Of a DNA stretch of 64,000 bases, positions 1-64,000 are shown piece after piece; positions within the stretch are counted from its first letter, which is position 1; every line of letters starts with the position of its first letter. The DNA lies in assembly GCF_001636345.1 (NCBI RefSeq), contig NZ_KV440945.1, positions 1,332,975 to 1,396,974 on the forward strand, written 5' to 3'. Source of the stretch: Cytobacillus gottheilii (lineage in GTDB: Bacteria; Bacillota; Bacilli; Bacillales; Cytobacillaceae). A program made the position numbers and the translations under genes. The notes beneath the pieces were generated by a model. The model ran no database searches. It was not told where the DNA came from and saw nothing but the letters and a program-made list of their open reading frames with translations.

Positions 1-823
1 TCAGGCATCATTCCCGGAGAAAAAAGTTTATACAGTTGGTCAGGAAGAAGATACTCTGCACTATCTGCGCAGATTGGACAACATCTCCGATGATACATTT
101 AAAGGAGCACTTGTCATTGTATGCGATACAGCTAATACAGAACGAATTTGTGACCAGCGCTATACAAAGGGTGATTTCCTAATCAAAATTGACCATCATC
201 CGAATGTGGATCCATATGGAGACATCATGTGGGTAGATACTAATGCCAGCTCCACTAGTGAAATGATCTATGAATTTTATAAGGAAGGCAAGGATGATGG
301 CCTCCAAATGTCTGATGAAGCAGCGCGTCTTCTTTTTGCAGGAATTGTAGGGGACACTGGCAGGTTTCTATATCCAAGCTCAACAGAAAAGACATTTGCA
401 TATGCGGGTGAGCTAATTCACTATCAATTTTCCCGGACAGAGCTTTTTGATAAAATGTATGAGCTTCAGCCGAATATCGTTAAATTGAATGGTTTTGTGC
501 TGCAGAATTTTGAAATGCTCCAGCATGGAGCTGCCATGATGGTATTGAAGAAAGAACTGCTCGAAACCTATGATGCAAAACCTTCTCAAGCGTCCTTGCT
601 TGTAAGTGAGCTTGGGAACGTTGCAGGCATTAAAGCATGGGTATTTTTCATCGAGGAAAATGATCAAATCCGTGTTCGCCTGCGCTCGAAAGGACCGGTC
701 ATCAACACGATTGCTGCTAAATACAACGGAGGCGGCCACCCGCTTGCAGCAGGTGCATCAATTTATTCGTGGGATGAAATGAGTTCTGTCATAAAGGATT
801 TAGAAGAGGTTTGTAAAAAGTAA
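1..823 (+). CDS. nrnA: NrnA nanoRNase / pAp phosphatase (5' end missing)
   Basis: The reading frame is open from base 2 to the stop at 821-823, so the gene starts before the window. It is a DHH/DHHA1 phosphoesterase. The DHH motif is visible as KIDHHPNVDPYGD, and the C-terminal DHHA1 signature as KYNGGGHPLAAGA. The family degrades 2-5 nt RNA remnants and dephosphorylates 3'-phosphoadenosine 5'-phosphate in the cytoplasm using Mn2+. B. subtilis NrnA (YtqI) is about 313 residues; about 273 codons are present here. A TTG at 74 is internal and is not the true start. The neighbours ytrI/ytrH and dnaE match the B. subtilis order. Confidence 0.95.
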   Translation, partial: QASFPEKKVYTVGQEEDTLHYLRRLDNISDDTFKGALVIVCDTANTERICDQRYTKGDFLIKIDHHPNVDPYGDIMWVDTNASSTSEMIYEFYKEGKDDGLQMSDEAARLLFAGIVGDTGRFLYPSSTEKTFAYAGELIHYQFSRTELFDKMYELQPNIVKLNGFVLQNFEMLQHGAAMMVLKKELLETYDAKPSQASLLVSELGNVAGIKAWVFFIEENDQIRVRLRSKGPVINTIAAKYNGGGHPLAAGASIYSWDEMSSVIKDLEEVCKK

Positions 824-849
824 AAAGCTGACAAATGTCAGCTTTTTTT
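824..849 (+). terminator. Intrinsic terminator of nrnA
   Basis: AGCTGAC (826-832) pairs with GTCAGCT (837-843) around a 4-base loop and is followed by a T run. It begins right after the nrnA stop. Confidence 0.85.
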
Positions 850-901
850 GCTTATTAAGTGCAGATAAGCTTCCTCCTATCCGTCCAGCCTTAGATATTT
901 T

Positions 902-1402
902 CTATTCAAGCTGCAGATTCACATGGATGGAGAAGGTCGTATATACACTCATTTTTTTAATCGTTACTTTATAACGCTTTCCATTGATTTCAAGTGTTTT
1001 GTTTTGAATGATTCTTTCAATTAAGCCTAAGCTTGAATGTACAGTTTCAATATCTTTTGCAACCATCATGCTGATTTCTTCTTTTAACGTTTTTTCAGCT
1101 TCAAAGACACTGTATACATCAAGTTTGTATTTGTTATAGTTATCTATTTTTAAATGGATCTGCTGAACGGTCAGTTTTTCTTTATTCTCTTTATTCAGTT
1201 TCTTAAATTCTTCCTGCCAAATATCCTTTTCCTTGGTGAGTTCCTGTATTAAGTCCTTTTGACCATCAATTTGTTTACTGTAATCCTCCTGCCATTCTCC
1301 AAAGATATACAGAAAAAAAAACCAGCTGATAAATGCACCGATAGCCATCCCTCCTAAAAAGCGCTGCCATGAGGGCTTGCGGTAAAGAGGTGGGATTCTC
1401 AT
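902..1402 (-). CDS. ytrI: Sporulation membrane protein YtrI
   Basis: A protein of 166 residues, matching the usual YtrI length. It has one N-terminal membrane segment (about residues 14-34, FLGGMAIGAFISWFFFLYIF) followed by a long charged, probably coiled-coil region (about 40-75) and a mixed C-terminal domain. In B. subtilis YtrH and YtrI are made in the mother cell under sigma-E and are needed for efficient sporulation; their biochemical role is not known. The ATG shares one base with the TAA stop of ytrH, so the two genes are translationally coupled. Confidence 0.88.
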   Translation of the reverse strand: MRIPPLYRKPSWQRFLGGMAIGAFISWFFFLYIFGEWQEDYSKQIDGQKDLIQELTKEKDIWQEEFKKLNKENKEKLTVQQIHLKIDNYNKYKLDVYSVFEAEKTLKEEISMMVAKDIETVHSSLGLIERIIQNKTLEINGKRYKVTIKKMSVYTTFSIHVNLQLE

Positions 1403-1737
1403 TACGAAACATGCTCCTGTGTTAACCAGTTAATCAGCAGTGCTCCGGTTTGAGCACCTCCAAGGGCGGAAAGGATGAGCAGGCATTGCTTGAAAAGATC
1501 TTTTGTTTGTCCATCTAAAACGCCTCGTTCAAAACTATAAACAGTATCAAATGTCCCGCCGATTGCAGCAATAATCGCCCAGATTCGAATAAGATTCGAA
1601 AGACGGAAAACTTCTGTTAGCGGCGGCTTTCCAGTAATAAACGCTGCAAGTGCACCGATAATAGATCCGCCAAGCAAAACACCAAGTGCAATAAAGTAGC
1701 TTTCAAACAGTGATGCGAAAAAGGGTTGATTCTCCAT
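1402..1737 (-). CDS. ytrH: Sporulation membrane protein YtrH
   Basis: A protein of 111 residues with three predicted hydrophobic segments: about 12-34 (YFIALGVLLGGSIIGALAAF), about 48-66, and about 82-104. Length and sequence match YtrH, the partner of YtrI in sporulation. It is the first gene of a ytrH-ytrI operon, and its stop codon overlaps the ytrI start. A candidate sigma-E promoter lies about 45 bases upstream (1783-1810). Confidence 0.88.
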   Translation of the reverse strand: MENQPFFASLFESYFIALGVLLGGSIIGALAAFITGKPPLTEVFRLSNLIRIWAIIAAIGGTFDTVYSFERGVLDGQTKDLFKQCLLILSALGGAQTGALLINWLTQEHVS

Positions 1738-1782
1738 ATATCTCCATCCTTGTTTAGCATATTCGTAAACATTTATTATTAC

Positions 1783-1810
1783 ATCATATGGACATACTGC
1801 TTTTTTTATG
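1783..1810 (-). promoter_or_regulatory. Candidate sigma-E promoter for ytrHI
   Basis: On the minus strand, CATATGAT (1790-1783) fits the sigma-E -10 pattern CATAnnnT. ATA (1809-1807) lies 16 bases upstream as a minimal -35. Sigma-E control of ytrH-ytrI is known in B. subtilis. The -35 match is short, so this stays a candidate. Confidence 0.45.
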
Positions 1811-1904
1811 ATGGTTGTCTCATTTTTAACAAACCTTGGAGAAATGTCCTTTCATAACGTTCTGCAAAAGCATACACATAAGTATTAAAGCTATAAGCAT
1901 TCAA
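1806..1904 (-). CDS. Possible small protein upstream of ytrH (32 aa)
   Basis: A TTG-started frame of 32 codons, with GGAGGGTG placed 8 bases before the TTG. The peptide (MNAYSFNTYVYAFAERYERT, then a short tail) is aromatic-rich at the N-terminus and basic at the C-terminus. I do not recognise a family. It sits between dnaE and ytrH and runs toward the ytrHI promoter. The main support is the strong ribosome binding site. It could be chance in a 319-base intergenic region. Confidence 0.35.
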   Translation of the reverse strand: MNAYSFNTYVYAFAERYERTFLQGLLKMRQPS

Positions 1905-2017
1905 ACTTTCATCACCCTCCCGCTAAAAGCGGATTTCTTTGCTGCATATGATTCTTCCTCATTAGGTACGGTGAATTGAAAAAAGAGAACATATTTTCTT
2001 TTTTATATCTCCCGTTC

Positions 2018-2023
2018 TATAAT
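2018..2023 (+). promoter_or_regulatory. Candidate -10 box of dnaE
   Basis: A consensus TATAAT lies 33 bases before the proposed GTG start of dnaE; the -35 region (TTTCTT around 1995) is poor. A transcript starting near 2030 would exclude the upstream TTG at 1976 and supports the GTG at 2057. Confidence 0.4.
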
Positions 2024-2056
2024 AAAAGGAATAGAAGAAATAAGGGTGTGATTACA

Positions 2057-5000
2057 GTGTCTTTTATTCACCTTCATGTGTATAGTGCATATAGCTTGCT
2101 GATGAGTACAGCAAAAGTGGAGGACTTGGCTAAACAAGCCAAACAACTTGGCTTTGAGGCGATTGCATTAACAGACAGAAACGTGATGTATGGCGCTGTC
2201 TCTTTTTATAAGGAATGCTTAAAAAATGAGATAAAGCCTATTTTAGGTTTAACAGCAGATGTAGTAGATGATGAATCTGAACAGGCAGAGCCATTTCCTC
2301 TAGTGTTACTGGCTAGAAATCAAACAGGCTATCAAAATCTGCTTAAGATTTCGAGTGTGATTGGCACAAAATCTCCAGGTGGAATTCCTGCAAGATGGCT
2401 AAAGGCATATAACCAAGGCTTAATTATGCTGAGTCCAGGTCTTGAAGGGAAAATTGAGCAGCACTTGATTAATGACGAATACGAAGAAGCGAAAAAGTCA
2501 GCATGTTTCTATCGGGATCACTGCGAGGAGCAGCAGTTTTATTTATCGCTGCATGATCATGGAATATCAAATGAAGAAAAAGTGAGAAATGGGCTTGTGC
2601 AAATCAGTTCAGAAACGGGGATTGAGCTTACTGCTGCGAATGCGGTGCATTATTTGCAGAAGGAAGACGCTTTTGCGCAAGACTGCCTGACTTGTATTAA
2701 AAACGGTGAAAAGATTCAAGCTGAAGACAGAATGAGACTGCAGGGCGAAGAATACAACTTAAAATCTGCAGCGGAAATGACTGGGCTTTTATCCATGTAT
2801 CCTGATGCGTTGGAAAATACGCTAAAAATCGCTGAGCAATGCAATGTAATGCTTGAGCTGAATGGAGAACATCTGCCAAAATATCCTGCGGTGGATGGTT
2901 TAACGTCAGAACAATTACTAGAAAAATTATGCTGGCAAGGGTATCAGGAACGCTATCCTCAGGATACAAAAGTGCATAAGGAACGTCTGGCATATGAGTT
3001 AAGTATTCTAAAGAAAATGAAATACAGCGACTATTTTTTAATAGTCTATGATTTTATGAAATATTGCCGAGAGCACGATATTTTAACAGGACCTGGCCGG
3101 GGTTCAGCAGCCGGTTCGATGGTGGCTTATGTTCTGTATATTACAGATGTGGACCCAATCGCTCACGGATTGCTGTTCGAGCGTTTCTTGAACCCTGAGA
3201 GAATTTCTATGCCTGATATCGATATTGATTTTCCAGATCATCGCCGGGATGAAGTGATTCAGTATGTGGCCAACAAGTATGGCGAAATGCATGTAGCCCA
3301 AATTGTGACCTTTGGAACGATGGCAGCAAAAGCTGCACTGCGGGATGTTGGCAGAGCTTTTGGCTTAAATACAAAGGAGCTGGACAGGCTGTCAAAGTCA
3401 GTGCCTTCCAAGCTGGGGATTACACTGAGTGAGGCATATAATTCATCCGATTCTCTGCGAAGATTTACAGAAGAATCAGGCCTGCATAAACGTCTATTTG
3501 AAACAGCACTAAAACTGGAAGGATTGCCGCGGCATACATCTACACACGCAGCTGGAGTGGTGATCAGCGAAATGCCGCTAGTTTCTGTTGTCCCTATACA
3601 GGCAGGGCATGATCAAGTGTACCTGACACAATACTCAATGGAATATTTAGAGAATATAGGTCTCTTAAAAATGGACTTTTTGGGATTAAGAAACTTATCC
3701 CTTATCGAAAATATAGTGAACTCCATTAATAGACATTCAAAAGAAAAAATAGATATTAAGTCTATCCCTGTAAATGACGAACATGTTTTTAAACTGCTGA
3801 GCAGCGGCAGAACCAATGGGATTTTTCAGTTTGAATCAGCAGGGATGCAAAGAGTACTGAAAAATTTGCGTCCATCGTCCTTTGAAGATATCGTCGCCGT
3901 TAATGCCCTCTATCGTCCAGGTCCAATGGAAAACATTCCTCTCTTTATTGACCGTAAGCATGGGAAACAAGAGATTTCATACTACCATCCTGACTTAAAG
4001 CCGATCCTTGAGAACACATATGGTGTTATCGTGTATCAGGAGCAGATTATGCAGATTGCTGCGATGATGGCTGGATTTACTTTAGGGGAAGCAGATATGC
4101 TCAGACGGGCAGTTAGTAAGAAACAGAAGGAAGTACTGGATCAAGAACGGACTCATTTTGTTGCTGGCGCATTGAAAAAAGGGTATTCAGAGCAAACGGC
4201 ACACAATATATATGATTTAATTGTGAAATTTGCTAACTATGGATTTAACAGGAGCCATGCGGTTGCTTATAGTTTAATTGCGTATCAGCTAGCTTTTCTA
4301 AAAGCAAACTACCCGCTTCATTTTATGGCGGCCCTGCTTTCATCCTCTGCAGGCAATGAGGTGAAAATCTCTCAATATATTCGAGAGTTAAAAGACTTGA
4401 AACTCAAAGTGCTGCCTCCATCCATTAACAAAAGCTGGTATACATTTACTGTTGAACACCATTCTGTCCGCTATAGCCTTGGTGCTATTAAAGGGATAGG
4501 AGGAAATGTTCTAAAGGAAATCTTCAAGGCGCGGGGACAGCAGAAATTTCATGATTTATTTGATTTCTGTATGCGCGTTTCCCACAAAATAGCCAATAGA
4601 AAAATCATTGAAACACTTATCCATTCCGGTAGCTTTGATGAATTCGGTGAAGACCGGGCAGTCCTTCTTGCCAGCATTGATGCAGCATTGGAGCATGCAT
4701 TACTTGTGAACCCGGATGATGAGCAGGCTGACTTCTTTTCTGACGGTGAATTTTTCCCGAAACCTAAATATACAATCGTTGATCCAATAACTGCAGAAGC
4801 TAAGCTGGCATTTGAAAAAGAAGTGCTGGGGCTGTATTTGTCTGACCACCCTATATCTGTTTATGAAAATGAGCAGGAAAGGATGGGGACGGATATCATC
4901 GCTGAATTGGATACATCAGCCCGTCAGGTAAAGTTATTCGTCTTTTTAGCAGAGTTAAATAAAATTCGCACTAAAAAAGGGGACACGATGGCGTTTATCA

Positions 5001-5422
5001 CACTTAGTGATCAGAGTGGTGAAGTAGAAGGAGTCATCTTTCCGAATGTCCTAAATCAATATTCGCATCTTCTAAACAAAGGAAGGATTCTCTTCATATC
5101 AGGCAAGCCCGAAGAAAGGGATGGAAAGAAGCAGATCATTGTACAATCGATCCAAACGCCAGAACAGGCAATAGCTACATTTAAGCCGAAAGAGCCTATC
5201 CTTTATTTGAAAATTACAGAGCAGCAGGAAACAAATGAACAGCTGCGAAAGCTTAAGGATTTGTTTAGAGAAAATTCCGGAGCTATTTCAGTTATTCTCT
5301 ATTATGAGAGCAGCGGCAAGAGGATCAAGCTTGGAGAAGAAGATTGTGTTCATCCCACTTCAATTTTTATGGATAGGCTAAAAGGTTTATTAGGCAGTGA
5401 AAATGTGATATTAAAGCGATAG
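2057..5422 (+). CDS. dnaE: DNA polymerase III subunit alpha DnaE
   Basis: The replicative polymerase that extends lagging-strand RNA primers before hand-off to PolC. The proposed start is GTG 2057 (MSFIHLHVYSAYSLL...), preceded by AAGGGTG at 2044-2050. It gives 1121 residues, against about 1115 in B. subtilis. A TTG at 1976 would add 27 residues that do not look like the family. Domains in order: PHP (about 1-210, HLHVYSAYSL), palm with the catalytic acidic motif PDIDIDF (386-392), fingers, tandem HhH, and an OB fold (about 950-1030, KLFVFLAELNKIRTKKGD). There is no inserted proofreading exonuclease, as expected for Gram-positive DnaE. Confidence 0.96.
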   Translation: MSFIHLHVYSAYSLLMSTAKVEDLAKQAKQLGFEAIALTDRNVMYGAVSFYKECLKNEIKPILGLTADVVDDESEQAEPFPLVLLARNQTGYQNLLKISSVIGTKSPGGIPARWLKAYNQGLIMLSPGLEGKIEQHLINDEYEEAKKSACFYRDHCEEQQFYLSLHDHGISNEEKVRNGLVQISSETGIELTAANAVHYLQKEDAFAQDCLTCIKNGEKIQAEDRMRLQGEEYNLKSAAEMTGLLSMYPDALENTLKIAEQCNVMLELNGEHLPKYPAVDGLTSEQLLEKLCWQGYQERYPQDTKVHKERLAYELSILKKMKYSDYFLIVYDFMKYCREHDILTGPGRGSAAGSMVAYVLYITDVDPIAHGLLFERFLNPERISMPDIDIDFPDHRRDEVIQYVANKYGEMHVAQIVTFGTMAAKAALRDVGRAFGLNTKELDRLSKSVPSKLGITLSEAYNSSDSLRRFTEESGLHKRLFETALKLEGLPRHTSTHAAGVVISEMPLVSVVPIQAGHDQVYLTQYSMEYLENIGLLKMDFLGLRNLSLIENIVNSINRHSKEKIDIKSIPVNDEHVFKLLSSGRTNGIFQFESAGMQRVLKNLRPSSFEDIVAVNALYRPGPMENIPLFIDRKHGKQEISYYHPDLKPILENTYGVIVYQEQIMQIAAMMAGFTLGEADMLRRAVSKKQKEVLDQERTHFVAGALKKGYSEQTAHNIYDLIVKFANYGFNRSHAVAYSLIAYQLAFLKANYPLHFMAALLSSSAGNEVKISQYIRELKDLKLKVLPPSINKSWYTFTVEHHSVRYSLGAIKGIGGNVLKEIFKARGQQKFHDLFDFCMRVSHKIANRKIIETLIHSGSFDEFGEDRAVLLASIDAALEHALLVNPDDEQADFFSDGEFFPKPKYTIVDPITAEAKLAFEKEVLGLYLSDHPISVYENEQERMGTDIIAELDTSARQVKLFVFLAELNKIRTKKGDTMAFITLSDQSGEVEGVIFPNVLNQYSHLLNKGRILFISGKPEERDGKKQIIVQSIQTPEQAIATFKPKEPILYLKITEQQETNEQLRKLKDLFRENSGAISVILYYESSGKRIKLGEEDCVHPTSIFMDRLKGLLGSENVILKR

Positions 5423-5425
5423 CCC

Positions 5426-5453
5426 TTTACATCAAGATCATATATGTTATAGT
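5426..5453 (+). promoter_or_regulatory. Sigma-A promoter of malic enzyme gene
   Basis: TTTACA (5426-5431), 16 bases, TATAGT (5448-5453). The start of transcription would fall near 5460, about 12 bases before the TGGTCAGACCA operator. The 13 bases TTATAGTAGTTGG (5447-5459) recur exactly at 7523-7535, downstream of the regulator gene. Confidence 0.6.
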
Positions 5454-5471
5454 AGTTGGTGTTAAGATCAT

Positions 5472-5482
5472 TGGTCAGACCA
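5472..5482. promoter_or_regulatory. FadR/GntR-type operator 1 (malic enzyme)
   Basis: A perfect palindrome, TGGTCAGACCA, just downstream of the predicted transcription start. It has the TGGTnnnACCA core typical of the FadR branch of GntR regulators. The same 11 bases occur once more at 7678-7688 before accD, with a FadR-type regulator gene between the two. Confidence 0.7.
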
Positions 5483-5614
5483 CTACGCTGTATAGAAGAA
5501 TCTGCTGTAAAACACAGGTTCTGCTTCCAATATTGAGGTCTGCAAGCTAAAACATACGAACTTTAAAATAGATTAATTTAATTCGTCTTTTTGGGACACA
5601 GAGGGGTGGATAAT

Positions 5615-6853
5615 TTGACGTTGAGAGAAGAAGCTCTGCATATGCATAGAGTGAATAAAGGAAAACTTGAATCAAAGTCAAAAGTAGAGGTAAAGGACGC
5701 CAAGGACTTGAGCTTAGCTTATTCCCCTGGTGTTGCTGAGCCGTGCAAAGAAATATATGATAAGCCTGAGACTGTATATGAATATACAATGAAAGGAAAT
5801 ATGGTAGCAGTTGTTTCCGATGGAACAGCAGTGCTTGGCCTTGGAAATATTGGTCCGGAAGCTGCACTTCCAGTAATGGAGGGCAAAGCGGTCCTATTTA
5901 AGAGCTTTGCAGGTGTAGATGCTTTCCCTATTTGCTTAAATACAACAGATATTGATAAAATTGTGGAAACGGTGAAGCTGCTTGAGCCTACTTTTGGCGG
6001 TGTAAATCTGGAGGATATTGCAGCTCCTAATTGTTTTTATATAGAAGAAAGACTTAAGAAGGAAACCAATATTCCTATTTTCCATGATGATCAGCATGGA
6101 ACCGCCATTGTCACAGTTGCAGGATTAGTGAATGCATTAAAACTCTCTGGCAAGAAAATGAATGAAATTAAAGTAGTAGCAAACGGCGCGGGTGCAGCAG
6201 GCATTGCGATTATTAAGCTGCTGTACAGTTATGGCGTAAGAGAAATCATTATGTGCGATACGAAGGGCGCCATTTATGAAGGCCGTCCGCAAGGTATGAA
6301 TGAAATTAAAAACGATGTAGCTAAATATACAAACCGAGATAAGAAATCAGGCAGTCTTGCAGAAGTGATTACGGGTGCAGATGTCTTTATTGGTGTTTCA
6401 GCTGCCGGTGCATTAACAGCTGACATGGTGAAAACAATGAACGCAGACCCAATCATTTTTGCGATGGCTAACCCTATTCCTGAGATTATGCCAGAAGATG
6501 CAAAAGCTGCAGGGGCACTGGTCGTAGGTACGGGACGATCCGACTTTCCGAACCAAGTCAATAACGTTCTTGCTTTTCCAGGCATTTTCCGCGGTGCTCT
6601 TGATGTGCGTGCAACTCATATTAATGAAAAAATGAAGGTTGCTGCTGTTGAGGCGATTGCTAGTCTTATAGATGAATCAGATTTGCATGCTGATTATGTT
6701 ATACCAGGGCCATTTGATCCGAGAGTTGCGCCTGCTGTAGCTGCTGCGGTCGCCAGGGCAGCAATGGAAACTGGGGTAGCACGACTGAAAGTAGATCCTG
6801 AAGAAATAAAAGAGAAAACAATCAGATTAGCTGTTATCGGAAAAAGCGAGTGA
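5615..6853 (+). CDS. ytsJ: NAD(P)-dependent malic enzyme (YtsJ type)
   Basis: It oxidatively decarboxylates malate to pyruvate, making NADPH in the YtsJ type. The chosen start is TTG 5615 ([16 protein letters not shown]), 5 bases after GAGGGGTGG; this gives 412 residues against about 410 in B. subtilis. The longer frame from 5591 adds a tail not seen in the family. Visible motifs are [11 protein letters not shown] with the catalytic Tyr, MEGKAVLFK with the catalytic Lys, the metal-binding [10 protein letters not shown], and the dinucleotide fold [12 protein letters not shown]. The GntR gene follows 9 bases downstream and an operator lies upstream. The product feeds pyruvate and NADPH towards fatty acid synthesis, which fits its joint control with accDA. 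Confidence 0.93.
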
Positions 6854-6862
6854 TGAACTGAC

Positions 6863-7483
6863 GTGTTATCAGCTCAAACTGGATCTAAAGTATATGTCGT
6901 AATTGTTAAGAAGCTTCGCGAAATGATTGCAGCGGAAAATTTAAAGCCTGGAGATAAATTGCCATCTGAACGTGAATTATCCGAACGCCTGAAGGTTGGG
7001 CGTTCTTCTGTTCGCGAAGCTTTTCGAGCGCTGGAACTGCTCGGTCTCATCGAAACAAGAAGAGGAGAAGGCACTTTCATACGCGACTTTAAAGGTCATC
7101 AGCTTGTACAGGTGCTCAGTACATTTATTCTTCAGGATGAAAAGGCTAAAAAGGATATTAAGGAAACGAAATTTTTAATCGAGCTTGACTGCTTATGGCT
7201 TATTATGCAAAAAAAGACTGATGATGAACTCTTAGCTTTTAAAAACTGGGCAGAGCAGACGACTTTTACAGATGATGAATTTTTCTATAAAATCATCTTA
7301 TTGGCAGATAATCATTTGTTTTTAAGAATGTGGGAAATTTTAAAAGACTATTATAATTCGCTCGATTTCCCAGCTGAAGAGCTTCAAAAGCATGATTATC
7401 TTCATTTAATTGAAGAGCTGCAAACAAAAGAAGAAATGAGAATTCGCGGTGCTTATAAGAAACTAAGAAAGCTTGTCGAATGA
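6863..7483 (+). CDS. FadR-family GntR transcriptional regulator
   Basis: 206 residues from GTG 6863, 9 bases after the malic enzyme stop. The N-terminal winged helix-turn-helix (about 8-75) is typical: PGDKLPSERELSERLKVGRS, followed by RRGEGTFI. The C-terminal part (about 80-206) is a short all-helical effector domain of FCD type, about 125 residues rather than the usual 150 or so. The metal-ligand histidines are only partly recognisable (DNHLFLRMW; HDYLH). The gene is wedged between malic enzyme and accD, a position I do not recall from B. subtilis. Matching palindromes before both neighbours suggest it controls pyruvate and malonyl-CoA supply. The ligand is unknown. Confidence 0.85.
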   Translation: MLSAQTGSKVYVVIVKKLREMIAAENLKPGDKLPSERELSERLKVGRSSVREAFRALELLGLIETRRGEGTFIRDFKGHQLVQVLSTFILQDEKAKKDIKETKFLIELDCLWLIMQKKTDDELLAFKNWAEQTTFTDDEFFYKIILLADNHLFLRMWEILKDYYNSLDFPAEELQKHDYLHLIEELQTKEEMRIRGAYKKLRKLVE

Positions 7484-7629
7484 AAGCTGACATATTTCAG
7501 CACTATTTTTAAATTTAATCGTTTATAGTAGTTGGACAAGAGTAAAATGATGTACGCAAAAGCGGTGTTCTTATTTTAATGTGAAGTAACTCTGAATGAA
7601 CTTTTGAAATGAATGATAAATAAAACTGT

Positions 7630-7668
7630 CTGATTGCGCCTAAGGTCTACCGCAATCAGCAACTTTTT
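7630..7668 (+). terminator. Terminator between GntR gene and accD
   Basis: CTGATTGCG (7630-7638) pairs perfectly with CGCAATCAG (7651-7659), followed by CAACTTTTT. It lies 145 bases after the GntR stop and just 10 bases before operator 2, so accD probably has its own start or relies on readthrough. Confidence 0.7.
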
Positions 7669-7677
7669 ATGCATTGG

Positions 7678-7688
7678 TGGTCAGACCA
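7678..7688. promoter_or_regulatory. FadR/GntR-type operator 2 (accD)
   Basis: The second copy of TGGTCAGACCA, here extended to the 13-base palindrome GTGGTCAGACCAC. It lies 57 bases before the accD TTG. A TATAAA at 7707-7712 could be the -10 of accD, but no good -35 is seen. Confidence 0.68.
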
Positions 7689-7744
7689 CTGGTGGGGTGG
7701 GGAAATTATAAATTTGTATTATTATCAAACGGGGAGGTTTCATC

Positions 7745-8614
7745 TTGTTTAAAGAGATCTTTACGAAAACCAAAAAGATTAAATATGCAACAATACCATC
7801 GGAAGCAGCGAAGCAGGATGTTCCCGAGGGCATTATGACAAAATGTCCAAATTGTAAAAAGATCATGTATTCAAAAGAACTGGTTAAAAATTTAAAGGTT
7901 TGTTTGAATTGTGATTATCATCTTTCCATGAATGCTTCTGAGCGTCTGGAAAGTTTTCTTGATCATGGAAGCTTTGAAGAAATCAATGAAGATATGGTTT
8001 CTGAGAATCCATTAAACTTTCCAGGTTATTTAGAAAAACTGGAAAAAGATAGACAAAAAACAAACATCAATGAAGCTGTTGTTACTGGAATTGGGACGGT
8101 AGACAACCAGTCTCTTGTTGTTGCCGTGATGGATTCTACCTTCCGCATGGGAAGTATGGGGTCGGTTGTCGGTGAAAAAATTACGCGTGCCATTGAAAAG
8201 GCTGATGAACTATCTGTCCCATTTGTAATCTTTACTGCGTCTGGCGGTGCCCGAATGCAAGAGGGAGTACTAAGTCTTATGCAAATGGCCAAAACAAGTG
8301 TTGCATTGAAAAGATTCAGTGATCATGGCGGGTTAATTATATCCATTATGACCCATCCGACTACGGGCGGAGTTTCTGCGAGCTTTGCTTCACTTGGAGA
8401 TTATAATTTTGCAGAACCTGGTGCATTAATTGGATTTGCAGGCAGAAGAATTATTGAACAAACCATTCGTGAAGATCTTCCAGAGGATTTCCAAACGAGT
8501 GAGTTTTTACTGAAGCATGGTCAATTGGATGCAGTGATTCACCGGAGCGAGCTGAAAGATCAGCTTTCAAATATTTTATCCATTCATCAGCCAGGAGGTG
8601 ATTTAGAGTGGTAG
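7745..8614 (+). CDS. accD: Acetyl-CoA carboxylase carboxyltransferase beta
   Basis: Part of the carboxyltransferase that moves CO2 from carboxybiotin to acetyl-CoA to give malonyl-CoA, the first step of fatty acid synthesis. 289 residues from TTG 7745, preceded by GGGGAGG. The N-terminal zinc ribbon is visible as CPNC (about 33-36) and CLNC (about 53-56). The crotonase-type core follows ([22 protein letters not shown]). accD overlaps accA by 7 bases, keeping the two subunits in equal supply. Confidence 0.95.
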
Positions 8615-9585
8615 GAGAATTAGAATTCGAAAAACCGGTTGTTGAGTTAAAAAAGAAAATTGCCGAGTTAAAGGAATTTACAAAAACAGCTGATGTTGAT
8701 TTATCAGCAGAAATTACAAAACTGGAGCATCGTCTTGCCAAGCTGGAAGAAGATATCTATGAACACATGAAGCCGTGGGATCGGGTACAAATAGCGCGTC
8801 ATCCGCAAAGACCAACCACTTTAGATTATATTTCTGAGCTATTTGAAGGTTTTTTTGAATGTCATGGAGATCGGGTATTCGGCGATGATGAGGCTATTGT
8901 CGGCGGAATCGCAAGGTTTAAAGGCCTGCCGGTAACCGTCATTGGACATCAGCGCGGAAAGGACACAAAGGAAAATATCCGCAGAAACTTTGGAATGCCT
9001 CATCCTGAAGGGTATCGTAAAGCAATGCGCTTAATGAAACAGGCTGAAAAGTTTAATCGCCCTATTATTTGTTTTATTGATACAAAAGGTGCCTATCCTG
9101 GAAAAGCTGCTGAAGAACGTGGGCAAAGTGAAGCGATTGCCCGCAATTTGTTTGAAATGGCAAGCTTAACTGTTCCTGTTATTTGCATTGTGATTGGTGA
9201 AGGAGGAAGCGGTGGTGCTCTTGCATTAGGAGTTGGGAATCACATTCATATGCTTGAGAACTCAACCTATTCTGTTATCTCACCTGAAGGTGCTGCTGCG
9301 ATTCTATGGAAAGATTCGACACAAGCCAAAAAAGCAGCAGAATCCATGAAAATTACTGCTCCAGACTTAAAAGAACTTGGCATTATTGATGAAATTATTC
9401 CTGAAGTTAAAGGCGGGGCACATAAAGATATCAAGCAGCAGGCAATTGCAATAGGAGAAATTCTAATATCTTCATTAAAAGAGCTTCTTTCTTTAACAGA
9501 AGAAGGTTTAGTCAATCAGCGCTATGGGAAGTATAAACAGATTGGCAAATATTCGTTTTTAAATGATTACATTGGGGTAAAATAA
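8608..9585 (+). CDS. accA: Acetyl-CoA carboxylase carboxyltransferase alpha
   Basis: 325 residues, the same length as B. subtilis AccA. It starts at GTG 8608, inside the end of accD, with AGGAGGTG 8 bases upstream. The N-terminal helical part (about 1-50) is followed by the carboxyltransferase core with [30 protein letters not shown] and [14 protein letters not shown]. It forms the alpha2beta2 carboxyltransferase with AccD. The biotin carrier and carboxylase subunits are not in this window. Confidence 0.95.
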
Positions 9586-9612
9586 AACGTGCTTACGCAC
9601 GTTTTTTGTTTT
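9584..9612 (+). terminator. Terminator of accDA
   Basis: AAACGTGC (9585-9592), loop TTAC, GCACGTTT (9597-9604), followed by T-rich sequence. The stem begins inside the accA stop codon. Confidence 0.88.
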
Positions 9613-9862
9613 TTTATTGAGCTTATGAGTTAAAAGGAATTGCATAGAAACTGCAGTACAGCTGATTTGGTACTTTGAGCAATCTCGTTTAGAATAGAAG
9701 TTGCAGCTGAGAATCTAAATGCTTTTTCTGCAAATTCACCGTGGCAGCAAGTTTGTATGGTAAAGCATGATTAGATTGCCGGCGGGTTTATTCTTTTTTA
9801 CAAACAAGGGAATCTAAGACTTTGTATATGCAGGTTTTCTAATTGTGTCTTAATTTTGTACA

Positions 9863-9876
9863 AATAAGCGTTTTCA
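9863..9876. promoter_or_regulatory. Weak cre-like site upstream of pfkA
   Basis: AATAAGCGTTTTCA matches 12 of 14 positions of the CcpA consensus TGWAANCGNTNWCA; the first two bases differ. It lies about 195 bases before pfkA, in a gene-free stretch (9613-10070) that otherwise shows only the promoter and dyad at 10008-10045. The distance makes direct control uncertain. Confidence 0.3.
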
Positions 9877-10007
9877 TTTCACGGATTATTCCGTCTTTAG
9901 TGATTATTTTTTGTTTGAGTTGAGATAGGCTGTTCTTCATGGTATTTTAGAAATATTGATTAGTATAGAATAAATGAAGTGTGTAATTATGTAAAGAATA
10001 TGAAGAA

Positions 10008-10045
10008 TTTACATTATTAGCAAATATGAACCTAATGTGTTCATA
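10008..10045 (+). promoter_or_regulatory. pfkA promoter overlapped by TATGAAC dyad
   Basis: TTTACA (10008-10013), 17 bases, CCTAAT (10031-10036) is a plausible sigma-A promoter with a weak -10. A perfect inverted repeat TATGAAC / GTTCATA (10025-10031 and 10039-10045) brackets that -10, as an operator would. I do not know a regulator for it. Confidence 0.45.
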
Positions 10046-10058
10046 ATTCTAAATATGA

Positions 10059-11030
<972 letters not shown>

Positions 11031-11060
11031 AATAAAAAAAGAGATATTGGAGGAAGAAAA

Positions 11061-12821
11061 ATGCGTAAAACTAAAATTGTATGTACAATTGGTCCTGCCA
11101 GTGAAAGCATTGAAAAACTTACACAACTGATTGAAGCCGGTATGAACGTTGCAAGACTTAACTTCTCACACGGTGATTATGAGGAGCATGGCGCGCGGAT
11201 TAAAAATATTCGCGAGGCATCTGAAAAGACAGGTAAAACAGTTGCTATTTTATTAGATACAAAAGGTCCTGAAATTCGTACAAACAACATGCAGAATGGT
11301 GCGATTGAGCTTGTAGCTGGAAATGATATTATTGTTTCCATGACTGAAGTTGAAGGAACTGCAGATAAGTTTTCTGTTACATATGAAGGTCTTATTGATG
11401 ATATCCATGTCGGTTCGAAAATTTTATTAGATGACGGTCTGATCGGTCTTGAAGTAACAAAGATTGATAAAGCAACGAGTGAAATTCATACGAAAATTTT
11501 AAACAGCGGTACATTGAAAAATAAAAAAGGTGTAAATGTTCCTGGTGTATCAGTAAAACTTCCTGGAATAACTGAAAAGGATGCAAATGATATTCTTTTT
11601 GGAATTGAGCAAAAAGTAGACTTTGTTGCTGCATCATTTGTCCGCAGAGCATCGGATGTTTTGGAAATTCGCCAGCTGCTTGAAGATAACGGAGCTTCTT
11701 ACATTAACATTATCCCTAAAATCGAAAACCAGGAAGGTGTCGATAATATCGATGAAATTCTTGATGTTTCTGATGGTTTAATGGTTGCCAGAGGAGATCT
11801 CGGTGTAGAAATCCCGGCTGAAGAGGTTCCTTTAGTACAAAAGAGCTTAATCAAAAAATGTAATATTCAAGGTAAGCCAGTTATTACAGCAACACAAATG
11901 CTTGATTCTATGCAGCGTAACCCACGTCCAACAAGAGCGGAAGCAAGTGACGTAGCCAATGCAATCTTTGATGGTACAGATGCTATCATGCTTTCAGGTG
12001 AAACGGCTGCAGGAACATATCCGGTTGAAGCTGTACAAACAATGCATAATATTGCTGCCCGTGCGGAATCTGCACTTAACCATAAAGACATTTTATCGAA
12101 GCGCAGCAAGAGCACTGAACACAATTTAACTGATGCGATCGGACAATCTGTTGCACATACTGCATTAGATTTAGATGTGAGTGCGATCATTACAGCTACT
12201 GAAAGCGGACATACAGCTCGAATGGTTTCAAAATACAGACCAAAGTCTCCAATCGTGGCTGTAACATCAAACGAGTTTGTTTCCCGCCGCTTGGCATTAG
12301 TGTGGGGCGTTCATACACAAGTTGGGCCAAGATCCACATCAACCGATGAAATGTTAGATGTTGCTGTACAAGAAAGCATAAATAGCGGAATTGTTTCATC
12401 TGGTGACTTAGTTGTCATTACTGCAGGTGTTCCAGTCGGAGAAGCTGGTACAACTAACTTAATGAAAATCCATGTTGTTGGCGATGTCATTGCAAGAGCA
12501 CAAGGGATTGGCAGAAAAACGGCTTATGGAAAGGCTGTTATTGCCCGTACAGCAAAAGAAGCTTTAGAGAAAGTAACAGAAGGCTCTATCCTTGTTACGA
12601 TTGGTACGGATCGTGAAATGGTCCCGGCTATTGAAAAGTGCAGTGCATTAATTACAGAAGAAGGCGGACTTACTAGCCATGCAGCTGTAGTAGGCTTAAA
12701 TGTAGGGGTTCCTGTCATTGTTGGCGTGGAAGACGCAATGAAATTGATCAAAGATGGACAAGAGATTACTGTAGATGCACGCCGTGGTATTATTTACAAC
12801 GGACATGCTAGCGTCCTTTAA
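11061..12821 (+). CDS. pyk: Pyruvate kinase with C-terminal extra domain
   Basis: Makes pyruvate and ATP from phosphoenolpyruvate. 586 residues, the long Bacillus type. The start [20 protein letters not shown] follows GGAGGAA. The barrel contains [29 protein letters not shown] and [10 protein letters not shown]. After about residue 475 there is an extra domain resembling the phosphohistidine domain of PEP-utilising enzymes ([20 protein letters not shown]). The histidine of TSHA is retained. The gene is co-transcribed with pfkA and ended by a strong terminator. Confidence 0.96.
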
Positions 12822-12874
12822 TAAATAGTAGGCAATTAAACAGGCTGGACTGCACATTGTATTTCAGCATATAA

Positions 12875-12930
12875 AAACCCGGACAATAAGCAGAGTATCA
12901 TCCGTTTTCTGCTTATTGCCGGGTTTTTTG
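12875..12930 (+). terminator. Terminator of pfkA-pyk
   Basis: A long stem: CCCGG-A-CAATAAGCAGA pairs with TCTGCTTATTG-C-CGGG, followed by seven T residues. Confidence 0.92.
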
Positions 12931-13063
12931 TTCATTTTATAATCGCATTTTGGTGAATAGAATTTAGTATGTAGCGTAAAATAGCCAATAATCTTTTTAC
13001 TCTGAGGTTCTTCTACTTTCTGATACAATGTTAGTAAGAATAAATAAACAGTGAGGTGGCATT

Positions 13064-13453
13064 ATGCGCTACATCCTTTTGACCATATTTATTATCATAC
13101 CGGTATTAGAGATTACAGCAATTATGCTTTCAGGCAATATAATTGGAATTGGTCCAACACTAATTCTTATTTTTCTCACGGCACTTTTAGGCGGGTATTA
13201 TGCGCGCAAACAAGGACTTGAAACGTTTAGGAAAGCACAAAGGCAGATGCAATACGGAGAAATGCCAGGAGATACGATCATGGATGGAGTCTGTATCCTT
13301 GTGGGAGCTATTTTATTATTGCTGCCAGGCTTTTTTACAGACATTCTTGGACTGGTTCTGTTATTGCCCCCAACACGCGCCCTGATTAAAGGAAGACTCT
13401 TTAAAGCTATTACAAAACGAGTTAATAAACGTAATATCAAAATTATTACGTAA
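13064..13453 (+). CDS. fxsA: FxsA family membrane protein
   Basis: 129 residues. Two long hydrophobic stretches (about 2-48 and 72-106) span the membrane, with a charged segment YYARKQGLETFRKAQRQMQY between them and a basic C-terminus. This is the layout of FxsA (YtzA in B. subtilis). E. coli FxsA relieves F-plasmid exclusion of phage T7; its role in Bacillus is not known. AGTGAGGTGG precedes the ATG. It is a single gene with its own terminator, converging with ytvI. Confidence 0.88.
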   Translation: MRYILLTIFIIIPVLEITAIMLSGNIIGIGPTLILIFLTALLGGYYARKQGLETFRKAQRQMQYGEMPGDTIMDGVCILVGAILLLLPGFFTDILGLVLLLPPTRALIKGRLFKAITKRVNKRNIKIIT

Positions 13454-13454
13454 C

Positions 13455-13490
13455 AAAAAAGAGCACTTTTTCAGTGCTCTTTTGTCTTTT
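13455..13490. terminator. Bidirectional terminator fxsA/ytvI
   Basis: AAAAGAGCACT / AGTGCTCTTTT around a TTTTTC loop, with A and T runs on both sides. It serves fxsA on the plus strand and ytvI on the minus strand. Confidence 0.88.
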
Positions 13491-13502
13491 TTGGTCATTT
13501 AT

Positions 13503-14618
13503 TTACTTTTCTGTCCCTTTTATAAAAGACCATATGTCACGAAAGACGTTGGCGCGATGTAGAGTTGTAATGATGACAAGTGTGACTGGACCTGCAATGA
13601 GCCCCAGAAATCCAATTAGCTTAAAGCCAACAAAAAGGGCGATAAGTGTTGCCAGCGGATCGAGACCAATGCTTGAGGAAAGGACCTTCGGCTCCATGAT
13701 CTGCCGCTGTACAATTACGATAAGATACAAAATCCCAAGACCAATCGCCATCCCCATATCACCGGAAATAGCTTCAAAAATAATCCAAGGCACAAAAATC
13801 AAACCTGTTCCCAGATAGGGAATAATATCAACGATTCCTGTAATGAGCGCGATTGTAATCGCATAATCAATTCGTAAAATCAAGAGGCCGATTAAGATGA
13901 TGACGGTTGTGAAAGAAACAAGTGTTGCCTGCGCTTTGATAAAACCAAATAAAGCTTTTTTTAGATCAGCAACAACGGTTCTGCTGCTGGATTTTGCCCT
14001 TGAAGGAAGAATTTTTCCAAACGTCCCTGACAGACGGTACCAGTCTTTGCTAATAAAAAAAGTCGCGAGCAATGAAAAGATGATGACGGTCGCGGCATTC
14101 GGAAACCAGGATAATATATTTGGGATTTTTTCAAAAAAGGATTGAATAAATGTACCAAGTGTACTGCCGATATTGCGGCCTACATTTTCAATATTCGTCA
14201 TAATGGTGTCCTGCTGTCCGGTTTCTAAATTATTGAAAATGCTGGTTATCTGATTATATAGCGGAATGATTTGTCCCGCAAAGAAGAGTTCGATATGTGT
14301 AATTAGTGTATCTAAATGTGCGGGTACAACCTTAGATAAATAATCAGCTCCTGAGACGATTTCAGCAACAAGCAGTGTAATCAAGCCGGCGAAAATGGCA
14401 AAAATAAGGGTTAACGCAACTAATACTGCCAGAAGTCTGGGCATGCGTCCTTTGCTTTCAAGAAAATTCACAGCAGGATTAATAAAAAAGGCAATTGCCA
14501 GCGCGATGATAAATGGATATGTAATTTTGGATATGTAGTAAAAAGAAATTAGGGCTAATATAATAATAGCTATGACGAAGAAAAACCTCAGTGTCCGATT
14601 TAGATAAATACTGTTCAA
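13503..14618 (-). CDS. ytvI: AI-2E family transporter YtvI (sporulation)
   Basis: 371 residues with about eight hydrophobic segments in the AI-2E transporter (UPF0118) arrangement: paired N-terminal helices (FFFVIAIIILALISFYYISK and the next), a large central soluble part (about 90-145), and a C-terminal set ending in IGFLGLIAGPVTLVIITTLH. YtvI of B. subtilis is expressed in sporulation; its substrate is unknown. The start is TTG at 14618, with AGGGGGG 7 bases upstream. The gene converges with fxsA. Confidence 0.88.
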   Translation of the reverse strand: MNSIYLNRTLRFFFVIAIIILALISFYYISKITYPFIIALAIAFFINPAVNFLESKGRMPRLLAVLVALTLIFAIFAGLITLLVAEIVSGADYLSKVVPAHLDTLITHIELFFAGQIIPLYNQITSIFNNLETGQQDTIMTNIENVGRNIGSTLGTFIQSFFEKIPNILSWFPNAATVIIFSLLATFFISKDWYRLSGTFGKILPSRAKSSSRTVVADLKKALFGFIKAQATLVSFTTVIILIGLLILRIDYAITIALITGIVDIIPYLGTGLIFVPWIIFEAISGDMGMAIGLGILYLIVIVQRQIMEPKVLSSSIGLDPLATLIALFVGFKLIGFLGLIAGPVTLVIITTLHRANVFRDIWSFIKGTEK

Positions 14619-14848
14619 TCAATGGCCCCCCTGCTCTTTATTCTAAAAAAAGGTGTTATGATTATATACGACGATCAAACCATAATTACCTTTAAAAATG
14701 AATGATAAAGTTATTGCTTTTTAAAACTGAGAGGTCGTTTTGAGGGTCATCTTTGTCTGGGCAGAAGACCATGTAATTCTGTTACCAGGAATTAGCATGT
14801 TCGGTCATATAACTATGTTACGATAATTTGTATAAGGTGGAATAAATA

Positions 14849-15310
14849 ATGATTTCGCAATCTCTTGTTTTCTTATTGTTATTATTGGGAATAAGTATAA
14901 TAGCTAAAAACCAATCATTGATGCTCGCTGTATTTGTGCTGCTGATTTTAAAGGCGGTTGGCGGTGGGAGTCACCTGTTTTCCTTTATACAATCAAAAGG
15001 AATTAACTGGGGCGTCACCATTATTACCATTGCTGTTTTAGCTCCCATTGCCAGCGGTGATATTGGACTGCGTGATCTAGGAGATGCATTTAAATCACCT
15101 TATGCCTGGGTAGCACTCATATCTGGAATTTTGGTCGCTCTGATTGCAAAAGGCGGAGTAACTCTTTTGGCTGAGGATCCGCAAATTACAGTCGCTCTGG
15201 TATTAGGGACTATCCTTGCTGTCTCCATATTTAAAGCAGTGGCTGTCGGTCCATTAATTGGTGCAGGAATAGCCTATTTCCTGATGAAAATAATTGATTT
15301 AATCAAATAA
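14849..15310 (+). CDS. ytwI: UPF0756 (DUF441) membrane protein YtwI
   Basis: 153 residues, almost entirely hydrophobic, with four to five membrane spans. The family signature is visible around LAPIASGDIGLRDLGDAFKS and AKGGVTLLAEDPQITVALVL. It matches DUF441/UPF0756 proteins such as B. subtilis YtwI (about 154 residues). Function unknown. The ATG follows AAGGTGG. The 230 bases between ytvI and this gene hold divergent promoters but no clear boxes. Confidence 0.88.
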   Translation: MISQSLVFLLLLLGISIIAKNQSLMLAVFVLLILKAVGGGSHLFSFIQSKGINWGVTIITIAVLAPIASGDIGLRDLGDAFKSPYAWVALISGILVALIAKGGVTLLAEDPQITVALVLGTILAVSIFKAVAVGPLIGAGIAYFLMKIIDLIK

Positions 15311-15357
15311 CATTTTTCTTATAAAACAATTTATTTTATTAATTTAAGTTGTTTTCG

Positions 15358-15386
15358 TTCACAAAAGTCAGATAATTGTTTATAAT
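15358..15386 (+). promoter_or_regulatory. Strong sigma-A promoter upstream of citZ
   Basis: TTCACA (15358-15363), 17 bases, TATAAT (15381-15386). Transcription would start near 15393, giving a leader of about 375 bases before citZ. The leader holds a dyad (15433-15452), a cre-like site and a small frame. Confidence 0.65.
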
Positions 15387-15432
15387 AGGACTTGTAAGCG
15401 CAAACTATTTGTTATTCATCATATTCTCTATT

Positions 15433-15452
15433 AAAATAGTAATAACTATTTT
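15433..15452. promoter_or_regulatory. AAAATAGT dyad in citZ leader
   Basis: A perfect inverted repeat AAAATAGT-AATA-ACTATTTT. In B. subtilis the citZ region is bound by CcpC, but this dyad does not show the ATAA-N7-TTAT CcpC spacing, so the regulator is open. Confidence 0.35.
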
Positions 15453-15468
15453 TTGTGTCAAAAAGAAA

Positions 15469-15482
15469 TGTAAGCATTTTCT
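15469..15482. promoter_or_regulatory. cre-like CcpA site in citZ leader
   Basis: TGTAAGCATTTTCT matches 12 of 14 positions of TGWAANCGNTNWCA. It lies about 75 bases after the predicted start of transcription, a position where CcpA can block elongation. CcpA repression of citZ is established in B. subtilis. Confidence 0.55.
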
Positions 15483-15561
15483 TTTTTTATTGTATATTCT
15501 CGAGCAAGCGCTCAGTCCGGTCAAGGATATAAAAAAGTTACTTACTTAGGGGGGATCTGTA

Positions 15562-15657
15562 ATGGATCTATACATACCTCCTGATCATTTAGCCGAGAGC
15601 AATAATAGGTTAGATATCCAAAATAGTCTGCAAAATGGCTGCTTGTGCCGGCATTAA
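15562..15657 (+). CDS. Possible leader peptide upstream of citZ (31 aa)
   Basis: An ATG frame of 31 codons with TAGGGGGGATC ending about 5 bases before the ATG. The peptide starts MDLYIPPDHLAESNN and ends CLCRH. No family is recognised. It lies wholly within the predicted citZ leader and ends 111 bases before citZ. It could be a leader peptide, a small protein or chance; the G-rich ribosome binding site is the main support. Confidence 0.35.
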   Translation: MDLYIPPDHLAESNNRLDIQNSLQNGCLCRH

Positions 15658-15768
15658 AGCTTAAATTAATCTGAAAATTCATTCGAGAGTATTCACAAAG
15701 ATGATTTGTAAACGCTTATGCGTGCAAAGGGTAAGGGGAAATTTTATTACGTAAAGGAGATGTTTTAT

Positions 15769-16887
15769 ATGACAGTAACACGCGGACTTGAAGGAATCGT
15801 TGCAACACAGTCATCTATAAGCTCAATCATAGACGATACACTAACGTATGTAGGCTATGATATTGATGATTTGGCGGAGAATGCAAGCTTTGAGGAAGTT
15901 ATTTATTTGTTATGGCACCGCAGTCTTCCAACTAAGGCGCAATTAGAGGAATTTAAATCTCTGCTTGCTGAAAATGCTGAACTGCCTGATGAGGTTCTGC
16001 AGCACTTTAAAATGTATCCAATTAATAAAGTTCATCCAATGGCTGCTTTGCGTTCTGCCGTTTCACTGCTTTCTTTATATGATGAAGAAGCGGATTTAAT
16101 GGATGAGGAAGCAAACTATCGAAAAGCTGTTCGTCTTCAAGCAAAAATGCCGGCAATTGTTACGAGTTTTTCTCGTATTCGTAAAGGTTTAGAGCCAGTG
16201 GCGCCAAAGAAAGATTTAGGTTTTGCTGCCAATTTCCTTTATATGCTGACTGGCGAAGAGCCAGAAGATATTGCGATTGAAGCGTTTAATAAAGCTTTAG
16301 TGCTTCACGCAGACCATGAGTTGAACGCGTCTACGTTTACTGCCCGTGTATGTGTTGCTACATTATCAGATGTCTATTCTGGTGTAACGGCAGCCATTGG
16401 AGCACTTAAAGGACCGCTGCACGGCGGAGCTAACGAAGCGGTTATGAAAATGTTATCTGAGATTGAAACACTTGATAACGTCGACCCGTATATTCGTGAG
16501 AAACTTGCGAACAAAGAAAAAATTATGGGCTTTGGGCACCGTGTATACCGTCAGGGTGATCCGCGCGCAAAACATTTGAGAGAAATGTCTAAAAGATTAA
16601 CAGAACTTACAGGAGAACCTCATTGGTATGAAATGTCTACACAAATTGAAGGCATAGTAACAGGAGAGAAAAACCTGCCGCCGAATGTTGATTTTTATTC
16701 TGCGTCTGTTTATCACAGCTTAGGCATTGATCATGATTTATTTACACCAATTTTTGCTGTAAGCCGCGTTTCTGGCTGGTTAGCTCATATTCTAGAACAA
16801 TATGAAAATAACCGTTTGATCCGTCCTCGTGCTGAATACACAGGACCAGGCATGCAAAAATACGTAACTGTTGAAAACAGAGGCTAA
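15769..16887 (+). CDS. citZ: Citrate synthase CitZ
   Basis: Condenses acetyl-CoA and oxaloacetate to citrate. The chosen ATG 15769 (MTVTRGLEGIVATQSSISS) follows AAAGGAG and gives 372 residues, the family length. The frame from 15718 adds an unrelated tail. Catalytic residues are visible in the His motif GPLHGGANE, the His-Arg motif GFGHRVYRQGDPRA, and the Asp region NVDFYSASVY. It is the first gene of the citZ-icd-mdh cluster. Confidence 0.96.
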   Translation: MTVTRGLEGIVATQSSISSIIDDTLTYVGYDIDDLAENASFEEVIYLLWHRSLPTKAQLEEFKSLLAENAELPDEVLQHFKMYPINKVHPMAALRSAVSLLSLYDEEADLMDEEANYRKAVRLQAKMPAIVTSFSRIRKGLEPVAPKKDLGFAANFLYMLTGEEPEDIAIEAFNKALVLHADHELNASTFTARVCVATLSDVYSGVTAAIGALKGPLHGGANEAVMKMLSEIETLDNVDPYIREKLANKEKIMGFGHRVYRQGDPRAKHLREMSKRLTELTGEPHWYEMSTQIEGIVTGEKNLPPNVDFYSASVYHSLGIDHDLFTPIFAVSRVSGWLAHILEQYENNRLIRPRAEYTGPGMQKYVTVENRG

Positions 16888-16972
16888 TTTCCAGCTGCTG
16901 TTTCACTTATCTAAATCATGTACAGCATTTTACTTTTCTGTGTATAATTGCTGTGTTAGATTGAAGAGAGCT

Positions 16973-17005
16973 AAAGGTTAGAGGCAGACCTGCTTTCTGA
17001 CCTTT
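16973..17005 (+). other. Stem-loop between citZ and icd
   Basis: AAAGGTTAGA (16973-16982) pairs with TCTGACCTTT (16996-17005) with one G-T pair, and the loop holds an inner GCAG/CTGC. No T run follows, so it is not an ordinary terminator; it may protect or mark processing of the citZ-icd mRNA. A TATAAT at 16943-16948 could be a separate icd promoter, with a poor -35. Confidence 0.5.
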
Positions 17006-17060
17006 CCGCTTTATTATTTTGGCATGAAAACGAGATGTGAAAAGGAAGGGAGAAATGAAC

Positions 17061-18329
17061 ATGCAAGGTGAAAAAATTACAGTAAGCAATGGGGTATTAA
17101 ATGTACCAAATAATCCAATCGTTCCTTTTATTGAAGGAGATGGGATTGGTCCTGATATTTGGGCATCAGCATCAAGAGTTTTAGACGCTGCTGTTGAGAA
17201 GGCGTATAACAACGAGCGCAAGATTGAATGGAAAGAAGTTCTTGCTGGTGAAAAGGCATTTAACCAAACAGGTGAGTGGCTGCCATCTGAAACACTAGAT
17301 ACGATTAATGAGTATTTAATTGCAATTAAAGGCCCATTAACAACTCCAATCGGCGGAGGAATTCGTTCTCTTAATGTTGCACTTCGTCAAGAGCTTGACT
17401 TGTTTGTTTGTTTACGCCCTGTACGCTGGTTCGAAGGAGTTCCTTCTCCTGTAAAACGTCCTCAAGACACAGATATGGTGATTTTCCGCGAAAATACGGA
17501 AGACATTTATGCTGGAATTGAATATGCAAAAGGTTCTGACGAAGTGAAAAAGCTTATTTCTTTCCTACAAGACGAGATGGGTGTTAATAAAATCCGTTTC
17601 CCTGAAACGTCAGGAATTGGCATTAAACCAGTATCAGAAGAAGGTACTTCTCGTTTAGTACGTGCTGCAATTGAATATGCAATCAAAGAAGGACGTAAAT
17701 CTGTAACACTTGTACATAAAGGCAATATTATGAAGTTTACAGAAGGCGCATTTAAAAACTGGGGTTATGAGCTTGCAGAAAGAGAATACGGAGAAAAAGT
17801 ATTCACTTGGGCAGAGTATGACCGCATTAAAGATGAAAAAGGTGCAGATGCTGCGAACAAAGCACAAGCCGATGCTGAAGCAGCTGGCAAAATCATCGTT
17901 AAAGATTCTATTGCTGATATCTTCTTACAGCAAATCCTTACACGCCCAAGCGAATTTGACGTTGTGGCAACAATGAATCTGAATGGTGATTACATTTCTG
18001 ATGCTTTGGCTGCACAAGTTGGCGGAATCGGAATTGCACCAGGTGCTAACATTAACTACGAAACTGGCCATGCGATTTTTGAAGCAACACATGGAACAGC
18101 ACCGAAGTATGCTGGTCTTGATAAAGTAAATCCATCATCTGTGATTCTATCAGGTGTGCTATTGCTTGAGCATTTAGGGTGGAGTGAAGCAGCAAGCTTA
18201 ATCCTGAAATCAGTGGAAACAACAATTGCATCTAAAGTTGTAACATATGACTTTGCCCGTTTAATGGATGGAGCAACAGAAGTAAAATGCTCTGAATTCG
18301 GAGATGAATTAATTAAAAATATGGGTTAA
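17061..18329 (+). CDS. icd: NADP-dependent isocitrate dehydrogenase
   Basis: Converts isocitrate to 2-oxoglutarate and CO2 with NADP+. The ATG at 17061 ([20 protein letters not shown]) is 8 bases after GGAAGGGAG and gives 422 residues, against 423 in B. subtilis; the GTG at 17037 adds eight unlikely residues. The substrate loop [17 protein letters not shown] with its Ser is present, as are the metal-binding aspartates and a C-terminal [15 protein letters not shown] cofactor motif. It lies between citZ and mdh and is closed by its own terminator. Confidence 0.96.
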
Positions 18330-18348
18330 TCCTATTCAATAACTGATG

Positions 18349-18383
18349 CAAAAGGCTGTTCGAATAGAACAGCCTTTTGTTTA
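18349..18383 (+). terminator. Terminator between icd and mdh
   Basis: CAAAAGGCTGTTC (18349-18361) pairs perfectly with GAACAGCCTTTTG (18367-18379). The following T run is short (TTT), so partial readthrough to mdh is likely. Confidence 0.8.
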
Positions 18384-18419
18384 AACCGAATATATTCATC
18401 ATGTTTAGGAGGAAATTTC

Positions 18420-19358
18420 ATGACAATGAGACGAAAAAAAATATCTGTTATCGGCGGCGGATTTACTGGCACAACAACAGCTTTTCTGCTTGCTCAAAAA
18501 GAGCTTGGAGATGTCGTGCTGGTTGATATGCCTCATAATGAAAATCCCACAAAAGGGAAAGCGCTTGATATGCTTGAAGCAAGTCCAGTACAAGGGTTTG
18601 ATGCAAATATTATCGGTACATCCAATTATGAGGATACGAAGGATTCAGATATTGTCGTGATCACTGCTGGAATTGCACGTAAGCCTGGCATGAGCCGTGA
18701 TGATTTAGTACAGACAAACCAAAAGGTAATGAAAAGTGTAACACAGGAGATCGTTAAATACTCTCCTAATTCCTATATTATCGTCTTAACAAATCCTGTT
18801 GATGCTATGACTTATACGGTATTTAAGGAGTCTGGCTTTCCTAAAAATCGTGTAATTGGACAATCAGGGGTATTAGATACTGCACGTTTCCGAACATTTG
18901 TAGCGCAGGAATTGAATCTTTCTGTAAAAGATATTACTGGATTTGTGTTAGGAGGCCATGGTGATGACATGGTTCCGCTTGTCCGTTATTCATATGCAGG
19001 TGGTATTCCGCTTGAAACATTAATACCAGCAGACCGCTTAGAGGCAATTGTTGAACGGACCCGCAAAGGCGGCGGTGAAATCGTTAACCTGCTAGGAAAC
19101 GGCAGTGCATATTATGCCCCAGCAGCTGCCTTAGTTGAAATGTGTGAAGCCATTATAAAAGACCAGCGCCGTGTGCTTCCGGCCATTGCCTACCTCGAGG
19201 GTGAATATGGATATGAAGGTATTTATCTTGGCGTTCCAACAATTTTAGGTGCTAACGGAATTGAAAAGATTATTGAGCTTGATTTAGAAGAAAACGAGAA
19301 AGCAGCACTGAATCAATCTGTTCATTCTGTTAAAAGCGTTTTAGAGATACTTGTATAA
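18420..19358 (+). CDS. mdh: Malate dehydrogenase
   Basis: Oxidises malate to oxaloacetate with NAD+. 312 residues, the length of the LDH-like Bacillus enzyme. The N-terminal Rossmann motif is [17 protein letters not shown]. Substrate arginines lie in [13 protein letters not shown], and the catalytic pair in [14 protein letters not shown] and NPVDAMT. AGGAGG precedes the ATG. It is the third gene of the citZ-icd-mdh cluster. Confidence 0.96.
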
Positions 19359-19387
19359 AATTAATACTGATACGATTTGACAGATAT

Positions 19388-19440
19388 AAAAGGGTTGAAA
19401 GGAATGTGACTAGCTGTACAATTCCTTCAATCCTTTTTGA
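19388..19440 (+). terminator. Terminator of mdh
   Basis: AAAGGGTTGAAAGGAAT pairs with ATTCCTTCAATCCTTTT (with small bulges), followed by T residues. Confidence 0.85.
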
Positions 19441-19630
19441 TTGTTTGCTTTTGATAAATAACAAAAAAGAAATAAGACTCACCTTTTCATATTCATTTTG
19501 CTTATCCAGATGATTTATGATAATATAAAATGACAGAATAATAAGTCAACAACTGATTTTAATATGCTAAAGAAGGCTTTTATTTTTTACTCAATAATGA
19601 AACCGCTTACATGTTTATGGAGGTGTTTGC

Positions 19631-20107
19631 ATGCTTTTAGGGAAAAAAAGAAAGATCGGAAGAAAGATTGAAGAGATATCCAAAGGCGAAAAATTAACCT
19701 TAACAGAAGTAATTGAGGATAAAGATCTGTTGTTATATCTAGGACTAACCAATGATGCCAACCCTTTATATATTCAGCATGATTATGCATCACAGACTCC
19801 GTATAAGAAACCTATTGTGCCAAGTATCATGTTAAATGGCATGATCACTTCAGCTGTTTCCAAGTACCTTCCCGGCCCTGGCAGCCACATTTTAAAGCAG
19901 GACCTTGATTATGTTAAGCCTGTCTATCATTATGCTTCTGTTACTTTTTTATTTGAGGTAACAGCGGTAAACACCTCTGAACATACCATTCACCTCAGTG
20001 TAATAGGAACAAATGAAGAAAATGAAGTTGTCATTCGAGGAGAACTAGTTGTGTGTCCACCTCATCGGATTCAGCAAATGGATGGAAATGCGCTTGATAA
20101 CTTTTAA
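19631..20107 (+). CDS. MaoC-like hotdog dehydratase family protein
   Basis: 158 residues with a single MaoC-type hotdog domain (about 15-145). The hydratase motif is kept: TNDANPLYIQHDYA has the Asp and His that act in R-specific enoyl-CoA hydratases, and VPSIMLNGMITSAVSKYLPG follows. The substrate cannot be told from sequence; an acyl-thioester is likely. AGGAGG-like GGAGGTG precedes the ATG. It stands alone between mdh and the AraC gene with a strong terminator. Confidence 0.8.
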   Translation: MLLGKKRKIGRKIEEISKGEKLTLTEVIEDKDLLLYLGLTNDANPLYIQHDYASQTPYKKPIVPSIMLNGMITSAVSKYLPGPGSHILKQDLDYVKPVYHYASVTFLFEVTAVNTSEHTIHLSVIGTNEENEVVIRGELVVCPPHRIQQMDGNALDNF

Positions 20108-20147
20108 TGTACTAAAGTTTATAAAGAATAACGAGACTTAAGAAAAA

Positions 20148-20190
20148 AGCCGAAAGATTAGAAAACCCCTTCTAATCTTTCGGTTTTTTT
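20148..20190 (+). terminator. Terminator of MaoC-like gene
   Basis: AGCCGAAAGATTAGAA / TTCTAATCTTTCGGTT stem, followed by seven T residues. Confidence 0.92.
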
Positions 20191-20318
20191 AATGTCGATT
20201 ATTTATCATCAATATGTAGAAGGGTCCAGTTGCCTCCTCATGGAAAGAAAAATACTAGCACACTCATCCAAGAAACAGAATAGTTCGCAAAAACAGTTCT
20301 TTAGCAAGAAAAGTTAAG

Positions 20319-20344
20319 AACAAACGTTTGTTTGCTGTTATAGT
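20319..20344 (+). promoter_or_regulatory. Palindromic operator and -10 of AraC gene
   Basis: AACAAACGTTTGTT (20319-20332) is a perfect 14-base palindrome, 6 bases before a TATAGT -10 (20339-20344). TTAAGA at 20314 is a weak -35 with 19-base spacing. The palindrome lies between the boxes, as in TetR-type repression sites; the regulator is unknown. Confidence 0.45.
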
Positions 20345-20365
20345 GGTAGTAGGCAGGTGACGGAA

Positions 20366-21259
20366 ATGGATTATATAAACTCTATCCAATTAACACTGGA
20401 TTATATTGAAAATCATATTCATGAACACATATCGTTGGAGCGGCTGGCTGAGATTGCTTGTTTTTCTCCTTTTCATTATCATCGTGTTTTTCAGGCAATG
20501 GTTGGAGAATCTGTGATGGAATATGTCAGAAAGAGAAGGCTGACAACCGCAGCGGAAAGACTATTCTATACAAATGAAAAAGTGCTTGAAATAGCAATCA
20601 GCGTTGGGTTTCAATATCATGAATCATTTAATCGGGCATTTAAAAAGTTCTATGGGGTTTCACCAAAGCAATATCGGCGTGCAAAGAAAATGTCCGGTCC
20701 GTTAAGAGGAAAAGCCTGCCTAAATAAAAACCCTTTAATAGGAGGACTAAAAATGAAACCAAAACTACTTGCGAAACCAGCTTTTCACATCATTGGCTAT
20801 GAACTTAAAACGAAGAATCAGGATGGTCAAAATAATCAAGATATTCCAGAATTTTGGCAGCAGTATATGAAAAATAAATTAGGAGCTGCCATTCCCGATC
20901 CTTTGCATCAAAACGAAGAATATGGAATTTGTACAGATTTTAATTCTTCTTCAGGTGAGTTTGTTTACGTCATTGGAATGGAAGTAGCTGAGGGAACTAT
21001 TGCACCTGAGGGATTAGTTTACAGAAGTTTTCCAGAGCAGGAATATGCAGTGTTTACAACACCGAAAGCAAGTGAGGAAATGTTCACTGCATCTATTCAG
21101 TCTACCTGGAACTATATCTTCACAGACTGGTTTCCGAAATCAGGGTATGAGCATAATGGAACGATTGAATTCGAGTTCTATGATGAACGATGCTATGGTA
21201 CTGAAGACAAAGAAATGGATATTTATATTCCTGTGAAAAAGCAGAAAGCTTTTAAGTAG
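20366..21259 (+). CDS. AraC-type regulator with GyrI-like effector domain
   Basis: 297 residues from ATG 20366, with AGGTGA upstream (a GTG at 20357 would add three residues). N-terminal AraC DNA-binding domain (about 1-105): two helix-turn-helices around ISLERLAEIACFSPFHYHRV and LEIAISVGFQYHESFNRAFK, then FYGVSPKQYRR. Residues about 130-297 are a GyrI-like small-molecule domain with the typical ending YIPVKK. Such proteins sense drugs or other hydrophobic compounds and activate efflux or detoxification genes. No target gene is next to it. Confidence 0.85.
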   Translation: MDYINSIQLTLDYIENHIHEHISLERLAEIACFSPFHYHRVFQAMVGESVMEYVRKRRLTTAAERLFYTNEKVLEIAISVGFQYHESFNRAFKKFYGVSPKQYRRAKKMSGPLRGKACLNKNPLIGGLKMKPKLLAKPAFHIIGYELKTKNQDGQNNQDIPEFWQQYMKNKLGAAIPDPLHQNEEYGICTDFNSSSGEFVYVIGMEVAEGTIAPEGLVYRSFPEQEYAVFTTPKASEEMFTASIQSTWNYIFTDWFPKSGYEHNGTIEFEFYDERCYGTEDKEMDIYIPVKKQKAFK

Positions 21260-21318
21260 ATAGAGGTTCTATAAACATCAAACATGGATTGTTCGTTTAG
21301 ATCATACAACCCCAAAAA

Positions 21319-21407
21319 TGCATGTGCGGGAGGAAGTAAGTTCAATTGATTTCAGAGGGAAACTCTGCGGACCTGTCTAGAAGCGCCAGCCTTCCTCCCA
21401 GTGCATG
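21319..21407. other. Long intergenic inverted repeat with inner hairpin
   Basis: The arms CATG-TGC-GGGAGGAAG and CTTCCTCCC-AGTG-CATG (9 bp plus 4 bp across an internal loop) enclose about 55 bases that contain CAGAG-GGAAA-CTCTG. It lies in a 508-base gene-free region between the AraC gene and phoP. No promoter or T run clearly belongs to it. It may be a structured RNA or a decayed repeat. Confidence 0.4.
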
Positions 21408-21622
21408 AAAGTGTTCGAAGAATAAGCTTAATCTTGCTTTTTAGTGAATGACAAAATTGCTTGTTGTATTGAGAGTTATCTTTAGAGTTCAATATTTTGT
21501 TCCCACCCTCCACACTTGCCATATATTTTCCTAAAGTACTTTATGTTAAAAAAATTAATTTTCTCTGCCTGATGGAACAAAGTTCCTATTAGGACGACAC
21601 TTATAAGCTCTATCAATTATAA

Positions 21623-21636
21623 TGAAAATGCTTACA
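21623..21636. promoter_or_regulatory. cre site upstream of phoP
   Basis: TGAAAATGCTTACA matches 13 of 14 positions of TGWAANCGNTNWCA. CcpA repression of phoPR is known in B. subtilis. It lies about 145 bases before phoP and about 60 bases before a TATAAT at 21686-21691. Confidence 0.6.
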
Positions 21637-21712
21637 TTATCAGATATTCTTCTGAAAGGGTTGCATTGTAAAGAAGTGTTTATATTATAATAGATTTAGG
21701 TAGTTGGGGGGT

Positions 21713-21734
21713 CATTGCCGGTTAGCCGGTAATG
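21713..21734 (+). other. Stem-loop in phoP 5' leader
   Basis: CATTGCCGG-TTAG-CCGGTAATG, 9 bp with one G-T pair, followed by CTTTTGGGGG. It ends 33 bases before the phoP ATG. It may affect mRNA stability or initiation; the T run is too short for a strong terminator. Confidence 0.5.
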
Positions 21735-21767
21735 CTTTTGGGGGAATAAAAATATCGGAGGCTTTTC

Positions 21768-22484
21768 ATGAATAAAAAAGTACTTGTCGTCGATGATGAA
21801 CAATCAATTGTTACTTTGCTGCAATATAATCTACAGCAAGCTGGATATGACGTTTTAACTGCAGAGGATGGAGAATTGGGGATGGAGCTTGCTATTTCAG
21901 AAAAACCAGACTTAATTGTTCTTGATTTAATGCTTCCAAAAATGGATGGAATTGAAGTATGCAAACAGCTTAGACAGCAAAAGATAGAAGTGCCTATTTT
22001 AATGCTGACGGCAAAGGATGATGAATTTGATAAAGTACTAGGACTTGAATTAGGCGCTGATGATTATATGACGAAGCCATTTAGTCCCCGTGAGGTTGTT
22101 GCGCGTGTAAAAGCTATTTTGCGCAGAATACAAACGCAGCCGGAATATGATGTAAGCCAAGCAGAATCTCAGGATTATATTCAAATTGCAGAGCTGAAAA
22201 TTTATCCGGATCGATACGAAGCTTTTGCTGATGAAGAGCTTTTAGAATTAACACCAAAGGAATTTGAGCTTCTGCTTTATCTAGGCAGACATAAAGGCAG
22301 GGTATTAACAAGAGATCAGCTTTTAAGTGCAGTTTGGAACTATGATTTTGCAGGGGATACACGCATCGTCGATGTTCACATCAGCCATCTGCGAGAAAAG
22401 ATTGAACATGATACGAAAAAGCCTGTTTATATTAAAACGATCCGCGGACTAGGATATAAACTGGAGGAACCTAAGAAAGAATGA
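21768..22484 (+). CDS. phoP: Phosphate response regulator PhoP
   Basis: 238 residues, OmpR family. Receiver domain about 3-117, with the phosphorylated Asp 53 in LIVLDLMLPKMDG, acidic DDE near 10 and the conserved Lys in MTKPFSPREVVARV. The winged-helix output domain spans about 135-235 (LTPKEFELLLYLGRHKGRVL; DVHISHLREKIE). It is phosphorylated by PhoR under phosphate starvation and binds TTnACA direct repeats. AUG overlaps: the last bases are shared with phoR (ATGA). Confidence 0.96.
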   Translation: MNKKVLVVDDEQSIVTLLQYNLQQAGYDVLTAEDGELGMELAISEKPDLIVLDLMLPKMDGIEVCKQLRQQKIEVPILMLTAKDDEFDKVLGLELGADDYMTKPFSPREVVARVKAILRRIQTQPEYDVSQAESQDYIQIAELKIYPDRYEAFADEELLELTPKEFELLLYLGRHKGRVLTRDQLLSAVWNYDFAGDTRIVDVHISHLREKIEHDTKKPVYIKTIRGLGYKLEEPKKE

Positions 22485-24253
22485 TTAATTTCAGATCGAG
22501 GCTTTTGTTTGCCCTTATTACCTTAATAATCGCTGTGTTAATTTTTCTGGGTATTTTATTAGGGCAGCTTTTTAAAACGAATTCTTTACAGTCTTTTGAT
22601 GAACGCTTGCAAAATGAGAGTGATCTAGTAAAAAATTATGTCGATGACCAAGGCGGTGTCAACGGGCTTAACGACGGAAAAGTAAAAGAAATGGCTGATG
22701 CATTAAATGTCCAGATTACAATTGCTAATGTTAATGGAAGTATTGTACTTGAGAGCCATGACAAAAACAATGTAAGCAGGCATGAAGCCATTGTTGAGGA
22801 AATAACAAATGGAGTCTACAGCTCAGAAGATTTCCTGGAGATTCAAGGCGGTTTTGACCTGAATTATTATTGGCGTCCGATAGGTTCAAGTGAAGATCCT
22901 GATGGTTACATCATTTTAAGCACAGCAATCACACAAGTACAAGATGCCTACAGGCAAATCTGGTGGACATTGACCATTAGTCTTGGAGCGGCGCTCTTTG
23001 TCATTATTCTCCTTGTAACTCGTATTACGTCTAATTATACACAGCCGATCGAGTCAGCTACAAAAGTAGCAATTGAACTGGCAAAAGGGAATTATAGGGC
23101 TAGAACATATGAAGATCCTTTGAATGAGACAAGTATGTTAAGTAATTCTATCAATATTTTAGCTAGAAATCTGCAGGAAATGGTGAAATCTCAAGAGATT
23201 CAGCAAGATCGAATTGAGACATTAATCGAAAACATGGGCAGCGGTCTTGTTCTTATTGATAGCAAAGGCTATATCAATTTAATTAACAGATCATATAAAG
23301 AGATTTTCGAAGCAAAATCTTCTTTTTACTTACATAAGCTGTATTATGATGTGATGAATAATAATGAGTTAACATCCATGGTAGAAGAAGTATTTATGAC
23401 CGAACATAAAGTGCGCAAACAGCTTATGATTCCTGTTGGAATTGAAAGAAAGCATTTCGATGTTTCAGGAGTGCCTATTATTGGTACGAATAATGTCTGG
23501 AAAGGCGTCTTGCTTGTCTTTCATGATATTACAGAGTTAAAGAAACTCGAGCAAATGAGGAAAGACTTTGTTGCAAATGTTTCACATGAACTGAAAACTC
23601 CTATTACATCTATCAAAGGGTTTTCAGAGACTTTGCTGGACGGTGCAATGGAAGATAAGCAGGCATTAACCGACTTCCTTAAAATCATTTTGCAGGAAAG
23701 CGATCGTTTGCAATCCCTTATTCAGGACCTGCTAGATTTATCAAAAATTGAGCAGCAGGGCTTTAGTTTGTCTAAAGAAATATTCGATATACAAGTGATG
23801 ATGAAAGAAGTTTTGGCTATTATGCATGGGAAATTGGAAGAAAAGGATATTTCTCTTTTCTTTGAGAGGCAGGAAGCAGCCGTCTTAATGGAAGGAGATC
23901 CATCTAGGCTAAAACAGGTAATCATCAATTTATTATCAAATGCTATTTCCTATACGCCCCAAGGCGGAAGAGTTTCTTTGTCGGTATCAGAAGGGCCAAA
24001 AAAGGTACATGTTAAGGTTCAGGATACAGGTATTGGAATTGACCAAGAGGAAATTCCGCGGATTTTTGAACGTTTTTATCGAGTCGATAAAGCAAGAAGC
24101 AGAAATTCAGGCGGAACCGGATTAGGTCTGGCAATTGTAAAGCATATTGTGGAAGCTCATAAGGGGAAAATTTCTGTTACAAGTGATGTAGGTGAAGGCA
24201 CAGCCTTTCATATTGAACTTCCAAAAGGAAAAATTGAAGACCATATTCAATAG
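22481..24253 (+). CDS. phoR: Phosphate sensor histidine kinase PhoR
   Basis: 590 residues. Membrane segment 1 about 8-29; extracytoplasmic sensing part about 30-160; membrane segment 2 about 163-186 (LGAALFVIILLVTRIT); HAMP about 187-240; PAS about 245-355; HisKA with His 369 in FVANVSHELKTPITS; ATP-binding domain with the N box NLLSNAISYTPQGG and the G boxes DTGIGI and GGTGLGLAI. It overlaps phoP by 4 bases (ATGA). It autophosphorylates under phosphate limitation and passes the phosphate to PhoP. Confidence 0.95.
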   Translation: MINFRSRLLFALITLIIAVLIFLGILLGQLFKTNSLQSFDERLQNESDLVKNYVDDQGGVNGLNDGKVKEMADALNVQITIANVNGSIVLESHDKNNVSRHEAIVEEITNGVYSSEDFLEIQGGFDLNYYWRPIGSSEDPDGYIILSTAITQVQDAYRQIWWTLTISLGAALFVIILLVTRITSNYTQPIESATKVAIELAKGNYRARTYEDPLNETSMLSNSINILARNLQEMVKSQEIQQDRIETLIENMGSGLVLIDSKGYINLINRSYKEIFEAKSSFYLHKLYYDVMNNNELTSMVEEVFMTEHKVRKQLMIPVGIERKHFDVSGVPIIGTNNVWKGVLLVFHDITELKKLEQMRKDFVANVSHELKTPITSIKGFSETLLDGAMEDKQALTDFLKIILQESDRLQSLIQDLLDLSKIEQQGFSLSKEIFDIQVMMKEVLAIMHGKLEEKDISLFFERQEAAVLMEGDPSRLKQVIINLLSNAISYTPQGGRVSLSVSEGPKKVHVKVQDTGIGIDQEEIPRIFERFYRVDKARSRNSGGTGLGLAIVKHIVEAHKGKISVTSDVGEGTAFHIELPKGKIEDHIQ

Positions 24254-24282
24254 ATTTGGAAAAATAGATAAAAAATGAGGGG

Positions 24283-24336
24283 TTTACATTATATTTACAG
24301 TCTTTTTATTTTCTATTTACAATAGACCTTTATAAT
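24283..24336 (+). promoter_or_regulatory. PhoP-activated promoter downstream of phoR
   Basis: TTTACA occurs at 24283, 24294 and 24316, with a degenerate TTTATT at 24305: four half-boxes in an exact 11-base period. A perfect -10 TATAAT follows at 24331-24336. This places the boxes at about -60 to -22, the position of PhoP core boxes (TTnACA repeats) in activated promoters. No -35 is present, as expected for an activator-dependent promoter. Only 30 bases downstream of the predicted start lies a strong terminator. Confidence 0.75.
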
Positions 24337-24342
24337 GATTAG

Positions 24343-24409
24343 GGAAACCCCTTCATCCAAGGTACCAAAGAAAGGAGAAAGCTTACCCCGCTTTCTCCTT
24401 TTCTTTTTG
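24343..24409 (+). ncRNA. Candidate PhoP-dependent small RNA (about 67 nt)
   Basis: The predicted start (about 7 bases after TATAAT) and the terminator at 24371-24408 define an RNA of about 67 nucleotides with no ATG frame. Its 5' part can form small hairpins (GGGAAACCC; CCTT-CATCC-AAGG). The terminator hairpin has a C-rich loop, TTACCCC, flanked by CTTTCTCC, which is complementary to ribosome binding sites; this is typical of Gram-positive regulatory RNAs. The alternative is an attenuated leader for hflKC. Confidence 0.5.
24371..24408 (+). terminator. Terminator after phoR / of candidate small RNA
   Basis: AAAGGAGAAAGC (24371-24382), loop TTACCCC, GCTTTCTCCTTT (24390-24401), then TTCTTTTTG: a perfect 12-bp stem. 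It ends phoR transcription and also any transcript from the PhoP-type promoter. Confidence 0.93.
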
Positions 24410-24606
24410 CTTTTTTAAGATCTTTTCTTCATAGATGTTAAAAAACATATGAACTTCGTTGTTTTTAGTCATTCTCTGTCTTCTTGTCTTTCCTCCACTT
24501 TCCGAATATTCAATTGTATATTTATTGAATTGTAAATCTTATGAAACTTTTCTGTATTCAGCTCGTAATAAAGTTACAGACAAAGAAACAGGGAAGGGGA
24601 GTATAA

Positions 24607-25572
24607 ATGGTTAGTTTAAAAAGAATTTATACATTATCGGGTTTGGCGATTGCAATTGTCGTTTTAGCCATTATTGCCTTTACTTCATGGTATACAGTCG
24701 ATGAATCAGATCAAGCGGTTATTTTAACCTTTGGAGATGCCGAAGATACAATTACCGAACCTGGATTGCATTTTAAAATGCCTTGGCCAATTCAGAGCGT
24801 CGAAAAATTATCAAAAGAAACATTCAGTCTCCAGTTTGGTTATGAAGAGCAAGAAGGAGAGATAAAGGACTTTCCTGATGAAACGAAAATGATCACGGGG
24901 GATGAGAATATTGTATTAGCAGACCTTGTTGTTCAATGGAAAATTACTGATCCGGAAAAATTCCTTTTCAATGCTGAAGATCCAGAAGAAATTTTATATG
25001 ATGGTACATCTTCATCACTTCGCAGTATTATCGGAAGCTCACAAATTGATGATGCTCTAACTTCAGGGAAAGCACAAATAGAAGCAGATGTTTGGGAGTT
25101 ATTAACATCACTCGTTGAAAAATATGACATAGGCATTTCCATTTTAGCGGTTAAATTGCAGGATGTAGAGCTTCCTAATGCAGATGTCCGAAAAGCCTTT
25201 ACCGATGTAACAGATGCACGTGAAACAATGAACACAAAGATCAATGAAGCAGAGAAATACAAGAATCAAAGAATGAATGAGGCACAAGGTGAGGTTTCAG
25301 CCATTAAATCCCGCGCACAAGGTGAGCAGGAGGCCAGGCTTCAGGGTGCCCGTGGAGATGTTGCAGTCTTTAACAGTTTATATGAAGAATATAGAAACAG
25401 CCCTGAAATCACGAGGGAGCGGTTAATGCTCGAAACGATGGAGCAAGTATTGCCGGGTTCTGAAATCTATATCATGAATGATGATGGCAATACGATGAAG
25501 TATTTCCCAATCAGACCCTTAGAGAAAGAGCAGCAAAAGCCAGCAGCTGAAGGAAGTGAAAATAATGAGTGA
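24607..25572 (+). CDS. hflK: HflK, SPFH-domain protease modulator subunit
   Basis: 321 residues. One N-terminal membrane span (about 8-29), then a band 7/SPFH domain (TVDESDQAVILTFGDAEDTI, GLHFKMPWP), and a coiled-coil region with NEAEKYKNQRMNEAQGE and repeated AQGE motifs. HflK and HflC form a large membrane cage; in E. coli it encloses and restrains the FtsH protease. The ATG follows GGGAAGGGG. B. subtilis 168, as far as I recall, has no hflKC between phoR and polA, so this pair is an addition at that junction. Confidence 0.88.
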   Translation: MVSLKRIYTLSGLAIAIVVLAIIAFTSWYTVDESDQAVILTFGDAEDTITEPGLHFKMPWPIQSVEKLSKETFSLQFGYEEQEGEIKDFPDETKMITGDENIVLADLVVQWKITDPEKFLFNAEDPEEILYDGTSSSLRSIIGSSQIDDALTSGKAQIEADVWELLTSLVEKYDIGISILAVKLQDVELPNADVRKAFTDVTDARETMNTKINEAEKYKNQRMNEAQGEVSAIKSRAQGEQEARLQGARGDVAVFNSLYEEYRNSPEITRERLMLETMEQVLPGSEIYIMNDDGNTMKYFPIRPLEKEQQKPAAEGSENNE

Positions 25573-26515
25573 TCAAAACATAGTAAATATGAATGAACGC
25601 GGAGGCGGGGGAGGCAATCAGCTTAGAAACCGCAAATTTATTAAGTTTGGTATTTTTGCTGTTATTTTCATCGCAATTCTTATTATTTTGTTTATGAACC
25701 TCTTTATCGTCAAGGAGGGTGAATATAAAGTAGTCCGCCAGTTTGGAGAAGTTGTCCGCATTGAGAATTCACCAGGTCTTTCATATAAAATTCCGTTTAT
25801 CCAAAGCGTAACAACATTGCCAAAATATCAAATGACATACGATGTATCTGAAGCGGAAATTAATACAAAAGATAAAAAGCGTATGATTATTGACAACTAT
25901 GCAGTCTGGAAAATAGAAGACCCAATTAAAATGATTTCCAATGCAAGAACGCTTCAGGGTGCAGAAGCAAAAATGGAGGAATTTATTTATTCTGTTACGA
26001 GAACGCAGCTTGGGCAGCTTGATTATGACGAGATCATTAATGATGAAAAGTCTTCTAGGGGATCGATCAACACTGAGATTACAGAGATGGTAAATGAGCT
26101 TCTTGCAAAAGATAATTATGGTATTTCAGTGACTGATGTCCGCATTAAAAGAACAGATCTTCCGCCAGAGAACGAGCAATCCGTGTTTACAAGAATGATT
26201 TCTGAACGTGAATCAACTGCACAGGAGTATTTATCCAAAGGGGATGCTCAAAAAAATAAGATCATTGCCGAGACAGATCGGGATGTCACAAAAATGCTGG
26301 CAGCTGCAAAGGCTGAAGCTGAACAAATCCGGGCTGAAGGAGAAGCACAAGCAGCAAGAACCTATAATGAAGCTTTTTCAAAAGATCAAAGTTTCTATAG
26401 TTTATATCGAACATTAGAATCTTATAAAAAGACGATCAATGGCGAAACGGTTATTGTTCTGCCATCTGATTCACCATATGCACGCTTGTTGATGGGTTAC
26501 ACTGATACAGAATAA
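25565..26515 (+). CDS. hflC: HflC, SPFH-domain protease modulator subunit
   Basis: 316 residues from ATG 25565 (MSDQNIVNMNERGGGGG), with AAGGAAGTG upstream; the gene overlaps hflK by 8 bases. One membrane span at about 27-48 (FGIFAVIFIAILIILFMNLF), SPFH domain (FIVKEGEYKVVRQFGEVVRI), and coiled coil with KAEAEQIRAEGEAQAARTYN. It is the partner of HflK. The glycine stretch after the N-terminus is unusual but short. A strong terminator follows. Confidence 0.88.
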   Translation: MSDQNIVNMNERGGGGGNQLRNRKFIKFGIFAVIFIAILIILFMNLFIVKEGEYKVVRQFGEVVRIENSPGLSYKIPFIQSVTTLPKYQMTYDVSEAEINTKDKKRMIIDNYAVWKIEDPIKMISNARTLQGAEAKMEEFIYSVTRTQLGQLDYDEIINDEKSSRGSINTEITEMVNELLAKDNYGISVTDVRIKRTDLPPENEQSVFTRMISERESTAQEYLSKGDAQKNKIIAETDRDVTKMLAAAKAEAEQIRAEGEAQAARTYNEAFSKDQSFYSLYRTLESYKKTINGETVIVLPSDSPYARLLMGYTDTE

Positions 26516-26532
26516 ATAGAAACCATACACAC

Positions 26533-26595
26533 AAACCGTTATTTTCCTTTCCTTATCATGACATGATAAAATAAAGGAAATAACGGTTTTTTTAG
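26533..26595 (+). terminator. Terminator of hflKC
   Basis: AAACCGTTATTTTCCTTT pairs with AAAGGAAATAACGGTTT; the interior holds a second dyad ATCATGACATGAT; seven T residues follow. Confidence 0.92.
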
Positions 26596-26641
26596 GCTTA
26601 TAATACATGATGCCAGAAAAAAATACGGGAGGAAGAAAAAG

Positions 26642-29278
26642 ATGACGAAAAATAAGCTTGTTCTCATTGACGGCAATAGCATCGCTTATCGTGCGTTTTT
26701 TGCACTGCCGCTCCTAAACAATGATAAAGGTGTACATACCAATGCTATATATGGCTTTACAATGATGCTGACAAGAATATTAGAGGATGAAAAACCTTCA
26801 CATATTCTTGTCGCCTTTGATGCTGGAAAGACGACCTTTCGCCATCAGACATTCAGCGAATATAAAGGCGGAAGACAGAAAACGCCGCCAGAGCTGTCAG
26901 AACAGTTTCCATTTATAAGAGAACTGCTGGATCGCTATAGCATCTCCCGCTATGAATTAGAAAACTATGAAGCCGATGATATTATCGGTACCCTTTCACT
27001 TCAGGCGGAAAAGGAAGGCTTTGAAGTGAAAGTGATTTCTGGAGATAAAGATTTAACACAATTAAGCTCCGAAAACACAACCGTTGCGATAACGAAAAAA
27101 GGAATTACCGAAATTGAAGAGTATACACCCGCACATATTGAAGAAAAGTATGGGATTACAGCGGATAGAATTATTGATATGAAGGGACTAATGGGAGATA
27201 GTTCAGATAATATACCCGGTGTTCCAGGAGTCGGTGAAAAAACGGCGCTAAAACTTTTAAAAGAATTTGGAACTCTTGAAGACCTGCTGAAGTCGATCGA
27301 TCAAGTAAGTGGTGCCAAGCTAAAAGAAAAGCTTGAACAACATAAGGACCAAGCGATCTTGAGCAAACAGCTGGCCACCATTACTAGGGAAGCACCAGTT
27401 GAAGTATCTCTGCAGGATTTGCATTATAAAGGATATGAACTAGACCAAGTTAAAAGTTTATATAAGGAACTAGGCTTTAATTCCCTGCTGGACAAGCTTG
27501 GTGTTGCCGATGAGGATGCCGAGGAAGAAAGCTTAGCGGAAATTTCGTATACAATTGTCGAGAAAATTGAACAAGAGATGCTGACAGATCACAGTGCTTT
27601 TTATGTAGAGATACTAGAAGATAATTACCATTATGCTGATATCACAGGTTTTTCAATTGTAAATGAATCAGGAAGCTACTTTATCAGCAAGGAAGCTGCC
27701 TTGCAGTCTGAACTGTTTAAAAAGTGGGCGGAAGACCCTGATAAGAAGAAAACCGTTTATGATGCTAAGCGTTCGGAAGTATCACTTCGTCATCATGGCA
27801 TCCACCTAAAGGGTGTTGACTTTGATCTGCTTTTAGCGACTTATATCATTGATCCATCTGAAACGATTGAAGATGTTGCATCAGTTGCCAAAAAGCACGG
27901 ATATTCAGCTATTCAATCGGATGAAATTTTCTATGGGAAAGGCGCAAAGCGCAAAGTGCCGGAAACGGAACAATTGGCCGAGCATCTTGTACGGAAAGCG
28001 TTAGTGCTGGATTCCTTAAAGAATCAGCTGATTGATGAGCTTGAAGAAAATAAGCAATCCGATCTTTTTTACAATCTGGAAATGCCCTTATCCCTTATTC
28101 TTGCTGACATGGAGTCATTTGGAATTCAGGTGGATTTGAACCGCCTAAAAGAAATGGGAAAAGAAATCATATTAAAGTTGGATGAGATTGAAAAAAACAT
28201 CTTTGCCTTAGCCGGTGAAGCCTTTAATATCAATTCTCCAAAACAGCTTGGCGTTATTTTGTTTGATAAGCTTGGCCTGCCGGTAATTAAAAAGACAAAA
28301 ACAGGATATTCTACGTCTGCAGATGTTCTTGAAAAACTGGAAGCAGATCATGAAATTATTCGTGAAATATTACATTATCGCCAGCTTGGCAAACTGCAGT
28401 CCACCTATATTGAAGGCTTATTAAAAGTTGTGAATAATGAATCTGAAAAGGTGCATACAAGATTTAATCAGGCGCTCACGCAAACAGGCAGGCTCAGTTC
28501 CACGGATCCTAACCTGCAAAATATCCCGATTCGTCTGGAGGAAGGCAGAAAAATTAGACAAGCCTTTATTCCTTCTGAGCAAGACTGGGTGATCTTTGCA
28601 GCTGATTATTCTCAAATTGAGCTAAGAGTGCTGGCTCATATTGCTGATGATGAGAAACTGATCTCTGCTTTTAGAGAAGATCTTGATATTCATACGAAAA
28701 CAGCAATGGAAGTTTTTCATGTGGAAGCAGAAGATGTTACCTCTAATATGCGCCGCCATGCTAAAGCGGTTAACTTTGGCATCGTATACGGAATAAGTGA
28801 TTACGGACTATCTCAAAGCCTCGGGATTACAAGAAAGGAAGCGGGTCAATTTATAGAACGCTATCTGGAAAGCTATCCTGGAGTAAAACAATATATGGAA
28901 GATATCGTTTATGATGCGAAGCAAAAAGGCTTCGTTACAACACTTCTGCAGCGACGAAGATATCTGCCTGAAATCACAAGCAGGAACTTTAATCTGCGCA
29001 GCTTTGCTGAGAGAACGGCTATGAATACACCAATTCAAGGCAGTGCAGCAGATATCATCAAAAAAGCAATGATTGACATGGCTGCCAGATTAGAAAAAGA
29101 AAATGCAAAATCTCGTCTTTTGCTTCAAGTACACGATGAATTGATTTTTGAAGCACCAAAAGATGAAATTGAATTGCTTTCTAAAATCGTTCCAGAGGTT
29201 ATGGAAAACACGGTAGAACTAAAAGTGCCTTTGAAAGTGGACTTCTCCTTTGGTCCAACATGGTTTGATGCAAAATAA
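26642..29278 (+). CDS. polA: DNA polymerase I
   Basis: 878 residues (B. subtilis PolA 880). The 5'-3' exonuclease domain (about 1-290) shows DGNSIAYRAF, YEADDIIGTL and DMKGLMGDSSDNIPGVPGVG. The middle 3'-5' exonuclease-like domain (about 300-465) has lost the proofreading acids: FYVEILEDN stands where active enzymes have a D-x-E motif. Polymerase motifs: A, DYSQIELRVLAH (about 653); B, RRHAKAVNFGIVYG (about 702); C, QVHDELIFE (about 828). It fills gaps and removes RNA primers. AGGAGGAAG precedes the ATG. mutM follows after 33 bases. Confidence 0.96.
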   Translation: MTKNKLVLIDGNSIAYRAFFALPLLNNDKGVHTNAIYGFTMMLTRILEDEKPSHILVAFDAGKTTFRHQTFSEYKGGRQKTPPELSEQFPFIRELLDRYSISRYELENYEADDIIGTLSLQAEKEGFEVKVISGDKDLTQLSSENTTVAITKKGITEIEEYTPAHIEEKYGITADRIIDMKGLMGDSSDNIPGVPGVGEKTALKLLKEFGTLEDLLKSIDQVSGAKLKEKLEQHKDQAILSKQLATITREAPVEVSLQDLHYKGYELDQVKSLYKELGFNSLLDKLGVADEDAEEESLAEISYTIVEKIEQEMLTDHSAFYVEILEDNYHYADITGFSIVNESGSYFISKEAALQSELFKKWAEDPDKKKTVYDAKRSEVSLRHHGIHLKGVDFDLLLATYIIDPSETIEDVASVAKKHGYSAIQSDEIFYGKGAKRKVPETEQLAEHLVRKALVLDSLKNQLIDELEENKQSDLFYNLEMPLSLILADMESFGIQVDLNRLKEMGKEIILKLDEIEKNIFALAGEAFNINSPKQLGVILFDKLGLPVIKKTKTGYSTSADVLEKLEADHEIIREILHYRQLGKLQSTYIEGLLKVVNNESEKVHTRFNQALTQTGRLSSTDPNLQNIPIRLEEGRKIRQAFIPSEQDWVIFAADYSQIELRVLAHIADDEKLISAFREDLDIHTKTAMEVFHVEAEDVTSNMRRHAKAVNFGIVYGISDYGLSQSLGITRKEAGQFIERYLESYPGVKQYMEDIVYDAKQKGFVTTLLQRRRYLPEITSRNFNLRSFAERTAMNTPIQGSAADIIKKAMIDMAARLEKENAKSRLLLQVHDELIFEAPKDEIELLSKIVPEVMENTVELKVPLKVDFSFGPTWFDAK

Positions 29279-29311
29279 TAAAAACTAAGCAAAAGATGCA
29301 GGTGATAAGAG

Positions 29312-30142
29312 ATGCCAGAATTGCCAGAGGTTGAAACAGTTCGCAGAACACTGAAAGAGCTGATTATTGGAAAAGAAATTAAAGATGTTTCTGTATTTTG
29401 GCCAAAAATAATTAAGTTTCCAGAAGAGCTGTCTCAGTTCAAGGATGCGCTAATGGGTCAATCCTTTATTGACATAGGCAGAAGAGGGAAGTTTTTAATA
29501 CTATATACAGAAGGTCTGGCACTGATTTCTCATCTGCGAATGGAAGGGAAATACGCATTAACGCAAAGCGATGAGCCAGTTGATAAACATACACATGTGA
29601 TTTTTCATTTTACCGATGATACTGAGCTAAGGTATAAAGACGTCCGTAAATTTGGGACGATGCATTTATATAAAAAGGAGGAGGTTTTTCAATATCTTCC
29701 TCTTTCACAGCTTGGACCAGAGCCAATGACAGAGTCTTTTACACCTGATTTATTAGCCGCAAGATTTGCTAAAACAGCAAGGCATGTAAAAACGGTCTTG
29801 CTTGATCAAAAAACAGTGGTGGGCCTTGGGAACATTTATGTAGATGAAACGTTATTTCGAGCGAATATTCATCCTGAGAGAGTAGCCAATACGTTAAATG
29901 AAGAAGAAATTGCACGCATTCATACTGAAATAAACCGTACCCTAGAAGATGCAGTCGAGAAGGGCGGCAGCACCATCCGTTCATACATTAATTCACAAGG
30001 GCAAATCGGAATGTTCCAGCTCGATTTATTCGTGTATGGCAGAAAAGGCGAACCATGTAAAATATGCGGAACTGCCCTAGAAAGAATCATTACCGGCGGC
30101 AGAGGCACTGTTTTTTGCCCAACCTGCCAAAAAAGAGAATAG
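29312..30142 (+). CDS. mutM: Formamidopyrimidine-DNA glycosylase
   Basis: 276 residues. The catalytic N-terminus PELPEVET is intact (Pro 2 nucleophile, Glu 3). Lys in the beta-turn region and the H2TH domain (LGNIYVDETLFRANIHPE) are present, as is the C-terminal zinc finger CKIC...CPTC (about 247-273). It removes 8-oxoguanine and nicks the abasic site. It lies in the polA-mutM-ytaF-coaE cluster of repair and housekeeping genes as in B. subtilis. Confidence 0.95.
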   Translation: MPELPEVETVRRTLKELIIGKEIKDVSVFWPKIIKFPEELSQFKDALMGQSFIDIGRRGKFLILYTEGLALISHLRMEGKYALTQSDEPVDKHTHVIFHFTDDTELRYKDVRKFGTMHLYKKEEVFQYLPLSQLGPEPMTESFTPDLLAARFAKTARHVKTVLLDQKTVVGLGNIYVDETLFRANIHPERVANTLNEEEIARIHTEINRTLEDAVEKGGSTIRSYINSQGQIGMFQLDLFVYGRKGEPCKICGTALERIITGGRGTVFCPTCQKRE

Positions 30143-30165
30143 GCAAGGTGCATCTGCATTTCGAT

Positions 30166-30231
30166 TGTCCAGCTGCAGGCGCTAGGGGCTCGAGGTCATT
30201 GTCGCCCCTGAGCAAGCGCCTTCCGCATTTC
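30166..30231. repeat. Hairpin repeat, type A copy 1 (66 bp)
   Basis: Begins TGTCCAGCTGCAGGCGCTAG and ends TTCCGCATTTC. The arms GGCGCTAGGGGC and GCCCCTGAGCAAGCGCC form a hairpin around TCGAGGTCATTGTC. Identical over 66 bases to 30361-30426. Similar TCCAGC...CTCGAGGTC elements are scattered in many Bacillus genomes. Confidence 0.85.
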
Positions 30232-30235
30232 GTAG

Positions 30236-30356
30236 TGTCCAGCTTCAGCGCCTAGCCCCTCGAGGTCATAAGCCAATCCAGCCAAAGGTCAAAGAACGAC
30301 CTTCTGTCTGGCTCGTCTTATGCTTGTCGGGGCTGAACAAGGCGCTTCCGCATTTC
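30236..30356. repeat. Hairpin repeat, type B (121 bp)
   Basis: Same flanks as type A (TGTCCAGCT... and TTCCGCATTTC), but the stem arms are complementary to those of A: GCGCCTAGCCCC at the left and GGGGCTGAACAAGGCGC at the right. The centre is about 55 bases longer and holds further dyads (CCAGCC / GGCT; AAGGTC / GACCTT). Confidence 0.85.
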
Positions 30357-30360
30357 GTAG

Positions 30361-30426
30361 TGTCCAGCTGCAGGCGCTAGGGGCTCGAGGTCATTGTCGC
30401 CCCTGAGCAAGCGCCTTCCGCATTTC
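30361..30426. repeat. Hairpin repeat, type A copy 2 (66 bp)
   Basis: Exact second copy of 30166-30231. The three units together fill most of the 350-base gap between mutM and ytaF. Confidence 0.85.
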
Positions 30427-30492
30427 TTATTAACACTGGATGGGCTTCTTCCATATACTATCCTAGCGATTGACAGGAAGGAGCTCTATCAT

Positions 30493-31134
30493 ATGTCGTA
30501 TTCATTTACACTTCTATTGCTTGCGTTCGCGGTAAGCTTGGATAGTTTTAGTGTTGGCTTAACTTATGGATTAAGGAAAATGAAAATTCCTATAAAGTCT
30601 ATCGTGATTATTGCTTGCTGTTCGGCGGTCACTCTTTTTATCGCGATGGGGCTTGGGCATATTATTGTTGAATTTTTGTCGCCTCATGCGGCTGACCAAA
30701 TTGGCGGAATCATTCTCATTGCTCTTGGCTGCTGGGTACTATATCAGTTTTTCCGGCCGGAAAAAGAGAAGGATAAGGACTTGCTTCCTCATGAAAAAAC
30801 CATTGTTAATTTTGAAATCAAATCACTTGGTCTTGTGGTTCATATTTTAAAGAAACCTATGTCAGCCGATTTTGATAAGTCAGGAACGATTGTGGGAATT
30901 GAAGCGATCCTGCTGGGGCTTGCTCTTTCACTTGATGCATTTGGAGCTGGAATTGGAGCGGCTCTGCTTGGATATTCACCTTACTTGCTTGCATTAGCGG
31001 TAGCTGTTATGAGTTCTCTCTTTGTTCTGTTTGGACTTAAAATCGGTGCAATATTTTCCAACAGCCTATTTATTCAGCGCTTTTCATTTTTGCCTGGTCT
31101 ATTGCTGATTATTATAGGTGTTTGGAAAATATAG
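30493..31134 (+). CDS. ytaF: Sporulation membrane protein YtaF (MntP-like)
   Basis: 213 residues from ATG 30493 (MSYSFTLLLLAFAVSLDSFS), with GAAGGAG upstream. The frame from 30394 would begin inside the repeat element and is rejected. Six hydrophobic segments in two similar halves, each with a LDSFSVG / LDAFGAG motif carrying a membrane Asp, as in MntP manganese exporters. YtaF is linked to sporulation; its substrate is not proven. coaE follows after 15 bases. Confidence 0.88.
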   Translation: MSYSFTLLLLAFAVSLDSFSVGLTYGLRKMKIPIKSIVIIACCSAVTLFIAMGLGHIIVEFLSPHAADQIGGIILIALGCWVLYQFFRPEKEKDKDLLPHEKTIVNFEIKSLGLVVHILKKPMSADFDKSGTIVGIEAILLGLALSLDAFGAGIGAALLGYSPYLLALAVAVMSSLFVLFGLKIGAIFSNSLFIQRFSFLPGLLLIIIGVWKI

Positions 31135-31149
31135 GAGAAAGGATTTAAC

Positions 31150-31758
31150 ATGTCACTTGTAATTGGATTAACTGGCGGAATAGCCAGTGGGAAAAGTACA
31201 GTTTCTTCCATGTTGAAACAAATGGGATTTACGGTGATTGATGCAGATATAGAAGCTCGTTTAGCAGTTGAAAAAGGGACAGAAGCTTATGAAGAAATTG
31301 TGCGTCATTTTGGTGAGGATATACTTAACGAAACAGAAGAAATTGACAGAGCGAAGTTAGGGTCCATTATTTTTCAAGAAGAAGAACAGCGTTTAAAGCT
31401 TAATAGCATTGTGCATCCAGCCGTACGCCAACAGATGCTGCAGAAAAAAGAGGCTGCGATTCAAAAAGGAGAATCACTGATTATCCTTGATATTCCTCTT
31501 CTTTTTGAAAGTAAGCTGGAATACCTGGCGGATCAGACTTTGTTAATTTATGTTGATGAACAGACGCAATTAGCACGTCTTATGGCAAGAAACAAGCTTA
31601 CTGAAGATGAAGCAATAGCACGTATACGTTCACAATTGCCGCTGGCGGATAAAAAGAAGCTTGCGGATGACATCATTTACAACAATGGAACCATTGAAGA
31701 GACTCAACATCAATTACTCTCATTATTGAAAAAGTGGGGAATAACGAATCGTCACTGA
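31150..31758 (+). CDS. coaE: Dephospho-CoA kinase
   Basis: 202 residues. Last step of coenzyme A synthesis: phosphorylates the 3'-hydroxyl of dephospho-CoA. P-loop GLTGGIASGKSTV at residues 6-18; DADI follows with the substrate Asp; VHPAVRQQ and the LID region ARLMARNKLTEDEAIARI. GGAGAAAGG precedes the ATG. Closed by a terminator at 31789. Confidence 0.94.
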   Translation: MSLVIGLTGGIASGKSTVSSMLKQMGFTVIDADIEARLAVEKGTEAYEEIVRHFGEDILNETEEIDRAKLGSIIFQEEEQRLKLNSIVHPAVRQQMLQKKEAAIQKGESLIILDIPLLFESKLEYLADQTLLIYVDEQTQLARLMARNKLTEDEAIARIRSQLPLADKKKLADDIIYNNGTIEETQHQLLSLLKKWGITNRH

Positions 31759-31788
31759 CACCAAATAATTTTAGTTTACATCTTACGT

Positions 31789-31820
31789 ACCTTGCATATC
31801 GTCATGCAAGGTTTTTTTGT
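31789..31820 (+). terminator. Terminator of coaE
   Basis: ACCTTGCA (31789-31796) pairs with TGCAAGGT (31805-31812), followed by T residues. Confidence 0.9.
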
Positions 31821-31883
31821 TTGAAAAATGGAAGAGAGAAAGAAATCGGTCTTATATGCATATGAATGTAAATGATATTCCTT

Positions 31884-31930
31884 AAATGTGTTATTTAATA
31901 TATCACATTTAGTTTGATATATGTTATACT
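31884..31930 (+). promoter_or_regulatory. gapB promoter with CcpN sites
   Basis: TATGTTATACT (31920-31930) matches the CcpN consensus TRTGHYATAYW exactly and covers the -10 TATACT (31925-31930). On the other strand TGTGATATATT (31907-31897) is a second exact match, over the -35 region. A third near match, TGTGTTATTTA, starts at 31887. The outer arms AAATGTG and CACATTT form an inverted repeat. CcpN represses gapB on glucose in B. subtilis. Confidence 0.78.
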
Positions 31931-31989
31931 AATTGAAGATTAGCAAATTAATAAGTATAACATTAATTTGAAAGGGGTCATCACATCAT

Positions 31990-33021
31990 ATGACGGCGAG
32001 AATAGCGATTAATGGATTTGGCAGAATTGGGAGAATGGTTTTTAGAAAGGCGATCCTTGATCATAATCTTGAAATTGCAGCGATCAATGCTAGTTATCCT
32101 GCTGAAACGTTAGCACATTTACTTAAATACGATACGAATCACGGAACCTTTGAGGGAACTATCCAAACAGAGGAAAATGCTTTAATTGTTAATGGCAAAA
32201 GAATAATATTATTAAACAGCAGAGATCCCCTGCAGCTTCCTTGGAATGAACTTGCGATCGACATAGTCATTGAAGCGACAGGTAAATTTAATTCTCGTGA
32301 TAAGGCAAGTCTTCATCTTGATGCTGGCGCCAAGAAGGTCATTTTAACAGCACCTGGGAAGAATGAGGATGTAACAATTGTGATGGGTGTAAATGAAAGC
32401 GTATTAAATATTGAAGAGCATGATATTATTTCAAATGCTTCTTGTACAACAAATTGCCTTGCTCCGGTAGTAAAGGTGCTTGATCAGCGTTTTGGCATTA
32501 TTAATGGTTTAATGACAACTGTTCATGCATATACAAATGATCAGAAAAATATTGATAATCCGCATAAGGACCTACGTCGTGCACGTGCTTGCGGACAATC
32601 AATCATCCCAACCTCTACAGGCGCTGCGAAAGCACTTTCTTTAGTGCTGCCGCAATTAGAAGGAAGAATACACGGCATGGCTCTAAGAGTGCCAACTCCA
32701 AACGTGTCACTTGTTGACCTTGTAGTGGATCTGCAAAAGGAAGTGACGATTGATGAAATCAACGCAGCATTCGCACAGGCTGCAGACAATGAGTTACAGG
32801 GTATTCTTGCAATTACAGATGAACCCTTAGTTTCAGTTGATTTTAATACAAATGAACATTCGGCGATTATTGATAGCTTGTCGACAATGGTAATAGGTGA
32901 AAATAAAGTAAAAGTTCTGGCCTGGTACGACAACGAATGGGGCTATTCCTGCCGAGTTGTAGATCTGGCAAAACACGTGGCCATGCAGCTTGTTGAGATA
33001 GAGAACATCAAGGTAAGTTAA
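31990..33021 (+). CDS. gapB: Gluconeogenic glyceraldehyde-3-phosphate dehydrogenase GapB
   Basis: 343 residues. NADP-preferring dehydrogenase that runs in the gluconeogenic direction. Rossmann motif INGFGRIGRMVFRKA at the N-terminus; catalytic Cys 152 in ISNASCTTNCLAPV; His in TTVHAYTNDQ; C-terminal WYDNEWGYSCRVVDL. NINASYPAETLAHLLKYD rather than the NDLTD pattern of glycolytic GapA supports GapB. The ribosome site AAAGGGG is 11-12 bases from the ATG, somewhat far. The CcpN sites upstream agree with a gluconeogenic role. Confidence 0.94.
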   Translation: MTARIAINGFGRIGRMVFRKAILDHNLEIAAINASYPAETLAHLLKYDTNHGTFEGTIQTEENALIVNGKRIILLNSRDPLQLPWNELAIDIVIEATGKFNSRDKASLHLDAGAKKVILTAPGKNEDVTIVMGVNESVLNIEEHDIISNASCTTNCLAPVVKVLDQRFGIINGLMTTVHAYTNDQKNIDNPHKDLRRARACGQSIIPTSTGAAKALSLVLPQLEGRIHGMALRVPTPNVSLVDLVVDLQKEVTIDEINAAFAQAADNELQGILAITDEPLVSVDFNTNEHSAIIDSLSTMVIGENKVKVLAWYDNEWGYSCRVVDLAKHVAMQLVEIENIKVS

Positions 33022-33048
33022 TCATTTAAAAGAAAACCGAAGATCAAG

Positions 33049-33084
33049 ATCCTATTCTGTTTCATGCAGAGTGGGATTTTTTTT
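33049..33084 (+). terminator. Terminator of gapB
   Basis: ATCCTATTCTG (33049-33059) pairs with CAGAGTGGGAT (33067-33077) using two G-T pairs, followed by a run of eight T residues. Between this and the speD promoter (33085-33343) I see no supported gene. Confidence 0.8.
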
Positions 33085-33343
33085 GCGATTTAGAATGAAA
33101 TAAGCTGCGTCTCCTTCCGTAAATACCTTTTTATAATCCATGGAACTTCCAGTAACCATACTAGCAGACATCATCAGGCGCAATGAGTTCATTTTTACTT
33201 TGGTGTATATCTCTGCTTGGTCGGGCAATAGTAAGAATTGATTCACTTTGTCATTTCCAGGCGGATGTTATAAATGCGAATGGAAGCTGAAAAAGTGTGT
33301 CTGTTTCCCTGGAAATTTGCAAATAAAATATTTAATCCTTTTG

Positions 33344-33372
33344 TTGCAAAAAAATAATAAACAAAGTATACT
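33344..33372 (+). promoter_or_regulatory. Sigma-A promoter of speD
   Basis: TTGCAA (33344-33349), 17 bases, TATACT (33367-33372). Leaves a leader of about 137 bases before speD. Confidence 0.7.
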
Positions 33373-33408
33373 AATCATCGTGAACTTCTAAAGTAATGGC
33401 GGTTGATC

Positions 33409-33461
33409 ACTACTTAAAGGGTTAGGACCTCTCCGGACTAACTTTCCCCCGTGGTAGTAGT
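33409..33461 (+). other. Structured leader of speD
   Basis: Within the speD leader ACTACT (33409-33414) pairs with AGTAGT (33456-33461), enclosing a hairpin GTTAG (33421-33425) / CTAAC (33438-33442). There is no terminator-like T run. A fold acting on translation of speD (S-adenosylmethionine decarboxylase) is possible but unproven. Confidence 0.35.
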
Positions 33462-33515
33462 ACGTCAATATGAACTTAGAATTTCATTTTATTAACGTAA
33501 AGGGGGAAATTGAAT

Positions 33516-33896
33516 ATGGAAACAATGGGTCGCCACGTAATCTCTGAACTATGGGGATGCGATTTTGAAAAGTTAAATGATATGGAGTATATTGAACAGA
33601 CGTTTGTAAATGCTGCATTAAAGTCAGGTGCTGAAATTCGTGAGGTGGCATTTCATAAATTTGCTCCACAAGGTGTGAGCGGAGTTGTTATTATCTCTGA
33701 GTCACATTTAACGATTCATAGCTTTCCTGAGCATGGCTATGCAAGCATTGATGTTTATACTTGCGGAGATCTTGATCCTAACATTGCTGCTGAGCATATT
33801 GCAGAGTCGCTGGGTGCTAGTGCTAGCGAAAACATTGAACTGCCTCGTGGAATGGGTCCTGTTCAAGTGAAGCAATCAAAAGCAAATGTACTTTAA
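33516..33896 (+). CDS. speD: S-adenosylmethionine decarboxylase proenzyme
   Basis: 126 residues from ATG 33516 ([17 protein letters not shown]), with AAGGGGGA upstream; a TTG at 33510 is less likely. The proenzyme cleaves itself between Glu 62 and Ser 63 in [16 protein letters not shown], turning Ser 63 into the pyruvoyl cofactor. Downstream catalytic Cys in [10 protein letters not shown]. It supplies decarboxylated SAM for spermidine synthesis. Confidence 0.95.
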
Positions 33897-33918
33897 TTTA
33901 AACAACGAATGAAATCTC

Positions 33919-33950
33919 AGGAGTGCATAAGATGCACTCCTTTTAATTTT
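33919..33950 (+). terminator. Terminator of speD
   Basis: GGAGTGCAT (33920-33928), loop AAG, ATGCACTCC (33932-33940), then TTTTAATTTT. Confidence 0.88.
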
Positions 33951-34001
33951 CTCCAAAAAAATAGTACAATAGAGATATATGTACATCATGGAGGAAATAA
34001 A

Positions 34002-34406
34002 ATGCCGATTTTACGTCCAATAATGGGCAGATTTGAGAAGCAGTGTGAAACAAATGATCATCACTTGGATCCAAGTCTGCAAACGAGATATTATAAAAAA
34101 AATTCATCTGAATTATTTCAATTGCTGGAACAATTACTGCGCAGGAAACAAAATTTGAGAATCATCAGCTCTTCAAGAGAGCATGGAGAAATAGCGGCAG
34201 AGCTAAATGGCGTAAAAAAGTGTTTTGCTGTGATTACCGTTACAGGACTTATGCCGTTAGAAACAGCAGTGGATATTACTATTTCAACTGAACAGTCGTC
34301 ACCGCTAGGCATTTATCCAACGCTAAAAAAAGAACTGCTGTCTTTATATGATGCAATAAACAATGAATTTGAATTTATTGGAGCAGGAAGGTACGGAAAC
34401 AAGTGA
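34002..34406 (+). CDS. Conserved hypothetical cytosolic protein
   Basis: 134 residues from ATG 34002 (MPILRPIMGRFEKQCETND), preceded by GGAGGAA; the frame from 33909 begins inside the speD terminator and is rejected. No signal peptide or membrane span. A middle helix LFQLLEQLLRRKQNLRIISS is followed by an alternating beta region (FAVITVTGLMPLETAVDITI). I recall similar cytosolic proteins of unknown function near speD-nrdR in other Bacillus, but no function can be given. Confidence 0.7.
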   Translation: MPILRPIMGRFEKQCETNDHHLDPSLQTRYYKKNSSELFQLLEQLLRRKQNLRIISSSREHGEIAAELNGVKKCFAVITVTGLMPLETAVDITISTEQSSPLGIYPTLKKELLSLYDAINNEFEFIGAGRYGNK

Positions 34407-34484
34407 CAAGTGCTTGTACTGACAACTTCTTTTTTATAAGATAAGCTTAAGGAAAAAATTGATCGTTAATCGGGAGTTGATTGT

Positions 34485-34943
34485 ATGAAATGTCCTTCAT
34501 GCCACAATAATAATACCCGTGTGCTCGACTCCAGGCCGGTGGATGACGGAAGATCCATCCGAAGAAGACGGGAATGTGAGCAATGCCACTATCGCTTTAC
34601 GACGTTTGAAAAAGTGGAAGAAATACCGCTTGTTGTCGTAAAAAAGGAAGGCACGAGAGAAGAGTTCAGCCGGGAGAAAATACTGCGCGGATTGATTAAG
34701 GCTTGTGAGAAACGGCCTGTTGCACTTAAGGAGCTCGAAGCGATTACTGCAGAGGTAGAAGCAGAGCTGCGCAGCAACGGCGTGTCAGAGATCAAAAGTG
34801 ACGAGGTTGGAGAAATGGTGATGGACAGGCTCGCCAAGGTGGACGATGTCGCCTATGTTCGTTTTGCCTCAGTCTATAGACAATTTAAAGACATTAATGT
34901 TTTTATCGATGAATTAAAGGAATTAATTAAAAAAGAGCAATAG
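34485..34943 (+). CDS. nrdR: Transcriptional regulator NrdR
   Basis: 152 residues. N-terminal zinc ribbon MKCPSCHNN and CEQCHYRF (Cys 3, 6, 31, 34), then an ATP-cone domain (about 49-140; [20 protein letters not shown]). It represses ribonucleotide reductase genes when the cone binds dATP. It sits before the helicase-loading genes dnaB-dnaI as in B. subtilis, linking dNTP supply to replication. Confidence 0.95.
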
Positions 34944-34948
34944 AGTGT

Positions 34949-34990
34949 CAGAGCCTAAGAGTGTATGGTAGAATCTCTGGCTCTTTTTTT
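34949..34990 (+). terminator. Terminator of nrdR
   Basis: CAGAGCC pairs with GGCTCT (34979-34984) around a longer loop with AAGAGTG/CTCT, followed by seven T residues. Confidence 0.7.
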
Positions 34991-35045
34991 GCAAGTTAAG
35001 GCTATAAAAAGGATTTTCTCTATAATGAAGTGAGGTTGAATACAA

Positions 35046-36437
35046 TTGGCCCAGCATTGGACAGAACTGATACCGATTGATCGATATGCCGTGGCCGCTG
35101 GCGGACTGCTGCATGAATACGACAGAAAAATTATGACACTCTTATACCAGCCGCTGATTGGTTCCACCTGTCTAAGTCTTTATATGACGTTATGGGCAGA
35201 AGTGGAGGAAAATCGAATCTGGTCGGAGTCAAGCACCCATCATTACCTGATGACAACAATGGGTCTGGGGCTGAAAGAAATATACGAGGCAAGGGCAAAG
35301 CTTGAAGGCATGGGATTATTAAAGGTTTTTATAAAAAAAGAGGACGACATACGCTCTTTCATATACGAACTGCAGCCGCCCTTATCGCCACAGCAATTCT
35401 TTCTAGATGGCATGCTGAATATATACTTATTTAAAAAAGTCGGAAAAACTCAATATGCACGCTTAAAGCGGTTCTTTTCCGATAAAGCGGTACATTCGCA
35501 GGAAGGGTACACAGAGGCAACAAAGTCGTTCCAAGATGTTTATATGTCAGGCCATCAAGGGTTAACACAATATGAGGAGCATGATTTGCAGGAAGATGCG
35601 GTCTTTATGGGAAGAGATGAATCAGACGGCATTCAGATTAGCATAGATACATTTGACTTTGATCTCCTCATGGCTGGTCTAAATGAATCGCTGGTACCCA
35701 AAAATGCCTTAACGAAAAAAGTTAAACTAGCCATTAGTAATCTAGCTTTTTTATATGATATAGATGTATTGCAGATGAAAAATGTTATGATAAGTGCGCT
35801 TACCGAAAATAATGATATCAATATTGAAGAATTGCGAAAGTCTGCGAGAGATTGGTATCAATTTCAGCACAATGACCAGCTGCCTTCCTTATTGGACCGT
35901 ACACAGCCAGCAGCACAACGTACAGCACAATCAGCACCAGCATCCAAAGAGGATGAGCTCATATTATACTTAGAAACGACTTCTCCGAGACAATTATTGA
36001 AGGATCTGTCGGGAGGAGCCGAGCCTTCCAAAGGCGACTTGAAAATAATTGAGGACGTTCTTTTTCAGCAAAAACTGCTGCCGGCTGTTGTGAATGTTCT
36101 TATACAATATGTTATGTTAAAAACAGATATGAAGCTTACGAAGTCATATGTGGAGAAGATTGCCAGCCATTGGGCCCGCAAGCAAGTAAAAAGGGCAAAA
36201 GATGCGATGGAGCTGGCGAAAAACGAACATAGACAATATTTAGAATGGGCTGGGGGAAATAAGACGAGCAAAAGAACGTCGAAAAAACAGCCAATTCGCT
36301 CTGAACTTTTGCCTGATTGGTTTGATAACGATGGCGGGGATGTAAAAACCGCGAATGAAGGTCAGGATGAAGAAATGGAAAAGAAAAAGAAAAAAATGCA
36401 GGAAGCTTTAAAGAAACTGCATTCGGGTGGTGAGTAA
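35046..36437 (+). CDS. dnaB: Replication initiation and membrane attachment protein DnaB
   Basis: 463 residues from TTG 35046, preceded by AGTGAGGTTG. The N-terminal winged-helix region (about 5-120: YDRKIMTLLYQPLIGSTCLS) and a C-terminal DnaB/DnaD domain (about 310-420: PSKGDLKIIEDVLFQQKLLP, MKLTKSYVEKIASHWARKQV) are separated by a variable, Ala/Gln-rich stretch. The C-tail is highly charged. With DnaD and DnaI it loads the replicative helicase DnaC at oriC and at restarted forks. dnaI follows after 2 bases. Confidence 0.94.
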   Translation: MAQHWTELIPIDRYAVAAGGLLHEYDRKIMTLLYQPLIGSTCLSLYMTLWAEVEENRIWSESSTHHYLMTTMGLGLKEIYEARAKLEGMGLLKVFIKKEDDIRSFIYELQPPLSPQQFFLDGMLNIYLFKKVGKTQYARLKRFFSDKAVHSQEGYTEATKSFQDVYMSGHQGLTQYEEHDLQEDAVFMGRDESDGIQISIDTFDFDLLMAGLNESLVPKNALTKKVKLAISNLAFLYDIDVLQMKNVMISALTENNDINIEELRKSARDWYQFQHNDQLPSLLDRTQPAAQRTAQSAPASKEDELILYLETTSPRQLLKDLSGGAEPSKGDLKIIEDVLFQQKLLPAVVNVLIQYVMLKTDMKLTKSYVEKIASHWARKQVKRAKDAMELAKNEHRQYLEWAGGNKTSKRTSKKQPIRSELLPDWFDNDGGDVKTANEGQDEEMEKKKKKMQEALKKLHSGGE

Positions 36438-36439
36438 AA

Positions 36440-37369
36440 ATGGAGAATATTAATGATACATTAAAGAGGCTCACTGGCAACCAGGACTTTAAAAAAAGAT
36501 ATGAACAGCAGCGGGCAGATACACTAAATCATCCAGATATAAAGGCTTTTCTAATTGAGCATCAGCATGAATTAACGGAAGATATGGTGAACAGAAGTCT
36601 TATTAAGCTTTATGAGTATTCGAAGCTTAGTAAAGAATGCAACAAATGTCCAAATCTTGAAGGATGCATTAACTTTATGCAAGGCTATCATCCTGAGCTA
36701 GTCATCACAAGAGGCCTGATAGATATTAAGTATGATAAATGCCCGCGTAAAGTGATTCACGATGAAAAGCGCAAAAACGAAAGCTTAATAAAAAGCTTGT
36801 ATGTGCCAAAGGATATATTGCATGCGAAATTTAAAGATTTGCATGATGACGTATATCGAGCTGATGCAGTAGACAAAGCTGTTACTTTTATAACAAATTA
36901 TAGTAAAAACCCTTCTCAAAAGGGCCTTTATTTTTACGGACAATTTGGTGTAGGAAAATCATACTTGTTAGGTGCAATAGCAAACGCGCTCGCAAATCAA
37001 GGGGTCTCTTCGATGATCGTATACGTTCCAGAATTATTCAGGGAAATGAAGAGCTCTATAGGTGATTCAACATTAAATGATAAAATGGAAGCTATTAAAC
37101 GGGCTAACGTTCTTATGTTTGATGATATTGGTGCCGAAACGATGTCAAGCTGGACAAGGGATGAAGTTCTTGGACCACTGCTTCAATTCCGTATGCTTGA
37201 GAACCTGCCGACATTTTTCACTTCAAACTTTGATTTAAAAGAACTTGAACATCATTTATCCTATACACAGCGCGGTGAAGAAGAACGGATGAAGGCGCGC
37301 CGCATTATGGAACGGATTAAATTTTTATCTGAGCCTGTTTTGGTTGAAGGTCCGAATAGAAGAAGATGA
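36440..37369 (+). CDS. dnaI: Primosomal helicase loader DnaI
   Basis: 309 residues. N-terminal helicase-binding domain with a zinc-binding cluster (CNKCPNLEGC about 68-77 and a later Cys). C-terminal AAA+ domain: Walker A GQFGVGKSYL (about 173-182), Walker B VLMFDDIGAE, sensor TFFTSNFDLKELE, and an arginine finger region in RRIMERIKFL. It loads the helicase onto DNA in partnership with DnaB. Confidence 0.95.
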   Translation: MENINDTLKRLTGNQDFKKRYEQQRADTLNHPDIKAFLIEHQHELTEDMVNRSLIKLYEYSKLSKECNKCPNLEGCINFMQGYHPELVITRGLIDIKYDKCPRKVIHDEKRKNESLIKSLYVPKDILHAKFKDLHDDVYRADAVDKAVTFITNYSKNPSQKGLYFYGQFGVGKSYLLGAIANALANQGVSSMIVYVPELFREMKSSIGDSTLNDKMEAIKRANVLMFDDIGAETMSSWTRDEVLGPLLQFRMLENLPTFFTSNFDLKELEHHLSYTQRGEEERMKARRIMERIKFLSEPVLVEGPNRRR

Positions 37370-37381
37370 TATTTTTGGACT

Positions 37382-37413
37382 GCCTGTTTAGAACAGGCGG
37401 TTTTTTGTTTTTT
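37382..37413 (+). terminator. Terminator of dnaB-dnaI
   Basis: GCCTGTT-TAG-AACAGGC followed by GGTTTTTTGTTTTTTT. Confidence 0.92.
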
Positions 37414-37421
37414 TAAAGTTT

Positions 37422-37516
37422 GGGGGATAAACCCGTATTTTTGGAGGATAAAAAAATTTTAACGGCGGATAAAACCTCTTTTTTGGCGGATATATTTTCT
37501 GGACGGCGGATATCAC
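37422..37516. repeat. Five-unit GGCGGATA array, 21-base period
   Basis: GGATA begins at 37425, 37446, 37467, 37488 and 37508: steps of 21, 21, 21 and 20 bases. The fuller unit is GGCGGATAAA or GGCGGATAT, separated by T-rich spacers that are not conserved. It lies in the 432-base gap between dnaI and ytxC, right after the dnaI terminator. The rest of the gap (37520-37800) shows no gene. Confidence 0.8.
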
Positions 37517-37801
37517 GTCTGTCTCAAAAAGAATAGCACAGCTGTTTTCTTCTTTTTCATCAGTAAAAAAGATATTTTATTCAAAGTCTCACAAATACAG
37601 CAAAAATCTGCCTGATTTTAACTTAAACGGTTTTTTTTCCTCAAAATCCATCTATCAATAATTAGTTGAATCTGCTAATCACATTTCTGCTTCTAATTTA
37701 GACATGTCCCCCATATACATTAAAGGAAACCTTGCCCCTGTTTAGTCATTCACTATGCAGGGGAAGCGAAAGGTAGAGATTTCTTTTAAGGGGGGATTTG
37801 G

Positions 37802-38683
37802 TTGATCGAAATCATTTTCCGAAGTAAGAAGGATGCATTACGTTTACATACACTGCTTCAAAATTTGCTGACCGCTTCAGGCTGTACTGATCAAATTCAC
37901 CTTCGATATGAAGATCACCATATAGGTAAGCTGCAATTTTTTCATGAAGCTGAAATTTCGATACACTTGCTGAAAGATGCTTTTTATGAGTTTGTCATAG
38001 AAAGCAAGATGGAGGACTGGTTTCGCACTATTTTAATAGATCAATATTATTATCACGATGAGGAAGAGCAGCATCAGATTATAGAGATAGCTCAATCTAT
38101 TATTGAAGGCAATCGAGAGGACCTTTCTTCTTTTGTCCCTGACCGCAATGTGAAGGAAAGTGTCAGAAAAGATATTCACCAGATGATACAGCCAGACATC
38201 AACTTCTCCTTTGACTCTTTTGTGAAATTTAGAATGCGCTCATTTATGGATCAGCTGGTCAAGTATATTGAAATTTCCATTGATGAATACAAAATGGAGC
38301 AGGAATACCAAATGTTTGTGCAAATGCTGCGTGAGTTCCTCGCAAAGCGCCAGGCAAAGTTCGAAGAGATTCATGTGCTGATGAATGAAGGGGTCTTTTT
38401 TTATGATGAAAGCCTGATTGAGATTCGAAATACCGAGCTGCGGGCCCTTATAGACAGGAAGCTTCTCTTTCATCATCCTGTTTATGTCGACTCGGCAACG
38501 ATTGCACCGCTCTTATCCATCGCACCGCAGACAGTTTATTTGTATTGTGATGATGAGGAACTTCCTTTAGTACGGACAATCTCGAATATTTTTGAAGAAC
38601 GGCTGACAATTAAACCGGTTTCTGCTTTCCAAACCTGTAAGGACATGCAGGAATTAAGCGGACAAAAACGTGAAATTAATTAG
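37802..38683 (+). CDS. ytxC: Putative sporulation protein YtxC
   Basis: 293 residues from TTG 37802, with AAGGGGGGAT about 7 bases upstream. A soluble, mainly helical protein; the central part INFSFDSFVKFRMRSFMDQL is the most conserved block of the YtxC family (DUF, spore-related). No signal peptide or membrane span. Function unknown; in B. subtilis it lies between dnaI and thrS as here. Confidence 0.85.
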   Translation: MIEIIFRSKKDALRLHTLLQNLLTASGCTDQIHLRYEDHHIGKLQFFHEAEISIHLLKDAFYEFVIESKMEDWFRTILIDQYYYHDEEEQHQIIEIAQSIIEGNREDLSSFVPDRNVKESVRKDIHQMIQPDINFSFDSFVKFRMRSFMDQLVKYIEISIDEYKMEQEYQMFVQMLREFLAKRQAKFEEIHVLMNEGVFFYDESLIEIRNTELRALIDRKLLFHHPVYVDSATIAPLLSIAPQTVYLYCDDEELPLVRTISNIFEERLTIKPVSAFQTCKDMQELSGQKREIN

Positions 38684-38731
38684 GAAGACACAACCTGCAG
38701 TTTTGTTTAGAAAAATTTACTGAGGATGCCC

Positions 38732-38761
38732 TTGATTTTTTTGCTGTAAAAAAGCTATAAT
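38732..38761 (+). promoter_or_regulatory. Sigma-A promoter of thrS leader
   Basis: TTGATT (38732-38737), 18 bases, TATAAT (38756-38761). It reads into the T-box leader. Confidence 0.7.
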
Positions 38762-38769
38762 ACGTACAT

Positions 38770-39024
38770 ATTACATTAATACAGCAAAAGTTATGACAAG
38801 GACATGGGTATTCTTTTCTTGTTTGAAGAGAGGGAAGGCACGGCTGCAACCTTCCTAGCATAGATCGGATACTTACCACCTATCGAGCTCCGGCCAGGAA
38901 ATGGGCTGGCGGATTACATCCGTTATTTTCTACAAGTCATTTTTTCCTATGGGGAAAATGAGAAGTAGGGTGGAACCACGTGTATATAATAACTCGTCCC
39001 TTTTTTAGGGACGGGTTTTTTTAT
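38770..39024 (+). ncRNA. T-box riboswitch of thrS
   Basis: The T-box sequence AGGGTGGAACCACG (38967-38980) is followed by a terminator GTCCCTTTTTTAGGGAC with a T run (38991-39024). The stem I region holds ACTTACCACC (38871-38880), where ACC followed by A can serve as the threonine specifier. Uncharged tRNA-Thr would stabilise the antiterminator and let transcription enter thrS. Confidence 0.92.
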
Positions 39025-39070
39025 TTTTCTGAAAAACATAACTTTTACCATTCATTAGGAGGAAAAGACG

Positions 39071-41002
39071 ATGACTGAAATGATTAAAATTTCATTTCCA
39101 GACGGTGCAATTAAAGAATTTGCCAATGGTGTAACAACTGAGGAAATTGCAGCGTCCATCAGCCCAGGGCTGAAGAAAAAGGCAATCGCTGGCAAGGTGA
39201 ACGGAGAAATGTACGATCTCCGCAGAGAAATTGAAGGAGATGCAGCGGTTGAAATCGTAACGAATGATTCTCCGGAAGCGCTTGAAGTATTGCGCCACAG
39301 TTCGGCTCACTTAATGGCTCAAGCGATTAAACGTCTATATAAAAACGTGAAGCTTGGTGTTGGTCCAGTTATTGAAGGCGGCTTTTACTATGATGTGGAC
39401 ATTGAAGAATCATTAACACCAGAAGATCTGCCGGTAATTGAAAAAGAAATGAAGAAAATCATCAATGAAAACATCGATATCGTCCGTAAAGAAGTCAGCC
39501 GTGATGAAGCGATCGCTCTTTATAAGGAGATCGGCGATGAATATAAGCTAGAGCTTATTGAAGCCATTCCGGCAGACGAAAAGGTAACAATCTATGAGCA
39601 GGGAGATTTCTTTGACCTATGCCGCGGTGTCCACGTTCCGTCAACAGGAAAGCTAAAAGAGTTTAAGCTCCTGAGCATTGCAGGTGCATACTGGCGCGGA
39701 AACAGCGATAACAAAATGCTTCAGCGTATTTATGGAACAGCTTTCTTTAAAAAGGAAGATCTGGCTGAGCATCTTCGCTTGCTTGAAGAGGCAAAAGAGC
39801 GTGATCACCGTAAGATTGGGAAAGAGTTAAACTTGTTCATGACTTCTCAAAAAGTTGGACAAGGTTTGCCGATGTGGCTCCCTAAAGGTGCAACCATCCG
39901 CCGCAACATTGAACGTTATATTGTCGACAAAGAAGAACGCCTAGGCTATGACCATGTGTATACACCAATCATGGGAAGCGTTGATTTATATAAAACATCT
40001 GGTCACTGGGATCATTATCAGGAAGACATGTTCCCTGTGATGGAAATGGACAACGAACAGCTTGTGCTTCGCCCAATGAACTGTCCGCACCATATGATGG
40101 TATACAAAAATGGCATTCACAGCTATCGCGAATTGCCAATCCGTATTGCAGAATTAGGAACAATGCATCGCTATGAAATGTCAGGTGCTCTTTCAGGTCT
40201 TCAGCGTGTGCGCGGAATGACATTGAATGATGCTCATATCTTTGTGCGTCCTGATCAAATCAAGGAAGAATTCAAGCGTGTTGTTCATTTAATTTTAGAA
40301 GTATACAAAGACTTTGACATAAATGATTACTCTTTCCGTTTATCCTACCGTGATCCTCAGGATACGGAGAAGTATTTTGATGATGACGATATGTGGGAAA
40401 AGGCACAGGCAATGCTGAAAGAAGCAATGGATGAAATCGGCCTTGACTACTTTGAAGCTGAAGGAGAAGCGGCATTCTACGGTCCTAAGCTTGATGTACA
40501 GGTGAAAACAGCTCTTGGCAAGGATGAAACATTGTCAACAGTTCAGCTTGACTTCCTACTTCCAGAGCGTTTTGATTTAACATATGTTGGTGAAGACGGG
40601 AAACCGCATCGTCCGGTCGTTATCCACCGCGGTGTTGTATCAACAATGGAACGTTTTGTGGCGTTCTTAATTGAAGAATACAAAGGTGCGTTCCCTACAT
40701 GGCTCGCTCCTGTACAAGTTCAGGTGATCCCAGTTTCACCAGAAGTGCACTTCGACTATGCAAAAGAAGTGCAAGAACAGCTTCAGGCACAAGGATTGCG
40801 TGTCCAGCTTGATGACCGCAATGAAAAAATCGGCTATAAAATCCGTGAAGCCCAAGTGCAAAAAACACCATATATGCTAGTAGTCGGAGACAATGAAGTA
40901 ACTGAAAAAGCAGTCAACGTCCGCAAATACGGCGAACAAAAATCAGAAACCATCTCCTTTGCAGACTTCTTGGAGAATATTACAAAAGAAGTTAAGAGAT
41001 AA
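39071..41002 (+). CDS. thrS: Threonyl-tRNA synthetase
   Basis: 643 residues, the length of B. subtilis ThrS. Domains: TGS (about 1-63), editing domain (about 64-240) with [11 protein letters not shown] and [10 protein letters not shown], class II catalytic core (about 265-535) with the zinc ligand Cys 338 in MNCPHHM and motif 2 [18 protein letters not shown], and anticodon-binding domain (about 540-643). TTAGGAGG precedes the ATG. Controlled by the T-box upstream. Confidence 0.97.
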
Positions 41003-41060
41003 AAGTTCAGTTATTAATTGCTTTGTCAAAAAGAGAATTTTAGCAATACGCCAATTGATT

Positions 41061-41140
41061 GAAACGGAATGGCACGAGACTCCTGCGGGAGAAGCTCACC
41101 TCTCACCCGCGGAAAGCGAGTGCCATGCAGTGGAAATCAC
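41061..41140. repeat. Shortened Bacillus dispersed repeat
   Basis: Contains GGCACGAGACTCCTGCGGG and CCCGCGGAAAGCGAGTGCC, which pair as a hairpin (TGGCAC / GTGCCA and CTGCGGG / CCCGCGG). These are the ends of an intergenic element I know from many Bacillus genomes; here the middle is mostly lost. It fills part of the 566-base gap between thrS and infC. Confidence 0.7.
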
Positions 41141-41237
41141 CTCGTTTTTAAATGTTAAAAAAGAAAATGAAAAAATTTATATTGCCAAATCCCTATTATT
41201 TTGATATCATTTTCTTCGTTGCAATAAAAACGACAGT

Positions 41238-41267
41238 TTGACAGCCTATTGTCTTTTGTGATATAGT
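41238..41267 (+). promoter_or_regulatory. Sigma-A promoter of infC-rpmI-rplT
   Basis: Consensus TTGACA (41238-41243), 18 bases, TATAGT (41262-41267). Confidence 0.8.
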
Positions 41268-41289
41268 ATCTAAGGAAATTGAATACTGT

Positions 41290-41412
41290 TTGAGGAAAAG
41301 AAGAAGCACCCGCTTCTCACCTGATTGACGCAAATAGCAGTTGGCAGGTTTTACGTGAACATTTTTTGTTTATATACGTAAGTGTGGGTGTTTTCATCCG
41401 CACTTTTTTTAT
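41290..41412 (+). ncRNA. L20 leader (ribosomal protein autoregulation)
   Basis: The leader contains AAGCACCCGCTTCTCACC, CAGTTGGCAGGTTTTACGTG and a terminator GTGTGGGTG-TTTT-CATCCGCAC with a T run (41380-41410), matching the Firmicute L20 leader before infC-rpmI-rplT. L20 binds this RNA, which mimics its 23S rRNA site, and favours termination when in excess. Confidence 0.9.
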
Positions 41413-41568
41413 TGCCCATTTAGCTTTGATCCGGTGCAGCTAGCAGCTTCTTTCAGAATTCGACAGTATGGTGGAGCTAAAGAATACGTCTTGCCCCAAC
41501 AAAGCTACTGATCAAATCAATCTTGACCCAAACATTGTGTTCCGATTAAACCTTGGAGGTGTCTAACT

Positions 41569-42084
41569 ATTAGCAAAGATATGTTGTTAAACGAGGGTAT
41601 TCGCGCCCGCGAAATTCGTCTCATTGACCAGAATGGCGAGCAATTAGGAATCAAGTCTAAAAATGAAGCACTTGAGATTGCTGCTCGTGTAAATCTTGAT
41701 CTTGTGCTTGTTGCACCGAATGCAAAACCGCCAGTTGGCCGTATTATGGACTATGGCAAATTTAAATTCGAACAGCAGAAGAAAGAGAAAGAAGCGCGTA
41801 AAAATCAAAAGATCATCAGTATTAAAGAAGTGCGTCTAAGTCCTACGATTGAAGAGCATGACTTTAATACAAAGCTTCGCAATGCGATTAAATTCCTTGA
41901 AAAAGGCGATAAAGTAAAGGCATCGATTCGTTTCAAAGGTCGTGCAATTACACATAAAGAAATCGGCCAGCGCGTTCTCGTCCGATTTGCAGAGGCTTGC
42001 TCTGAAGTTGGAACGGTAGAATCACATCCTAAAATGGATGGCCGTAGCATGTTCATGGTGCTAGCACCGAAAAACGACAAGTAA
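41569..42084 (+). CDS. infC: Translation initiation factor IF-3 (ATT start)
   Basis: 171 residues when started at ATT 41569 ([17 protein letters not shown]-type start, ISKD before the internal ATG at 41581 which is really residue 5). GGAGGTG is 6 bases before the ATT. IF-3 itself discriminates against non-AUG-type starts, so an ATT start gives autogenous control, as in B. subtilis and E. coli. The N-domain has [20 protein letters not shown]; the C-domain [16 protein letters not shown] and [13 protein letters not shown]. First gene of the operon. Confidence 0.93.
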
Positions 42085-42099
42085 GAGGAGGAATTCCAA

Positions 42100-42300
42100 A
42101 TGCCAAAAATGAAAACTCACCGCGGCGCTGCAAAGCGTTTCAAAAGAACAGGTTCTGGTAAGCTGAAGCGTTCTCACGCTTACAGAAGCCACATGTTCGC
42201 GAATAAATCTCAAAAGCAAAAGCGTAAACTTCGTAAAGGAACTCTTGTTTCTTCAGGCGATTACAAGCGCATCCGTAACTTATTAGTAAATCTTAAGTAA
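42100..42300 (+). CDS. rpmI: 50S ribosomal protein L35
   Basis: 66 residues, very basic: [20 protein letters not shown], then [20 protein letters not shown]. Full length for bL35. GAGGAGG precedes the ATG, 15 bases after infC. It is a structural protein of the large ribosomal subunit. Confidence 0.97.
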
Positions 42301-42325
42301 TATCCGATATTAGGAGGGAAATTTA

Positions 42326-42685
42326 ATGCCACGTGTAAAAGGCGGTACTGTTACTCGCAAACGTCGTAAAAAAGTTATAAAATTAGCTAAAGGTTATTTC
42401 GGTTCAAAACATACATTATACAAAGTTGCTAACCAGCAGGTTATGAAATCTTTAATGTATGCTTACCGTGACCGTCGCCAGAAAAAGCGCGACTTCCGTA
42501 AACTATGGGTTACTCGTATCAACGCAGCAGCTCGCATGAACGGTCTTTCTTACAGCCGTTTAATGCATGGCTTAAAGCTTGCAGGCATCGAAGTAAACCG
42601 CAAAATGCTAGCTGAATTAGCGATCGCTGACGAAAAAGCATTTGCTGAATTAGCTGCAGTTGCAAAACAAAACTTAAGCAAGTAA
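42326..42685 (+). CDS. rplT: 50S ribosomal protein L20
   Basis: 119 residues, full length for bL20: [20 protein letters not shown] at the start and [20 protein letters not shown] in the rRNA-binding C-terminal part. It assembles early on 23S rRNA and represses its own operon through the L20 leader. TTAGGAGGG precedes the ATG. Confidence 0.97.
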
Positions 42686-42693
42686 TTGCTTCT

Positions 42694-42731
42694 AAAAAAG
42701 CCATTCTCTTTCATGAGAATGGCTTTTTATA
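42694..42731 (+). terminator. Terminator of infC-rpmI-rplT
   Basis: AAAAAGCCATTCTC / GAGAATGGCTTTTT around TTTCAT. Confidence 0.92.
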
Positions 42732-42780
42732 CTTTTAGAACGTATACTCAACTTAAAACGAAAGAGAAGCAGGTACAGGT

Positions 42781-43053
42781 ATGATATTAATTTCAGCAGC
42801 ATTCATTATTATTGCTATAAACATCGTCGGGTTTCTGATCATGATGATCGATAAGCGAAGAGCGGTCAAACAGGAGTACCGAATCAGTGAAAAAACTCTA
42901 TGGACAGTCGCCATATTCTTTGGTGCAGCGGGGATGACAGTAGGCATGAACATGTTTAGGCATAAAACAAAGCATACTCAGTTTAAAATAGGTCTGCCCT
43001 TGCTTACTATTATTCAGCTGGTTATTTTATATTTTTTACCGCACATCATTTAA
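42781..43053 (+). CDS. ysdA: DUF1294 membrane protein YsdA
   Basis: 90 residues (B. subtilis YsdA 89). Two or three membrane spans with the family core MIDKRRAVKQEYRISEKTLW and GGMTVGM-like GAAGMTVGMNMFRHKTKHTQ. Function unknown. It follows the rplT terminator. Confidence 0.87.
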   Translation: MILISAAFIIIAINIVGFLIMMIDKRRAVKQEYRISEKTLWTVAIFFGAAGMTVGMNMFRHKTKHTQFKIGLPLLTIIQLVILYFLPHII

Positions 43054-43190
43054 CTTCATAACCAGCAGGAATCAGATAGGACATACTGTAGGCTGATCGC
43101 TTTCTTAATCCAAGTTGTCATAACCGCTGATTTCTCCCCATATGCTAGAGTAGACATCATGACTTAAGCATAATGAAGGGGTGAAATAAG

Positions 43191-43751
43191 GTGGCGGTAC
43201 TGTTAACGATGGTGGAGACCGCAGGAATTCTAGCTCCAATGGCATTTATTCTTTTTCATATTGTAAGGCAGTTTCTTTTTATTCCGGTTCCGCTTGTCTG
43301 TGTAGCAGGAGGAGTGATGTTTGGCAGTGTTTTTGGTGCGCTTTTTTCCTTAATTGGCTTAACCCTCAGCAGCTTTTTGTTTTTCTTTTTGATTCATAGG
43401 CTGCCAAACACACATGGGAAGTTATCGAATTTAAAAAAGCGCTGGTTTGGGGAATACCGAAATATAAACGTATCCCAAGCGGCAGTGTTAAGGCTTGTTC
43501 CTTTCCTCCATTATCATTTGATCAGCTTTTGTATAATGGAAAAATGCAAAAGGTTTCCACAGTATGCAAAAGCTACGGTCATTGCAAATATTCCGCTTGC
43601 AGTATTCTATACCGTGTTTGGCCAGTTTATCAGCAGATTTACACCGACCATGATCATCGTCATTATAGGTGTCATTACCCTGCTTTGTTATTTATTGCGT
43701 GAAAAAGTAACCGTGATTAAATGGACGGAGTTTTTTAAGGAAGCAGCATAA
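43191..43751 (+). CDS. TVP38/TMEM64 (VTT-domain) membrane protein
   Basis: 186 residues from GTG 43191, with AGGGGTG upstream. Five to six membrane segments. The VTT/SNARE-associated pattern is visible: RQFLFIPVPLVCVAGGVMFG followed by a glycine-rich helix, then VLRLVPFLHYHLISF. Such proteins may move lipids between leaflets. It is shorter than typical DedA proteins (about 200). A B. subtilis relative would be YtxB, but the position differs, so no symbol is given. Confidence 0.75.
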   Translation: MAVLLTMVETAGILAPMAFILFHIVRQFLFIPVPLVCVAGGVMFGSVFGALFSLIGLTLSSFLFFFLIHRLPNTHGKLSNLKKRWFGEYRNINVSQAAVLRLVPFLHYHLISFCIMEKCKRFPQYAKATVIANIPLAVFYTVFGQFISRFTPTMIIVIIGVITLLCYLLREKVTVIKWTEFFKEAA

Positions 43752-43780
43752 ACATATAATGATTTGGTTTTCATCCACTA

Positions 43781-43809
43781 GGCACTTTCCAATCGGAAAG
43801 TGCTTTTTC
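43781..43809 (+). terminator. Terminator of VTT-domain gene
   Basis: GCACTTTCC-AATC-GGAAAGTGC followed by five T residues. Confidence 0.92.
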
Positions 43810-43945
43810 AATTTAGATAAATCTCGATTGAATAGGATTCATTAGTCTCCTGACAATGGGTATCGTATTTTCGTTATTGGATATTCTAGAAATAAATGAC
43901 AAATTAATAGTAGGGATATTTTTTAGGATTCAGGAGGTACATGGC

Positions 43946-44959
43946 ATGGTACAAACCAATAAGCTTAATGTCTCGGAAATAGGTTCCATTTGGCAGACCT
44001 ATCAAGAGAAAACACTAATTATGAGATTTTTGGAATATTTCATTGAAAAGGCAGAGGATCCTCAAGCCAGAAATATTCTTGGCGGGTTATGGCAAGAGCT
44101 TAATTTCTATGTGACTGAAATGGAGAATCTTTTTTCTGAGCAAGGAATGGTTAAACCAATAGGATTTACTTCAGAAGATGTTAATCTGGAGGCTCCGAAA
44201 TTATACGATAACGGCTTCGATATCATGTTTGTCCGTATATTAAAGGAAGTGAGTATGGGCCTTTACACGCTTGGCATGAATATGACCTACAATAAAAAGG
44301 TTATGGGAATTTATGAGGGACTCACTACAGTTACTCAGAAAATCTATAAGCTATCCACATCGTATTTACTTGAAAAAGGCATTTTGGTTCCGCCGCCATT
44401 CGTAACGGTACCGAAACAAACGGAAGTGATTCGAAATAAGAATTATATGGCAGGTTTTAAGTTAATAGGTGATAAAAGGCCTTTAAATGATCTGGAGGTT
44501 GGCATCCTTCACCATAATCTTGAAGCGAATAATATTGGAATGCAGCTGATCATGGGGTTTGCTCAATGTGCACAAAATAAAGATGCAAAGAAATACTTTA
44601 TAAAAGGGAAGGAGCTCGCTAAGAAACAAATAAAAGCAATGCAGGAATTACTTTTGGAGGGAGATATTCAGCTGTCAGCGAAGTCAGGGGCCACGGTAAC
44701 GACTTCAACAGTCCCGCCGTTTTCAGATAAGTTAATGATGCACTGCATTTATATTCTTAATGGATTCGGTCTTATTGGATCTGGAACAGGCGGCTTTTTC
44801 AGCTTAAGAAATGATCTTGCGATGAAATCCATGTTATTAGCAAAAGATGTTTATTTTTATGCACAGGAAGGGATCGAGCTCAAGATTAAGTATGGCTGGT
44901 TCGAGGAGCCGCCGCAAATGGAAGGCCGTTCACAGATTATTAAGAAGGAAAATGAATAA
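43946..44959 (+). CDS. DUF3231 family protein
   Basis: 337 residues from ATG 43946 (MVQTNKLNVSEIGSIWQTYQ), after CAGGAGGTAC. Two similar helical halves of about 165 residues: each begins with a short E-IG/LEVG block and continues with ITQ-like helices (LSVSEIGSIWQTYQEKTLIM; LNDLEVGILHHNLEANNIGM), a layout like paired ferritin-like bundles. No membrane span. DUF3231 proteins are common in Bacillus; function unknown. Confidence 0.8.
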   Translation: MVQTNKLNVSEIGSIWQTYQEKTLIMRFLEYFIEKAEDPQARNILGGLWQELNFYVTEMENLFSEQGMVKPIGFTSEDVNLEAPKLYDNGFDIMFVRILKEVSMGLYTLGMNMTYNKKVMGIYEGLTTVTQKIYKLSTSYLLEKGILVPPPFVTVPKQTEVIRNKNYMAGFKLIGDKRPLNDLEVGILHHNLEANNIGMQLIMGFAQCAQNKDAKKYFIKGKELAKKQIKAMQELLLEGDIQLSAKSGATVTTSTVPPFSDKLMMHCIYILNGFGLIGSGTGGFFSLRNDLAMKSMLLAKDVYFYAQEGIELKIKYGWFEEPPQMEGRSQIIKKENE

Positions 44960-44986
44960 AGGATACTGCACTAGAAGGTATTAACG

Positions 44987-45012
44987 TTAGTGTCGGACCA
45001 TCCGGACACTAA
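44987..45012. other. TTAGTGTC / GACACTAA dyad
   Basis: Inverted repeat TTAGTGTC (44987-44994) / GACACTAA (45005-45012), just after the DUF3231 gene and before a small frame. A run of A rather than T follows on the plus strand, so it is not a plus-strand terminator; an operator or an mRNA hairpin is possible. Confidence 0.45.
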
Positions 45013-45034
45013 AAAAGATGTGGAGGGATACAAT

Positions 45035-45154
45035 TTGAGTACACTTTCAAGCTTAATTAAAAGGATTATTTCTTTAATTATTAAGATTGCGTTCTTGATT
45101 GAAACCTCTAAACAGCGCCTAAACCGATTATCAAACCTGCTGCCGACAACATAA
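45035..45154 (+). CDS. Possible small protein (39 aa)
   Basis: TTG-started frame of 39 codons with GGAGGGAT about 7 bases upstream. The peptide has a basic amphipathic/hydrophobic N-half (LSSLIKRIISLIIKIAFLIE) and a polar C-half ending LLPTT. It ends 37 bases before a terminator. No family recognised. An 86-codon frame on the other strand overlaps it but has no ribosome site. Confidence 0.4.
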   Translation: MSTLSSLIKRIISLIIKIAFLIETSKQRLNRLSNLLPTT

Positions 45155-45191
45155 GCAGCAAATAAAAGTACAATTCTTAATAGAACATAAT

Positions 45192-45226
45192 AAAAGGTAA
45201 ACACAAATTCGTGTTTACCTTTTGTT
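45192..45226. terminator. Bidirectional terminator before ysdB
   Basis: AAAAGGTAAACAC-AAATTC-GTGTTTACCTTTT. It serves the plus-strand small frame/DUF3231 transcript and ysdB from the minus strand. Confidence 0.9.
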
Positions 45227-45240
45227 AACAACAGGTCTTC

Positions 45241-45618
45241 CTATTGCATAAATTCCTTAACAGGACTTTTCCAATCAATTTTTGCACTAGGATACTGCTC
45301 TGAAATTTTCTTTTCAATAAATAAGAAGTCTTCTTTTACAAGCCCCTTAAGAGCCGTGACTTTATGCGGCCATACAAAAATCGAGACAACATCGAAAGAA
45401 GCCGCAGTGGTACCTAAGTACTTCTCTCCTTCAAAAAGAACTCCTTTATATGTTACTAAGAAATTCTTATGAACGTTATTTTCATCATCATAGAAATAAT
45501 AACGCTTCTGCTCATGGGCAAGTTCAAGCTTTCTTTTTGGATTTAATAAATATTTAACAGCAGTGTATATTAAAAAGATGATGATTGCTAAAAGCAACAG
45601 ACGCAACAGCCACATCAT
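45241..45618 (-). CDS. ysdB: Sigma-W pathway protein YsdB
   Basis: 125 residues (B. subtilis about 130). One N-terminal membrane span (about 3-24), then a soluble cytoplasmic part (LGTTAASFDVVSIFVWPHKV). A perfect sigma-W promoter precedes it. In B. subtilis YsdB is reported as a membrane protein needed for proper sigma-W activity. GGAGGG lies before the ATG pair. Confidence 0.85.
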   Translation of the reverse strand: MMWLLRLLLLAIIIFLIYTAVKYLLNPKRKLELAHEQKRYYFYDDENNVHKNFLVTYKGVLFEGEKYLGTTAASFDVVSIFVWPHKVTALKGLVKEDFLFIEKKISEQYPSAKIDWKSPVKEFMQ

Positions 45619-45650
45619 AACAAGCCCTCCAAATGCGATTTGCTACTAAG

Positions 45651-45676
45651 TACGAATGAACTTCAAAAAAGTTTCA
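45651..45676 (-). promoter_or_regulatory. Sigma-W promoter of ysdB
   Basis: On the minus strand TGAAAC (45676-45671), 16 bases, CGTA (45654-45651): the exact sigma-W consensus and spacing. It implies induction by cell-envelope stress. Confidence 0.85.
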
Positions 45677-45765
45677 ACTTTTTTATATTTATTATAAAAT
45701 TTATCATATATCGGTTCTTTTATATAGAATCAATGTGTGATTGATCAAGATAGGATGGTGCTGGA

Positions 45766-46254
45766 ATGAATTTTGAAAGACTATTTAACATGCAAAAAGA
45801 ACTGGATGCTCATATTGAGACCAAACATGAATTAAATAATGAAAACCTATTTGACCGTAAAGTGCTTGCTCTGCTGGTAGAACTTGGAGAACTGGCAAAT
45901 GAAACACGCTGCTTCAAGTTTTGGAGTGTAAAGCCAGCTGCTGCCCAGGAAACAATTCTTGAAGAATATGTAGATGGAGTTCATTTTATTTTATCACTTG
46001 GAATAGAGCTTCAGTTTGAAGCAGCTGCTCCGGTTATTGAAGCAGCTGATCAGAATGACATAAATGAACAATTTCTTGCTGTTTTTGAACAGATTCATCA
46101 GTTTAGGGCAGAAAAAACTCGGGAGTCTTACGAAAAGCTTTTCTTAGTGTATTTACAGCTTGGCCAACTACTTGGCTTTTCAGCCGCTGATATTGAACAG
46201 GCTTATTTTGAAAAAAATGAAGTAAACTATAAAAGACAAAAAGAAAATTATTAG
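45766..46254 (+). CDS. Dimeric dUTP diphosphatase (dUTPase_2)
   Basis: 162 residues, all helical. The metal-binding pattern of dimeric dUTPases is visible: LLVELGELANETRCFKFWS (E-x2-E), then ILEEYVDGVHFILSLGI (E-x2-D). It hydrolyses dUTP to dUMP and pyrophosphate, keeping uracil out of DNA and feeding dTMP synthesis. AGGATGG precedes the ATG. This is unrelated in fold to the trimeric B. subtilis YncF/YosS enzymes. Confidence 0.85.
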   Translation: MNFERLFNMQKELDAHIETKHELNNENLFDRKVLALLVELGELANETRCFKFWSVKPAAAQETILEEYVDGVHFILSLGIELQFEAAAPVIEAADQNDINEQFLAVFEQIHQFRAEKTRESYEKLFLVYLQLGQLLGFSAADIEQAYFEKNEVNYKRQKENY

Positions 46255-46324
46255 CTGAATTTTTGCACATTAACAGGGCAGTCTAGTATAATGAAGTGGA
46301 ATACATATTAAGGGAGTCGAAATA

Positions 46325-47410
46325 ATGGCTAAATTAGATGAAACGTTAACCATGCTGAAGGATTTAACGGATGCAAAAGGAATTCCAGGCAATGAGCGTG
46401 AAGTTCGCGAAGTAATGAAACAATACATAACTCCATTTGCAGACGAAGTAACAACTGATGGATTAGGAAGCTTAATTGCCAAGAAAACAGGCAAAGAAGG
46501 CGGACCAAAGATTATGGTTGCCGGCCATTTAGATGAAGTAGGATTCATGATTACAAGTATTGATGACAAAGGTTTTCTTCGTTTCCAAACAGTTGGCGGC
46601 TGGTGGTCACAAGTTATGCTTGCCCAAAGAGTCACAATTGTAACAAACAAAGGGGATGTAACGGGCGTAATTGGCTCAAAGCCACCGCATATCCTTTCAG
46701 CTGAAGCTCGTAAAAAGCCTGTAGATATCAAAGATATGTTTATTGATATTGGTGCCACAAGCCGTGACGAAGCAGCTGAGTGGGGCGTTAAGCCTGGTGA
46801 CATGGTTGTTCCTTATTTTGAATTTACAGTGATGAACAACGAAAAAATGCTGCTTGCCAAAGCTTGGGATAACCGCATTGGCTGTGCAATTGCAATTGAT
46901 GTATTAAAACAATTAAAAGATGCTGAGCATCCGAACGTGGTATACGGAGTAGGAACAGTCCAAGAAGAAGTTGGCTTGCGCGGTGCAAGAACAGCTGCAC
47001 AGACGATCCAGCCTGATATCGGTTTTGGCGTAGATGTTGGAATTGCTGGGGATACACCTGGTATCACAGAAAAAGAAGCTTTAAGCAAAATGGGCAAAGG
47101 ACCACAAATTATCCTTTATGATGCATCCATGGTATCACATAAAGGCTTGCGTGATCTTGTAACAAACACTGCAGATGAGCTGAATATTCCATATCAATTC
47201 GATGCTGTGCCTGGAGGCGGAACAGATTCAGGTGCGATCCACCTGACACATAACGGTGTTCCTTCTTTATCCATTACAATTGCGACAAGATATATCCATT
47301 CACATGCAGCAATGCTTCATCGTGACGATTACGAGAATGCAGTGAAACTAATTGCAGAAGTCATTAAGCGATTAGATGAAGATACAGTTAATAGCCTGAA
47401 ATTTGATTGA
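46325..47410 (+). CDS. ysdC: M42 family metallo-aminopeptidase YsdC
   Basis: 361 residues (same as B. subtilis YsdC). Dinuclear metal site residues are visible in [11 protein letters not shown] (His, Asp), [12 protein letters not shown] (Asp), [14 protein letters not shown] (Glu-Glu), [12 protein letters not shown] (Asp), and [10 protein letters not shown] (His). It forms large self-compartmentalised cytosolic complexes that trim peptides. GGGAG precedes the ATG. Confidence 0.92.
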
Positions 47411-47413
47411 TAA

Positions 47414-47447
47414 AAAGAATCCGCAGATGCATGTCTGCGGATTTTTC
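47414..47447 (+). terminator. Terminator of ysdC
   Basis: AATCCGCAGA-TGCATG-TCTGCGGATT followed by TTTCT. Confidence 0.9.
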
Positions 47448-47467
47448 TCATGTATACAGAGCTTCTC

Positions 47468-47674
47468 TTATTTCAAGCCGCTTTCAAGCGTGTGCAGCAT
47501 TTCCTGTTTGTCTTCCTCAGAAGAGTTGTTCCAGATGACTTCAAAAAGAACACCAAGACCAGGCAGCATTTTTTCTTCCCCATTTTGGATCGCATCAACA
47601 ATTGTATCCTTTAATTCATCCTGATTGTTTCCAGAAACATTATGAAGAATGGCATTACGCAGATTCAAGTTCAT
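47468..47674 (-). CDS. sspI: Small acid-soluble spore protein I
   Basis: 68 residues: [20 protein letters not shown], then [20 protein letters not shown] and a C-terminal [15 protein letters not shown]. This matches SspI, a minor spore protein made in the forespore under sigma-G (B. subtilis 71 residues). GGAAGGAGTG precedes the ATG. I could not place a convincing sigma-G promoter in the 118 bases to the divergent ysgA. Confidence 0.93.
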
Positions 47675-47792
47675 TTTTTTACACTCCTTCCAATTTCATG
47701 ATTACGTTCATAGTTTTTCTTTTCTCCGATTTATTATGTATGGTATTTACGTTATAATAGACAAACTGATGTTAGAAAAAGGAGAGAACACT

Positions 47793-48545
47793 GTGAACTA
47801 TATTCACTCTGCACAAAATCAAAAGGTTAAGCAGTGGAAAAAACTTTTGACAAAAAAAGAGAGAGATAAGACGCTTACTTTTCTAGTAGAAGGCTATCAT
47901 CTTGTCGAGGAAGCATTAAATAGCGGCAGCATTGCAGAAATCATAATGGGAGAACAAGTAGAACTGCCCGCAGCATGGAACTATGGAGATATCCCTGTCA
48001 ATGTTGTCAGTAATGAGATCATTCAGCTGCTCTCTGATACTGAAACGTCACAAGGGATCTTTGCTGTCTGTGAACAGAAAACATATGACAGCGTTCTTGA
48101 AGAAGGAAGGAAGTTTCTCTTAATTGATGCGGTACAGGATCCCGGCAACTTAGGAACAATGATCCGAACAGCTGATGCAGCCGGTATGGATGCTGTTTTC
48201 GTCGGAAAAGGCAGCGTCGATATGTACAATCCAAAAGTTCTGCGTTCAGCCCAAGGCAGTCACTTTCATCTGCCGATCATCGGGGAGGATCTTGGTGTAT
48301 TGATTCCTAAGCTCAAACAGCAGGGTGCAGCCGTGTACGGAACTGCATTGGAAAATGGCCGTCCATATACAGAAATCAATAAACGTGACGTTTTCGCTCT
48401 ATTAGTCGGAAATGAAGGCAATGGTGTCAATCCGGAACTTTTAACTGAAACAGATGAAAATCTGTATATCCCGATTTTCGGAAAGAGTGAGTCTTTAAAC
48501 GTATCAATTGCTGCAGGTATTTTAATGTATCATTTACGCTCTTGA
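47793..48545 (+). CDS. ysgA: SpoU-family RNA methyltransferase YsgA
   Basis: 250 residues from GTG 47793 (MNYIHSAQNQKVKQWKKLLT), after AAAGGAGAG. The frame from 47649 overlaps sspI and is rejected. N-terminal substrate-binding domain (about 1-95) and C-terminal SPOUT methyltransferase with the three knot motifs DPGNLGTMIRTADAAG, LLVGNEGNGV and IPIFGKSESLNVSIAAGI. It 2'-O-methylates a ribose in rRNA or tRNA using SAM; the exact target is not known. It lies before pheST as in B. subtilis. Confidence 0.92.
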   Translation: MNYIHSAQNQKVKQWKKLLTKKERDKTLTFLVEGYHLVEEALNSGSIAEIIMGEQVELPAAWNYGDIPVNVVSNEIIQLLSDTETSQGIFAVCEQKTYDSVLEEGRKFLLIDAVQDPGNLGTMIRTADAAGMDAVFVGKGSVDMYNPKVLRSAQGSHFHLPIIGEDLGVLIPKLKQQGAAVYGTALENGRPYTEINKRDVFALLVGNEGNGVNPELLTETDENLYIPIFGKSESLNVSIAAGILMYHLRS

Positions 48546-48573
48546 AATGGGCAGTAAATTTGCTTAAAACGAT

Positions 48574-48602
48574 TTGAAAGTTGTAAAAGAATGTACTATA
48601 AT
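48574..48602 (+). promoter_or_regulatory. Sigma-A promoter of pheST leader
   Basis: TTGAAA (48574-48579), 17 bases, TATAAT (48597-48602). Confidence 0.82.
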
Positions 48603-48624
48603 TAACAACAAATTATATGTAAAA

Positions 48625-48891
48625 AACAATGACGGAGAAAAGTAGCCTGCTCAAACTTTTTTAGGGAGAAAACACCTTGACTGCAAGTGTTTTTAAAAGG
48701 GATGCAAGTGAACATTCACCTCCAGAGTTGGCATCGGGACCATAGCAATCTGGCTATGTAAAGATGCACCGGCATCTGGCCGTTATCTCAATGAAGCGAA
48801 TACATATACGCGGGTTCCCCTGTTTACATGTATTAAAAAGGGTGGTACCGCGAACCAAAACCTCGTCCCTTTATAGGGATTAGGTTTTTTT
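48625..48891 (+). ncRNA. T-box riboswitch of pheST
   Basis: T-box AGGGTGGTACCGCG (48838-48851) followed by a terminator (48857-48891, CCTCGTCCC-TTTA-TAGGGATTAGG and a T run). In stem I, GTGAACATTCACC places TTC (48715-48717) followed by A as the phenylalanine specifier. Uncharged tRNA-Phe promotes readthrough. Confidence 0.92.
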
Positions 48892-48920
48892 GTTTGTCCA
48901 AAAAAAGGAGGTTATTATAC

Positions 48921-49958
48921 ATGCAAGAACGTTTAAAAGAGTTGCAGACTGAAGCTCTCGAACGCGTGAACACAGCAGGTGATCTTAAAGAGCTAAATGA
49001 GATCCGGGTTTCTTATTTAGGAAAAAAAGGTCCAATAACAGAAGTTTTAAAAGGAATGGGAAAATTATCAGCTGAAGAGCGTCCAAAAATGGGTGCATTG
49101 GCAAATGAAGTGCGAGATGCGATTGCTGCTGCTATCGAATCGAAGCAAAAAAACCTTGAAGAAGCTGCTGTTGCTGCAAAGTTAGCTGCAGAAACGATTG
49201 ATGTTACATTGCCGGGACGACCTGTTAAATCAGGAAATCATCATCCACTAACACGTGTGGTGGAAGAGATTGAAGATTTATTTATCGGGATGGGCTATAC
49301 AGTGGCAGAAGGGCCAGAAGTGGAAAAGGATTACTATAACTTTGAAGCCTTAAACTTGCCGAAGGATCATCCTGCTCGTGATATGCAAGATTCCTTCTAT
49401 ATTACCGAAGACATTTTGCTTCGTACTCAAACTTCACCGGTTCAAGCTAGAACGATGGAAAAGTACGAAGGCAAAGGGCCGGTTAAGATTATCTGCCCAG
49501 GGAAAGTGTTCCGCCGTGACCATGATGATGCAACACACTCTCATCAATTCATGCAGATTGAGGGCTTAGTTGTAGATGAAAATATCCGTATGAGTGACTT
49601 AAAAGGAACGCTTGAAGTTTTTGCAAAAGCGATGTTTGGCAGCGACAGAGAAATTCGTCTGCGTCCTAGCTTCTTCCCTTTCACAGAACCTTCTGTTGAG
49701 GTCGATGTATCTTGCTTCAAATGTGGAGGCAAAGGCTGTAACATCTGCAAAAAAACAGGCTGGATCGAAATCTTAGGCGCTGGAATGGTACATCCAAATG
49801 TTCTTGAAATGTCTGGATTCGATTCAAAGAAATATTCAGGTTTTGCATTTGGAATGGGTGTTGAGCGCATTGCGATGCTGAAATACGGTATTGATGATAT
49901 TCGTCATTTCTATACAAATGATGTCCGGTTTTTAAAGCAATTCTCAATTCATGAATAA
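48921..49958 (+). CDS. pheS: Phenylalanyl-tRNA synthetase alpha subunit
   Basis: 345 residues from ATG 48921 ([20 protein letters not shown]), after AAAGGAGG; a TTG-type extension from 48894 lies in the T-box terminator. N-terminal coiled coil (about 1-85), then class II catalytic core with motif 2 [19 protein letters not shown] and motif 3 [31 protein letters not shown] binds phenylalanine. Acts as (alpha beta)2 with PheT, 18 bases downstream. Confidence 0.96.
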
Positions 49959-49976
49959 GTGTCAGGAGGAAAACAC

Positions 49977-52388
49977 ATGTATGTTTCATATAAATGGCTC
50001 CAGGATTATGTCGATCTTTCTGGCATAACTGCAAACGAGCTTGCTGAAAAGATTACAAGAAGCGGAATTGAAGTCGAAGGTGTAGAAAAGTTAACAGAAG
50101 GAATCAGCGGTGTTGTAATCGGACATGTGCTTGAAAGAGAGCAGCATCCGAATGCCGATAAGCTGAATAAATGTCTTGTTGATATTGGTGCAGAAGAGCC
50201 TGTGCAGATTATTTGCGGAGCTCCGAATGTAGACAAAGGCCAAAAAGTGGCTGTTGCAACAGTTGGCGCTGTTCTTCCGGGCAACTTTAAAATTAAAAAG
50301 GCTAAACTGCGCGGAGAAGCTTCCAATGGAATGATCTGTTCCCTGCAGGAGCTTGGTTTTGAAAGCAAGCTTGTGGCAAAGGAATATGCGGAAGGCATTT
50401 ATGTTTTTCCTGAAAGCGTTGAAGTTGGCAAGAATGCATTAGAAGAACTTCACCGTGATGATGAAGTACTTGAGCTTGGCTTAACACCGAACCGTTCAGA
50501 TGCCCTAAGCATGCTTGGTGTAGCATATGAGGTTGCTGCCATTTTAGGCAGAGACGTAAATCTTCCTGAAGGAAAAGCTTCAGAAGCGGCTGAAAAGGCA
50601 GAAGACTATATTTCTGTAGTGGCTGAAGCTGCTGAAGACAATCCATTATATATTGCAAAAGTAATCAAGAATGTAAGAGTAAAGCCATCTCCGCTATGGA
50701 TGCAAGCAAGACTGACAGCTGCAGGCATACGCCCGCATAATAATGTGGTCGATATTACGAACTACATTTTGATTGAATATGGCCAGCCTCTTCATGCTTT
50801 CGATTATGATAAGCTTGGGTCAAAAGAAATTGTAGTCAGAAGAGCTAAAGATGGCGAAGAGATCGTAACACTTGATGATGCGAAAAGAACACTTTCCAGC
50901 GATCACCTTGTGATCACAAACGGAACAGAGCCAGTGGCATTAGCCGGTGTCATGGGCGGTGCAAACTCAGAAGTTCAAGCAGATACAACAACAGTCTTAC
51001 TTGAATCAGCCTACTTCAAAGGAAGCACAGTTAGAAAAGCTTCTAAAGATCATGGTCTTCGCAGTGAAGCAAGTGCACGTTTTGAAAAAGGGGTTGACCC
51101 GAATCGTGTGCGTGCGGCTGCAGAGCGTGCGGCTGTATTGCTTCAGCAATATGCAGAAGGCGAAGTTCTTGCTGGCAGTGCAGAAGCAAATACATTGAAA
51201 ATAGAGCCCGCTGTTGTAGAAGTATCGATTGATAAAATCAACCAAGTTCTCGGTTTACAATTGAAATCAGAGGAAGTTGTGGATATTTTCACTCGTCTGC
51301 AGTTCGAGGCTGTTGCCGAACAGGGACAAATTACGGTCACGGTTCCTACCCGCAGAGGAGATATCACAATTGGTGAAGATTTAATTGAAGAGGTAGCAAG
51401 ACTCTATGGCTATGATAATCTTTTATCCACGTTGCCAGTTGGGTCTACTACCCAAGGCGGTCTTACACAGTATCAGCAATCTCGCAGAATCGTCCGCAAT
51501 ACGCTTGAAAGTGCTGGATTATACCAGGCCATTACGTATTCTTTAACAAGCGAAGCAAAAGCAAGCCAGTTTGCTCTTGAAGTCCGTGAGCCTCTGCCGC
51601 TTGCAATGCCAATGAGCGAAGAGCGCAGTGTATTACGGTTAAGCTTAGTTCCTCAGCTTCTTGAGGTATTGAAATATAATTCAGCACGTCAAAATGACAG
51701 CCTGGCTGTTTATGAAATTGGTTCGGTCTTTTTATCAACCGGAAAAGATCAGCTTCCAGAAGAAAAAGAGCATGTGGCAGGTGCTGTAACAGGATTATGG
51801 GTAAACCACCCATGGCAGGGCGAGAAAAAACCTGTTGATTTCTACGTGTTAAAAGGAATTGTGGAAGCATTAGTTGACAAGCTTGGAATTAATGATCGCA
51901 TTGAATTCCGTCAAACTGAAAGAGATGGCCTGCATCCGGGCAGAACAGCTGAAGTGCTGATTGACGGCAAGGCTTGCGGTTATATTGGTCAAGTTCATCC
52001 GATCGTTGAGAAGGAACTTGATTTAAAAGCTACTTATGTTTTTGAATTATCATTAGAGTCGCTCCTTGCTGAAACAGCACCGCTTGTATACGAAGCGATC
52101 CCTAGATTCCCTTCTATTACAAGAGATATCGCCTTAGTAGCGGATCAGGAAGTGTCATCAGGACATTTACTATCCATTATTAAGGAAGCAGGCGGCAGCC
52201 TGTTAAAAGAAGTATCTGTTTTTGACCTTTATGAAGGAGAGCGGATGGAAGCAGGGAAGAAGTCCCTTGCATTCTCATTAAAATATTTTGATCCTGAAAA
52301 AACATTAACAGATGAAGAAGTGGTTAAAGCACATACTAAGGTGCTAGAGGCACTTGAAGAAAAAGCAGGTGCAGTCCTAAGGGGTTAA
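49977..52388 (+). CDS. pheT: Phenylalanyl-tRNA synthetase beta subunit
   Basis: 803 residues from ATG 49977 ([20 protein letters not shown]), after CAGGAGG. Domains: N-terminal tRNA-binding OB fold (about 40-155, [20 protein letters not shown]), B3/B4 editing domain (about 210-385; [20 protein letters not shown]), B5 (about 405-475), catalytic-like core, and a C-terminal FDX-ACB domain (about 710-803; [20 protein letters not shown]). It completes PheRS and removes Tyr mischarged on tRNA-Phe. Confidence 0.96.
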
Positions 52389-52399
52389 TTCAGTGAATT

Positions 52400-52441
52400 A
52401 AAAAAGCCAAGAATGCGATGTCGGCATTCTTGGCTTTTTAT
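52400..52441 (+). terminator. Terminator of pheST
   Basis: AAAAAGCCAAGAATGC / GCATTCTTGGCTTTTT around GATGTCG; also usable by tatA from the other side. Confidence 0.92.
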
Positions 52442-52460
52442 AATGGTGGTGAATTTCCGC

Positions 52461-52667
52461 TTAAAGATCTTTAACGGTGTCATCGGTTTTCTTCTTTTCA
52501 TCTTCACTTTGGCTATGATCCTCGAGCATCCCTTTCGTAGAGCTTTTAAACTCTTTCAATGTTTGGCCCATGGCACGGCCGATTTCAGGGAGTTTCTTCG
52601 GACCAAAAATGATTAGCGCAAGCACTAAAACTAAAATTAATCCTGGAATTCCAATGTTTGATAACAT
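52461..52667 (-). CDS. tatA: Twin-arginine translocase subunit TatA
   Basis: 68 residues. N-terminal membrane span (about 4-21) followed by the [20 protein letters not shown] hinge and amphipathic helix that define TatA/E, then an acidic-basic tail. TatA forms the pore-like complex for export of folded proteins. No tatC is in the window, so this is an orphan copy or works with a TatC encoded elsewhere. AAGGAAGTG precedes the ATG. It lies next to iron-sulphur and molybdoenzyme genes, whose relatives are common Tat clients. Confidence 0.92.
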
Positions 52668-52743
52668 TTAAAACACTTCCTTACTTATAATTGATCTACA
52701 AATTCCCGCTGTTATGCTGAAAAAGGCAGGAAGGATAAGCTAT

Positions 52744-52854
52744 CTATCAAAATTAATGATTTTCCTATTAAATGAAATGAACTTCCTATCAAACAAAAGC
52801 ATTTTCCTATCAAAATAGTTGCATTCCTATCAAATTCGAGCATTTTCCTATCAA
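52744..52854. repeat. Six-unit CTATCAAA array, 21-base period
   Basis: CTATCAA (once CTATTAA) begins at 52744, 52765, 52786, 52807, 52827 and 52848: steps of 21, 21, 21, 20 and 21 bases. The fuller unit is TTTCCTATCAAA; spacers vary. It lies between tatA and the Fe-S protein gene, both on the minus strand. Confidence 0.82.
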
Positions 52855-52874
52855 ATGGCGCATATCACTACCGC

Positions 52875-53780
52875 TTATCCCAAGAAGGAGTCATACTGTT
52901 TCATTTTTTTACAGCGTACACATTCCTCTTCCACAAGGGAGGCTGAAGTAAACGCAGCATGACAGGAAGCACACTCCTTTTGATAGAGGTGGTGTACACG
53001 AGTGCTGGCTCTCTGAATATTATCTGTTATAGTGAGTGCTTTTTCCTGGCAAATATCAGCACAGAGCATACAGCCTGTGCAGGTTTGAGCGGTGATGGCA
53101 AGCTCAGTCTCTGAAAAATGAAAACAGTTCTTTCGGCAAAGCATTTCACAAGCTTTACATAAAGTGCATTTTGACTCATCCAGCTCGATCTCTTTAAATT
53201 GATACTCCTTAAAAGAATGGGCAAGCTCCAAATTCTGATGATTGAAGCGCCATTTTGCCGGGGCCATTTGTCTGACTGTCGAAGCTGCTCCTTTTTTCAA
53301 AAACGAAAAGACTTCACGCCGTGTCATTTTATTGTCTTGCTTTTGTAAGTTGAATTGTATCACTAACGCCTCTTCATTAAGTTGTTCTAACTTGCTGTTG
53401 ATTTCATTGAGAAATCTCCTCCACTCTTCGCTAAGTTCTTTATTGTGAAAGTAAACAGATGTCACTCTTGTTTGATAATAACCAAGCATTTCTTTTATTG
53501 AGGGAGGTTTCTCTTCTGCAAGGAATACATGCTCTATTATGCGTCTTTTTGGATAAAAACCCTCTACTGCCTGAACAGGGCATTCGGCAATGCAATCGCC
53601 GCATTCAGTGCATTGATTTGGCTGGATAACTGGTTTTCCATCTTCTAAAACAATGGCGTTCATCTCGCAGGAATCCAAACACTTTGTGCAGCTTGAAAAA
53701 GGACTTTGATAGCGGCTGCACGTTTTTAAAATTTGGAACTCATAATCCAAACTTTCCATCCAAAGATCAAATAAACCCAT
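52875..53780 (-). CDS. Multi-cluster 4Fe-4S ferredoxin-type protein with internal RR motif
   Basis: 301 residues from ATG 53780 (MGLFDLWMESLDYEF), after AAAGGAG; a longer frame from 53813 adds an unlikely tail. Two double-cluster modules: Cys 31, 34, 38 with 57, 60, 63, 67; and Cys 205, 208, 211, 215 with 234, 237, 240, 244. The C-terminus has a CxxC...CxxC ribbon (270, 273, 287, 290). Between the modules, residues 153-166 read TRREVFSFLKKGAA, a Tat-like motif without a true hydrophobic core. It probably passes electrons to the divergent molybdoenzyme; direct proof is lacking. Confidence 0.8.
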   Translation of the reverse strand: MGLFDLWMESLDYEFQILKTCSRYQSPFSSCTKCLDSCEMNAIVLEDGKPVIQPNQCTECGDCIAECPVQAVEGFYPKRRIIEHVFLAEEKPPSIKEMLGYYQTRVTSVYFHNKELSEEWRRFLNEINSKLEQLNEEALVIQFNLQKQDNKMTRREVFSFLKKGAASTVRQMAPAKWRFNHQNLELAHSFKEYQFKEIELDESKCTLCKACEMLCRKNCFHFSETELAITAQTCTGCMLCADICQEKALTITDNIQRASTRVHHLYQKECASCHAAFTSASLVEEECVRCKKMKQYDSFLG

Positions 53781-53816
53781 CAAAGCCGCTCCTTTCCTTC
53801 TCATCACAAACATGAT

Positions 53817-53834
53817 TTGTGATTTATTTCACAA
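53817..53834. promoter_or_regulatory. Rex (NADH/NAD+) box in divergent redox promoter
   Basis: TTGTGATTTATTTCACAA matches the Rex consensus TTGTGAA-N4-TTCACAA at all but one base. On the plus strand it overlaps TTCACA (53828-53833) of a promoter with TATTAT at 53850-53855; on the minus strand it lies just after a TATAAT (53856-53851). It can therefore control both the Fe-S gene and the pucR-molybdoenzyme side. Confidence 0.72.
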
Positions 53835-53839
53835 TCAGA

Positions 53840-53865
53840 TTCATGACTATATTATAAATCATGAA
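53840..53865. promoter_or_regulatory. TTCATGA / TCATGAA dyad in divergent promoter
   Basis: Inverted repeat TTCATGA (53840-53846) and TCATGAA (53859-53865) 12 bases apart, enclosing both -10 elements. A candidate site for the adjacent PucR-type activator, or another regulator. Confidence 0.45.
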
Positions 53866-54025
53866 ACTTGGGAGTGATATATCTTCTATGCACGAAAATT
53901 TACTCTTTTTTTTGTACGATAAGCCAATGAATTTTTACGGTGTTGTGACATCCATTGTGAATAGGCGTTTATTCTTATAAGATGAAGGTAATAGATATTT
54001 CGAGTTTAGAAAGGAATTGAATATA

Positions 54026-55243
54026 ATGGAAATAAGTTTTTCAGTTCCAGACTATTTGCAAAGATTATTAGTTTCCTCACAAAATGGTATGGAAGGGATC
54101 GCCCAGGAGTTAGCAGATATTTTATCAATCCCCATTCTGATTGCTGATCCTCTTCTAAATCAAATTGTATCTGCCTGGGATAAAGAAGGAACAAAAATTG
54201 AATACATCGAAACTGCAATGGATGGCCTAAATCAAAAAGAGCCAGAACCTGTATCATGTGTGATATCTGCAGCAGAAGAGCTTATTAAAGGGGTATGTAT
54301 GGAAATTCATGTCGATGGGCGTGTTCGGGGATATGTGATTGCGGTGAATGATAAAAGCAGATTTCCTCTTGAACTAAGTGAAATCCTCCAATTTGCATCA
54401 ACACTTTGCTCCATGGAACTTCAAAATACATTAACGATGAAACAGGAAAAACAAAAGCTGCGGGAAGTTTTTCTATATGACCTCTTATATGGAAATATCA
54501 AAAAAAGAGAAGATATTATTTCGTACGGGCAGATATGGGGGTGGGATTTTCAGCTGGCCCATACTGCAGTCGTTTTCTCTTTAAAAGATTTTGACTATTT
54601 TTCAGATGATCGGCATTTAATAGATTTGCTGTTCTATATGATTGAAAAAGCTTTGCTTGATCGTAGGCAAAGACCGATCTCTATCAGGAAACGAGGCGAA
54701 ATTATCCTCATATATCCGTCATCCCCTGAAGGAGGAACAGATCATCATTCAGAGATAAAAGAGTTTGTTTCCTTAATCATGTATTTGTCTAAATCCCATC
54801 ATCTAAGTGAAAGAATTGCTGCAGGGATCGGAAGGAGAAGAATGCTGCCGGAAGAAATTCACCGCAGCTACCAGGAGGCAAAGGTGGCGTATGAACTGGG
54901 ATTGCTATTGAATATTTCCGTTCCGTTTTTTAGCAGCCTTGGTCTGGAGAGAATCTTATATAATCACGATTTACATGATTTAAAAGAGTACTATGATCAT
55001 ACACTGGGAGAGCTGGAAAAATATGATCTGGAGCATGAAAGTGATTTAATGAGCTCTTTAAGTATATTTGCTGCCAATCAATTTGATCTGACAAAAACAG
55101 CTGAAGGAATGTATGTGCACCGCAATACGTTAAGGTACCGTTTTAAAAAGATCGAAGAAATACTTGGTGAAAAGCTGGATGATATGAATGTAAGGCTAAA
55201 TATTATCGCAGCCTTAAAAATTAAGCAGCTTGGAAAAATCTAA
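54026..55243 (+). CDS. PucR/CdaR-type transcriptional regulator
   Basis: 405 residues from ATG 54026 (MEISFSVPDYLQRLLVSSQN), after AAAGGAAT. N-terminal GAF-like sensing region (about 10-140; LADILSIPILIADPLLNQIV), a middle GGDEF-like CdaR region (about 155-290), and the C-terminal PucR helix-turn-helix (about 335-395; FDLTKTAEGMYVHRNTLRYR). Such regulators activate purine, sugar-acid or other catabolic genes in response to a small molecule. The molybdoenzyme gene follows after 17 bases, so that enzyme is the likely target and its substrate the likely signal. Confidence 0.85.
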   Translation: MEISFSVPDYLQRLLVSSQNGMEGIAQELADILSIPILIADPLLNQIVSAWDKEGTKIEYIETAMDGLNQKEPEPVSCVISAAEELIKGVCMEIHVDGRVRGYVIAVNDKSRFPLELSEILQFASTLCSMELQNTLTMKQEKQKLREVFLYDLLYGNIKKREDIISYGQIWGWDFQLAHTAVVFSLKDFDYFSDDRHLIDLLFYMIEKALLDRRQRPISIRKRGEIILIYPSSPEGGTDHHSEIKEFVSLIMYLSKSHHLSERIAAGIGRRRMLPEEIHRSYQEAKVAYELGLLLNISVPFFSSLGLERILYNHDLHDLKEYYDHTLGELEKYDLEHESDLMSSLSIFAANQFDLTKTAEGMYVHRNTLRYRFKKIEEILGEKLDDMNVRLNIIAALKIKQLGKI

Positions 55244-55260
55244 AGATTGAGGTGTACAGC

Positions 55261-57279
55261 ATGAAAATCTTCCGAAATGCTTGCCCGCGTAATTGCTATG
55301 CCTCCTGCAGCATGCTTTCTTATGTGAATAATGGGAAGCTTGTAAAGGTGGCTGGAGATGATCAGCATGGCTATACGAAAGGAAACCTATGTGCAAAAGG
55401 ATATGCTTTTACACAGTATGTAACTCATCCTAATCGGCTAAAATATCCGATTATGCAGTCACCGCGGAGCTCTGGAAACTGGAAAAGAATATCGTGGGAG
55501 CAGGCATATACTATAATTGCTGACAAGATCATTGAATTGAATGAGCGCTATGGATCGAATTTAGCAAGCGGCTATAATAAGTTTTCTGGCAATATTGGAC
55601 TGCTGCATTATGCAGCTGAAGCTATGTTTAATAGTATAGGGCCGCATACAAAACCAAAAGGAAACCTCTGTCTGACAACTGGAGATGAGGCGCTTAAGGA
55701 GAGGTTTAAGCAATTCGAACAAAGCAGCCCTGAAGATATGGCAGCTGCAGATTTAATCGTGATTTGGGGTGCGAATCCCGCTGTCACAAATGTTCCGCAA
55801 ATGAAGTATATATTCCAGGCAAGAAGAGCGGGTGCAAAGGTAGCTGTCATTGACCCAGTATTTACAGAAACTGCAGCAAAAGCAGATCTTTATATTCAAA
55901 TTAAGCCAGGAACTGATGGGCTACTTGCTTTATATGCTGCTAAACGTATAGCAGATTCTTCATTTTTTGATGAAAACTATGCTCAGGATTGCACAAACAA
56001 TTTTATTCAGTTTAAAAGGATCATGGAAAAGGTTCCAAGTGCAGACAAAGTGAGTGAACTTACCAATGCTCCTATATCGGCAATTGAGGAACTTGCTGAA
56101 TTATATATACATGCAGCATCGAGTGTTACATGGATTGGATTTGGTATGCAAAGAACAAACATAGGCGGTGAAAACGTTCAAGCTATAAGTGCTCTTGCTG
56201 CGATGACAGGTTTCCTTCAAAAAAAGAAAGGAAAGCTCTTCTATGCACACGATGACTTGGAGCAGTTTCCATTACACCTTTTGAAATTCCCGGAACAAAA
56301 ACATTCCAAAGCCCAGGCTTCTAGAGCAATAGATATAAATTCATTTGCAAAAAATGCCTTAGAGCTTTCGGACCCGCCATTAAAGTTTTTATGGATTGCG
56401 TCACGAAATCCCTTCTCCCAGGATAATAATCTTCAGTCATGGATGAAGCTGATACAGCAGCTTGAATTAATCGTAACGGTTGATTTATATATGACCAAAA
56501 CAGCCGAGATCTCTGATATTGTCCTCCCTGCAGCTACCCATTTTGAAGAGATGGACTTAATTGTGAGCTATTGGCATCATTGGATCTCTATTAATGAACA
56601 ATCCTTAGCAGGTTACTTTGAATCAAAAAGCGATCTGCAAATTACAAGAGAACTTACAAACAAGCTGAATGAACGATCGCCAGGATTCTCAACTTTTCCA
56701 TCTGAGCTGGAGGCATTAGACTGGATTCAAAAAGAGCTGTCGCCGGAAATTCAAGAGCTTTACGGTATCCAAGATTATACAGATTTGCTGAGTGGACCGC
56801 ATTTAAAAAAGCCAGAGAAAATTCCCGCTAAGGAAAAGTTTAGTTTTAATATTCTGGATGTAAGTGGTTATTTAGAAAATATAAAAGTTCAGAAAGACAG
56901 CTTATTATTTCCGTACCAGCTGATCACTCCGCAATCGCTTTTAACAATACATTCGCAATACGAGCACCTGTCATGGCTGATTGGGACAGATGAAAATAGT
57001 GAGGATACTATTGCTGAAATCTCTGCCATTGCAGCTGAAGAAAATAAATTAATGCCAGAAGACAGCATCGAAATTTTTAATGAAAATGGCTGGGTAGATG
57101 CTAAGGTAAAGGTCAACCCCTATTTAGCGAAAAACATTGTACTTGTTAAACAGGCAGGTAAAAAACCTATTAATTGGATCATTGTTCATCAAGAAAGCGA
57201 CCAATGTCAGGAAACGAGTACACACTTTTACGACAGTAAAGTGAACATCCGAAAGAAAAAGGTGAGCAGGAATGGTTAA
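55261..57279 (+). CDS. Molybdopterin oxidoreductase, YyaE-like
   Basis: 672 residues from ATG 55261 (MKIFRNACPRNCYASC), after GAGGTG. The N-terminal 4Fe-4S site is Cys 8, 12, 16 and 44, with Lys 46 behind it. The molybdopterin domain (about 50-470) has the metal-ligand region KGNLCLTTGDEAL, with Cys 137 the probable Mo ligand, and IWGANPAVTNVPQ. The C-terminal dinucleotide-binding domain covers about 550-665. DMSO reductase family, closest to B. subtilis YyaE. No Tat signal, so it should stay in the cytoplasm; no membrane-anchor subunit is encoded nearby. The substrate is unknown. Confidence 0.87.
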   Translation: MKIFRNACPRNCYASCSMLSYVNNGKLVKVAGDDQHGYTKGNLCAKGYAFTQYVTHPNRLKYPIMQSPRSSGNWKRISWEQAYTIIADKIIELNERYGSNLASGYNKFSGNIGLLHYAAEAMFNSIGPHTKPKGNLCLTTGDEALKERFKQFEQSSPEDMAAADLIVIWGANPAVTNVPQMKYIFQARRAGAKVAVIDPVFTETAAKADLYIQIKPGTDGLLALYAAKRIADSSFFDENYAQDCTNNFIQFKRIMEKVPSADKVSELTNAPISAIEELAELYIHAASSVTWIGFGMQRTNIGGENVQAISALAAMTGFLQKKKGKLFYAHDDLEQFPLHLLKFPEQKHSKAQASRAIDINSFAKNALELSDPPLKFLWIASRNPFSQDNNLQSWMKLIQQLELIVTVDLYMTKTAEISDIVLPAATHFEEMDLIVSYWHHWISINEQSLAGYFESKSDLQITRELTNKLNERSPGFSTFPSELEALDWIQKELSPEIQELYGIQDYTDLLSGPHLKKPEKIPAKEKFSFNILDVSGYLENIKVQKDSLLFPYQLITPQSLLTIHSQYEHLSWLIGTDENSEDTIAEISAIAAEENKLMPEDSIEIFNENGWVDAKVKVNPYLAKNIVLVKQAGKKPINWIIVHQESDQCQETSTHFYDSKVNIRKKKVSRNG

Positions 57280-57814
57280 ACAGCTTGGTTTTGTCTTTGA
57301 TATTGATTTATGCATTGGCTGTAAAACCTGTGAAGTTGCTTGCAGAAATGAGAATCAAACTGTTGGAACTGTGCGGTGGCGGAAAGTAACAAGACAAGTG
57401 GATGGCAGCTTTTTATCATTATCATGTAATCATTGCAGCAGTCCGGAGTGCTTCAGAGTGTGTCCAGAGAATGCATTTACAAAGAGAATGGATGGCATCG
57501 TAGAAATTCACGCTGAGCGCTGCAGCGGATGTGGTCTATGTATGGAGGCATGTCCGTATCAAGCTCCACAATTTGACCCTATTACGCATAAAGTCACGAA
57601 ATGCCAAATGTGCAATGACCGTATCGATCAAGGGCTGCAGGCTGCTTGTGTGGAGGCATGTCCGACAGAAGCATTAACTGTCAAAGATTTATACACGTTC
57701 TGCCAAGTAAACGGAATGGGAACAACATTGGGCTTTCCTGATACTAGACTTACAAATCCATCTATCGTATTTTTACCGGAGAAGGAACGGAAGAGGTATT
57801 TTCAGATGAGGTAG
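57272..57814 (+). CDS. DmsB-like four-cluster ferredoxin subunit
   Basis: 180 residues, overlapping the molybdoenzyme gene by 8 bases. Sixteen cysteines in four groups: CIGCKTCEVAC, CNHCSSPECFRVC, CSGCGLCMEAC, and CQMCNDRIDQGLQAACVEAC. This is the DmsB/NrfC type that wires a molybdoenzyme to an electron donor. The typical third subunit (DmsC/NrfD anchor) is absent. With the divergent Fe-S protein it gives the locus up to eight clusters beyond that in the enzyme. Confidence 0.9.
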   Translation: MVKQLGFVFDIDLCIGCKTCEVACRNENQTVGTVRWRKVTRQVDGSFLSLSCNHCSSPECFRVCPENAFTKRMDGIVEIHAERCSGCGLCMEACPYQAPQFDPITHKVTKCQMCNDRIDQGLQAACVEACPTEALTVKDLYTFCQVNGMGTTLGFPDTRLTNPSIVFLPEKERKRYFQMR

Positions 57815-57851
57815 TATAGCATCATCTTGGGAAGGCTGAGTATGAGCCATA

Positions 57852-58036
57852 GACGGAGAAATTCCGGTTAATATGCCTAGAGGGTGCTTAAAGAGGAGAT
57901 TTAAGCGGAAAGATTCCAGTTATCTTCTCAAATTATAGCTAAATTCAATGATTTTTTTGCTTTAAGCGGAAAACCTCCGCTTATTATGCATGAAATATTA
58001 GAATTTCTTAAAATAAACGGAATTCGTCCGCTTAAT
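57852..58036. repeat. Four TAAGCGGA dyads between redox and TerD genes
   Basis: TAAGCGGA...TCCGCTTA-type dyads at about 57852-57871, 57901-57923, 57961-57985 and 58011-58036, roughly 50-60 bases apart. The best ones are TTTAAGCGGAAAACCTCCGC with TTATT, and AACGGAATTCGTCCGCTTAA. The 355-base gap 57815-58169 holds no gene. AATTTCCGCTTAA also occurs at 52452-52463, ending at the tatA stop. Confidence 0.65.
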
Positions 58037-58169
58037 TTTCAAAAAGAATGCAAAAATGCCTGGTCCACCATATTCCAAGCATTTTTGCAATGTTCGTTCT
58101 CGTTTTCTCCTTCTTCTGATCAGGATGCTTCTTATTCACTGAAAAGGACTTGCTGAAACAACGATCGTA

Positions 58170-59549
58170 TTATAATTGATACTGTGCTTGTGCAAGTAAT
58201 CCTTTTTGTTTCGCTTCTTTTACCCATTGCGGATATTCCTGCATAAGCAGGTCATATAATTCGCTGTCAGAGATGTGCCCGGGGTCTTCAATACTGAAAA
58301 AATCTGCGTTATCTAAATATCTTCCTTTTAAGTCATCGAGCTTTTCCAGGAAGGTAAAATCTGATTGAAACATACTTGTGAAGAATCCGCGTTTTTTCGT
58401 CCCTTTATTCGATTTCCCAATAGCCATGAATTGCCAGAACAAAGGTTCATAGGAAGCATTTTGAATATGGCTGATTGTTGCACTTTCATCAAATGTCGCT
58501 CCATCTGTTACAAACATTACATAAACAGGAACATTGCTTGCATATGGAGAGTTCCTTTTAGAGGCAGAGCCAAAGTAATGCTCCCGAATGGTCTTCATAG
58601 CTTTTCCGTAATAGGTTCCGCCTTCAAGAGGATATTTTTTTATAAGATTGTTAACAAAGCCATTGAAATTATCAACAGACAATTCTCCTGCATCGTGTGC
58701 ATTTGCTCCGAATAAGAAAATATCAATCGTGCCATCATCATCAAAACGTGTTCCTAATGCAAGAATCCTCTCGGCAAATTCCTGTATTTTTCCGGAACGA
58801 TACAGACTATGCATGGATCCGGATATATCGAGGCATAAAGCTACCTTTGCCTGGTGGTCATGCAAGCCAGCTTTCTCTAAAGACACCTTCGCCTTTTTGG
58901 ATAAATCTAATAGCTTAGGAGCTTGTTCTGCCATCTTCTTTTCGAGCATGATTTTTTTCGACTGAGATTGAGCGGTTTCTGGTGGTGGCTGCTGTTGCAC
59001 AGGTGGTGCTGGCTGCTGCTGTTCCTGCTCCTCTGCTACTTCTCCGCCGAAGTCCTTTAATAATGCTGCTAAGCCTCCATCAAAACCTCTTCCAACCGAA
59101 GATGCTCTCCAAACCCCTTTATGATAGATTTCAGTCATAATGATTGCTTTTTCATTCTGAAAATCCTGTCCGCTAAATGAGTATTCTAAAATAGCTTGTC
59201 CTCCTGCTTTGATCTGCAGTGTGCCGCTCTGTATTGTTCCCATTGCTTCATTGCCATCAATGGTCGCAGTGAATACAAGGTTTTGGATCGATGCTGGAAG
59301 TTTTGATAAATCAATGCTGAAATGGCCCATCCCGCTTTTATGATTCAGCAGCTGAATTTCTTGTGAGGGGGAAGCTGTTTGATTATAAAAAATCATATAC
59401 CGGTCATCTGCTAGTTTCTTATTTTCATTTAGTCCAAAACAGGTGATGTCAATTTCTGCATGAGCGTTTATGATGACTTCGATCTCAACGATCGTGTCGG
59501 TTGTGAAATCAGATAGTTTAACTTTTTCTCCGCGAATTAAGTGCTTCAT
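58170..59549 (-). CDS. TerD domain - VWA domain fusion protein
   Basis: 459 residues from ATG 59549 (MKHLIRGEKVKLSDF), after AGGAGG; the frame from 59609 adds an unlikely tail. TerD domain about 1-170, ending in the calcium-site block GRGFDGGLAALLKDFGG. A Gln/Pro-rich linker covers about 171-200. VWA domain about 232-459 with a full MIDAS: DISGSMHS (Asp 241, Ser 243, Ser 245), a later Thr in EGGTYYGKAM, and FVTDGATFDE. TerD proteins act in tellurite, phage and DNA-damage stress. No other ter genes lie nearby. Confidence 0.88.
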   Translation of the reverse strand: MKHLIRGEKVKLSDFTTDTIVEIEVIINAHAEIDITCFGLNENKKLADDRYMIFYNQTASPSQEIQLLNHKSGMGHFSIDLSKLPASIQNLVFTATIDGNEAMGTIQSGTLQIKAGGQAILEYSFSGQDFQNEKAIIMTEIYHKGVWRASSVGRGFDGGLAALLKDFGGEVAEEQEQQQPAPPVQQQPPPETAQSQSKKIMLEKKMAEQAPKLLDLSKKAKVSLEKAGLHDHQAKVALCLDISGSMHSLYRSGKIQEFAERILALGTRFDDDGTIDIFLFGANAHDAGELSVDNFNGFVNNLIKKYPLEGGTYYGKAMKTIREHYFGSASKRNSPYASNVPVYVMFVTDGATFDESATISHIQNASYEPLFWQFMAIGKSNKGTKKRGFFTSMFQSDFTFLEKLDDLKGRYLDNADFFSIEDPGHISDSELYDLLMQEYPQWVKEAKQKGLLAQAQYQL

Positions 59550-59706
59550 ATGATCCTCCTGAATTGTTTTTGTTAATAGAATTATACGATACACACTATT
59601 TCTGTTCAATTTTTACAGTAAGTGTAAGTCTCCGCAGGTTTTCATAAGGTTTATGAGAGAAAAGAGTGGGAACATTTGAATATATACAGGCTATAAAGGA
59701 GATGTG

Positions 59707-60498
59707 ATGATGAAAAAGACCATTATGATTACGGGTGCAGGCTCAGGACTGGGAAGAGGCACTGCAATTGGGCTGGCTAAGAAAGGCCATAAAGTCATTG
59801 CAGCAACAGAAACGACTTCACAGAAAACGAGTGTACTCAGAGAAGCTGAAGAACTAGGGCTTTCAAATCTGGAAGTACTTAAGATAGACATTACCAATCC
59901 AATCGATTTAGTCCAAATAGATGAATATGATTTTGATATTTTCGTAGCAAATGCTGCTATTAATGAAGGCGGACCGCTGAGCGAAATTCCGATGGAGCGC
60001 TTTAAAGCCATCTTTGAAGTGAACGTATTTTCGACACTTGAATCTGTTCAATATGCAGCGAGAAAACTGGTTGAAAAAGGGAGCGGAAAGATTTTCTTCT
60101 TAAGTTCGATGGCAGGCGTTATGAAAACGGCATACGGCGGTCCTTATGCTTCTACTAAACATGCCATTGAGGCCTTGGCTTTAACTCTTAAACAGGAGCT
60201 TGATCCACACGGCGTAAAAGTGGCAACGATTAATCCAGGACCATACAACACTGGATTTAATGACAGGGCAGCAGAAGAAAAGTGGAAATGGTTTAATGAC
60301 GAAGTTCACTTTACAAGTGGTGAAGATATGAAGGAAAAGGAAAAAGGCTTAGAAAATCAGTACGATCCTAAAGAAATGATTGAGGTAATGGTCGATCTGA
60401 TTCCTTCTGATCATCATAAGGTTCGAAATGCTTATCCGCCAGAAACGGAGAAGCAAATGAAAGAAACGGAAAAGAAACAATGGGAAATGGAGATTTAG
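59707..60498 (+). CDS. SDR family NAD(P)-dependent oxidoreductase
   Basis: 263 residues from ATG 59707 (ATG 59710 and GTG 59704 are also possible; AAGGAG ends at 59701). Classical short-chain dehydrogenase: cofactor motif TGAGSGLGRG, VANAAINEGGPL (NAG-like), catalytic SSMAGV and YASTKHA (Ser, Tyr, Lys). The C-terminal part is rich in Lys and Glu. Substrate unknown. It is divergent from the TerD-VWA gene and converges with rnhC. Confidence 0.85.
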   Translation: MMKKTIMITGAGSGLGRGTAIGLAKKGHKVIAATETTSQKTSVLREAEELGLSNLEVLKIDITNPIDLVQIDEYDFDIFVANAAINEGGPLSEIPMERFKAIFEVNVFSTLESVQYAARKLVEKGSGKIFFLSSMAGVMKTAYGGPYASTKHAIEALALTLKQELDPHGVKVATINPGPYNTGFNDRAAEEKWKWFNDEVHFTSGEDMKEKEKGLENQYDPKEMIEVMVDLIPSDHHKVRNAYPPETEKQMKETEKKQWEMEI

Positions 60499-60519
60499 GA
60501 TTTATATCAGCTGCTCTAA

Positions 60520-60558
60520 AAATAAAAACCCAAGAATGCTTGATTGGCATTCTTGGGT
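60520..60558 (-). terminator. Terminator of rnhC
   Basis: Read on the minus strand: ACCCAAGAATGC, loop CAATCAA, GCATTCTTGGGT, then TTTTTATTTTT. It may also slow plus-strand transcription from the SDR gene. Confidence 0.85.
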
Positions 60559-60570
60559 AACATAAGTCTG

Positions 60571-61509
60571 TTACATATATTTCTTCCTATAAAGTTTCTT
60601 GGACTTTTCAGTATTGGCAAAATGCAGCTTCACAAATTGAGGAAGTGCATCTATTCCTTTTTCATGAATTAAGCGCGCACCTGCTTCATCCACTTTGCCG
60701 CCAGCTCCTTTGGTTAAAGGGAATCCAGCTTCTTTTGCCAACTTGTCAAATTGCTTTACAAATGCATAGCGGGCAAGAATCGATGCTGCTGCAACAGCAA
60801 GATGAACACTTTCAGCTTTTGTACTGAAATAGACCCGATCGCGGTGCACCTTTGGTTGGCTCTTTAAATATTGGTAATAAACATCCTTTTGCGCAAATTG
60901 GTCAATTAAAATCACTTCGGGCTGCTCTGGAGCAATTTTCTCTAGCAGATGGCCAATGGCCTGGTTATGAAGAAGAGCCTTAATTTTTCCCTGCGACATC
61001 CCTGACATCTGCAGTTTATTGTATTTATCATTATGTAAGGTTAAGAGACTGTACGGTATTACTTCTTTAATTTGTTTGGCAATGCTGATGATTTTCTCGT
61101 CATTTAAATTTTTAGAGTCACGAACGCCAAGCTCCTTCAGCAATGGAAGGTTAGACTGACTTACATAAGCGGCGACGACGGTTATTGGTCCAAAAAAGTC
61201 TCCTGTCCCGACTTCATCGGATCCTATACAGGAAAGACTGCTGATATTTTCTGGCAGGTTTGCAGCAGCAGGTTTACTTTCCTTTTTTGCCTTTGGTTTA
61301 GCGATATCCCCGCCCCACCTGGCAGATTCTGATTCTGCGCCGGCTCCTTGAAAAAGAACCTTTCCAGATTTGTAGGCTGTGATCGAGCAATTGTTTGCTT
61401 TAGCAGCAAATACGCCCCCTGGAGGGATTTTTCCGGTCGAGAATGGCTCATAGTGAGCCTGCATTTCTTTAATCTCAGGTAAACTCTTTAGCAGTACAAC
61501 ATGACTCAT
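60571..61509 (-). CDS. rnhC: Ribonuclease HIII
   Basis: 312 residues. N-terminal TBP-like substrate-binding domain (about 1-85) and C-terminal RNase H fold. Catalytic Asp 98 and Glu 99 lie in GSDEVGTGDFFGP, the RNase HIII signature, with further acidic residues in GVRDSKNLND and VILIDQFAQ. It cleaves RNA in RNA-DNA hybrids such as R-loops and primers. GGAGAT precedes the ATG. Divergent from zapA as in B. subtilis. Confidence 0.95.
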   Translation of the reverse strand: MSHVVLLKSLPEIKEMQAHYEPFSTGKIPPGGVFAAKANNCSITAYKSGKVLFQGAGAESESARWGGDIAKPKAKKESKPAAANLPENISSLSCIGSDEVGTGDFFGPITVVAAYVSQSNLPLLKELGVRDSKNLNDEKIISIAKQIKEVIPYSLLTLHNDKYNKLQMSGMSQGKIKALLHNQAIGHLLEKIAPEQPEVILIDQFAQKDVYYQYLKSQPKVHRDRVYFSTKAESVHLAVAAASILARYAFVKQFDKLAKEAGFPLTKGAGGKVDEAGARLIHEKGIDALPQFVKLHFANTEKSKKLYRKKYM

Positions 61510-61639
61510 ATTTTAATCTCCTTCTGAAAATCTCTGAATTTACAGTATCTGTGCTATTTTTGGCATGCTTTGACTTCCCACAAATTAGACCTTCGTGTTA
61601 TGATATTGATTAGGATTCTTTTGAATGGGGGTTCAAAGG

Positions 61640-61891
61640 TTGTCAAATACGGAAAAAAATCGCACTAGTGTAGATATATATGGGCAGCAATATGTAATTG
61701 TCGGCACTGAAAACTCCAGTCACATCCGGCTTGTTGCATCAATCGTTGATGATAAAATGCGTGAGATAAGCTCTAAGAATCCTTCACTCGATACGAATAA
61801 ATTAGCTGTCCTCACAGCTGTTAATGCTGTTAATGATTATCTGAAATTAAAAGAGCGGCTTGAGGATGAATTAAAAAGAGTAAAGGACTGA
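61640..61891 (+). CDS. zapA: Cell division protein ZapA
   Basis: 83 residues from TTG 61640 ([20 protein letters not shown]), with GGGGG 8 bases upstream; the ATG at 61625 precedes that site and is less likely. N-terminal globular part, then a C-terminal coiled coil ([17 protein letters not shown]). ZapA promotes bundling of FtsZ at the division ring. yshB follows after 8 bases. Confidence 0.92.
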
Positions 61892-61899
61892 AAAGCATC

Positions 61900-62442
61900 A
61901 TGCTTGATCTTTTTATAATAGTTATATTGTTATTTGGTTTTTTAGTAGGATTAAAGCGTGGCTTTATCCTGCAGCTGATTCATTTAACAGGCTTCATTAT
62001 CGCTTTTATTGTAGCGAGAATGTATTACGAGCCTCTTTCGGAAAAACTGACCCTATGGGTGCCTTATCCCAATTTCGGCAGTGATTCAACCATGCAAATG
62101 TTTTTTGCTAATGATAATTTAGAAGATGCTTACTATCGTGCGATCGCATTTGCCATCATATTTTTCGCTGTAAAAGTACTATTGCAGATTATTGGAAGCA
62201 TGCTTGATTTTGTTGCAAGCTTGCCAATTATTAAACAGCTTAATATTTGGGCAGGCGGCATTCTTGGTTTTATAGAAGTTTATCTTATCATGTTTATTAT
62301 ATTATACATAGCCGCATTAGTACCAATTGCGGGAATGCAAACATATTTTAATGATTCATTTATGGTGGATTTAATTGTCAATCATACACCTGTATTATCA
62401 GAGACAATTAAGGATATGTGGATCGAATATATGGCAGCCTAA
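61900..62442 (+). CDS. yshB: CvpA family membrane protein YshB
   Basis: 180 residues with four membrane segments (about 2-18, 24-41, 78-100, 115-140) in the CvpA pattern; LFGFLVGLKRGFILQLIHLT is the typical N-terminal motif. E. coli CvpA is linked to colicin V production; the Bacillus role is unknown. It lies in the zapA-yshB-polX cluster as in B. subtilis. Confidence 0.9.
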   Translation: MLDLFIIVILLFGFLVGLKRGFILQLIHLTGFIIAFIVARMYYEPLSEKLTLWVPYPNFGSDSTMQMFFANDNLEDAYYRAIAFAIIFFAVKVLLQIIGSMLDFVASLPIIKQLNIWAGGILGFIEVYLIMFIILYIAALVPIAGMQTYFNDSFMVDLIVNHTPVLSETIKDMWIEYMAA

Positions 62443-62470
62443 CTTCTCTTTGCGGAGAAGTTTTCTTTTT
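62441..62470 (+). terminator. Terminator of zapA-yshB
   Basis: AACTTCTC-TTTGC-GGAGAAGTT followed by TTCTTTTT, starting in the yshB stop codon. Confidence 0.85.
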
Positions 62471-62564
62471 GATTAAGGATGAAATGTTATAATCACTAAG
62501 GATGTACTCTCCTGAATAATAGGAAATACTAAATAAATAGGATCTAAATAGGCAGGTGTGTAAA

Positions 62565-64000
62565 ATGATCATCAACAAAAAAGACGTTATAAAATTACTG
62601 GAAACTATTGCAGTATATATGGAATTAAAAGGGGAAAATCCCTTTAAGACAGGGGCTTTCCGAAAGGCTTCTATTGCTTTGGAAAACAGTGACTTAAGTT
62701 TGTCTGAAATGACAGATTATACGAGTCTTTCTGGCATAGGCAAAGGCACTGCAGCTGTTATAGAAGAATATGTACAGGAAGGAACATCCTCAGTGTTAAC
62801 TGAGCTGAAGGAACAGGTGCCGCCTGGATTGATTCCTTTGCTGCATATTCAAGGTTTGGGCGGTAAAAAAATTGCAAAGCTCCATAAAGAGCTTGGAATT
62901 ACAGATGCACAAGAATTAGAGCAGGCATGCAAGGAAAATCGTGTGCAGGGACTTACTGGATTTGGAGCGAAGACAGAGGAAAAGATTCTGGCCGCTTTAT
63001 TAAATGCCGGTACACAGCCGGATCGGCTGCCGCTTGCTTATATGCTTCCTGTAGCAGAAGCAATAGAGGATGCGCTGGGGAATATCCCGGAAGTATTAAG
63101 GTTCTCGAGAGCCGGCAGTCTCAGAAGAATGCGCGAAACCGTTAAAGACCTTGATTTTATTATTTCTGCAGATGATCGGACAGCCGTAAAAGAGCAGCTT
63201 CTTGGTCTTCCATCCATTAAAGAAGTAATCGCAGCGGGTGATACAAAGGTTTCAGTTGTTTTTGAGCATCAATATGATGTTTCCTGTGATTTTCGGATTG
63301 TTGCACCCAGTGAATTTGCGACTACCCTGCATCACTTCACTGGCTCTAAGGATCATAATGTAAGAATGAGGCAGCTTGCTAAGGAACGCGGAGAAAAGAT
63401 CAGTGAATATGGAGTAGAAAACGTTGAAACTGGAGAAGTAAAAACATTCTCATCAGAAAAAGAGTTTTATGCACATTTTAACTTGCCGCATTTTCCGCCG
63501 GAAATTCGAGAAGATGGCAAGGAGGTTGACTTGTTTACACAAGAAACGAAGTTAATTTCACTGGAAGATATTAAGGGCGATCTTCATATGCATTCGACGT
63601 GGAGCGATGGAGCGTTTACAATAGAAGAAATGATTGAGGCATGCCGAAAGCGCGGCTATCAATATATGGCCATTACGGATCATTCCCATTATCTGAAGGT
63701 AGCTAACGGTCTGACACCAGAACGGTTGCGCCAGCAAAGAGAAGAAATAAAAAGACTTAATGAAAAATATGATGATATCACCATTTTAGCAGGAGTTGAA
63801 ATGGATATCTTGCCGGACGGCACACTTGATTATGATGATGAACTGCTTGCTGACATGGATATTGTCATTGCTTCCATTCACTCATCCTTCTCACAGCCGA
63901 AGGAAAAAATAATGGACAGGCTAAAAAATGCACTGCAAAATGCTCATGTAGACATTATTGCCCATCCAACAGGCAGACTGATTGGAAAACGGGAAGGCTA
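62565..64000 (+). CDS. polX: DNA polymerase/3'-5' exonuclease PolX (3' end missing)
   Basis: Open from ATG 62565 (MIINKKDVIKLLETIAVYME) to the window end: 478 codons of an expected 570 or so; GGCAGGTGTG precedes the ATG. N-terminal helix-hairpin-helix region (GIGKGTAAVIEEY; GLGGKKIAKLHKELGI), palm with AGSLRRMRETVKDLDFII (acidic pair in DLD), and from about residue 335 a PHP domain (GDLHMHSTWSDG, AITDHSHYLKVANGL, GVEMDILPDG, IAHPTGRLIG). It fills short gaps in base-excision repair; the PHP part is a Mn-dependent exonuclease. Confidence 0.95.
   Translation, partial: MIINKKDVIKLLETIAVYMELKGENPFKTGAFRKASIALENSDLSLSEMTDYTSLSGIGKGTAAVIEEYVQEGTSSVLTELKEQVPPGLIPLLHIQGLGGKKIAKLHKELGITDAQELEQACKENRVQGLTGFGAKTEEKILAALLNAGTQPDRLPLAYMLPVAEAIEDALGNIPEVLRFSRAGSLRRMRETVKDLDFIISADDRTAVKEQLLGLPSIKEVIAAGDTKVSVVFEHQYDVSCDFRIVAPSEFATTLHHFTGSKDHNVRMRQLAKERGEKISEYGVENVETGEVKTFSSEKEFYAHFNLPHFPPEIREDGKEVDLFTQETKLISLEDIKGDLHMHSTWSDGAFTIEEMIEACRKRGYQYMAITDHSHYLKVANGLTPERLRQQREEIKRLNEKYDDITILAGVEMDILPDGTLDYDDELLADMDIVIASIHSSFSQPKEKIMDRLKNALQNAHVDIIAHPTGRLIGKREG

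Follow-up and report, generated by a model that had tools for sequence, protein, structure and literature searches.

The 64,000-nucleotide stretch of Cytobacillus gottheilii DNA analysed here, hereafter called the window, lies in a genome of 4.59 Mb and contains the genes mdh (named by eye), phoP, phoR, hflK, hflC and polA in this order. No NCBIfam model scores above its cut-off for the PhoP regulator. Behind phoR lies a compact unit in which four PhoP-type boxes and a -10 element precede a predicted small RNA, the latter ending at an intrinsic terminator that is also that of phoPR (table 1). The predicted RNA matches no family of Rfam 15 at gathering score; the only two Rfam matches that the window contains at this score are a ribosomal protein L20 leader (41292-41415, plus strand) and a T-box leader (48620-48873, plus strand).

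Table 1. Features of the phoPR locus, in coordinates of the window
Feature	Position	Strand	Basis or remark
Possible phoP -10 (TATAAT)	21686..21691	+	Predicted from sequence
Candidate pairing site GGUAGUUGGGGGGU in phoP leader, near predicted mRNA start	21699..21712	+	Duplex about -19 kcal/mol, not better than shuffles
phoP, response regulator	21768..22484	+	Named from place and kinship
phoR, PhoR/PnpS-type histidine kinase	22481..24253	+	NCBIfam PnpS, 513.5 bits (cut-off 400)
Four PhoP-type boxes, 11-bp period	24283..24321	+	Sequence; shuffle score; relatives
-10 element TATAAT	24331..24336	+	9 bp past box 4
Predicted small RNA, about 67 nt, putative ends	24343..24409	+	Relatives and covariance model matches behind phoR
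Conserved 5' motif AACCCCUUCAUCCAAGG, proposed pairing region	24346..24362	+	Alignment of 29; exact-motif loci
Intrinsic terminator, loop TTACCCC, common to phoPR	24371..24408	+	Sequence, folding, covariation

Promoter and terminator of the predicted RNA

Promoters activated by PhoP in Bacillus carry repeated TTnACA-like boxes with an 11-bp period upstream of the -10 element, and this arrangement is found at the window locus, where TTTACA is read at 24283-24288, 24294-24299 and 24316-24321 and a degenerate TTTATT at 24305-24310, the 11-base period being kept throughout. The four boxes score 22 out of 24, a value that was never reached when the 95 nt upstream were dinucleotide-shuffled 1000 times. 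Among 74 non-redundant promoters, which were taken from carriers of the exact 5' motif without pre-filtering for box-like motifs, the four-box score is 21.4 at period 11 versus 14.7-15.8 at periods 8-10 and 12-14, and it amounts to at least 19 in 73 of them. The distance from the boxes to the -10 element is 9 in 55 of 75 promoters of a set that had been pre-filtered for box-like motifs. The -10 element of the window is absent from the list produced by a generic sigma-70 scan, because no -35 hexamer lies at its distance. We consider activation of the RNA by PhoP very probable, and predict PhoP control in this genome from the promoter architecture.

The stem of the terminator comprises 12 Watson-Crick pairs between 24371-24382 and 24390-24401, with the loop at 24383-24389 and a T-rich tract extending to 24408; a terminator-finding tool gives 13 pairs by including a G-U pair at the foot. 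The region 24342-24412 folds at -25.3 kcal/mol as compared with a shuffle mean of -13.8 kcal/mol (z -4.5), mostly on account of the terminator. Among 17 distinct aligned rows the terminator covaries, 7 of its 14 pairs having changed on both sides and 97.9% of the cells forming pairs. The ACCCC of its loop is kept in the group of the window and lost in several other groups, and the weak hairpin CCUU/AAGG within the 5' motif shows no two-sided changes in the alignment. From about 24343 to the T-tract there is no ATG, GTG or TTG, the nearest ATG (24335) overlapping the -10 element. Direct reading therefore bears out the boxes, the -10 element, the 12-bp terminator and the lack of a start codon ahead of it, all of which the sequence-only reading had reported.

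Conservation and distribution in Bacillales

BLAST with the intergenic region yields a match in 34 of the 36 genus members, counting the window's genome itself; the main match always spans approximately 24347-24401 and in many genomes begins at the first box. Of the two remaining genomes, one (G026) has neither boxes nor RNA behind phoR and the other (G034) has no PhoP at E<=1e-80. With respect to the nearest relative (G017), identity is 65/67 positions in the transcript and 50/54 in the boxes plus -10 element; outside the unit it is 18/29 before the boxes and 95/180 past the terminator.

Boxes with the 11-bp period, the 5' motif ACCCCUUCAUCCAAGG and the covarying terminator are conserved across Bacillales relatives. 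A covariance model built from the transcript alone, hereafter abbreviated as R1, finds matches at E<=0.001 in 167 of 397 genomes from the order. The RNA adjoins phoR in the best 30 R1 matches that were made into loci (three of these genomes also served to build R1) and in 34 of 40 lower-ranking matches (33-66 bits, hand-picked across families), the other six being unrelated terminators. In a class-wide sample R1 matches 18 of 200 genomes, of which the 9 outside the order are weak-scoring candidates.

Among named genomes, the exact 17-nt motif occurs in at least 118 loci, and phoR lies directly upstream in 106 of the 118 matches listed. Carriers of the exact motif behind phoR include B. mojavensis, B. 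velezensis, B. atrophaeus, B. pumilus and B. paralicheniformis, as well as Priestia, Metabacillus, Rossellomorea, Peribacillus, Anoxybacillus and Aeribacillus; B. subtilis 168 itself is not among the matches listed. The 12 listed loci that have no phoR within 1500 bp upstream consist of 9 from other organisms, without boxes, and 3 from Bacillales, two of which lie near the end of their locus (L078, L117) while in the third (L094) phoR went undetected. Some records with the motif are probably mislabelled: L154, labelled as a Bacteroidetes MAG, resembles the Neobacillus locus L067, and L101 (Pseudomonas sp. ISL-84) and L077 (Paenibacillus sp. FSL R5-0490) probably belong to the genus of the window.

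Diverged copies were sought in 20 genomes without a good R1 match, 15 of which had a 3' end that could be read over about 257 nt. By eye, 10 of the 15 (G036, G039, G040, G060, G116, G057, G076, G052, G053 and G037) contain an RNA of this kind and G038 a more diverged one behind phoR; no RNA is seen in this stretch of G059, G050, G043 and G051, of which G043 has box-like repeats. The five further genomes comprise one with the usual RNA (G176), one with a diverged RNA (G041), an unclear case (G381) and two in which no RNA is seen behind phoR (G026, G048). R1 misses diverged copies. Moreover, the boxes and RNA of G032 (L253/L294; motif CCCCTTCATAACAG) are separated from phoR by about 590 nt rather than the usual 100 or so, so that a short stretch behind phoR can miss the RNA. 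In G041 (L313) and G038 (L346) the boxes are followed by a diverged motif, AACGGTTTCATCAAT, and, ahead of the terminator, by a longer stretch containing CATCCCC; this may be a distant form of the RNA. G051 (L333/L336) has two phoP-like genes in tandem and no such RNA in the stretch shown.

By its sequence, the unit lies behind the last gene of the operon, ends at the terminator of the operon and has a predicted promoter of its own, like other small RNAs made from the 3' end of an operon by a separate promoter. We consider the existence of the RNA very probable from its conservation. The PhoP-driven, terminated transcript predicted by the sequence-only reading thus gains strong support across Bacillales; that reading had suggested a conservation search and a covariance model as checks, and the search found boxes and hairpin kept behind phoR in relatives, while the model yielded the matches adjoining phoR described above.

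Complementarity to the phoP leader

When the 5' part of the RNA was set against the beginnings of seven genes of the neighbourhood, in 19 to 91 species depending on the gene and the comparison, only phoP stood out. Leaders were used only if the locus held phoP, which left 80 species in the 90-nt set and 106 in the 170-nt set before the removal of redundancy. With non-redundant 90-nt phoP leaders and dinucleotide shuffles the mean z was -2.16, and P<=0.05 was reached in 33 of 55 leaders (35 of 55 with other shuffles), as compared with mean z values of -0.05 to -0.56 for the six control genes, together giving 16 of 211 at P<=0.05. When 170-nt leaders and variant lineages were taken, 36 of 75 phoP leaders had P<=0.05 (mean z -1.64). 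The sequence-only reading had proposed that the RNA could pair with ribosome binding sites. In this general form the proposal does not hold, the leaders of mdh, phoR, hflK, hflC, polA and mutM being near chance; what the comparisons support is a single partner, the phoP leader, at a place upstream of its Shine-Dalgarno sequence.

A typical leader site consists of UUGGAUG, a short spacer and AGGGGU(U)AAU, with about 22 nt between its end and the start codon in most cases. When transcription starts were predicted by a crude -10 rule, the site started upstream of them or no more than 8 nt away in 39 of 48 leaders. The invariant core of the RNA pairs with 71 leaders at a mean of -15.0 kcal/mol, a value that 200 shuffled cores all failed to reach; in the leaders of six genomes that do not carry the RNA the core energies range from -6.7 to -14.2 kcal/mol (mean about -10), but with only six non-carriers a joint loss of RNA and leader complementarity is unproven. 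The change in opening of the Shine-Dalgarno sequence upon pairing was too small to use (0.034 versus 0.014 for random sites; 47 leaders), and folding gave no clear indication of the sign of regulation.

The complementarity is not uniform. In the window itself, the best duplex with the phoP leader is no better than shuffles (z -0.27; -0.07), this leader being rich in G, and several leaders of the same genus are near chance in the 170-nt test. Near chance are also the leaders of Anoxybacillus/Aeribacillus type (L098, L102, L147, L158), and little complementarity to phoP is found in six leaders of the f7/f37 families (L241-L246) and in G116, G076, G052 and G039, all of which have the RNA. A separate complementarity exists within the long transcript of some loci (L017, L026, L250, L251): GGATGAAG, at or just behind the phoR stop and before the PhoP boxes, is complementary to CUUCAUCC of the RNA, and the long phoPR mRNA could therefore also fold back there.

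At the level of sequence, the variable pairing part of the RNA co-varies with the phoP leader. Leaders pair more strongly with the RNA of their own genome than with RNAs reassigned from others (0 of 5000 permutations, and 2 of 5000 with shorter leaders, in tests uncorrected for kinship). In the same uncorrected tests the advantage disappeared when only the part 3' of CAUCC was swapped (1 of 5000) and was kept when the 5' part was swapped (3138 of 5000), which agrees with the finding that the flank 5' of the CCCC block shows no co-variation with the leader. Single lineages illustrate the pattern. In G015, GUAAAACCCCUU faces AAGGGGUUUUAC, and none of the 71 other RNAs pairs as well as its own; CAUCU in the RNA of G045 corresponds to AGAUG in its leader, but the best duplex computed there uses a second CAUCU farther along; G057 has, by eye, CCCCAAC against GUUGGGG. 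From G031 to G007 the pair GCCAUAG/AUAUGGC becomes ACCAUAG/AUAUGGU, in whole duplexes that do not beat shuffles (z -1.08 and 0.45). There are also counterexamples, since the own RNA of G024 pairs worse with its leader than 71 of 71 others, and that of G018 is outdone by 70 of 71 when short leaders are used, but has P 0.03 with the long leader.

Complements of the seed elsewhere in genomes were also counted. The genome of the window contains 6 occurrences of the pattern GRTGRRGGGGT (14 for the reversed pattern as control), one of them being the RNA itself. Two of the five others lie inside reading frames (L231, L233), one is near none (L230), one falls 12 nt inside a possible frame of 108 amino acids (L234) and one lies 31-49 nt before possible starts (L232). 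In 16 genomes the pattern TTGGATGn1-8GGGGT has 55 matches versus 13 for its reversal; 30 of the 55 were given a locus, namely 9 at the RNA's own complement, 1 at phoP, 14 overlapping long open frames and 6 elsewhere, among which only L284 has a possible start.

Pairing with the mRNA of its own operon, which characterizes autoregulatory RNAs from 3' untranslated regions, is thus found across species by computation, and we regard it as likely that the RNA pairs with phoP mRNA in most lineages.

A possible feedback arm of PhoPR and its relation to known systems

In B. subtilis, PhoP boxes situated between phoR and the terminator boost phoPR autoregulation (Salzberg 2015, as cited by Devine 2018, PMC6232261) by a mechanism that the passage in the latter review calls "as yet unknown"; the boxes of the window occupy the same place. 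For the B. subtilis boxes, binding of PhoP~P and phosphate-dependent expression are reported in that passage. We propose that phosphate starvation would generate PhoP~P, which would drive the RNA from its own promoter behind phoR; the 5' half of the RNA would then pair with the phoP mRNA leader ahead of the ribosome-binding site, in many species close to where the message is predicted to begin. The RNA would in this way act on phoPR mRNA as an RNA feedback arm of PhoPR, probably with a positive sign, by shielding the 5' end of the mRNA. The location of the site, upstream of the Shine-Dalgarno sequence and near the predicted 5' end, fits such protection, and shielding would account for the reported boost of autoregulation by the boxes. 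That the unit encodes an autoregulatory small RNA which has a PhoP promoter to itself and acts, probably positively, on phoPR mRNA appears reasonably probable from the sequence comparisons; the positive net effect, taken by itself, is slightly favoured. The complete scheme, in which a small RNA made under PhoP~P throughout Bacillales covers the 5' end of phoPR mRNA, raises PhoPR and constitutes the missing mechanism of the boxes, is tentative and has close to an even chance of being right.

Pairing with the phoP leader could instead be repressive, for instance by recruiting RNase III or by hindering ribosome standby. Repression is the outcome for the autoregulatory 3' RNAs OppZ and CarZ in what is described of them (PMC7398697) and for the pairing within icaR mRNA (PMC3868564), yet the pairing site considered here lies upstream of the Shine-Dalgarno sequence and the B. 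subtilis boxes boost phoPR autoregulation according to the passage of PMC6232261, so that we judge a repressive action unlikely. Another reading keeps the complementarity and dispenses with a dedicated RNA. Since the common terminator would also end the long phoPR mRNA, this mRNA would carry the same motif in its 3' untranslated region; intra-mRNA pairing with its own leader is therefore a serious rival, with the separate RNA as a by-product or competitor. The complementarity of the phoP leader and the icaR precedent (PMC3868564) suit this arrangement, but boxes and -10 element are conserved at a fixed distance just ahead of the motif, which speaks for a separate transcript, and we hold a mainly cis role to be improbable.

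The boxes might also be no more than a PhoP-binding enhancer or an element of DNA architecture, the hairpin being simply the phoPR terminator and no functional RNA existing. Boxes at this place do matter in B. subtilis, and the passage of Devine 2018 (PMC6232261) mentions no RNA; against this, the 5' motif belongs to the best-conserved parts of the region, as the identities of transcript and downstream sequence given above indicate, and is complementary to the phoP leader, which makes the enhancer reading very improbable. Practically negligible, finally, is the probability that the unit is an attenuator or leader for downstream hflK or polA, or a small-protein gene. The unit does lie upstream of hflK in the window's genome, and the sequence-only reading had considered it as an attenuator for hflKC; this idea fails because the unit is linked to phoR: it keeps its place there irrespective of whether the next gene is hflK or polA, and the distance to that gene varies from about 130 to more than 700 nt. 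Constant linkage to a downstream gene was not found, and hflK scored near chance as a pairing partner. AAGGAG resembles a Shine-Dalgarno sequence in many relatives, but a small-protein gene was rejected, as the window transcript contains no start codon and none is conserved in the alignment.

Were the preferred reading of a positively acting RNA on phoPR mRNA true, the Gram-positive Pho regulon would gain a small-RNA arm, the regulator would itself make the autoregulatory RNA by which it is controlled, and a two-component system would have positive feedback through an RNA. In Bacillus, where the phosphate response serves as a model for two-component systems, a conserved RNA starting at the boxes and complementary to the phoP leader would offer a concrete mechanism of phoPR amplification.

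RsaE/RoxS, C-rich small RNAs of Firmicutes, share with the present RNA their short length and single-stranded C-rich motifs; they address many ribosome-binding sites, whereas here one dedicated partner is supported and there is no Rfam match at gathering score. In enterobacteria, the response regulator OmpR activates OmrA/OmrB, which pair with the regulator's own mRNA, ompR; they differ from the present case in the RNA, in their separate locus and in their negative sign. FasX of Streptococcus pairs at the 5' end of ska mRNA and stabilizes it, thus providing a model for the proposed positive effect, although RNA and target are unrelated.

The sequence-only reading had suspected a small RNA not described before. 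Boxes at this position are already known in B. subtilis (PMC6232261); an RNA arising behind phoR was not found in the openly available papers searched, and a 15-base piece of the motif, tried in three forms, gave no match in the literature search. A bare transcript behind phoR may already be listed among the B. subtilis tiling-array segments. As far as searched, RNAs from a 3' end acting on their own operon are a known kind, whereas a PhoP-driven one acting on phoP is new.

Closest in position are the B. subtilis boxes themselves, which share place, regulator and the reported boost of phoPR autoregulation; the passage describing them names no RNA (PMC6232261), while here the predicted RNA would start at the boxes. 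Mcr7 of Mycobacterium tuberculosis, described as a PhoP-dependent non-coding RNA modulating the TAT secretion system (PMC4038636), has in common with our RNA the tie to a regulator named PhoP. OppZ and CarZ of Vibrio cholerae likewise come from the 3' end of an operon and pair with their own transcript, but they are reported to be cut out by RNase E and to repress (PMC7398697), whereas the present RNA would have its own regulator-driven promoter and probably activate. The icaR mRNA of Staphylococcus aureus offers a further likeness, a C-rich motif near its 3' end pairing with the 5' leader of the same mRNA; that pairing, as described, occurs within one mRNA, at the Shine-Dalgarno sequence, and is repressive (PMC3868564), whereas the pairing proposed here would lie upstream of the Shine-Dalgarno sequence and involve an RNA from a separate promoter.
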